DNA of 33,575 nucleotides from Campylobacteraceae bacterium. Its GTDB lineage: Bacteria; Campylobacterota; Campylobacteria; Campylobacterales; Sulfurovaceae. The stretch spans positions 1 through 33,575 of the forward strand of contig JALXFN010000003.1 of NCBI GenBank assembly GCA_027068975.1, given 5' to 3'. Of the stretch, positions 1 through 33,575 are shown piece after piece (position 1 is the stretch's first letter; each line of letters opens with the position of its first letter). Made by a program: the position numbers and the translations under genes. The notes under the pieces were generated by a model. It was given only the letters and a program-made list of their open reading frames with translations, had not been told where the DNA came from and searched no databases.

Positions 1-1755
1 CTTTTAAACCACTCTATTGAGATTGTTGATAAAACCTCAGAGAATATTTTAGATAAAATTATTGATAAGAATTTAGATTTTGTTCAAACAAATCTGAAAA
101 GTCATGAATTAAGAGCTAAAAATGAAAAAACCTTATCACTTCTGCGTAATAAAGATATTCAAGAACTTTATGTCCTTTACCCTTCCAATAATCAACTTTT
201 TTTCCTTCTCGATACAGCCAAAGAGGATAGAGGAGAAGTGGATGAACTCTTTAGTCCCAAAGTTTCGAATGCATTTCTTGAGGTATTACACACAGGGAAA
301 AAAACAACATATATTCAAGATAATATTGAAAGTTTAGGATTTACATTAATTAAACCAATTATCCAAAACAAAAAGGTTAAAGCTTTTCTTGTTGTCGATT
401 ATACTAAAAAGAGTCTCTCAGTATTAAGTAAATTACTTACATTAAGTGTAAACAGTATCAATATGGCACTCTTTTTTATATTTATTATTTTTTTACTTAT
501 TATCTATTATCTAGGTTATCGTAAATATGTAAAATATAAAATCTATTATAATACCAATACCCACACATTAAATAGAGTCTACTTAAGTGAAAATTATGAA
601 AAAATTGAATTCAAAAAATATTATATTGCCTTGGCCGATTTAGATTTTTTTAAACGTATCAATACAATGTATGGTAGAAAAAATGGGGATATTTTAATTG
701 ATTCTGTTATAAAAACTATTAATGTTTTATTGAAAAAAGATGATGTATTTATTGAGTATAGTGGTGAATCTTTTTTGCTATTTATTTTGAAAAGTAAAAC
801 AAGTGAACAAGAGTTTAAAGAGCTTTTAGAAACCATTTGTCTTCATATTGAAAGAAAAAGTTTTAGGCTACCCAATAAGAGGGTGAAGCTAACCATATCT
901 ATTGGAGCTTTGATAGAGACAGAGTTAGAGAAATCGCTGCAAGATGTCATTCATAAGGCAGATACAGCACTCTATGAGACAAAGCATCGAGGACGAAATT
1001 CTGTTGCTTATTTTGACATGACACAGAGTCAGAAACTCTATAGAAACAGATTAAAAGAGTTAATAGAGTCCGATAAGTTGATTTGTCACTATCAGCCTAT
1101 TGTGAATTTAAATAATAGGTCAATACACCATTACGAGGCATTACTGCGTATAAAAGATGGTAGTAATATGATTTTTCCAGATAAAATCTTACCTGACTTA
1201 GAAGACAGTCATCTTTATAGTTTTCTTTCAAAGAGAGTGATTGAGTTTAATATACAAAAATTAAGAGAGTATACAAATATAAAAATCTCTATTAATTTAA
1301 GTGTTGATGATTTATTAAATGATGCTATTCTTGCATTACTTGCTGAAAACTCTGACTTGGCTGATAGACTTCAAATAGAGGTTTTAGAAAATAAAAGTAT
1401 AGATTATATGAAACTTGAAGTCTCTATTCAAAAATTAAAAATGTTTGGATATAAAATAGCTATTGATGATTTTGGTGCTGGTTATGCCAATATGAGCCAC
1501 CTGTTAAATCTTTCTATTGATTTTTTAAAGATAGATGGTTCGCTTATTAAAGAGATACATCATAATAAACGTGCTCATACGCTGGTTAAAGCACTAGGGA
1601 TTTTCTGTAAAAACAATAACATTAAGGTCATTGCTGAGTTTGTAGAGAATGAAGAGATAGTAGATATTTTAAAAGAGATGTATATTGAGTATGGACAAGG
1701 GTGGCATTTTTCTAAAGCACTTCCTTTTGATGAGTTAGACAAAACTCATCTTTAA
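1..1755 (+). CDS. Membrane GGDEF/EAL cyclic-di-GMP protein, 5' end outside the window
   Basis: The reading frame is open from base 1, so the gene starts upstream and 584 codons are visible; the internal GTG at 238 is not a credible start. The first 150 or so residues look like an extracytoplasmic sensor region and end in one hydrophobic segment (about 463-522). A GGDEF domain follows, but its signature is Ser-Gly-Glu-Ser-Phe (760-774), so diguanylate cyclase activity is probably lost. The C-terminal EAL domain keeps EAL (1135-1143), an INLS Asn, a Glu in EVLEN, DDFGAGY, FLKIDG and AEFVE, consistent with an active c-di-GMP phosphodiesterase. The likely role is signal-dependent breakdown of c-di-GMP at the inner membrane, perhaps with GTP binding by the degenerate GGDEF as a regulator (inference). 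Its stop overlaps the end of convergent der by 4 bases. Confidence 0.9.
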   Translation, partial: LLNHSIEIVDKTSENILDKIIDKNLDFVQTNLKSHELRAKNEKTLSLLRNKDIQELYVLYPSNNQLFFLLDTAKEDRGEVDELFSPKVSNAFLEVLHTGKKTTYIQDNIESLGFTLIKPIIQNKKVKAFLVVDYTKKSLSVLSKLLTLSVNSINMALFFIFIIFLLIIYYLGYRKYVKYKIYYNTNTHTLNRVYLSENYEKIEFKKYYIALADLDFFKRINTMYGRKNGDILIDSVIKTINVLLKKDDVFIEYSGESFLLFILKSKTSEQEFKELLETICLHIERKSFRLPNKRVKLTISIGALIETELEKSLQDVIHKADTALYETKHRGRNSVAYFDMTQSQKLYRNRLKELIESDKLICHYQPIVNLNNRSIHHYEALLRIKDGSNMIFPDKILPDLEDSHLYSFLSKRVIEFNIQKLREYTNIKISINLSVDDLLNDAILALLAENSDLADRLQIEVLENKSIDYMKLEVSIQKLKMFGYKIAIDDFGAGYANMSHLLNLSIDFLKIDGSLIKEIHHNKRAHTLVKALGIFCKNNNIKVIAEFVENEEIVDILKEMYIEYGQGWHFSKALPFDELDKTHL

Positions 1756-3158
1756 TCGTCATCTATTCTCTGTCCACGTTTACGTCCACCTATATCTAGT
1801 GGTACTCCTTCAAAATCAAACTTTTCTCTAAATATATTGGCTAAGTAGCGTTTGTATGAGAAGTGTAAACCATCAGGTCGGTTCATAATAATGGCTATTT
1901 TAGGTGGCTTTGTCTCATATTGTGTTGCAAATTTAATCTTTACAACCCCACCATTTACCGTAGGAATATGGTGTCTATTGATAGCATATTTCAGCACCTC
2001 GTTTAATTTAGATGTTGGTATTCTCTGTTTATATCGTCCATAAATATCTACTATCTCATCGAGTATTTTATGTACTCTTAAACCTGTTTTTGCCGAAACA
2101 GTTATGAGTGGTGCATAGTGTAAAAACTTTAGCTCATCACGAATATTTTCAACTGCTTTTTTATATCTCTCTTCATCATCTTTATGTATGTCCCATTTAT
2201 TTAGAACAATTAGACAACCTAATTTGTATTTTTCTACTAAGTTTGCTATTCTCTCATCTAGTTCAAGAACACCTACTGTAGAGTCTATCATAAGCAGAGC
2301 AATATCTGCATTGGCTAACATAGCCTCTGTTCTCTCAAAAGCATACTTCTCTATTCCTAAAATTTTACCACGTCTTCTAATTCCTGCTGTATCAACAAAA
2401 GTAATCTTATAATCTCTATACTCCATCTCTTCATCTATAGGGTCAATAGTAGTACCTGCAACAGGTGAAACAACAGCACGTTCTTCTTTTAGGAGGGCAT
2501 TTAGAAGAGAACTTTTACCAGTATTTACACGTCCTATAATGGCTACTTTTATCTCATTGTCCTCTTCTTCTTCATCTGCAACCTGAACCATTTCAACAAT
2601 ATCTTCAAAGCTTAAATCTTCATCTTCATCAGCTTCCAAACTCTCTTCCTCTTCACGTTCAGGAATGTACTCTTCTAGCCAAGCATAAAATTTATTCATA
2701 TAACGGTTGTGACTGACCGACATTGGAAAAGTTCTCTCTGCTCCAAACTCTAAAAAGTCCCAATAACGTAAAGCTTCATCTTTATCATTGTCAATTTTGT
2801 TTACAACCAAAGCAATAGGTTTCCCTAATTGTTGTAGACTGTAAAAGAGTTCTTTGTCTTCTGCCTCTGGAATATTTTTACCATCAACAACATAAACAAT
2901 AATATCAGCCTCATCAGCAGCACGAAGAGATAATTTTTTTACAATTGAAAACATCTCTGTTGAGTCATCTATCCCCCCTGTGTCTATCACTTCAAAGTCA
3001 CGATTACCTGAGATAGTCACTTGGCGTTTTTTGATGTCACGGGTTGTTCCCACTACATCAGAAGTGATAGCATCACGTTCTCTTAATAATCTATTAAAAA
3101 GGGAACTTTTCCCTACGTTTGGTCGCCCTAAAATGGCTACTTTTTTGAGTTGTGTCAT
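1752..3158 (-). CDS. der: Ribosome biogenesis GTPase Der (EngA)
   Basis: This 468-residue protein has two tandem GTPase domains, the hallmark of Der, which acts in maturation of the 50S subunit. The first domain shows GRPNVGKSS, DTGGID and NKID. The second shows GRVNTGKSS, DTAGIR and NKWD, followed by a C-terminal KH-like domain with a basic end (GGRKRGQR). A long acidic linker rich in Glu and Asp joins the two G domains. Length is in the normal range. The ATG at 3158 starts directly before the first beta strand of domain 1 (MTQLKKVAILG). The gene converges with the upstream GGDEF/EAL gene, and its 5' side is separated from the channel gene by a pair of inverted palindromic repeats. Confidence 0.97.
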   Translation of the reverse strand: MTQLKKVAILGRPNVGKSSLFNRLLRERDAITSDVVGTTRDIKKRQVTISGNRDFEVIDTGGIDDSTEMFSIVKKLSLRAADEADIIVYVVDGKNIPEAEDKELFYSLQQLGKPIALVVNKIDNDKDEALRYWDFLEFGAERTFPMSVSHNRYMNKFYAWLEEYIPEREEEESLEADEDEDLSFEDIVEMVQVADEEEEDNEIKVAIIGRVNTGKSSLLNALLKEERAVVSPVAGTTIDPIDEEMEYRDYKITFVDTAGIRRRGKILGIEKYAFERTEAMLANADIALLMIDSTVGVLELDERIANLVEKYKLGCLIVLNKWDIHKDDEERYKKAVENIRDELKFLHYAPLITVSAKTGLRVHKILDEIVDIYGRYKQRIPTSKLNEVLKYAINRHHIPTVNGGVVKIKFATQYETKPPKIAIIMNRPDGLHFSYKRYLANIFREKFDFEGVPLDIGGRKRGQRIDDD

Positions 3159-3191
3159 GCTTATTCTTTCTATGTTTGTTTCTATATTTGT

Positions 3192-3216
3192 GTAGGGTGT
3201 AGTCCCCGACTACACC
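3192..3216 (+). repeat. REP-like element 1 (GTAG + hairpin)
   Basis: GTAG (3192-3195) is followed by a perfect hairpin with arms GGTGTAGTC and GACTACACC around a CCC loop. It pairs with an inverted copy at 3272-3296 and matches the copy at 9065-9089 at all but one loop base. Confidence 0.85.
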
Positions 3217-3271
3217 ATCAAATAAGAACTTATTATTTAAAAATTGAATTTTGTTTGAGTTTGGTTTTAAC

Positions 3272-3296
3272 GGTGTAGTCGGGGACTACATCCTAC
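3272..3296 (-). repeat. REP-like element 2 (inverted partner of element 1)
   Basis: On the minus strand this reads GTAG, then GATGTAGTC and GACTACACC around CCC; one base differs from element 1. The two copies lie 55 bases apart, head to head, between mscS and der. This is the arrangement called a REPIN or BIME in other bacteria. The transcript of the channel gene region could fold it as one long hairpin. Confidence 0.82.
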
Positions 3297-3331
3297 GGTT
3301 AAAAATTATTGAAATTATAGCAGACTTTTAG

Positions 3332-4516
3332 TTATTTTTGGTTATCTAAAACTTTAGGCATACTTTCAATATAAAGAGACTGAGAAGGAAAAGCAAAAGC
3401 TACATTATTATTCTCTACTATTTTCATAATATTGATATTGACCTCTTCTTTGATTTTTAAGTACTTTTCCCATTTTGATGTTTTAGTAAATGTATAGACT
3501 AAAATCCCCAGTGAGCTGTCATCAAAGGTAGTAAATTTGACCAGCATCATTTCATTTTGTGCTATGCCTTTATGATTCCTTAACATGGTTTTTATATCAG
3601 CAATTACGTGTTCAATCTGCTCACTACTAGCATCATAGGTAAGTCCTAGTTTTATTTTAATTCGTCTTATTCCACGTCTTGAAAAGTTTTCAATGGGACT
3701 ATTGGCTATGACTTGGTTGGGTAGGGTGATAAGTGACTTTTTAAACGTACGGATTTTGGTGGTACGCATACCTATATCTTCGACTACTCCTTCGACTTCA
3801 TCTATTCTTATCCATTCACCTATGCGTATAGATTTGTCTAAAAGTAGGGCGATAGAGCCAAAAAGATTGGCAGCAGTATCTTTTGCAGCTAAGGCAAAGG
3901 CTAAACCACCAATCCCTAAACCTGCCATGAGACCTGCCACGTTAACTCCCCAAAGTTGCAAAATAGCACCCAATCCAATAGAGAGTACAATCACTCTTAT
4001 AACGGTTAACAAAAAGTTACCCATTTCATGGGACAACTCAGGGTTAAACCGTTCTGTAAAGTGGTAGATAACGCCTCTTAGGGCATGTACCATAGCATAA
4101 ATAGCCCAAAAGAGGTTAAACATAATCATGGTATTGATTATTTTCTCAACAATAGGAGTTTCTAAAAAAAGTAGAGCAAAAAACAGTCGTACCCCTATAG
4201 TAAAAAATACAAAAGAAAGTGGTCCTCTTAGTGCAGAGAGAATACGGTCATCATAATACGTTTGTGTTTGCTTAGCTAAAGGTTGAAGTACTTGAATGAC
4301 TAATTTTGCAAACATCTTTCTAAGCAGAAGAAAGAAAAAGAGTGAAAATATGGCTGCAAGAATATTACCTAAAGGTATGTCAAAATATAGTTTACTAAAA
4401 AAAGTACCCTTTTCTGATAAGTAAAGTTCATTCAAATAACTCTGTATTTGAGGGAAGAAATTAATATCTAATTGCTTAATAATCTCTTCTGTATTTGTAG
4501 TATTGTGTTCATTCAT
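3332..4516 (-). CDS. MscS-family mechanosensitive ion channel
   Basis: The 394-residue protein has several hydrophobic segments followed by the pore helix typical of MscS. This is the Gly/Ala-rich stretch VAGLMAGLGIGGLAFALAAKD, written here only as a family signature, leading into LFGSIALLLD. The beta domain (IRIGEWIRIDEVEGVVEDIGMRTT) and the C-terminal alpha/beta vestibule follow. It is longer than E. coli MscS (286 residues) and closer to YnaI-type channels with extra N-terminal helices. The expected role is release of solutes from the cytoplasm on osmotic downshift. It is divergent from the DUF3108 gene, with 138 bases between the two starts. A specific paralogue name cannot be assigned. 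Confidence 0.92.
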   Translation of the reverse strand: MNEHNTTNTEEIIKQLDINFFPQIQSYLNELYLSEKGTFFSKLYFDIPLGNILAAIFSLFFFLLLRKMFAKLVIQVLQPLAKQTQTYYDDRILSALRGPLSFVFFTIGVRLFFALLFLETPIVEKIINTMIMFNLFWAIYAMVHALRGVIYHFTERFNPELSHEMGNFLLTVIRVIVLSIGLGAILQLWGVNVAGLMAGLGIGGLAFALAAKDTAANLFGSIALLLDKSIRIGEWIRIDEVEGVVEDIGMRTTKIRTFKKSLITLPNQVIANSPIENFSRRGIRRIKIKLGLTYDASSEQIEHVIADIKTMLRNHKGIAQNEMMLVKFTTFDDSSLGILVYTFTKTSKWEKYLKIKEEVNINIMKIVENNNVAFAFPSQSLYIESMPKVLDNQK

Positions 4517-4592
4517 ATTTTTTCTTTAGTTTATAGTAGTTTTATTAGATTAACTTTAATTTTAGCAAAATAAACTATGATGTCATATCATA

Positions 4593-4621
4593 TTGACACG
4601 GTTTATACACATATATATGAT
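4593..4621 (+). promoter_or_regulatory. Consensus sigma-70 promoter for the DUF3108 gene
   Basis: TTGACA (4593-4598) and TATGAT (4616-4621) are separated by exactly 17 bases and lie 33 bases before the ATG at 4655. Inverted 6-base arms TATGAT/ATCATA just upstream (4576-4592) could be an operator, but this is weak in AT-rich DNA. Confidence 0.65.
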
Positions 4622-4654
4622 TAAATGCACATATTGAAATAATAAAGGATTATT

Positions 4655-5401
4655 ATGAAACAGTTATTAATATTATTGAGTGCTTTTGCACTATTTAGCA
4701 CAAGCGTACAGGCTGAAACGATAGAAGCAAACTATAAAGTTGAGTTTGGAATTTTTGGTGAAATAGGAGTCGCTAATGCAACGTTGACCAAAGATGAAAA
4801 CTCTTATACTATAGATGTGGAGTTAGAAGCAACTGGATTGGCTAAAAAACTTTCTAGAGATAGAAAAGAGCATCATATTTCAAAAGGACATATAGAAGAT
4901 GGCGTAATGGTTTCAGACCTTTATCAAGTTATTAAATCACATGGTGATAAAACAACCAATAAAGTTTACTATATAGACCATAAGAATAAAAGTGTAATAA
5001 AGAGCTATAAACATTGGAAAAATGGGAAATTAAGTGATGATTCAAACACTACAATGGACTACTACTCTAAAAATGACCTACTAACACTCTATTTTAATTT
5101 AGATAAAATGGTCAAAGATAAACAAAAGAGTGCCTCTTATACATTTACTGCTGTAGGTGCGGAGAAGCAAAATGGTTCAGTTGATGTTATTATTCCTGAA
5201 AGTAATGAGTTAAATAAGTTTGAAGAGTCTGTAGGTGCTAAAGATAAAAATGGATGGTATGCAAGAGCCATTATTAATCAAGATATATTTTCAAGTGATA
5301 AAGGTGAACTTCTACTACGTATAGGAGCAGATGGTATAACTCAAAAAGCTGTTTTGAAAGATTTAATTCTATTTGGTGATGTAAGAGCAGAGAAAATATA
5401 A
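4655..5401 (+). CDS. Secreted DUF3108-family protein
   Basis: The 248-residue product opens with a clear Sec signal peptide (MKQLLILLSAFALFSTSVQA, probable cleavage after Ala-20). The mature part begins with EANYKVEFGIFGEIGVANATL, the type of opening seen in DUF3108 proteins, which are periplasmic or envelope beta-rich proteins of unknown function. There is no lipobox Cys. The ribosome binding site AAAGGA lies just before the ATG. The gene stands alone under its own strong promoter and ends at a bidirectional terminator shared with the M23 peptidase gene. An envelope role is inferred from the signal peptide and family only. Confidence 0.8.
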   Translation: MKQLLILLSAFALFSTSVQAETIEANYKVEFGIFGEIGVANATLTKDENSYTIDVELEATGLAKKLSRDRKEHHISKGHIEDGVMVSDLYQVIKSHGDKTTNKVYYIDHKNKSVIKSYKHWKNGKLSDDSNTTMDYYSKNDLLTLYFNLDKMVKDKQKSASYTFTAVGAEKQNGSVDVIIPESNELNKFEESVGAKDKNGWYARAIINQDIFSSDKGELLLRIGADGITQKAVLKDLILFGDVRAEKI

Positions 5402-5407
5402 TAGCTG

Positions 5408-5434
5408 AAAAGAGAGTTTTAATGACTCTCTTTT
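5408..5434. terminator. Bidirectional intrinsic terminator
   Basis: Perfect 10-base arms AAAAGAGAGT (5408-5417) and ACTCTCTTTT (5425-5434) enclose a 7-base loop. The A and T tracts on the outer arms serve both directions, as expected between the convergent genes that end at 5401 and 5439. Confidence 0.8.
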
Positions 5435-5438
5435 CATA

Positions 5439-6620
5439 CTAGTGTTTTAAACAATTCAAACACTCTTCACTTTTTTCTTTTAAAATAGTCTTGCTTTTTG
5501 ACTCTTTAAATTGAGGTCTATATTTTTTTACTAATCTTCTTAATTTTTTATACTTTTTGCCTTTTAGTTTTACTACAGTAGCTATTTTTTTTCGTACATA
5601 TCGAGCAGGGTTAACAGCTTTACCATTTTTATAAAGACCAAAGTGTAAATGTGGTCCAGTACTTCGTCCTGATGTCCCTACATATCCAATAGTTCTTCCT
5701 TGTTTAACCTTTCTACCTTTTCTCATTCCCTTCGCAAAACCTCTCATGTGTGCATATAGAGTTTTTATTCCATTTGGGTGTTTGATTTCAATGACTCTAC
5801 CATATCCACCTTTCCAACCTTTAAAAGAGATGGTTCCTGAAGAACTAGCAACAATGGCACGACCAGGTCTCGCTGCATAGTCTATTCCCAAATGGGCTCT
5901 ATATCGTCTTAAGATGGGATGAAAACGTTTATAGGTAAAGTAGCTAGATATACGTTTAAACTGTCTTAATGGACGAATAAAACTTGAGTGGTAAGTACGC
6001 TCATACTTTTTCCCTAAAGAGTCATAATACTTTTCATCATCCAATAAAAATCCATAAAATGGTTTTTTATTTATTTCAATTAAACAGGCTTGAATAATAG
6101 GATTTGAAAAGGCTTTTCCCTTTCTATATTTTTGTGTATAGAAAATAATAATTCTATCCCCTTTTTTCATCTTTTTAAAAGGTATTGCTTTAGAGTAGAC
6201 CTCTTTTAACTCTCGACTATAATAAGAAGTTTTAGTAGCGTCATCTAAATCTTTTTCAAATGACCTTTTAATTTTAATGGAGATGGTCTTTTCTACAGTG
6301 GTGTAAGGGATAGGAACATATTTGGCGACGTATCCTTTTTTAGTATTTTTAAGTTCTAACATTAATTCATCTGAAACTGGAATGGTTATATTTACTATTT
6401 TACCATTTCTTTTATTGATACTATAGGTTTGACCAGAACGAATCTCTTGTATTAACTCTTTATCTTCTCTATCCATATTATAGTAAGTTTTTAGAGGAAT
6501 ATTGTGATTTTCTAAAAAGTTTAGGAACGTCATGTTTGAGTCCCATTTATAGTCTTTTGCAGAGAGGTTTTGTAAAAAAAAGGTAAGTGAAACAAGTGTA
6601 AGTAGTAATTTTTTGGGCAT
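5439..6620 (-). CDS. csd3: Csd3-like M23 peptidoglycan peptidase
   Basis: The 393-residue protein starts with a signal peptide (MPKKLLLTLVSLTFFLQNLSA). The N-terminal half resembles the inhibitory region of Csd3/HdpA-type enzymes. The C-terminal half is an M23 (LytM) domain with the zinc motifs HLGIDYA (HxxxD) and HLHFG (HxH), plus the conserved LYAHM and GTSGRSTGPH segments. In Helicobacter, Csd3 cleaves and trims peptidoglycan crosslinks and helps set helical cell shape. Family membership is clear; assignment to Csd3 rather than another M23 enzyme rests on length, architecture and taxon. The extreme C terminus is Lys-rich with a CLNCLKH ending. The gene is divergent from the DMT transporter. 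Confidence 0.82.
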   Translation of the reverse strand: MPKKLLLTLVSLTFFLQNLSAKDYKWDSNMTFLNFLENHNIPLKTYYNMDREDKELIQEIRSGQTYSINKRNGKIVNITIPVSDELMLELKNTKKGYVAKYVPIPYTTVEKTISIKIKRSFEKDLDDATKTSYYSRELKEVYSKAIPFKKMKKGDRIIIFYTQKYRKGKAFSNPIIQACLIEINKKPFYGFLLDDEKYYDSLGKKYERTYHSSFIRPLRQFKRISSYFTYKRFHPILRRYRAHLGIDYAARPGRAIVASSSGTISFKGWKGGYGRVIEIKHPNGIKTLYAHMRGFAKGMRKGRKVKQGRTIGYVGTSGRSTGPHLHFGLYKNGKAVNPARYVRKKIATVVKLKGKKYKKLRRLVKKYRPQFKESKSKTILKEKSEECLNCLKH

Positions 6621-6781
6621 ATATGCTCTTTCATTTTTGTTAATTTTTGATAATTTTAGCTCAAATATTCTTATTGTTTTATTGAAATATGAAAATAGTT
6701 TAAAAATAGAGTGTTTTTTATTGTTCCTAATCTGAAATCTATTCTAATATGATAGTATTTCAAAAAATTAAAAGGTAATCG

Positions 6782-7687
6782 TTGAAAAAATATATTTTAG
6801 GCATAGATAGAGGGGTTCTTTTTATGCTTTTAGCTTCACTCTCTTTTGCTGTTATGGGTGGGTTTGCTAAGACGGTCAGTGAAGTACTTCCCCCTGTAGA
6901 AGTAACTTTTTTTAGAAATGTTTTTGGTGTCGCTTTGGTTGGTTTTGCTATCTATAAATCTCCTCTAAAACAGATAGGAGGGAAACCTCTTCTTCTCCTC
7001 TTTCGTGGAACGATGGGCTTTGTTGCACTTTTAGCTTACTTCTATATTATCGCATTTATTCCCCTTGGTGAGGCTGTTACCTATAACAAAACTTCACCTA
7101 TATTTGTCGCTATATTTGCCTATTTGTTCTTAAATGAGAAACTCAATAAGTGGGCTATTGTAGCGATTCTTTTAGGCTTTTTAGGTATAGCGTTTATCTC
7201 ATTACCTGCTGATGGAGTGAGTTTTAGTAAATATAGTCTTTTGGGAATCTTTTCAGGAGTAGGGGCTGCATTGGCTTACACCTCTATTCGTGAGCTTCGA
7301 GCATATTATGATACAAGAGCTATTGTTATGAGTTTTATGGGTGTGGGTACATTAGCACCTCTGCTTTTAATGGCTCTTTCACCTTATGTTGAACCTCCAA
7401 AATATTTAGAGTTTATGTTTGATGAGTTTGTTATGCCTCAGGGGATTTTGTGGCTCTATCTTATCATTATGGGTCTCTCTGCAACCGCTTCACAAGTGCT
7501 TATGACCAAAGCGTATGAGTATACCAAAGCAGGAATTGTTGGGACTATCTCCTACTCCAATATTGTCTTTGCCCTTATTATTGGTATAGCTTTAGGTGAC
7601 CCTATACCAACACCTTTGAAAGTTTTAGGTATAATTTTGGTCATAATTTCAGGGCTGATAGTCGCTCTCGTTAAGGATAAAAAATGA
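6782..7687 (+). CDS. EamA/DMT-family transporter
   Basis: This 301-residue integral membrane protein has about ten hydrophobic helices arranged as two EamA repeats. The conserved [12 protein letters not shown] segment is near helix 2, and [19 protein letters not shown] is at the end of the first repeat. It belongs to the drug/metabolite transporter superfamily; the substrate cannot be told from sequence. The start is TTG at 6782, supported by AAAGG at 6771-6775 and by the lack of an ATG before the first helix. Its stop overlaps the kdsA start (ATGA), so it is translationally coupled to kdsA and may lead the kdsA-ribH-nusB operon. Confidence 0.88.
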
Positions 7688-8484
7688 TATTAATTGCAGG
7701 ACCATGTGTATTAGAGAGTCGTGATAATGTTATGAGAATTGCTGAGAGTCTAAAGAAGTATCATGAAGATTGTACTAAAGATTTCTACTTTAAAGCGAGT
7801 TTTGACAAGGCAAATAGAACAAGTCTTGACTCTTTTAGAGGGCCGGGGCTTGATGAGGGCTTAAAGATGCTTCAAGAGGTTAAAGAGCAGTTTGGATATA
7901 AACTCTTAACCGATGTACATGACTACACTCAACCTAAAGTTGTAGCAGAGGTGGTAGATGTACTTCAGATTCCTGCTTTTTTATGTCGTCAGACAGATTT
8001 ATTGGTAGCATCTGCTAAGACAGGAGCTGTAGTAAACATTAAAAAAGGGCAGTTTCTAGCTCCACAAGCTATGGGACACTCTGTTAAAAAAGTGCTTAAA
8101 ACACGTGGTTTTAATGGTGAAGCCAGTTATGAAAATGCAGAGAAATATGGTGTTTGGTTAACAGAGAGAGGAACAACTTTTGGTTATGGTAACTTAGTTG
8201 TGGACATGAGAGGTCTAAAGCAGATGCGAGAGTTTGCCCCTGTAGTTTTTGATGCAACTCACTCCGTACAACAACCAGCCTCTGGTGGAGCAACTTCTGG
8301 TGGAGATTCGGCTTTAGTTCCATATCTTGCACGTGGTGCAGCAGCTGTGGGAGTTGATGGATTCTTTTTTGAGACACACTTTGACCCATCTATTGCTCTA
8401 AGCGATGGTCCAAATATGATAGAGTTAAATAAGCTAGATAGTTTAATAAAACAGATTGATGCGATTAGAAGCATTGTAGAATAA
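7684..8484 (+). CDS. kdsA: 3-deoxy-8-phosphooctulonate synthase (Kdo-8-P synthase)
   Basis: KdsA condenses phosphoenolpyruvate with arabinose 5-phosphate to make Kdo-8-phosphate, the precursor of the first inner-core sugar of lipopolysaccharide. The 266 residues match the family length, with IAGPCVLES at the N terminus, [26 protein letters not shown], and [20 protein letters not shown] near the end. Cys-8 in GPC is at the position that marks the metal-dependent class, as in Aquifex, where E. coli has Asn. The start overlaps the transporter stop by 4 bases. It supplies the pathway served by the LPS genes further right. Confidence 0.97.
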
Positions 8485-8495
8485 TCTTAATTGGT

Positions 8496-8501
8496 TATAA
8501 T
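8496..8501 (+). promoter_or_regulatory. Candidate -10 box for ribH
   Basis: TATAAT lies 24 bases before the ribH ATG. No convincing -35 is present, which is common in Campylobacterota, where sigma-70 promoters depend mostly on the -10 box. Confidence 0.4.
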
Positions 8502-8525
8502 TCTTTAAAAATTTAAAGGCAGTAG

Positions 8526-8996
8526 ATGAAAATAGTTGAAGGTGATTTTCAAGTAGATAAAAGTAAAAAAGTAGCCATTATTAACGCACGGTTTAACCAC
8601 TTTATTACAGATAGATTAGTAGAGGGTGCAAAAGATACCTATGCAAGACATGGTGGGAATGTTGAAGATTTAGATTTAATCTTAGTTCCAGGAGCATTTG
8701 AAGTTCCATTTGCACTAGACAAAGCTTTAGCATCTGGTAAATATGATGCAGTTTGTTGTTTGGGTGCTGTTATTCGTGGGGCAACTCCTCATTTTGATTA
8801 TGTTTCAGCAGAGGCAACCAAAGGGGTGGCAAGTGCTACCATGAAACATGGAAAACCAGTTACTTATGGGGTACTTACTGTCAATAGCATTGAACAAGCC
8901 ATTGAGAGAGCAGGTACAAAAGCAGGTAACAAAGGTGGTGAGGCTATGGCAGGGCTTATAGAGATGATGAATCTTTATACGGCATTAGAGAAATAG
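8526..8996 (+). CDS. ribH: 6,7-dimethyl-8-ribityllumazine synthase
   Basis: RibH catalyses the penultimate step of riboflavin synthesis, joining 5-amino-6-ribitylaminouracil with 3,4-dihydroxy-2-butanone 4-phosphate. It normally assembles as a 60-mer or decamer. The 156-residue protein shows [41 protein letters not shown] (with the catalytic His) and [20 protein letters not shown]. The ribosome binding site AAAGGC precedes the ATG. The order kdsA-ribH-nusB is conserved in Campylobacter and Helicobacter relatives. Confidence 0.97.
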
Positions 8997-9015
8997 CGTT
9001 AATCGACATTTAAAA

Positions 9016-9039
9016 GGTGCGTTGAAAACAGCACCCTAC
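9016..9039 (-). repeat. REP-like element 3
   Basis: On the minus strand, GTAG is followed by GGTGC, a 10-base loop and GCACC. It is an imperfect member, in the gap between ribH and nusB, tail to tail with element 4. Confidence 0.6.
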
Positions 9040-9064
9040 GGAATTGAAATAATATTTGAAACCT

Positions 9065-9089
9065 GTAGGGTGTAGTCTCCGACTACACC
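9065..9089 (+). repeat. REP-like element 4
   Basis: GTAG (9065-9068) is followed by arms GGTGTAGTC and GACTACACC around TCC. It is nearly identical to element 1, about 5.9 kb away, differing only in the loop. Together with element 3 it fills most of the ribH-nusB gap. Confidence 0.85.
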
Positions 9090-9155
9090 GTCAAAATATA
9101 TATAGAAGTCTAATCCATTAAATTTCTATATATATTTTAAAAAGGCAAACAAAAT

Positions 9156-9608
9156 ATGGCAACAAGACACCAAGCAAGAACAGCAGTAGTAGGACTTTTA
9201 TATGCGTATGATTTAGGAAATGAAGAAATTTCTACCTTTACAGACATTATTTTAGAAGAAGATAAAATCCGTAACAAACAAAGAGAGTTCTCTCATGCTC
9301 TGTTTAATGGAACCATTAAAAATTTAGAAACCATTGATGCAGAGATTCAAAAACACCTCAAAGGATGGGACTATAACTCTATTGGAAAAGTAGAGAAGTC
9401 TATTATGCGTCTAGCAGCTTTTGAAATCATGATAGAGGGTACAGATAAGCGTATTATTATTAATGAAGCCATAGAGTTAGCAAAAGCATTAGCAGACGAT
9501 AAATCTCCACGTTTTATCAATGCTGTTTTAGATGCTATAGGTAAGGAAGAATCTGCTAATATTGAAAAGCCTGAAGAGAAAGAACTTCCAAAAGAGAAAC
9601 CAGAATAA
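9156..9608 (+). CDS. nusB: Transcription antitermination factor NusB
   Basis: NusB binds boxA RNA with NusE (S10) and prevents early termination in rRNA operons. The 150-residue sequence shows the expected N terminus MATRHQARTAVVGLLYAYD, the central LKGWDYNSIGKVEKSIMRLAAFEI and the C-terminal AIELAKALADDKSPRFINAVLD. A charged tail rich in Glu, Lys and Pro extends about 15 residues past the usual end. The gene follows ribH after a gap that holds two palindromic repeats. Confidence 0.95.
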   Translation: MATRHQARTAVVGLLYAYDLGNEEISTFTDIILEEDKIRNKQREFSHALFNGTIKNLETIDAEIQKHLKGWDYNSIGKVEKSIMRLAAFEIMIEGTDKRIIINEAIELAKALADDKSPRFINAVLDAIGKEESANIEKPEEKELPKEKPE

Positions 9609-9614
9609 AAAACT

Positions 9615-9635
9615 GTTCGATAAAATCGAACCTAC
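9615..9635 (-). repeat. REP-like element 5
   Basis: On the minus strand, GTAG is followed by GTTCGAT, a 3-base loop and ATCGAAC, a perfect 7-base stem. It starts 6 bases after the nusB stop and directly precedes the ribosome binding site of the next gene. Confidence 0.75.
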
Positions 9636-9646
9636 GAAGGAATGAA

Positions 9647-10618
9647 ATGCATACTCTATACAAATTATTCCTTCTATTTATACTTCTTCTACTCCCACTT
9701 TTTGCAAAAGAGATAAAACCAGCATTTATTATGAAAACAGAAGGTTTGGTCAATGACTTTGTACTTGATGGTATCTATTTATATGTTGGAACTGATGATG
9801 GAATGGTAGAGATTTTCAATATAAAAACAAGAAAAAAAGTAGATGAAATCTTTATAACAGCAGAAAAATCAGCCATGGGAGATTGGGTTAATCCTAAAAT
9901 ACTTTCAGTAGACAGAAACCGTGGCAAAACACTTATAGTTAGTTCATCTATAGGTGGTTATAGAAATGTTTGGATACATGATGGTAAAAAACTAAAACGT
10001 CTTATATCTACAGAAAAAAAGATAAGCATCAAAGAGGCGAGATTTGTAGATAAAGAAAATATTCTCTATGGAACATTGGCTTATGAAGTAGCCAACTACG
10101 CTTTAGGTGAGGGCTACAGAACCTACGAAAAGCAGGTTGAACAGAGTACTTTTTCAGACATGGTGTTAAGCGAAGACAAAAAGAGTTTTGTAACGGCAAG
10201 TGAGAGTGGGCAAGTAACTGTTATGGACGTAAAAACAGGTAAAATTTTAAAACAACCAAAGCCTCTAAATCTTGACAACATCTACAAACTTGACTACAAA
10301 AATGGAACCATTATTACAGCTGGTCAAGACCGAAGAGTAGGGGTCTATCCAAAAGATGCAAAGCCCTATTATCTAAAAAGTAACTTTTTGGTCTACTGTG
10401 CAGGGTTAAGTCCTAGTGGAAACATAGGTGTCTACTCTGCCAACGATAAGAACGATTTACAACTTTTTAATGTTAAAACAGGTAAAAAAACAGATACCCT
10501 AGTAGGACAAGACTCAGTCCCTTCAACCATAAAGTTTTTTAATGAAGATGGATTTTTTTCTGCAGGGTATGGATATAACATTTACTATTGGTATCTAAAA
10601 GAGATAAATGGAACGTAG
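9647..10618 (+). CDS. Periplasmic WD40-like beta-propeller protein
   Basis: The 323-residue product has a signal peptide (MHTLYKLFLLFILLLLPLFA) and then repeated blades with patterns such as LYVGTDDGMVEIFNIKTRKKV, SFVTASESGQVTVMDVKTGK and TAGQDRRVGVYPKD, typical of WD40-type propellers. Campylobacterota carry a periplasmic propeller of about this size, NapL, in nitrate reductase clusters. This gene could be related, but there are no nap genes here, so I do not name it. The ribosome binding site GAAGGA (9636-9641) abuts REP-like element 5. The biochemical role is unknown; propellers usually act as protein-binding scaffolds. Confidence 0.8.
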   Translation: MHTLYKLFLLFILLLLPLFAKEIKPAFIMKTEGLVNDFVLDGIYLYVGTDDGMVEIFNIKTRKKVDEIFITAEKSAMGDWVNPKILSVDRNRGKTLIVSSSIGGYRNVWIHDGKKLKRLISTEKKISIKEARFVDKENILYGTLAYEVANYALGEGYRTYEKQVEQSTFSDMVLSEDKKSFVTASESGQVTVMDVKTGKILKQPKPLNLDNIYKLDYKNGTIITAGQDRRVGVYPKDAKPYYLKSNFLVYCAGLSPSGNIGVYSANDKNDLQLFNVKTGKKTDTLVGQDSVPSTIKFFNEDGFFSAGYGYNIYYWYLKEINGT

Positions 10619-10663
10619 AGTCGATTCATCGTCCGAAATCTAAAGATTTTAATCAAAGCATAG

Positions 10664-10669
10664 TATAAT
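10664..10669 (+). promoter_or_regulatory. Candidate -10 box for mqnC
   Basis: TATAAT lies in TAGTATAATC, 25 bases before the mqnC ATG, with an AT-rich upstream stretch and no clear -35. Confidence 0.5.
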
Positions 10670-10694
10670 CACAAATTATAAAATAAGGATAAAA

Positions 10695-11756
10695 ATGAGT
10701 GCCTTAAACAACAAAAGAATGACCATAGATGAAGCTGTGGAGCTAATTGAAAAAGCAGACCTCAAAACGCTTGGACGTATGGCAACCGAGATGAAAAAAA
10801 AGTTACATCCAAAAGGTGTAACTACCTTTGTGGTTGATAGAAACATAAACTATACCAATATCTGTTGGGTTGACTGTAAATTTTGTGCCTTTTATACTCA
10901 TGAGAAAAAAGAAGATGCTTATATTTTAACTTTTGATGAGATAGATGAGAAGATAGATGAACTCATTGCTATTGGTGGAACACAGATTCTTTTTCAAGGT
11001 GGGGTTCACCCAAAACTTCAGATTGAGTGGTATGAAGATTTAGTAGAGCATATTCATAATAAGTACCCAACCATTACTATTCATGGATTTTCGGCTATTG
11101 AGATAGACTACATCGCAGGGCGTTCTAAGCTTTCAGTTTCAGAGGTACTTGCACGTCTAAAAGCAAAGGGGTTAAGCTCTATTCCTGGTGCTGGAGCAGA
11201 GATACTCTCTGATAGAGTTCGTGATATTATTGCTCCTAAAAAATTGGGGACAGAAAAATGGTTAGAGGTTCATCGTGAAGCTCATAAGCTTGGTATAAAG
11301 TCGACTGCTACCATGATGTATGGAACAGTTGAAACAACACGCGAGATAGTAGAGCATTGGGACTATGTGCGTAAACTTCAAGATGAAACAGGTGGATTTA
11401 GAGCCTTTATTATGTGGTCTTACCAAAGTGACCACACGCAGTTAAAACGTGAGTTACCAACTATATCTAAAAGTACACCAAATCAGTATTTGCGTTATTT
11501 GGCAGTAGCAAGGCTATTTTTAGACAATGTTCCCAATATTCAAAGCTCATGGGTTACTCAAGGAAGCTATATTGGTCAAATGGCTTTAAAGTTTGGAGCC
11601 AATGATTTAGGTTCAACCATGATGGAAGAAAATGTTGTTTCAGCAGCAGGAGCTGCCAACTCTATGAACCAAAAAGAGATGATAGAGCTTATTCGTGATG
11701 TAGGTGAACACCCTGCAAAGCGTAATACAGCTTATGAGATTTTGGAGAGGTTTTAA
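10695..11756 (+). CDS. mqnC: Cyclic dehypoxanthinyl futalosine synthase
   Basis: MqnC is the radical SAM enzyme that cyclises dehypoxanthine futalosine in the futalosine route to menaquinone, the quinone used by Campylobacterota. The 353-residue protein carries the radical SAM Cys motif CWVDCKFC (CxxxCxxC), preceded by VDRNINYTNI, with GGTQILFQGGVHP, SIPGAGAEILSDRVR and a C-terminal GANDLGSTMMEENVVSAAG. These features separate it from MqnE and from CofH/CofG relatives. It is followed after 3 bases by the M16-family gene, so both are probably co-transcribed. Confidence 0.93.
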   Translation: MSALNNKRMTIDEAVELIEKADLKTLGRMATEMKKKLHPKGVTTFVVDRNINYTNICWVDCKFCAFYTHEKKEDAYILTFDEIDEKIDELIAIGGTQILFQGGVHPKLQIEWYEDLVEHIHNKYPTITIHGFSAIEIDYIAGRSKLSVSEVLARLKAKGLSSIPGAGAEILSDRVRDIIAPKKLGTEKWLEVHREAHKLGIKSTATMMYGTVETTREIVEHWDYVRKLQDETGGFRAFIMWSYQSDHTQLKRELPTISKSTPNQYLRYLAVARLFLDNVPNIQSSWVTQGSYIGQMALKFGANDLGSTMMEENVVSAAGAANSMNQKEMIELIRDVGEHPAKRNTAYEILERF

Positions 11757-11759
11757 CAG

Positions 11760-13058
11760 ATGAAAAAAATAATAATTTTACTAATAACAATACAAGGAAT
11801 ATTAATGAGTGCAACCGTCAACCCTATAAAAATAGATAATGTAAAAGTCCCCTTTATATTTGAAGAGGATAAAAATTTACCTATTATTTCAATGCAACTC
11901 ATATTTAAAAACTCTGGCTCACTTACTGATAGTAAAGATGGTTTAGTCAAGTTAACATCTAAACTTTTAAATGAGGGAACGAAAAAAGATGGAAGTGCAG
12001 GGTTCTCTACAAAGTTAGAGAGTAGAGCCATAGGGCTTTCAGCACATGCTGGAAAAGAGACGTTTGTCATAGAACTTGGCTCTTTAAAGAGTGAGTTTCC
12101 AAAAGGTATAGCGTTACTAAAAGAGCTTTTAAAAGACCCTAACTATAGTGATGAAACATTAAAAAAAATAAAGACACAAACCATAGGCTCTTTAAAAAGA
12201 AAAGAGAGTGATTTTGACTATATATCATCTTTAAAAATGAAATCTATGATTTTTCCAAACACCCCTTTGGCAAAAGCCAGTTTAGGAACGGTTGAGAGTG
12301 TTAACTCTATTGAATTAGCAGATATCAAAAAACATATTGCTGAACATTTAGGTTTAGAAAATGCCATAGTAGTTATGGGTGGTGATATCGGTATGGAAGA
12401 GGCATTTAAGTTAGCAGGGCAAGTGCTTTTAGAACTCCCTCATGTAAAAAGTGAAGATATAAAACCAATGAAAGCAGTAGGAACTAAGCAGATAAAAAAG
12501 AGCATAGTAAAAAGTGAACAAGCTTATGTTTATTTTGGAGCCCCTTTAGCTGTACCTTATGACTCAAAAGAGCGTTACCTTAGCCAAGTGGCATCGTTTA
12601 TTTTAGGTAGTTCTGGTTTTGGTTCACGCCTAATGGAAGAGATAAGAGTTAAAAAAGGTCTAGCTTACTCTGCATATAGTCGTTTTAACATAAACAAAAC
12701 ACACTCATACTTCTCTGGTTATCTACAGACTAAAGTAGAGTCAGGTGACGAGGCAGTAAAAGTAGTAAAAGATGTAGTTCAACTCTTTTTAGACAAAGGT
12801 GTAACAGCCGAAGAGTTACACTCTGCACAACAGTTTCTACTAGGTTCAGAACCTCTTAGAAATGAAACCCTATCTCAACGTCTTGGACGAGCTTTTCAAG
12901 AGTATTACGCAGAGCGACCATTGGGTTCATCGGCAGAAGATTTGAAAAAAATAGAAGCTATGACACTAGACGAACTTAACAGTTTTATAAAAAAACATAA
13001 AGAGATAGCTGAGATTTCTTTTTCTGTGGTGACGGGTGAGGGTGAAGGGAAGAAGTAG
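11760..13058 (+). CDS. M16-family peptidase homologue lacking the zinc-binding motif
   Basis: The 432-residue protein has a short signal peptide and two M16 domains. The N-terminal position where active M16 enzymes carry HxxEH reads GLVKLTSKLLNEGT (residues 61-74), without the two His and Glu residues, so it cannot bind zinc in the usual way. The C-terminal half keeps the partner-domain signature GFGSRLMEEIRVKKGLAYS with Arg and Tyr that help substrate binding. It therefore resembles the non-catalytic subunit of two-subunit M16B peptidases, yet no catalytic partner lies beside it. It is probably periplasmic. Coupling to mqnC is by spacing only. Confidence 0.88.
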   Translation: MKKIIILLITIQGILMSATVNPIKIDNVKVPFIFEEDKNLPIISMQLIFKNSGSLTDSKDGLVKLTSKLLNEGTKKDGSAGFSTKLESRAIGLSAHAGKETFVIELGSLKSEFPKGIALLKELLKDPNYSDETLKKIKTQTIGSLKRKESDFDYISSLKMKSMIFPNTPLAKASLGTVESVNSIELADIKKHIAEHLGLENAIVVMGGDIGMEEAFKLAGQVLLELPHVKSEDIKPMKAVGTKQIKKSIVKSEQAYVYFGAPLAVPYDSKERYLSQVASFILGSSGFGSRLMEEIRVKKGLAYSAYSRFNINKTHSYFSGYLQTKVESGDEAVKVVKDVVQLFLDKGVTAEELHSAQQFLLGSEPLRNETLSQRLGRAFQEYYAERPLGSSAEDLKKIEAMTLDELNSFIKKHKEIAEISFSVVTGEGEGKK

Positions 13059-13077
13059 ATTTAAGCTTCTTTTCTTA

Positions 13078-13142
13078 AGCTATGGTGTCAGACCCCAAAT
13101 AGATAACAAAACTTAAACTAGTATAAAAACATTAGAATTTGA
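13078..13142. repeat. Direct repeat A flanking the RelB/YafQ cassette
   Basis: This 65-base stretch aligns without gaps to 13758-13822 with 51 matches (about 78 percent). The shared core is ACCCCAAATAGA. The two copies bracket the intact toxin-antitoxin pair on both sides. Confidence 0.75.
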
Positions 13143-13199
13143 TTATACAAAAAAGAAAAGCTTTACTTTAACTTTATTTATTTTATATACGATTTGGGA

Positions 13200-13205
13200 T
13201 ATAAT
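13200..13205 (+). promoter_or_regulatory. Candidate -10 box for the RelB/YafQ operon
   Basis: TATAAT lies 28 bases before the ATG at 13234. The 8-base palindrome CAATATTG (13217-13224) next to the ribosome binding site could be part of an autoregulatory operator. Confidence 0.5.
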
Positions 13206-13233
13206 AGTTCAATAATCAATATTGGAGAAAATC

Positions 13234-13485
13234 ATGAAAACACAAACAACCATACGTGTAGATGAGTTAAATTATCAATTAGCTAAAGAGATTTTAGCCA
13301 AAATAGGATTGAGCTATTCACAAGCCATTAGTGTCTTTAACAACATGATAGTAATGAATAATGGTTTACCTTTTGATGTAAAAATTCCTAATAAAGAGAC
13401 AGAAAAAGCATTAAAAGAGCTAGAAAATAGAGAGGGTAAAAGCTTTAAAAATGTAGATGATTTATTTGCTGATTTGGACAAATAG
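13234..13485 (+). CDS. RelB/DinJ-family antitoxin
   Basis: This is the antitoxin of a type II pair and the likely DNA-binding autorepressor. The N-terminal ribbon-helix-helix reads KTQTTIRVDELNYQLAKEILAKIGLSYSQAISVF, with the DinJ-type ending GLPFDVKIPN, and the flexible C-terminal part would wrap the toxin. I chose ATG at 13234 (83 residues) rather than the TTG at 13222 because GGAGAA (13224-13229) is correctly placed for it and RHH domains start directly with this strand. The stop codon is immediately followed by the toxin ATG. Confidence 0.9.
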   Translation: MKTQTTIRVDELNYQLAKEILAKIGLSYSQAISVFNNMIVMNNGLPFDVKIPNKETEKALKELENREGKSFKNVDDLFADLDK

Positions 13486-13758
13486 ATGTATGAAATATTT
13501 AGAACAAGTAGTTTTAAAAAAGATTACAAAAAACTCTCTATGCAAGACAGAGAGATAGTTAAAGAGGTTGTTACTATTTTAGCAAAGGGAGAGGAATTAG
13601 CACAAGAGTATAAAGACCATAAACTTATTGGTAACTATCTTGGGTGTAGAGAGTGTCATCTTCGACCTGATTTATTATTGATTTATAGAATTGACAATAA
13701 TATTTTAGAATTAGCCTTGACTAGAGTTGGTAGTCACTCTAAATTATTTGGGAAATGA
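13486..13758 (+). CDS. YafQ-family mRNA interferase toxin
   Basis: The 90-residue RelE-superfamily protein matches the YafQ subgroup, ribosome-dependent endoribonucleases. Visible residues corresponding to the E. coli active site are His-45, His-58, Asp-62, His-84 and Phe-88 in DHKL, RECHLRPD and GSHSKLF. Where E. coli has Trp after the Asp, this protein has Leu. The gene starts directly after the antitoxin stop (TAGATG), indicating coupled translation. It appears intact and therefore probably functional. Confidence 0.92.
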   Translation: MYEIFRTSSFKKDYKKLSMQDREIVKEVVTILAKGEELAQEYKDHKLIGNYLGCRECHLRPDLLLIYRIDNNILELALTRVGSHSKLFGK

Positions 13759-13822
13759 GCTACAGTGATAAACCCCAAATAGACAATAAATCTTAAAATA
13801 ATATAACAACATTTAGATTTGA
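13758..13822. repeat. Direct repeat B flanking the RelB/YafQ cassette
   Basis: This is the partner of repeat A, same length and orientation, beginning at the last base of the toxin stop codon. On the minus strand its distal part encodes the last residues of the HigB remnant. Confidence 0.75.
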
Positions 13823-13933
13823 CCAATGGGCTTTTAGCACCTCATGATGCCATGCTTCAAGTGCTGATTGACTATCTTGGTAATTTGGCTGTTCATAAAA
13901 TGCTCTTAAAGTGCTTTTTGCTATTACTCTTAT
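13793..13933 (-). pseudogene. Remnant of a HigB-type toxin gene, truncated
   Basis: The minus-strand frame encodes 46 residues beginning RVIAKSTLRAFYE and continuing SALEAWHHEVLKAHWSN, the N-terminal half of HigB-family mRNA interferases. The codon where the start should be is ATA (13931-13933), and the frame stops after NLNVVILF, inside direct repeat B, so the RNA-cleaving C-terminal half is gone. No HigA antitoxin is visible nearby. It lies between the intact YafQ gene and the DUF1778 gene. Family assignment is by recognisable motif only. Confidence 0.7.
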
Positions 13934-14095
13934 AAGAAGAGTATAGTAATGTTACCATTATGGTGACTTTAAAGCTGGAGTGTTTATTGGAAATAATAAT
14001 ATTGAAACTCCTCTAGAGCATAAGTTCTACGAGATTTAAAGTTAAGTTTTTAATCAATAAAAGTGCCAAAATGGCACATATAAAAGGAGATACCT
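13823..14095. other. Gene-poor spacer between toxin-antitoxin modules
   Basis: Apart from the HigB remnant this stretch holds no complete gene. A short plus-strand frame at 13950-14039 encodes HYGDFKAGVFIGNNNIE and ends EHKFYEI; it looks protein-like but I do not recognise it. The 3' end carries the operator and ribosome binding site of the DUF1778 gene. Confidence 0.5.
14063..14077. promoter_or_regulatory. Palindrome upstream of the DUF1778 antitoxin
   Basis: Perfect 6-base arms GTGCCA and TGGCAC around AAA lie 18 bases before the antitoxin ATG. The position suits an autoregulatory operator bound by the ribbon-helix-helix antitoxin. Confidence 0.6.
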
Positions 14096-14365
14096 ATGAA
14101 TGCAAATACTCCTCGTATAACAGCAAGAGTAGATTTTGATACACAAGAGCTTTTGTCTAAAGCAGCAGCTATTGTTGGAATATCTAGTATTAATTCATTT
14201 GTTTTGAATGCTGCAATTGAAAAAGCAAAGAATATTATTCAAAAAGAGAATACCTTAAAACTGAGCCACAGAGATGCCATGTTGCTTGTTAAAGTACTTG
14301 ACGAACCTACGTCAAACCCACGACTAAAACAGGCAATGAAAAACTATAAGACTAAAACTCAATGA
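14096..14365 (+). CDS. DUF1778 (TacA-like) antitoxin
   Basis: The 89-residue protein has the DUF1778 ribbon-helix-helix start PRITARVDFDTQELLSKAAAIVGISSINSFVLNAA, followed by a linker and the C-terminal toxin-binding part (SHRDAMLLVKVLDEP). Such proteins neutralise GNAT acetyltransferase toxins that modify aminoacyl-tRNA. AAAGGAG is well placed before the ATG. Its stop overlaps the start of the toxin reading frame (ATGA at 14362). Because that toxin is broken, this antitoxin is probably an orphan. Confidence 0.88.
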   Translation: MNANTPRITARVDFDTQELLSKAAAIVGISSINSFVLNAAIEKAKNIIQKENTLKLSHRDAMLLVKVLDEPTSNPRLKQAMKNYKTKTQ

Positions 14366-14845
14366 TAAGTATAGCTCTTGACAAAAATAGACACGATAGA
14401 AAGCGTTTTGATTGTGGTGTAAAAGAGTTAAATACCTACTTACAGATGATGGCGAATCAGCAATCTTCTAAAGACAATACTCGAACTTTTGTTTTAGAAG
14501 ATGAAAAAAATCCACAATTTATTATACGCTAACTATGGCTACTATAGATTTAAATTCTCTACCTTTAAATCTACAGAAAAAATATCATAATGCAACTACA
14601 GCAGGGCTTATTGCACGTTTAGATGTTGACAAAAGATATAAAGGAGAAGGTTTTGGAGAATGGTTGTTGATGTATTAGAAAGACTTTTAGATGCTAGTGA
14701 TTCTGTGGCTTTTCCCTTGATTGTTGTTGATGCAAAAGATGGAGTTGCTGAGTTTTATGAAAAGTTTGGTTTCTTGACTCTATTAGATGAAGACAATAAG
14801 TTGTTTATTACAATTGACAGCGTTCGGAAAAGTTTTAAAGATTAA
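14362..14845 (+). pseudogene. TacT-like GNAT toxin gene broken by two frameshifts
   Basis: The first frame begins ISIALDKNRHDRKRFDCGVKELN, the typical start of TacT-type toxins, and stops at 14530-14532. The homology continues in a second frame from about 14520 (YYTLTMATIDLNSLP, then the acetyl-CoA region GLIARLDVDKRYKGEGFGEWLL), which stops at 14676-14678. A third frame from about 14669 gives DVLERLLDAS, VVDAK and EFYEKFGF to the end at 14845. Joined, the three parts give a full-length toxin with the catalytic Tyr region intact. Two independent frame changes make decay much more likely than programmed frameshifting. A sequencing error at both sites is possible but less likely. Confidence 0.85.
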
Positions 14846-14985
14846 CAAAGTTAGAAAATATAAAAACCATTACAATTTGACATATTTTTATCTATTTCTA
14901 GGTTTCTGTGTTACAATAGACTTTTTGTATATCTCTATAGGATTATACAAGAAGTCTAAAATTCCAATTTTAAAAGGAGTAGCGT

Positions 14986-16773
14986 ATGCAAGAAGCCAAA
15001 GCACTGTTTCAAAAGTTAAAAATTACCTCTTTACTTGATTTGGCTCTGCTTATTCCTACTTCATACAACAATACTACGCTCTCTTCTAGCATTCAAATAG
15101 GAGAGACACAAGTTTTTGAAGCTACTGTTGATGAGGTTTCAAACTTTAATGGAAAACTTCGTATTACTTTCTATCTGCCTCAATTTAATACCCTTTTAGT
15201 CTCTATGTTTTTTCGAGTTACTCCCTATCATCATAAGCTCTATACTCATGGTTCACGGCATTATATTCAAGGTAGAGTTGAGGAGTATAGAGGTACACTT
15301 CAGATGAACCAAGCCAAATCACTTAAGCGTGTAGGGCAGATAATCCCTAAATATAGCACTACACTAAAAGAGAGTAGCATACGCTCTTTAATAGAGTTCT
15401 ATATTACAGAGAAAAATCTTTTAGCCGAGGGGTTAGACCAAAGAGAGGTTGCTACGTTGATGGGGCTTCATTATCCTCAAAATTTAGAGCAGGTTAAAAA
15501 CTATGACCCTGAGGTTTTAAAATTTATAGAGGCTTTTAACCATATGAAAAAGCTCAAAGGTAAAAGAGCCGATTTTCCTGCACTAAAAGCTCTGAATGGT
15601 GAGCTTATTCCTTTTGTAAAGTCTCTTCCTTTTCAGTTGACCAAAGAGCAACAAGCCGTTATCTATGAAGTACAACAAGATTTAAAATCAGATAAAAAAG
15701 CTGCAAAACGTCTAGTCATAGGTGATGTTGGGTCTGGTAAAACCATGGTTATTTTAGCTGCTGCTGTTATGGCTCATCCTCATAAAAGTATGCTTATGGC
15801 TCCTACTTCACTACTTGCACTGCAGTTATATGAAGAGGCAGTGAAACATCTACCTAAAGAGATGAGCATCGCTTTGGTAATGCAGGGTAAAAATGAGGGA
15901 GACTACTTAACGGCTGATTTTATTATAGGAACTCATGCTCTACTCTTTAAAGAAGATTTACCTCAAGTTCCGTTGGTCATGGTCGATGAACAGCACCGTT
16001 TTGGAACCAAACAGAGAGCTTTGCTTGAAAATATGATGGCAAAAGGGGAGAAAAAACCTCACTACTTACAGTTTTCAGCCACGCCTATTCCTAGAACCCA
16101 AGCGATGATGCAGTCTGAGTTGATAGATGTGAGCCTTATAACCTCTACGCCATTTGAGAAAGATATAACAACAAGAGTAGTTGACAAGGGTGATTTTTCT
16201 GAACTGTTAGAAGATATAAAAGATGAGATAGCTCAAGAGCATCAAGTTTTGATTATCTACCCTTTGGTAGAGGAGAGTAAAGAGATACCTTACCAATCAC
16301 TAGATGAAGGTCGTGGTTTTTGGGAGAAGAAGTTTGATAATGTCTATGTGACGCATGGAAAAGATAAAAATAAAGAGAAAATTTTAGAAGAGTTTAGAGA
16401 TAAGGGTGATATTCTTTTAGCTACAACTGTAGTAGAAGTGGGTATCTCTTTGCCTCGTTTGACACTTATAGTCATTGTTGGAGCAGAGCGTTTAGGCTTG
16501 GCAACACTCCATCAGTTACGGGGAAGAGTAGGTCGTCTTGGGCTAAAAAGTTGGTGTTATCTCTTTACCAATAACAAGAAGAATGGTCGTTTAAGCTCCT
16601 TTACCCAAACCATGAGTGGTTTTGAGATAGCAAAGCTTGATTTGAAGTTTAGAAACTCAGGGGACATTGTAGATGGTACCATTCAAAGTGGAATGCAGTT
16701 TAAGTGGTTAGACTTGGCTGAAGATGAACATATTGTAAAAGTAGCAAAAGAGCGTGTAAATAGTTTATTTTAA
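14986..16773 (+). CDS. recG: ATP-dependent DNA helicase RecG
   Basis: RecG remodels stalled replication forks and branch-migrates Holliday junctions. The 595-residue protein has the wedge/OB-like N-terminal region, then Walker A GDVGSGKT (residues 246-253), DEQH (334-337), SATPIPRT, and the superfamily 2 C-terminal motifs TTVVEVGISLP and QLRGRVGR. It is about 100 residues shorter than the E. coli protein, which is usual in Campylobacterota, whose RecG has a reduced N terminus. AAAGGAG precedes the ATG. It stands between the toxin-antitoxin area and the LPS locus. Confidence 0.95.
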   Translation: MQEAKALFQKLKITSLLDLALLIPTSYNNTTLSSSIQIGETQVFEATVDEVSNFNGKLRITFYLPQFNTLLVSMFFRVTPYHHKLYTHGSRHYIQGRVEEYRGTLQMNQAKSLKRVGQIIPKYSTTLKESSIRSLIEFYITEKNLLAEGLDQREVATLMGLHYPQNLEQVKNYDPEVLKFIEAFNHMKKLKGKRADFPALKALNGELIPFVKSLPFQLTKEQQAVIYEVQQDLKSDKKAAKRLVIGDVGSGKTMVILAAAVMAHPHKSMLMAPTSLLALQLYEEAVKHLPKEMSIALVMQGKNEGDYLTADFIIGTHALLFKEDLPQVPLVMVDEQHRFGTKQRALLENMMAKGEKKPHYLQFSATPIPRTQAMMQSELIDVSLITSTPFEKDITTRVVDKGDFSELLEDIKDEIAQEHQVLIIYPLVEESKEIPYQSLDEGRGFWEKKFDNVYVTHGKDKNKEKILEEFRDKGDILLATTVVEVGISLPRLTLIVIVGAERLGLATLHQLRGRVGRLGLKSWCYLFTNNKKNGRLSSFTQTMSGFEIAKLDLKFRNSGDIVDGTIQSGMQFKWLDLAEDEHIVKVAKERVNSLF

Positions 16774-16806
16774 AGCTTTTAAACGCTATATATAGGAAAG
16801 TAAAGC

Positions 16807-16812
16807 TATAAT
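16807..16812 (+). promoter_or_regulatory. Candidate -10 box very close to the hldD start
   Basis: TATAAT ends 6 bases before the hldD ATG, so transcription would begin at or near the A of the start codon. No ribosome binding site is at normal distance, and the frame is closed by TAA at 16801-16803, which rules out an upstream start. Confidence 0.45.
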
Positions 16813-16818
16813 CTAGTT

Positions 16819-17820
16819 ATGAAATATAACAACATTGACTTTAATAATAAAACGATTCTCATTACTGGTGGAGCAGGATTTATTGGCTCTAATTTGGCTT
16901 TTTATTTTCAAGAGCAGTTCCCTCAATCACATGTAGTTGTTTTTGACAAATTTAGAAGTGAAGCAGTTTTTTCCAATGGAAATTTACAAAGTTTTGGACA
17001 CTATAAGAATCTTATAGGTTTTTCAGGTGATGTTATTTGTGGTGATTTAAATTCTGAAAAAGATTTATCAGCATTGGATGATTATAACTTTGACTATATT
17101 TTTCATGAAGCTGCTATTTCAGACACAAGAGTCTATGACCAAGAGATAATCATGCAGACCAATGTCAACTCTTTTTATTACTTTTTAGAGAAAGCTAAAA
17201 AAGACAATGCTGTATTGGTTTACGCCTCTTCTGCTGCAACCTATGGTTCTATGCCTTCACCTCAAACTGTAGGAAAGGAGAATCCTGAAAATCCTTATGG
17301 CTTCTCTAAGTATGCCATGGACCAGATTGCTTACCGTTATATGAGAGAGAATCCATCTATGAAGATTGTAGGGTTAAAATATTTCAATGTTTATGGAGCT
17401 AGGGAGTTCTTTAAAGACAAAACATCTTCTACTGTTATTCAGTTTGGACATCAAATCTTAGCAGGAAAAGCACCAAGACTTTTTGAGGGGAGTGATGAGA
17501 TAGTTAGAGATTTTGTCTATATTAAAGATGTTGTTCAAGCCAATATAAAAGCTTGTGAAGCTAAGAAATCAGGGGTTTATAATGTGGGGACATCTAAGCC
17601 AAGAAGTTTTCAAGATATAGCTGACATTTTACAAAAAGAGTTGGGAACTGACTATGGGACAGAATACTTTCCTAACCCTTTTACAGGTTACCAAATGCAC
17701 ACCCAAGCTGATATTTCAACGTCACAAGAGTTCTTAGGATATGAGCCTGAATGGGAACTAGAAGAGGGGATTAAAGATTATATTTCAGAGATTAAACGTA
17801 TGTATGAAGAAGAACTGTAG
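16819..17820 (+). CDS. hldD: ADP-L-glycero-D-manno-heptose 6-epimerase
   Basis: HldD converts ADP-D-glycero- to ADP-L-glycero-manno-heptose, the donor for inner-core heptoses. The 333-residue short-chain dehydrogenase-type protein has the nucleotide-binding ITGGAGFIGSN, YASSAATYG with the catalytic Ser, YGFSKYAMD (YxxxK), FNVYGARE and the C-terminal GYQMHTQADIS. It leads the hldD-hldE-gmhA block. The only possible start is ATG 16819, which lacks a normal ribosome binding site. The stop codon TAG is formed by the GTAG of a REP-like element. Confidence 0.95.
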   Translation: MKYNNIDFNNKTILITGGAGFIGSNLAFYFQEQFPQSHVVVFDKFRSEAVFSNGNLQSFGHYKNLIGFSGDVICGDLNSEKDLSALDDYNFDYIFHEAAISDTRVYDQEIIMQTNVNSFYYFLEKAKKDNAVLVYASSAATYGSMPSPQTVGKENPENPYGFSKYAMDQIAYRYMRENPSMKIVGLKYFNVYGAREFFKDKTSSTVIQFGHQILAGKAPRLFEGSDEIVRDFVYIKDVVQANIKACEAKKSGVYNVGTSKPRSFQDIADILQKELGTDYGTEYFPNPFTGYQMHTQADISTSQEFLGYEPEWELEEGIKDYISEIKRMYEEEL

Positions 17821-17843
17821 GGGCGACCTTCGTATCTGCCTAC
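17817..17843 (+). repeat. REP-like element 6, degenerate, overlapping the hldD stop
   Basis: GTAG (17817-17820) supplies the hldD stop codon and is followed by GGGCGACC and a weakly complementary TCTGCC, ending in CTAC. The hairpin is poor, so this is the least certain member. Confidence 0.45.
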
Positions 17844-17862
17844 AATTGGCATATTGAAAAAT

Positions 17863-17886
17863 GTAGGGTGTGATTGCTATCGCATC
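17863..17886 (+). repeat. REP-like element 7, upstream of hldE
   Basis: GTAG (17863-17866) is followed by GGTGTGAT, TGCT and ATCGCATC, an 8-base stem with two G-T pairs. It resembles element 8 at 20829-20852. It lies 13 bases before the proposed hldE start. Confidence 0.7.
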
Positions 17887-17899
17887 AATAAGGAAAAAC

Positions 17900-19342
17900 G
17901 TGATAGAACTAAAAAACAAAGAACCAAATATTTTAGTCATCGGTGACCTCATGATAGACCACTACCTTTGGGGAAAGTGTGAAAGGATATCCCCTGAAGC
18001 ACCTGTGCAAGTGGTCGCAATAGAGAAAGAGACAGCCGTACTTGGTGGAGCAGGAAATGTGGTTCATAACCTTAAAGCTTTGGGTGCAAAAGTAGATGTT
18101 TTAAGTGTTATTGGTGATGACAGCAATGCTCATGAGCTTAAAATACTATTGAGTGATATTCATGTGAGTGGGGATGTACTGATTGTTCAAGAGGCTAGGA
18201 AAACTTCTAAAAAGAGTAGAATCATCGCTTCACAACAACAGGTAGTTCGTTATGACAAAGAGAGTACAGACGATATTTCTAAAGAGTCAGAGCTTAAAAT
18301 AGTAGAGTATTTTAAGAAAAATATTACCTCTTATGATATGGTACTTCTTTCTGATTATGGTAAGGGTGTACTAACAAATGAGTTAACAAGAGCTTTAATA
18401 GAGATTGCCAACAAACATGGTAAAAAGGTTTTAGTTGACCCTAAAGGTGAAGATTATACGAAGTATTCAGGAGCTTACCTTTTAACACCAAACAAAAAAG
18501 AGGCTATTGAAGCTTCAAAAGTCAATATTAAAGATGAAGCTTCTCTTTTAGAAGCTATTACAAAACTTAAAAGTAAATGTTCGTTGTCTGTAGGGCTTAT
18601 TACCCTTAGTGAAGATGGTATTGCTATTTATGATGATGCGTTACGAACGCACCCCACGGTAGCACGAGAGGTCTATGATGTTACAGGAGCAGGTGATACG
18701 GTTATTGCTTCTCTTGGTTTCTCTTTGGCTTGTGGGTATGACATAGACAAAGCAGTAAAGTTTTCAAACCTTGCAGCTGGTGTGGTGGTTGGAAAAATAG
18801 GTTCAGCAACAGCCACGCTTAATGAGATTATAGAGTATGAGTCAAGCCTTAATAAATCTACATCGGATTCACATATTAAGACACTTGAAGAGATAGAACT
18901 TCTTAGTGAGGAGCTAAAAAAACGAGGTAAAAAAGTGGTCTTTACCAATGGCTGTTTCGACATCTTACATGTGGGACATGTGAAGTATCTTGAAGAGGCA
19001 AAATCGTATGGTGATGTTCTCATTTTAGGGCTTAATTCAGATGAAAGTGTTTCACGTCTCAAAGGTCCAACTCGACCAGTCAACACTGAAAATGACCGAG
19101 CATATATTTTAGCTTCACTAGAAGCTGTAGATTATGTGGTAAAATTTTATGATGATACACCCTATGAACTTATAAAAGCTGTGCAACCTCATATTTTGGT
19201 CAAAGGTGGAGACTATGAAGGTAAAGAGGTTGTAGGTCAAGATATAGCCGATGAGTTAAGGCTTGTTAATTTTGTCGAAGGTAAAAGTACTACAAAAACA
19301 ATAGAAAGAATAAAGGATGGTCATGAAAACAACTATTGCTAG
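17900..19342 (+). CDS. hldE: Bifunctional heptose-7-phosphate kinase / heptose-1-phosphate adenylyltransferase
   Basis: HldE phosphorylates D-glycero-beta-D-manno-heptose 7-phosphate and later transfers AMP to heptose 1-phosphate. The N-terminal PfkB-type kinase shows [26 protein letters not shown] and DVTGAGDT. The C-terminal nucleotidyltransferase shows [14 protein letters not shown] and [13 protein letters not shown]. The frame is open to a GTG at 17870, but the stretch between lies inside a REP-like element. I prefer GTG at 17900 (480 residues) because AAGGA at 17890-17894 is correctly spaced and the protein then begins just before the conserved strand. Its 3' end overlaps gmhA by 20 bases. 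Confidence 0.93.
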
Positions 19343-19889
19343 AGAATTACAAGGACATTTAGAGACGATACAATCTGTTATAGGAAGTATGGAAGAAGAT
19401 TTAGAAAAAGCTTCACGTATGGCTGTAGAAGTGCTAAAAAGAGGAAATAAAATTTTACTCTGTGGAAATGGTGGTTCAGCTTCCGATGCACAACATATCG
19501 CAGCAGAGCTAACAGGTCGCTACAAAACAGAGCGTAGAGGTTTAGCAGCAATTGCTTTAACCACAGATACTTCTGCATTAACAGCTATAGGCAATGATTA
19601 TGGCTATCATAGAGTTTTTGATAGACAAGTAGAGGCTTTGGTAAATGAAGGTGATTTGCTTATTGGTATCTCAACTTCAGGAGATTCACTAAATATAATC
19701 TCTGCACTACTTCTAGCAAAAGATATGGGAGCAGAGACTTTAGGATTTTCAGGTAAAGGTGGAGGAAAGATGAATTATGCTTGTGACATTAATTTGGTTG
19801 TTCCCTCCGATGATACCCCTCGTATTCAGGAGATGCACATACTCTTTGGACATACGATTTGTCAAATTATTGATGATGAGTTGTCTTAA
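19323..19889 (+). CDS. gmhA: Phosphoheptose isomerase
   Basis: GmhA converts sedoheptulose 7-phosphate to D-glycero-D-manno-heptose 7-phosphate, the first step of the heptose pathway. The SIS-domain protein shows [47 protein letters not shown] and the C-terminal [19 protein letters not shown] prefer ATG at 19323 (188 residues) over ATG at 19317 because AAAGGA (19312-19317) overlaps the first ATG but is well spaced for the second. With hldD and hldE, all enzyme activities of the pathway are here except the phosphatase GmhB, which is not in this window. The end overlaps convergent waaF by 23 bases. Confidence 0.95.
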
Positions 19890-20808
19890 TTTTTTCTAAA
19901 ATATCCTCAGTCTCAATAAGCTTCATACACTCATGATGCTTTAAAGGACAAACACGTTTCATGCAGGGTGCACACTCCATCTCTTTTTTAACAATGACCC
20001 CTTTCGGGTTCATCCATTGAGAGGTCTCTTTATCTTTGGTTGGTCCAAAAATCGCTACTGTTGGCACTTTAAAAGCAGCAGCTACATGCATCGGTCCACT
20101 GTCACCTGTGACAAAAAGGTTTAAGCCTCCTATTTTTTGACAAAGCTCTTTAATGCTTGTTTTTCCTGCGATGTTTTCACAAACTATATCTTCTTTTTGA
20201 AGTTCAGATTCAATGTCGTTCGCCATGTCAACTTCTGCAGGTCCTCCAAATATGACTATGTCATGGGTAGCACTCATCTCTTTTGCTACTTTTGCAAACT
20301 TTTCAGGATACCAACGTTTCGCACTTCCATACGAAGCCCCAGGGTTTATGCCCAGTGTTGGTTTGTTATATTTAAAGGGTTCAAAATAGATTTTTAAATC
20401 TTGGGCGTTTGTGTTAATTTGAAAAGTTTTATTTACAAAGTCATTGTACCGAATGGCTTGGTGAATGACATCTTTGGTGTAGCGTCGGTAGTAGCCTTTT
20501 GTTTTGGCTTTGGTTAACCAAATAAAAAGTCTTGAAAAAAAGGTACGCCTAAAAGTAAGTGTTACGTCAAACTCTCCAAGCTCTTTGGCTTGGTTGTAAA
20601 TCCACTTTAGACGAGAAGGGGCTTTTTTGCTTTCGTCTAAAACAATTTTTTCTACATTTGGGTGTTCTGCAAAAATGGCTGTTGAGACAAATGAACCAAA
20701 AATGGTTATTTTAACCTTAGGGTAGGTTTTTATGATGTTCTCTATGGCAGGAGTCGTCATAACGCAGTCGCCTAGCCATGTGGGGACTTCTATTAGGATT
20801 TTTTTCAT
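19867..20808 (-). CDS. waaF: ADP-heptose:LPS heptosyltransferase II
   Basis: WaaF adds the second heptose to the inner core. The 313-residue GT9 protein shows the N-terminal [17 protein letters not shown], then [45 protein letters not shown] and the Cys-rich C-terminal [17 protein letters not shown] that is characteristic of the WaaF subgroup. It is the last gene of a minus-strand run that begins near 24369, overlapping the upstream gene by 4 bases. It faces gmhA, which makes the precursor of its substrate. Confidence 0.92.
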
Positions 20809-21923
20809 TGCTTATCCTGTTTTGATGTGGTGCGATGGCAATCGCACCCTACGAGATTTTTGAATGTGTAAAAAGCTTCTGTTTTGAGTATTGTACCATC
20901 TCTATTATCAACCAATCCATAACCAGGGGCGATAAGCTGGTGCCAATAGACTTTTTCTATTTTTTGTGTTTTTAGAGCAATATCGAAATACTCTAACATA
21001 TACTTGTTATAAAGCTCTTCACTCACACATTCTTTTTCAGACGTTGGTGCATAGGGAGCTGTACCACTTAGGGGCCAGTTGGCTTCGGTAATGTAGATAG
21101 AGTTTTCAGATTTAGGTGAGCTTTTAACAATGGTATTAAGAAACTCTATTTTGTTTTTAAAGTCAAACATTCCCATTTGAGTAGAGTAGGGGCTACCACG
21201 CCTATCGACATATAAAAGAGAAGCTACTTTGTCATATTTTATGTTGTAGTTGTTAAAAAGGGTACGAATGGTAAAGTGGTACTCAAAATCTATAATAGAT
21301 GAGCCAATAAGTTTTATATCTGTAAACTCCCTGTCTCTAACATTTTGTATTACTTCATAAAATTTTAAATACTCCTCCATGGAGACAAACCCCCATTTTA
21401 TACGGTTAATAGCGTTTCCTATCATAAACTCATTGGCTATACCTTTAAATTTTTGGAAAATAGTTGTTATGTCTTTGGCTAAGAGTTTATGGTTCTCTAT
21501 ATGTTCTCTGTCTTGGATAATGGTTATAAGTATCTCTTTGTCATCTCCAAAGCCTTTTGCAAATTTTACATAGTGTTCTATATTTTCTATGTCTTTTAAA
21601 AAAACGCGTATCTGTAGAGATTTAACGCCTAATTCTTCAATGAGTTTGTATTGTTCTTCGCCTTTATCTAAGTTGACACATAGACCATAAAAGCTTGGCA
21701 TACTCGGAACCGATGGCTTTAGCCTTGCTCTATTCGGGGCTAAAGCCTCCGATTCCGAACGTTGCCATAGAAATTTTAGGAAGAGATAAGGGAAAAAGAT
21801 GAGGTTTGTAGCTATTAATTTTACATAGTCTAAACCATGACCTTTACGTAAAGCTTTTTTTGTTTCTCGTTTTAAAATATAGGGTTGGTCGGAGTGGCTG
21901 TCCCATGGGAAGTTATTTGGCAT
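20805..21923 (-). CDS. TIM-barrel glycosidase-like protein of the LPS core locus
   Basis: The 372-residue protein has a hydrophobic N-terminal segment (about residues 34-53) and then a domain with alternating strands and helices that resembles (beta/alpha)8 glycoside hydrolases. Support is SIYITEANWPLSGTAPYAP, with Glu-280 in the place of a nucleophile, and FMIGNAINRIKWGF (167-179), where family relatives normally have Glu after Asn but here Ala-171 stands. Retaining hydrolysis is thus doubtful. Position between waaF and a second heptosyltransferase, with overlaps of 4 and 11 bases, ties it to LPS core assembly. Residues 55-75 and 358-365 are encoded by REP-like palindromes. Function is not known. 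Confidence 0.7.
   Translation of the reverse strand: MPNNFPWDSHSDQPYILKRETKKALRKGHGLDYVKLIATNLIFFPYLFLKFLWQRSESEALAPNRARLKPSVPSMPSFYGLCVNLDKGEEQYKLIEELGVKSLQIRVFLKDIENIEHYVKFAKGFGDDKEILITIIQDREHIENHKLLAKDITTIFQKFKGIANEFMIGNAINRIKWGFVSMEEYLKFYEVIQNVRDREFTDIKLIGSSIIDFEYHFTIRTLFNNYNIKYDKVASLLYVDRRGSPYSTQMGMFDFKNKIEFLNTIVKSSPKSENSIYITEANWPLSGTAPYAPTSEKECVSEELYNKYMLEYFDIALKTQKIEKVYWHQLIAPGYGLVDNRDGTILKTEAFYTFKNLVGCDCHRTTSKQDKQ
20829..20852 (-). repeat. REP-like element 8, inside a coding sequence
   Basis: On the minus strand, GTAG is followed by GGTGCGAT, a 4-base loop and ATCGCACC, a perfect 8-base stem. It is translated in frame as the C-terminal segment VGCDCHRT of the glycosidase-like protein. 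Confidence 0.85.
21705..21757 (-). repeat. Palindromic element 9, inside a coding sequence
   Basis: Arms of 20 bases (21705-21724 and 21738-21757) match at 17 positions around a 13-base loop; the core is GGCTTTAGCC. On the minus strand it starts with GGAG rather than GTAG before the core stem. It encodes ESEALAPNRARLKPSVP in frame, between the membrane segment and the catalytic-like domain. Confidence 0.8.
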
Positions 21924-22884
21924 TTATAATCTCAACCAATGCTCTTTCAATCTTATCATAAACCTCACCCCCATAATCAGCTCCAACCGTAAAGTTATGT
22001 TGTAACGCTTCATCACTAATGGTTCCCCAACGTTTAGCTGAAGCAAAAAGGTTTGCTCCAAAAAAGGAAAGAGTAGGGGTATTGGTCATTCCTGCTAGGT
22101 GCATGGGACCTGTTGAAGTACTTACAAAGAGTTTTGACTGAGAAATAAAATAGGTAAACTCTATTAAACTCTTAAAGTCATCTCGAATAGTAGCACTAAA
22201 GTTTAGATGTTTTTCAATATAGGCTTTTGACTCCCCATCATCAGGACCAAAAGAGAAGACTACATTTGTGTAGTTAGAGGCTCTCTTAGCTAGTCTCAGA
22301 TAATCGTCTAAGCTCAAATTACCATCACTACTTCCTCCAAAACCAGCATGAAAGATAATGAAGTTGTTCGGTGTTACCGAACCTACGGCTTTTTCTTCCT
22401 CTCGTTCCCAAGCTCCAGCTTGGGAATGCATATTGGAGTTGTTTAGCAAAGGACGCTCAAAATCCAAAATCAAACCCTTATCAAAAGCTTTTAACAACTC
22501 CAAGTTATACTCAAACTCACGCATTTTCACTTCACTACGTCGCTGTTTGACCCGTTTGTTAAAAAAAATCTGAGCGATTTTTGTTGCAGGGGCTATACGT
22601 TTTGGAATGCGTGATTTAAAAAGAACTTTTCCTAAAGTAGTGTCAATATATCCTGAAATACTTACATCAAAATTATGGGCTTTTATGGTTTTTGTTAATG
22701 CTTTACTATCATTGGTATACTCTATAACATCATCTATAAAATCAAGCTCTTTGGCTAAAGCTACATTGACTTTGGCAACAAGCATAACTATTTTATGGTT
22801 TGTCTGCTCTTTTAAAACTTTACAGACAGGAAGCATGGTGATAAAATCACCAATTTTATCGTGACGGGTAATTAATATATTCAT
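21913..22884 (-). CDS. GT9 heptosyltransferase (WaaC/WaaQ-like)
   Basis: The 323-residue protein begins MNILITRHDKIGDFITMLPV, typical of GT9 enzymes that transfer ADP-heptose, and has the C-terminal acceptor/donor motif VSTSTGPMHLAGMTNTPTLSFFGA. The second Rossmann domain opens at FIIFHAGFGGSSDGNLSLDDYL. Which heptose it adds cannot be decided from sequence; heptosyltransferase I or III activity is the natural guess, since WaaF is encoded next door. Residues about 152-173, in the linker between the two domains, are encoded by two adjacent palindromic repeats. It overlaps its neighbours by 11 bases downstream and 4 bases upstream. Confidence 0.87.
   Translation of the reverse strand: MNILITRHDKIGDFITMLPVCKVLKEQTNHKIVMLVAKVNVALAKELDFIDDVIEYTNDSKALTKTIKAHNFDVSISGYIDTTLGKVLFKSRIPKRIAPATKIAQIFFNKRVKQRRSEVKMREFEYNLELLKAFDKGLILDFERPLLNNSNMHSQAGAWEREEEKAVGSVTPNNFIIFHAGFGGSSDGNLSLDDYLRLAKRASNYTNVVFSFGPDDGESKAYIEKHLNFSATIRDDFKSLIEFTYFISQSKLFVSTSTGPMHLAGMTNTPTLSFFGANLFASAKRWGTISDEALQHNFTVGADYGGEVYDKIERALVEIINAK
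22366..22386 (-). repeat. REP-like element 10, inside a coding sequence
   Basis: On the minus strand, GTAG is followed by GTTCGGT, a 3-base loop and ACCGAAC. The layout equals element 5 with different loop and stem bases. It is translated as VGSVTPN. Confidence 0.8.
22404..22429 (-). repeat. Palindromic element 11, inside a coding sequence
   Basis: Perfect 10-base arms TTCCCAAGCT and AGCTTGGGAA flank CC. It resembles the GTTCCCA...TGGGAATGC palindromes that are dispersed in many sulfur bacteria and cyanobacteria. It is translated as HSQAGAWE. Confidence 0.82.
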
Positions 22885-23636
22885 TTTTTTAGCTCTTTGT
22901 TTAGTTCATAGAGTTTCATGTATTTGAAAAAGTTTGTAACCATGTGAGAAAAAGCAATAATAAGCCCTGCATAGCCATCTAAAAAACCACGTTTTAAGAT
23001 ATAGGTTCTAAAAAAAGAGTAGTGAGCGTTAAAAAAGGCTTTAAGAGGTGAGGAAGATTTTTTCCCTGCTTTGTCTTGGGCAAAGAGGGTTGAGTATTGG
23101 TCAGCTTTGGCAATAAATTCACTTATGCTAGAGTAGGGGTAGTGTTGCACTGCACCTTGAAGCATCTCTTTTTTTAATCCATCCTCTATGATGTGTTCAT
23201 GCACATGTTTGTTGGTAAAGTGAGTTACTGTTTTGTTGTAAAGACGAACAATCACATCATCACCCCAACAGTGTTTTATGGGTATCTCTTTGTAGTAGTT
23301 GCTACGTAAAATAGAGTAGAGTGTGTCAGTGGAGAGTTGAAGTTGTTGAAGATGTTGAACAAATTCTACACTAAGCACTTCATCACTGTCAAGAGATAAA
23401 ATCCAATCATTGGTAGCGTAAGAAGTAGCTTTGTTTTTAGTCGCTCCAAAACCTAAGAACTCTCCTTCTATAACGGTAACATTGGAGTAGTTTTTTGCAA
23501 TCTCTTTGGTTTTGTCACTAGAGTTGTTCAAGTACAAAATAACCTCTGAAAACTCTTTTAAACTCTCTAAAGAGGCTTTAATGGTCTGTTCTGAATCTTT
23601 AGCAATCATTACAACAGAGATGTGGTTAATCGACAA
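22881..23636 (-). CDS. WaaE/KdtX-like GT2 LPS core glycosyltransferase
   Basis: The 251-residue family 2 glycosyltransferase shows ISVVMIAKDSEQTI at the N terminus, LYLNNSSDKT, the donor-site LSLDSDEVLS (DxD) and the C-terminal HVHEHIIEDG followed by FFRTYILKRGFLDGYAG, a pattern typical of WaaE-type enzymes that add glucose to the first heptose. Such enzymes work at the inner face of the cytoplasmic membrane. It overlaps the kinase-like gene by 11 bases upstream and the GT9 gene by 4 bases downstream, so it belongs to the same operon. The exact sugar is not determined. Confidence 0.88.
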   Translation of the reverse strand: MSINHISVVMIAKDSEQTIKASLESLKEFSEVILYLNNSSDKTKEIAKNYSNVTVIEGEFLGFGATKNKATSYATNDWILSLDSDEVLSVEFVQHLQQLQLSTDTLYSILRSNYYKEIPIKHCWGDDVIVRLYNKTVTHFTNKHVHEHIIEDGLKKEMLQGAVQHYPYSSISEFIAKADQYSTLFAQDKAGKKSSSPLKAFFNAHYSFFRTYILKRGFLDGYAGLIIAFSHMVTNFFKYMKLYELNKELKK

Positions 23637-24369
23637 CGGGAACTCCTTTTAGACGCTTTTTGAAATTTTTTTTATTTTTATGTTTTTGGTTAAGCGTTAA
23701 CATAGTCTCTTTAAAAGCTTCACTACAAGAGTAGTGTTTTTGGTACTCATCGGCAACGATGCTTAAGACTTCATCACTCGCCCAAAGTTTTGAGAAGTTT
23801 TTAGCCCTTGCTTTTTCGTCAAGCTCAAAAAAACTCATACGGTTAATGTCTACAATTTTAAAAATAAACGCTTCATCCTCTTCTTTTATAAGAATGTTTC
23901 CTGGAGAGTAGTCGTTATGGAAAATCTGAGCGTTATGTAACTCTAGTGTAAAACGAGCAAAAGCTCTAAATATAGCCTCTCTTTTAGGAAAATTTTTATC
24001 TAAAAGTGGCTCACGAATGGTAAAATCATAATCAAAATGCTCACTAACAAAATAACTTTGGTGCAGTAGACCACCTTTATAAAACTCAATATACCCAATA
24101 GGTTTAGGAACAAATGCACTAATTTTAACCGAATATTCATACGATTTTTTAGCTTTGCTTTTACGAAAAAAAGAGTAGGCAACACGGTTTAAAAGATGAG
24201 GAACTTTAAATGCTTTTACCACTACCTTTTGTTGTTCATGTTCAAGTACTTTAATCTCGTTTCGTGCTTTATGAATGGTGTTGTTGTTTTTAGTAAAATG
24301 CTCTTTAATATTTTTTAGAAAATCCGTAAATTCATGAGCATATTTTGGGTTTATTTCGTATTTTATCAT
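23626..24369 (-). CDS. Lipopolysaccharide core kinase (WaaP/Kdo-kinase family)
   Basis: The 247-residue protein belongs to the protein-kinase-like LPS kinases. The nucleotide-binding Lys region is KVVVKAFKVPHLLN, the catalytic loop is FHNDYSPGNILI (Asp as base, Asn as metal ligand) and the metal-binding segment is FKIVDINRMSFF. Family members phosphorylate heptose or Kdo of the inner core, increasing negative charge and outer membrane stability. It is the first clear gene of the minus-strand core operon; the start lacks a strong ribosome binding site and overlaps the upstream short frame by 38 bases. Confidence 0.85.
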   Translation of the reverse strand: MIKYEINPKYAHEFTDFLKNIKEHFTKNNNTIHKARNEIKVLEHEQQKVVVKAFKVPHLLNRVAYSFFRKSKAKKSYEYSVKISAFVPKPIGYIEFYKGGLLHQSYFVSEHFDYDFTIREPLLDKNFPKREAIFRAFARFTLELHNAQIFHNDYSPGNILIKEEDEAFIFKIVDINRMSFFELDEKARAKNFSKLWASDEVLSIVADEYQKHYSCSEAFKETMLTLNQKHKNKKNFKKRLKGVPVVD

Positions 24370-24589
24370 GGGGTATTTTATCAGATAATCTATCTATATC
24401 TTCTTGACTGTTTTTTATTTTTAATTTTTTTAACATTTCTTCTATATTATTTTGATTGATTTTCATAATAATTGTCTGATTATAATTACTACTGTTTAAT
24501 ACCTCTGCAATCTGTTTATAATAAAGAGGATAAGCATGATTGGAATCCATAAAGTATTGGTTTTGTGTAGAGAGAGCATTTTTAAACAT
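24332..24589 (-). CDS. Short hypothetical protein, possibly the C-terminal remnant of a longer gene
   Basis: The frame encodes 85 residues from ATG 24589, and is open a further 14 codons upstream without a start. The readable upstream part (ITSIFGEINHF) seems to continue the protein, which suggests a 5'-truncated gene. The segment NQYFMDSNHAYPLYYKQIAEVL recalls the C-terminal Asp-x-x-His region of SGNH-type hydrolases in polysaccharide loci, but that link is weak. The end overlaps the kinase gene by 38 bases in another frame, unusual for two functional genes. Function unknown. Confidence 0.4.
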   Translation of the reverse strand: MFKNALSTQNQYFMDSNHAYPLYYKQIAEVLNSSNYNQTIIMKINQNNIEEMLKKLKIKNSQEDIDRLSDKIPHDKIRNKPKICS

Positions 24590-24627
24590 AAAATGGTTGA
24601 TTTCCCCAAATATGCTAGTAATACATT

Positions 24628-24826
24628 TTGATTACAGGAAGAAAAGAAGATGAAAAATCCTAAAAAATACGCCTCTGAATTGGAAAATAAAATAACGGTT
24701 TTTAATGAGCAGACTAACTATAAATTTATGACAACTGTGGTTATGTTTACGCTTAATAGTGTTAAGGAGAATGAGTATGCAGGGTATCTTTTGGCAGATA
24801 GTGTTTTGGTGGGGGAGGTTGTTTAA
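24628..24826 (+). pseudogene. Internally deleted remnant of a DUF234-type ATPase gene
   Basis: From TTG 24628 the frame reads MITGRKEDEKS and stops at 24661. This matches the start of the intact neighbour (MFIGRKDELKE). An overlapping frame from ATG 24650 to 24826 encodes 58 residues, of which YASELENKITVFNEQTNYKF and ENEYAGYL align with the C terminus of the neighbour (YQELREKISVFNEQTKYRY, ANEYYNEL). Both ends of a paralogous gene therefore survive, fused by a deletion of roughly 400 codons with a frame change. Confidence 0.7.
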
Positions 24827-24903
24827 AAAATTCAGCTCTATAAATAAGTAAAAATTGGTTTCTATCGTGATTATCTAATATTTGCTTAAGTTATTAATAC
24901 TAT

Positions 24904-24934
24904 GAATTATCTCCTAAAAAACAAGAGATAATTC
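24904..24934. repeat. Inverted repeat upstream of the ATPase (hairpin 1)
   Basis: Perfect 10-base arms GAATTATCTC (24904-24913) and GAGATAATTC (24925-24934) enclose an 11-base loop. It is not followed by a T-run on the plus strand, so it is not an obvious terminator. Confidence 0.65.
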
Positions 24935-24947
24935 TCTCTATTATTAT

Positions 24948-24994
24948 ATTATAACGAATTATATACTAAAAATATGTGGATAATTCGTTATAAT
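24948..24994. promoter_or_regulatory. 15-base perfect inverted repeat upstream of the ATPase
   Basis: Arms ATTATAACGAATTAT (24948-24962) and ATAATTCGTTATAAT (24980-24994) are perfect complements with a 17-base spacer, ending 26 bases before the ATG. It overlaps the expected promoter (TATAAT 24989-24994) and would suit an operator. Confidence 0.7.
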
Positions 24995-25020
24995 AAGCAA
25001 AAAATCAATAAGGTTTTAAA

Positions 25021-26439
25021 ATGTTTATAGGAAGAAAAGATGAGTTAAAAGAATTAGAGAGTTTACTTAAAAAAGACTCTTCAACTTTTACTGTTATTTA
25101 TGGTCGGCGTAGAATTGGTAAAACTGAAACAGTTCGACACTTTATAGAAAAGTTCAATCTAAAGAGTATTGAGATTACAGGCGTGTATGGTGCTACAAAA
25201 GCAACTCAAATTAATGCATTTGTAAGAAAGATTAATAGAGCTTCCCGAGGAGAAATTTCAACGCAACAAAAACTTAAAGAGTGGCAAGATGCTTTTTTTC
25301 TTCTTGAAGACTATATTGAAACATTGACAGACGAGAAGAAAGTTATTTTTTTAGATGAATTTCCATGGCTTGATACCCATCGTTCAAATTTTTTAAGTGC
25401 TTTTTCTGAGTTTTGGAATGATTTTTGTACAAGACGAAAGGATATTGTGCTTATTGTCTGTGGTTCAGCTACTTCGTACATGATAAACAAGATTATTAAA
25501 AATAAAAAGACACTGCACAACAGAGTAACCCAAAAGCTACACATGCACCCATTTAAATTAAAAACTGTAAAAAAGTTTTTGGAGAGCAAACACTGTAACT
25601 ATAGCGACAAATCAATAGTCGATACCTATATTGTACTAGGTGGTGTTGCTAAATATCTTGAAGATATGGATTGTACAAAACATCAACTTGAAAATATCTC
25701 TTATCACTGTTTTAATCAAAATGGGCTACTTGTTGAAGAGTATCAAGAGCTGTATCACTCACTGTTTCAAAATGCACAATGGCATTACAAGATAATGAAT
25801 CTTCTCTCTAACAAATGGAGTGGTTATATTCAAAAAGATATTACCAAAGAGCTAAATACCTCTGCTTCAACGATTAATAAGGTATTAGAAGAGCTAGAAC
25901 TTTCGGGCTTTATCTCTTCTGTTACAATGTTTGGTAAAAGAAGTAGGGAAAAAATATACAGAGCTACTGACCCATTTTCCTATTTTTACAACAGATGGAT
26001 GAAAGAACAACAGAGTATGGATTTTAAAAAAGTAGCTCTCTCTCAACGCTACAAAATATGGGCTGGTTTTGCATTTGAAAATATTTGTCATATCCATACC
26101 CATGAGATAAAAGAGCAACTTGGTGTCTCAGGGGTGAATACGCAAACACACTACTGGCAACACAGAGGAGAAAAAGGAGCTCAAATAGATATGCTACTTG
26201 AGTACGTGGATGGAAGTAAAAATATTGATATTATAGAGTGTAAATATTATGATGATACTTTTACTATCTCAAAAAAGTACTATCAGGAGTTAAGAGAAAA
26301 GATTTCTGTCTTTAATGAGCAGACAAAATATAGATATAACATACGGCTCATATTTGTTACTCCTTTTGGTGTTACTGCTAATGAGTATTATAATGAGCTG
26401 GTTTATAAAGATATTAGGATTCATGATATTTTAAATTAA
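25021..26439 (+). CDS. AAA ATPase with winged helix and DUF234 nuclease-like domain
   Basis: The 472-residue protein starts MFIGRKDELKELE and has Walker A (YGRRRIGKTE), Walker B (VIFLDEFPWLD) and sensor 1 (IVCGSATSYM) of the archaeal-type ATPase clade. A winged helix follows (DITKELNTSASTINKVLEELELSGFI). The C terminus carries a DUF234 region with QIDMLLE and DIIECKYY, matching the D...ExK pattern of PD-(D/E)xK nucleases. Proteins of this class are common on accessory DNA; roles in mobile element maintenance or defence are suspected but unproven. It splits the LPS locus and has a deleted paralogue immediately upstream. Nothing in the neighbouring genes suggests a direct partner. Confidence 0.88.
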   Translation: MFIGRKDELKELESLLKKDSSTFTVIYGRRRIGKTETVRHFIEKFNLKSIEITGVYGATKATQINAFVRKINRASRGEISTQQKLKEWQDAFFLLEDYIETLTDEKKVIFLDEFPWLDTHRSNFLSAFSEFWNDFCTRRKDIVLIVCGSATSYMINKIIKNKKTLHNRVTQKLHMHPFKLKTVKKFLESKHCNYSDKSIVDTYIVLGGVAKYLEDMDCTKHQLENISYHCFNQNGLLVEEYQELYHSLFQNAQWHYKIMNLLSNKWSGYIQKDITKELNTSASTINKVLEELELSGFISSVTMFGKRSREKIYRATDPFSYFYNRWMKEQQSMDFKKVALSQRYKIWAGFAFENICHIHTHEIKEQLGVSGVNTQTHYWQHRGEKGAQIDMLLEYVDGSKNIDIIECKYYDDTFTISKKYYQELREKISVFNEQTKYRYNIRLIFVTPFGVTANEYYNELVYKDIRIHDILN

Positions 26440-26500
26440 GTAGATAGAGTACTAATCACTTTTTAGATATTATGCTATCTATTATTTAAAGGGGTTTTCT

Positions 26501-28366
26501 TTGAAACTGGATTTTCTAAAAAAGTACTTTAGCATCTTTTTAACTGTTTATACTGTGGTACTTTTAACAAAAGTCATCTTTTATTTTTATTTACATGAAT
26601 CATTTTCGGCTTTCTCTTTTCAAGAATCTCTTTATGCCATGGTATGGGGTTATAAGTTTGACTTTGCCATTGCAGGGGTAGTTGCTTTTTTAGCTACGCT
26701 TTTTGATTGGCGTAAAAAACTTTTTGCTTTTGTAGGTTCCCTTTTAGTGGTTTCTATATTTTTGTTACAGATGGGAGACATACTCTATTTTAATGAAGCA
26801 AATAGACACATAGGTTATGAGATAACCGATACCTTTACCGATGCAAGTAGCCTTTTTATGACAGCTTATGGACAACATATGCTACTTACTTTTAGCTCTT
26901 TAATTTTTGCTATTTTGCTTTTTATAGGACTCTATAAATGGTTTTCTAAATTTCCAAAAATTGAGTTGAGTAAAATTTATATGGTGGAAAAACTCATTTT
27001 AATTGTTTTAACTGTTTTCTTTGTAAGAGGTATGGCACAGGGAATTCCCTTAAACCCTTGGCAGTCCAATCAAATAGGAGAGGGCAAGTTAGCAAACTTA
27101 GCACTCAATAGCTCTTACAATGTACTCTATGTTCTAGCCAACAGTGGTAAGAAGTTAAAGAAGATGAAGCTTCCTATAGTAGATAAAGATGAGATGGAAG
27201 TAGTTTTTAAAGCGTTGTACCCTAAAGTTGAAACAAAAGAAACTACGCCACAACTTAAAAAACCCAATATTGTATTTCTCTTTTTAGAGAGTTGGAGTGC
27301 TGTCAATATGAAGAGTTACGGTTACCCCAAATCAACCACTCCTTTTTTTGATGAGATGTTAAAAAAGTCTGTTCATCCAAAAGCCATGATAGCAAGTGGT
27401 CACCGAACCACAGAGGGGATATTTGCAACGTTGGTCTCTTTCCAAAATCCACTAGGTAGAAGTGTGGCAAAGAGTAATCTTCAAGGCTTTGATTATACTT
27501 CAATTATTAAAATTCTTAAACAAAAAGGCTATGGCTCTGCATTTTTTCAAGGAACTTCAAAAGAGACCAGTGGTACAGGCTCTTTAGCCCAAGATTTAGG
27601 TTTTGCTAAAAGTTATGGTAAGCATGATGTTAAAGAGAGACTTTACCCTGAAAACCATTGGGGTGTTCAAGATGTAGACTTGTATAACTTCTCTTTAAAA
27701 AAGATAGATAGCATGAAAAAACCTTTTGTTATAGGGATTAATGGTGCAACTACTCATGATGATGTCTTGCCAAAAGGTATGGAACGTAAAGCATTTAGTG
27801 AAGATAAAGCCTACAACAAACAACTCAATGCACTTCATTTTGCCGATATGGCTTTAGGGGAGTTTGTTAAAAAAGTTGAAAAAAAGTACCCCAATACACT
27901 GTTTGTCTTTTTTGCTGACCACTGTGGAGGGGTAAAGGGTAATGCTTTTGAAAATTATCTTATTCCTTTTGCTCTTTGCCATAAAGATTTGAAGCCTAAA
28001 AGTTATGATGTGGTACTCTCTCAACGAGACATTGCCCCTACGGTCTATAATTTGGCTATAGGAGACTATAGAAAAGATAAGATAAACTTTAGTGGAAAGT
28101 CACTGTTAGATGAGCAGGGATTTTTTGCAGATTATTATCATAATGGTGTTTTGGGCTGGGTAGAAAGTGGTAAAATATTGGAACTAAACCTTGCGACAAG
28201 CAAAGAGAAATGCTATGATTTGGAATCATTTAAAAACAGAGAGATTGAGTGTAGTGATGAGGTACGCTCTTTTAAAAAGCGAATGCTCTCGTTTACAGAG
28301 CTTTCACAGTCGCTTCTTTTCGAGGGAAAGACCGATAAATTTATAGAGTACAGGAATAAAAAGTGA
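26501..28366 (+). CDS. LtaS/OpgB-like phosphoglycerol or phosphoethanolamine transferase
   Basis: The 621-residue protein has about five N-terminal membrane helices and a C-terminal sulfatase-fold domain outside the membrane. Visible active-site elements are the metal-binding Glu in FLFLESWS, a Thr nucleophile in GHRTTEGIFATLVS and the FFADHCGG Asp-His pair. Such enzymes move polar head groups from phospholipids onto cell-surface polymers. In a Gram-negative LPS locus, decoration of lipid A, core or periplasmic glucan is likely (inference). The start is TTG at 26501, supported by AAAGGGG (26488-26494). The stop overlaps the next gene start (GTGA). Confidence 0.87.
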   Translation: MKLDFLKKYFSIFLTVYTVVLLTKVIFYFYLHESFSAFSFQESLYAMVWGYKFDFAIAGVVAFLATLFDWRKKLFAFVGSLLVVSIFLLQMGDILYFNEANRHIGYEITDTFTDASSLFMTAYGQHMLLTFSSLIFAILLFIGLYKWFSKFPKIELSKIYMVEKLILIVLTVFFVRGMAQGIPLNPWQSNQIGEGKLANLALNSSYNVLYVLANSGKKLKKMKLPIVDKDEMEVVFKALYPKVETKETTPQLKKPNIVFLFLESWSAVNMKSYGYPKSTTPFFDEMLKKSVHPKAMIASGHRTTEGIFATLVSFQNPLGRSVAKSNLQGFDYTSIIKILKQKGYGSAFFQGTSKETSGTGSLAQDLGFAKSYGKHDVKERLYPENHWGVQDVDLYNFSLKKIDSMKKPFVIGINGATTHDDVLPKGMERKAFSEDKAYNKQLNALHFADMALGEFVKKVEKKYPNTLFVFFADHCGGVKGNAFENYLIPFALCHKDLKPKSYDVVLSQRDIAPTVYNLAIGDYRKDKINFSGKSLLDEQGFFADYYHNGVLGWVESGKILELNLATSKEKCYDLESFKNREIECSDEVRSFKKRMLSFTELSQSLLFEGKTDKFIEYRNKK

Positions 28367-29448
28367 ATCAAAAAAATATATTAGAGATATGCCTCTCACC
28401 CGATTTAGGTGGGTTAGAGATGTTCATGGTAAATTGTTATGAGAATTTTAAAGCAAAAACCAATTGTCATGTGATGGTTGCTCCTAAGAAAAAGTTAGAT
28501 GATTTTATAAACGATGATACAAAATTTCATCTAAAAAGAAATAAGTTTTTTCCTATTGTTCCTGCACTTAAATTAGCAAAGTTTATTGACAAGTATGAGA
28601 TAGACATGGTGCATTTTCACTGGACAAGAGACATCGCTACGGTTGTACTAGCAAAGATGCTTAGCAAGAGAAAACCTAAGATAATGCAGACACGAAACAT
28701 GACCATGACACGTTTTAAAGATGATGTTTACCATAAGTGGCTCTATAAAAATATAGATATACTCCATGCTGTAACCTACCAAGTTAAAGAGCAGTTAGAG
28801 AAGTTTATCCCTCAAGATATTAGACCAGCTGTAAAAGTAGTCTATATGGGAACAAAAGAGCAAAAGATAGATGAAGCCAAGATAGACGAACTAAAAAAAC
28901 TCTATGCATTGGGTGAGAGTTTTGTGGTAGGAATTGTTGGTCGAATAGAAGAGGAGAAGGGGCAGTACCTTGTTTTGGAGGCTTTGGCTGAGTTAAAAGA
29001 GTTAGATATAAAAGCCTTGATTGTCGGACATACGATGGACGAAGCCTACTTGGAGAGTTTAAAACAAAAGGTTAAAGATTTGGGAATTGAAAAGAAAGTT
29101 GTTTTTACAGGCTTTACTAGAGAAGTAGATGCTCACATGCAACTGTTTGATGTAAATGTGTTGGCAACCCCTAAAGAGACATTTGGTTTGGTGGTTATAG
29201 AAGCTATGATGAACAAAGTATGCATGATAGCAACAAACAAAGGTGGACCTTTAGAGATTATAGACGATGGGGAAACTGGACTCTTGTTTGACAGAACTTC
29301 AGAAGATTTGGCTTCTAAAATAGCGTTGCTTTATAACGATAAGGATTTAAAAAAGAAGTTGTCTCTTTTGGGCTATGAAAAAGCAAAAAAGAAGTTTAAT
29401 GCTGGTCGTCAGTTAGAGAGGTTATTTGGGGTGATTAATGAGAGTTAG
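28363..29448 (+). CDS. GT4-family glycosyltransferase
   Basis: The 361-residue protein has the GT-B architecture of family 4. The acceptor-side start is CLSPDLGGLEMFMVN. The donor half begins VGIVGRIEEEKGQYLVLEAL and has KETFGLVVIEAMM, which holds the conserved Glu pair, plus TNKGGPLEIIDDGETGLLF. The sugar and acceptor are unknown; position suggests outer core or O-chain synthesis. It starts with GTG at 28363, overlapping the preceding stop by 4 bases, and overlaps the next gene by 11 bases, so the four genes from 26501 to 30804 form one operon. Confidence 0.9.
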   Translation: MNQKNILEICLSPDLGGLEMFMVNCYENFKAKTNCHVMVAPKKKLDDFINDDTKFHLKRNKFFPIVPALKLAKFIDKYEIDMVHFHWTRDIATVVLAKMLSKRKPKIMQTRNMTMTRFKDDVYHKWLYKNIDILHAVTYQVKEQLEKFIPQDIRPAVKVVYMGTKEQKIDEAKIDELKKLYALGESFVVGIVGRIEEEKGQYLVLEALAELKELDIKALIVGHTMDEAYLESLKQKVKDLGIEKKVVFTGFTREVDAHMQLFDVNVLATPKETFGLVVIEAMMNKVCMIATNKGGPLEIIDDGETGLLFDRTSEDLASKIALLYNDKDLKKKLSLLGYEKAKKKFNAGRQLERLFGVINES

Positions 29449-30259
29449 TATACTTATTCCAACCTATAGAGATATTAGAGCCTTAGAGCTTATTTTAGAT
29501 GCTTTGAAACTTCAAACATATCAAGATTTTGAGGTTATTGTGGCTGAAGATGATAACTCAGAGGAGTTAAAAGATTTCATACAAGGGTATAAAAGCAAGT
29601 ATACTATTGCTCATGTTTCTCATGAAAATCAAGGGAATCGAAAAGCTATTATTATGAATAAGGCACTTAAAGAGAGCAGGGGTGAGTATATTATTTTTAT
29701 TGATGGGGATACCATACCCTACAGTACCTTTATAGAATCACATGTGGCTTTAGCTAAAAAAAGAGTGGTTTTATGTGGTCGTAGAGTTAATTTAGGAGAT
29801 AGCGTTTCAGCTCTTTTAAGAGATGGGGAAATAGGAGCAGAGGAACTAGAAAAACACTATTTAAAATATTATCGTTTAATTAAAGATGATAACTCTCGTC
29901 ACTATGAGCAGGGTCTCTATTTTAAAGCTAATGGTATTGTGCAGAGAGTGTTAAGAAAATTAAATAAAAATGTACATATAGTGGCTTCTAATTTTTCCTG
30001 TTTTAGAGAGGATATTTTTGCAGTTAATGGTTTTGATGAAGATTTACCCAACGCTCCACATAGAGACGATACCGATTTGGAGTGGAGGATGGTTAGTTTA
30101 GGTTGCAGATTGGTGTCTGTAAAGTATTGTGCCAATATGTTTCACTTAAATCACTCTCGAAATGACAGAAAAGAAGAAGAGGAGGAGAATATGAAGATTA
30201 TTTTAAAAAAACAGGAACAAAAAGAGTTTGTGGCTAAAAATGGGATTATAAAATCATGA
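29438..30259 (+). CDS. GT2-family glycosyltransferase
   Basis: The 273-residue family 2 enzyme begins VSILIPTYRDIRALELIL, with VIVAEDDNS, the metal-binding FIDGDTIP (DxD) and the catalytic-base region RDDTDLEWRMVSLG, followed by FHLNHSRND. It lacks membrane helices and probably works on the cytoplasmic side with a nucleotide sugar. A galactosyl- or N-acetylgalactosaminyltransferase-like C terminus is suggested by the DLEWR segment, but the donor cannot be fixed. The stop overlaps the acyltransferase start by 4 bases (ATGA). Confidence 0.9.
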   Translation: MRVSILIPTYRDIRALELILDALKLQTYQDFEVIVAEDDNSEELKDFIQGYKSKYTIAHVSHENQGNRKAIIMNKALKESRGEYIIFIDGDTIPYSTFIESHVALAKKRVVLCGRRVNLGDSVSALLRDGEIGAEELEKHYLKYYRLIKDDNSRHYEQGLYFKANGIVQRVLRKLNKNVHIVASNFSCFREDIFAVNGFDEDLPNAPHRDDTDLEWRMVSLGCRLVSVKYCANMFHLNHSRNDRKEEEEENMKIILKKQEQKEFVAKNGIIKS

Positions 30260-30804
30260 GTTTTACTTTGATTCAGCGATTGCGTAATAAAATTAAAATT
30301 GATAACTCTTCAACAATAGAGATTGATAAATCAGTAAAAATAGTTGGTTGTCGTATTTTAATTAGAGGTAAAAAAAGTCATTTAGTCATGAAATCTGGTA
30401 CCAGATTACGAAACATGACTATTGAAATCATAGGGGATAATTGTTCAGTAACAATAGGAAAAAATTGTATGATAGGGGATGGTTGTTATTTATCTGTAAA
30501 AGAGGGAACCCATTTGGTTATAGGTGATGAGTGTGGGTTGTCACGAAATATTAAACTTATGACCTCTGATGGGCATCCTATTTTTAAAGATGGAAAACGA
30601 ATTAATGAGGCAAAAGATATTGTACTAGGTTCACATATTTGGATAGCTGACAATGTGACTATTTTAAAAGGTTGTATTATAGGAGATGGTTCTGTTGTTG
30701 GTATAAATTCTACTGTTACTAAAGATGTTCCTTCAGCTTCAATTACTGTAGGAAACCCTGCACAAGTTGTGCAGGAGAATATAGAGTGGAGAGATAAATT
30801 TTAA
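30256..30804 (+). CDS. Hexapeptide-repeat acyltransferase
   Basis: The 182-residue protein is built from left-handed beta-helix hexapeptide repeats (for example [17 protein letters not shown] and [20 protein letters not shown]) and ends with the NPAQVVQ motif of the WbbJ/LacA group, which O-acetylates sugars using acetyl-CoA. The His in SDGHPIF is a candidate catalytic residue. It is the last gene of the plus-strand surface-polysaccharide operon and probably acetylates the oligosaccharide made by the two preceding enzymes. It meets the convergent UXS gene with a 4-base overlap. Confidence 0.88.
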
Positions 30805-31736
30805 ATTATACTCTCAAAATAAGCAATAGTCTTCTTCAACCCTTCCTCTAACTCAATAGTCGGTTCCCAATCTAACTCTTTCTTCGCCAAGTCAATAAGT
30901 GGTTGTCTTTGAAGAGGGTCATCCTGAGGTAGAGGTTGGAAAATGATTTTAGAGTTGCTTCCTGTAAGTTCAATGACTTTTTGAGCCAGTTCTAACATGG
31001 TAAATTCATTTGGGTTTCCTATGTTAACTGGACCAGTAAATTCGTCAGGGCTGTTCATGAGTTTTATCATCCCTTCGATGAGGTCATCTATATATTGAAA
31101 GCTTCGGCTTTGTGTTCCGTCACCATACATGGTAATCTCTTCACCTTTTAGTGCTTGGACAATGAAGTTACTTACCACTCTTCCATCATTTGGATTCATA
31201 GCTGGACCATAAGTGTTAAAGATACGAATTACTTTTATTTTTACATTATGTTGCCGGTGGTAGTCAAAGAAGAGTGTTTCAGCACAACGTTTTCCTTCAT
31301 CGTAACAAGCTCTGATGCCTGTGGTGCTTACAGAACCTCTGTAGCTTTCAGGCTGAGGGTGAATCTCTGGGTCACCATATACTTCTGAAGTACTCGCTTG
31401 TAAGATTTTTGCTTTACACTTTCGTGCAATGCCTAGCATGTTAATAGCACCCATTACAGATGTTTTAGTAGTTGCAACTGGGTCAAACTGGTAGTAAGGA
31501 GGAGAGGCAGGACATGCAAGGTTATAAATCTCATCTACTTCAAGTAAAATAGGCTCTTGTACATCGTGACGTATAAGTTCAAAGTAGGGGTCATCCAACA
31601 TATCAATAATGTTTGATTTATCTCCTGTAAAGAAGTTGTCCAAGCAGATAATGTCATTACCCTCATTAAGTAGTCTTCTACATAAGTGGCTACCTACAAA
31701 ACCAGCACCACCTGTTATCAATATTCTTTTTCTCAT
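30801..31736 (-). CDS. UDP-glucuronate decarboxylase (UDP-xylose synthase)
   Basis: This 311-residue short-chain dehydrogenase-type enzyme matches the UXS group, which oxidises and decarboxylates UDP-glucuronate to UDP-xylose. It shows [57 protein letters not shown], a catalytic YDEGKR (YxxxK), [21 protein letters not shown] and the C-terminal [12 protein letters not shown]. It predicts a pentose, xylose or a derivative, in the surface polysaccharide. The gene follows the second LtaS-like gene with a 4-base overlap and is likely co-transcribed with it. Confidence 0.93.
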
Positions 31737-33575
31737 TTTTTCTCCTCTTTCTCAATGTAGTATTTTAGCAAGTATTCTTGAACAGCAAGTGTGGCTTTAT
31801 AGAATTTCTCTGAATCTGTCAACTCTTTTTGTCTAAAGTCAATTTGAGACACTCCCTCTTTTGAAGCGACTATCTTAGAACCATTAAAGCCTATAAAGTA
31901 GCCTTTTGAGCCAAAAAGATTGTCTCCTACGGCTACATAGGAGGTTTGAGGCAATGTAAGATTATAGAGTGTAGGAAAAATGTCTTTATGTGAAGCAAAT
32001 CGTGTAGTGTCTATGTTTCCTAGTTGCTCTTTTAGTTTTTTAGGTAGGTAAAAGAGGGCAGGTATGTTTTTTGACTTTAAGAGTTTATGTTCATCGTAGC
32101 TCATAGAACTGTCAATGGTGTTATTATCGGCTGTAACAACTACAATGGTATTCTCTTTTAAGGGACTACTTTTTATAAAGTCTAAAAAACGTCCCACTTG
32201 GTCAACAGCATATTGGTAAGAGTAGAAACGTTTTTGTAGCAGGTCTAAGTCACCGTGTAGATGTTTTTTTAGTTTGTCAGATACGATGAGCTTTTTAGAG
32301 TGGTATTGTATGGGTACTTGGTAGGGTGGGTGGTTGTTGGTGGTTAGAGCTAAAATCATTTGAGGCTTTTTGGCAGAAAGAAGTTTTTTTTCTATATGTT
32401 CAAATAAAAACTCATCGTAAATTCCCCAGTCGTGAAAAGGCTCTTTCTCTTTATCTTTGTTTACATTCTCATAGATGTCCATTTTCCCTTCTACATGTTG
32501 GTACCCTTGATGCCCAGCAAAGGCTCCAATGTCTCTCCATGTCAAGTCACCCCCATAGATAAAAGAGGTTTCATAATGATGCTTGTTGTACAAAAATGCA
32601 GGAGAGTAGTCAAAGGCTACATCTTTGTAGATACTTTGAGCTAAGGGAAAGCTGTTGGGTCTATAGGTGATGTTTAACATAAGTGACTCTAAACTAGAAA
32701 TAGTACCATCGCCACTAGAGATAAAGTTTTTAAAGAGTATATCCTCTTTAAAATGTTTTTTCATAGAGCGTAAAATATCAAAATCTTCACTATTGTAATC
32801 CAAAAGAGGCATTCCAAAACTCTCAACCATAATCACTACAACATTAAAATTTTTTTCTATATCTTTTGGAGTAGTGTAGGTGATGTTGTTTAAGAGGTTT
32901 TTTTCATCTATAGGCTGGTTAAGTTTATGAATTTTAAAAGCTTCGGTAATGTTCCTCTCAAAACCTACATCTTTTATAAGGTCATAATGGTTGTTTAAAA
33001 ATTCTTGACGAAGCTTATAGGCACGAATGAAACTTCTTGTACTGTTTTGTGCTACTTGATTGATAAACTTATCACTAGAAATGTTGGGTAGCATTTTTCC
33101 CAATGGGTACATGCCAAAGGTTCCTCTTATCATAAGGAATATAGCGATAAGAAGAACAAGCCACGCAAGAATACTCTTTTTTAAAGTTAAAGTTTTTTGG
33201 GATTTAAAAGTAATAGAAAAGATTTTATGGATTGTTTTGTAGGCTAAGATGAGGCAGAGAAAATAAACACCTAAAATTAATACAACAGGATAATTTGACC
33301 AAAAGGTTTTCATAAGAGCTTCTGTATCATCATCAAAAAGTCCAAAAAAGAGAATGTTAATATGCTCTTTAAAGTAGCTATAGAAGCCAAAATCGGCTAG
33401 GTTTAGGGTAAAAAATATTACAAAAATTATAAAGTAGTAATATTTAAACATAGAATAAAAATGAACTTTAAAAGGTTGAGAAAAAAGTGCCGTAAGATAG
33501 GGTAAAACATACGCATAGCCAACAACCGTTAGGTCAAGTCTAAAGCCAAGAAGAAAACTCTCTAGGAGTTCAGAA
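31733..33575 (-). CDS. Second LtaS-like sulfatase-fold membrane enzyme, 5' end outside the window
   Basis: An ATG lies at 33451, but the frame stays open to the window edge and reads [20 protein letters not shown], a helix typical of this family's N terminus, so the true start is beyond 33575 and 613 codons are visible. Several membrane helices precede the sulfatase-fold domain. Active-site elements are VVIMVESFG (Glu ligand), [14 protein letters not shown] (Thr nucleophile) and [12 protein letters not shown] (His). The position usually occupied by Asp-His reads ADNNT, with Asn in place of His. It probably transfers a phospholipid head group to a surface glycan; activity is uncertain because of that change. 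Confidence 0.85.

Follow-up and report, generated by a model that had tools for sequence, protein, structure and literature searches.

The forward-strand gene at 25021-26439 of the window (the whole 33,575-nucleotide stretch analysed here) encodes a 472-aa protein and belongs, by its sequence, to the defence candidate family PDC-S27. It is best explained as a mobile member made up of a single gene, with a putative antiphage activity. Palindromes in the PDC-S27 promoter are new in this analysis. The architecture of the protein, its invariant catalytic residues, the promoter palindromes with their enrichment across the family, the family's patchy distribution and the history of a relic beside the gene were all computed directly; binding, repression, cleavage and a phage target are what we infer, and on balance we lean, if only slightly, towards reading the protein as a self-repressed, single-gene STAND nuclease. 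According to this proposal, the protein would bind two palindromes over its own promoter through its winged helix and, while bound, would hold its own transcription low. A signal linked to infection would then alter the ATP-bound state of the protein, and in that altered state expression would rise and the nuclease would cut DNA.

In the accessible text of PMC12988326, PDC-S27 is a published but unvalidated phage-defence candidate, consisting of an ATPase fused to a PD-(D/E)-X-K domain, with 3,503 archaeal and 4,562 bacterial occurrences. It is among the commonest unvalidated defence candidates, and the accessible literature on it reported no binding, cleavage or antiphage assay. The accessible text of PMC12988326 mentions neither a winged helix nor promoter palindromes, whereas both are present here. 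The window gene was identified from the list of open reading frames, Pfam, PADLOC and the predicted fold. The PADLOC model of PDC-S27 (PDLC04984) matches residues 2-470, which amounts to the full length of the protein, with 517 bits, and the same model matched all ten of the other family proteins scanned. In Pfam, the protein contains ATPase_2 (PF01637; 81.4 bits, above the cut-off of 33.2) and narrowly passes for DUF4143 (29.8 against a cut-off of 28.1 bits). A preliminary description of this DNA had reported an intact "DUF234-type" ATPase. The intact reading frame is indeed there, but we dropped the DUF234 membership because PF03008 reaches 17.9 bits, under the Pfam cut-off of 22.5, even though one database relative carries the DUF234 annotation. 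PF01637 is thus common to this protein and the archaeal DUF234 ATPases, which combine PF01637 with PF03008, whereas PF03008 falls below its cut-off here.

The structure model of the 472-aa protein, made with 46 sequences, has a mean pLDDT of 94.6. (Alignment A2 took in 45 of 80 database loci, leaving out L142, which has an internal stop, and 34 others.) By our reading of this predicted model, an ATPase occupies residues ~1-235, a winged helix ~250-320 and a PD-(D/E)XK nuclease ~330-472. The model displays the STAND arrangement: as in SSO1545 and CED-4, a P-loop ATPase precedes the helical and winged-helix domains. Residues 1-326 matched SSO1545 of Sulfolobus (2fna) with Z 21.7 over 299 residues at 2.9 A, and PABY2304 of Pyrococcus (2qen) with Z 21.3; the next structural matches were CED-4 (Z 17.7) and plant NLRs, in a range of Z ~16-17.7. 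The ATPase and winged-helix arrangement is therefore common to our protein and these archaeal proteins over ~300 residues, but the match is confined to residues 1-326 and does not take in the nuclease domain. IniR, a mycobacterial STAND regulator, likewise places an SSO1545-like ATPase in a promoter-binding protein; according to the accessible text of PMC5760070, however, it carries a MalT-like domain and binds DNA through a different domain, activates another operon, and is described there with no mention of a nuclease.

The C-terminal domain, when folded alone, gave a pLDDT of 93.6, and its best VIA matches were PD-(D/E)XK nucleases, with Z from 9.1 to 7. These included AF1548 (Z 9.1, 107 residues), NucS (9.0), EndoMS (8.7) and FokI (7.8), as well as the defence nucleases Can2/Card1, LmuA and McrC at Z ~7.2-7.4. 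Foldseek on the same domain returned nothing at 1e-3 or below, its best value being 1.7e-3. NucS/EndoMS, AF1548 and the Lamassu protein LmuA have the restriction-type nuclease fold in common with this domain, but their partners differ from those in PDC-S27 and sequence identity is low (9-17%). All 94 of the family proteins aligned have the Walker residues G28, K34, T35, D112 and E113 unchanged, and likewise the nuclease triad D390, E406 and K408, whose codons span 26188-26244 on the forward strand as computed from the open reading frame. The ATPase and nuclease activities of the family are therefore probably maintained by selection. Altogether, one chain is predicted to combine a PD-(D/E)XK nuclease of restriction type with a winged helix and a STAND-type ATPase.

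The family is patchily distributed: members occur in 17 of the 175 genomes examined from the taxonomic family and in 8 of 397 genomes in a phylum-wide sample, and the best 80 database relatives are nearly all from Bacteroidota, judging by the names in the record titles. Family copies elsewhere adjoin ordinary genes, such as PTS genes and those for MurJ and a short-chain dehydrogenase. We typed ten proteins, of which eight are neighbours of five family copies, and found no defence-island context among the typed neighbours. One plasmid-like contig (L053, positions 1-3699 of G023:C134) carries three PDC-S27 genes in a row, together with genes that by eye resemble those for replication, ParA and ParB. 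In the best-supported account, in which the product is a self-repressed single-gene STAND nuclease, the PDC-S27 gene travels between sites together with its promoter.

What that promoter contains was worked out by upstream comparison and a search for inverted repeats. Palindrome 1 (24904-24934) has the form GAATTATCT-N13-AGATAATTC. Palindrome 2 (24947-24995) has arms of 16 bases and a gap of 17, with half-sites at 24956-24964 and 24978-24986, and scored z 5.8, a value that none of its 40 shuffles reached. A -10-like box, TATAAT (24989-24994, forward strand), stands at its edge, in a region conserved in five orthologues; a consensus promoter scan listed no promoter at this box. The four half-sites begin at 24904, 24926, 24956 and 24978, so that they are spaced by 22, 30 and 22 bases, all near whole helical turns, and TATAAT directly follows the last of them. 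Both palindromes are kept in the five orthologues, while the outer flanks differ. Across 35 genomes, the exact window palindrome occurred at three places, in front of this gene and of its orthologue in a second genome of the genus (G022) and as a solo copy in a third (G013). A near match to palindrome 1 on contig C11 of the same genome as the window was discounted, as it falls within a coding gene and lacks palindromy.

For each gene, we then took the strongest inverted repeat among the 130 bases before the start codon and compared its score with those from 40 dinucleotide shuffles. The discovery set consisted of the window and 122 loci, with start codons assigned mechanically and with Bacteroidota dominating; genes were left out when these 130 bases overlapped an open reading frame by more than 30 bases, ran off the contig or contained N, while two pairs of contigs present twice (L053/L145 and L071/L099) and broken copies such as L083 were included. 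The 100 family genes had a mean z of 4.46, and 72 of them beat all 40 shuffles, compared with a mean z of 0.62 and 13% for 462 other genes from the same loci (Mann-Whitney p 1.3e-36). After reduction to less than 60% identity, 47 of 58 family genes still did so, with a mean z of 5.01. Additional half-sites were common; those within 260 bases had a mean identity of 0.82, against 0.67 in shuffled sequence. The effect was weaker in a held-out set, where the count was 3 of 10 close members with mechanical starts (without L259 and L261, which have upstream overlap) and 6 of 13 with corrected starts (with both of these, and with L273 left out), against 4 of 29 other genes. Members without a palindrome exist, among them L281 of the held-out set and the first copy in L053. 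Among seven plasmid or phage members examined, the palindrome was absent from the Haladaptatus member and weak in those of Malaciobacter (z 1.8) and M. jannaschii (z 2.1).

Other subfamilies have different palindromes in the same place, and two more of these seven members, from Emticicia (Bacteroidota) and Butyrivibrio (Bacillota), have the half-site TTGGCGGAAT in common. The palindrome thus stands before most members examined, its sequence changing by subfamily with palindromy kept, and it offers a ready candidate ligand with which binding assays, footprinting and structural studies could begin. The accessible texts within our scope, which included PMC12988326, PMC13356809 and PMC5760070, reported no operator or palindrome for PDC-S27 and described neither its regulation nor a ligand. 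The palindromes also provide a way to ask if regulation and attack use one site. One doubtful extension of the self-repression model would have them do so: PDC-S27 would be a one-protein immune switch, a STAND ATPase seated at its own promoter on a multi-half-site operator, in which the same DNA-bound assembly silences its own gene and then, when an infection signal releases or switches it, directs the nuclease. If that were true, the operator would give the family its first identified DNA ligand and might show what PDC-S27 recognises in invaders.

The promoter feature may reach beyond PDC-S27. The AAA_14 ATPases, which are distant relatives forming a separate family, also have a milder excess of upstream palindromes (7 of the 24 scorable loci out of 27). 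AAA_14 matches were found in 34 of 34 genomes of the genus, there are 27 in the 2.8-Mb genome to which the window belongs, and the upstream region of one AAA_14 gene (L224) has a palindrome with arms of 20 bases.

It could be argued that the gene is an ordinary neighbour, namely a conserved hypothetical ATPase that, with a pseudogene, sits in a variable LPS locus and has no link to defence, and that the palindromes serve an unrelated host regulator. The PDC label comes from a statistical embedding and, for most PDCs, has no assays behind it (PMC12988326, accessible text), and the region does gather accessory genes, with two toxin-antitoxin sets ~10 kb from the ATPase gene. A host regulator nevertheless leaves unexplained that the palindrome sequence differs per subfamily with palindromy kept across phyla, and that the window motif is nearly unique in its own genome. 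We regard this explanation as unlikely.

The main rival to self-repression holds that the gene is selfish and that the palindromes serve it as a DNA target or landing signal: its nuclease would recognise a palindrome and help the gene insert beside it. REP/RAYT-like and homing systems provide the comparison for such a gene. Several observations are in keeping with this idea. The gene moves as a unit: in a comparison of the window with G022, the conserved stretch begins ~12 bases past the gmhA stop in G022 and ends at about the ATPase stop. The solo copy of the window palindrome (L248, positions 220-250 of G013:C57) occupies a 54-base intergenic spot in a genome without PDC-S27. Finally, palindrome similarity follows the ATPase and nuclease domains as much as the winged helix. 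When palindrome distance was compared with protein distance among the 69 of 94 proteins with strong palindromes, the partial r was 0.04 for the winged helix (p 0.16), 0.10 for the recognition stretch (p 0.018) and 0.19 for the ATPase (p 0.002), so that the palindrome tracks the whole protein and the winged helix is not singled out; this result and the solo copy also speak against the self-repression reading. Against a landing signal, the palindrome is situated at the promoter, beside the -10-like box; dispersed copies are nearly absent, the three exact sites in 35 genomes being all there are; the sites have no common flanking sequence; and palindromes 3' of the gene are barely commoner than for other genes (35% of family genes and 29% of others). 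Taken together, these data make a landing or cutting site quite improbable, and we continue to favour an operator.

A further alternative is a role in RNA, where the palindromes would fold into a 5' hairpin and so attenuate either translation or transcription. Many of the palindromes do lie 50 bases or less from the start codon, but the gaps of 10-20 bases would make long loops, the window has no Rfam match, and palindrome 2 ends in the -10-like box and hence presumably lies upstream of the transcript. Arm mismatches, although small in number, were 8 GT and 9 AC in the family, which is no wobble excess, compared with 17 GT and 6 AC in the palindromes of other genes. The lack of a wobble excess points to a DNA site; for this reason we dropped the hairpin as a first choice and consider it very unlikely.

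The preliminary description had looked elsewhere for the target of these ATPases, proposing that a site of recurrent insertion in the LPS locus might help to define it. The intact gene is flanked by a Kdo/WaaP-type kinase-like gene (23626-24369, reverse strand; PF06293, 32.3 bits) and by a sulfatase or phosphoethanolamine-transferase-like gene (26501-28366, forward strand; PF00884, 119.8 bits). Reading the junctions by eye, we found that the conserved DNA edge beside the kinase-like gene stops near 24382 and that conservation resumes at the sulfatase start. The same interval is occupied in G023 and G018 by an MBOAT acyltransferase (PF03062, 148 bits for the G023 copy) and a 342-aa partner that has no Pfam match, and in G009 and G030 the kinase-like gene directly adjoins the next glycosyltransferase. 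A survey of 15 genomes of the genus that have the kinase-like gene, in some of which the stretch examined was short, found a family member on that stretch only in the window and in G022. The G022 orthologue is 90% identical and belongs to the same LPS cluster, but it sits at a different position, right behind gmhA. Because only two of the 15 genomes have the gene here, at differing positions, and copies occur elsewhere, we dropped an LPS-specific target. Family copies are found outside the LPS locus, beside ordinary genes and at differing positions, and the insertion site therefore defines no target; the LPS locus is not a dedicated one. The palindromes conserved at the promoter provide a better lead to it.

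The case for repeated arrivals here, on the other hand, is stronger than could be known from the preliminary description. The relic at 24662-24812 (forward strand), within an open frame at 24650-24826, is the 3' end of a PDC-S27 gene, and over 151 bases its DNA shows 91% identity with the 3' end of a complete family member on another contig of the same genome (C28), with an abrupt start at 24662. A search of that genome picked up the relic independently (24659-24817, E 2.8e-5). Its protein, of which ~50 codons survive, is 89% identical to the C28 gene and 81% to a gene in G025, and 36% identical to the intact neighbour; it is therefore the tail of a gene from another PDC-S27 subfamily and no copy of the neighbour. 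Because the relic and the intact gene come from different subfamilies, more than one arrival is indicated, and by this sequence comparison at least two family members of different subfamilies reached the spot between the kinase-like and sulfatase genes, which is variable in relatives. The corrected history implies that members of different subfamilies can land at one spot and decay there.

The preliminary description had instead taken the relic for what was left of a paralogue, one of two tandem copies, with both ends kept. Its C-terminal piece is homologous to such ATPases and lies upstream on the same strand, and this part of the account holds; the origin as a neighbour copy does not. A tandem duplication followed by deletion would suit the adjacency, the common strand and the common C-terminal motif FNEQT, but it is scarcely credible and is already refuted by the 89% against 36% protein identity and the DNA match to C28, unless gene conversion from C28 overwrote the end of the relic.

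Aligning the fragments with the ATPase likewise upheld only the C-terminal piece. The supposed N-terminal match, LITGRKEDE (24628-24654, forward strand), is in another reading frame than the C-terminal piece. A profile made from the starts of family members gives it -1.7 bits, compared with 28.5 bits for the true start. Random stretches scored at least as well in 28% of cases at 296 bases and in 5% at 60 bases, and with these values we no longer treat the GRK remnant as an established fact. Intact close relatives of the relic begin VAREEEL or VERK, without GRK. The literal tetrapeptide GRK[DE] is rare, being found in 0.075% of random 296-base stretches, and on sequence grounds a GRK remnant from some other family copy is unsupported and not disproved.

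Between the conserved edge of the kinase-like gene and the relic is orphan DNA (24382-24661), which contains most of an 85-aa reverse-strand open reading frame at 24332-24589. Our first impression of this frame as the end of the acyltransferase partner was dropped, because convincing relatives were absent in 34 genomes. Another degenerate member of the relic's subfamily, which lacks its middle part and contains a stop codon, was found at L083 (positions 3782-4546 of G002:C16). Farther upstream in the window, at 14096-14845, a TacA-type antitoxin (PF08681, 74.9 bits) is followed by three short frames resembling a broken GNAT-type partner; two GNAT-like fragments tested there had no Pfam match. 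Genes for a RelB antitoxin and a YafQ toxin (13222-13758) lie upstream of the surface-polysaccharide genes.
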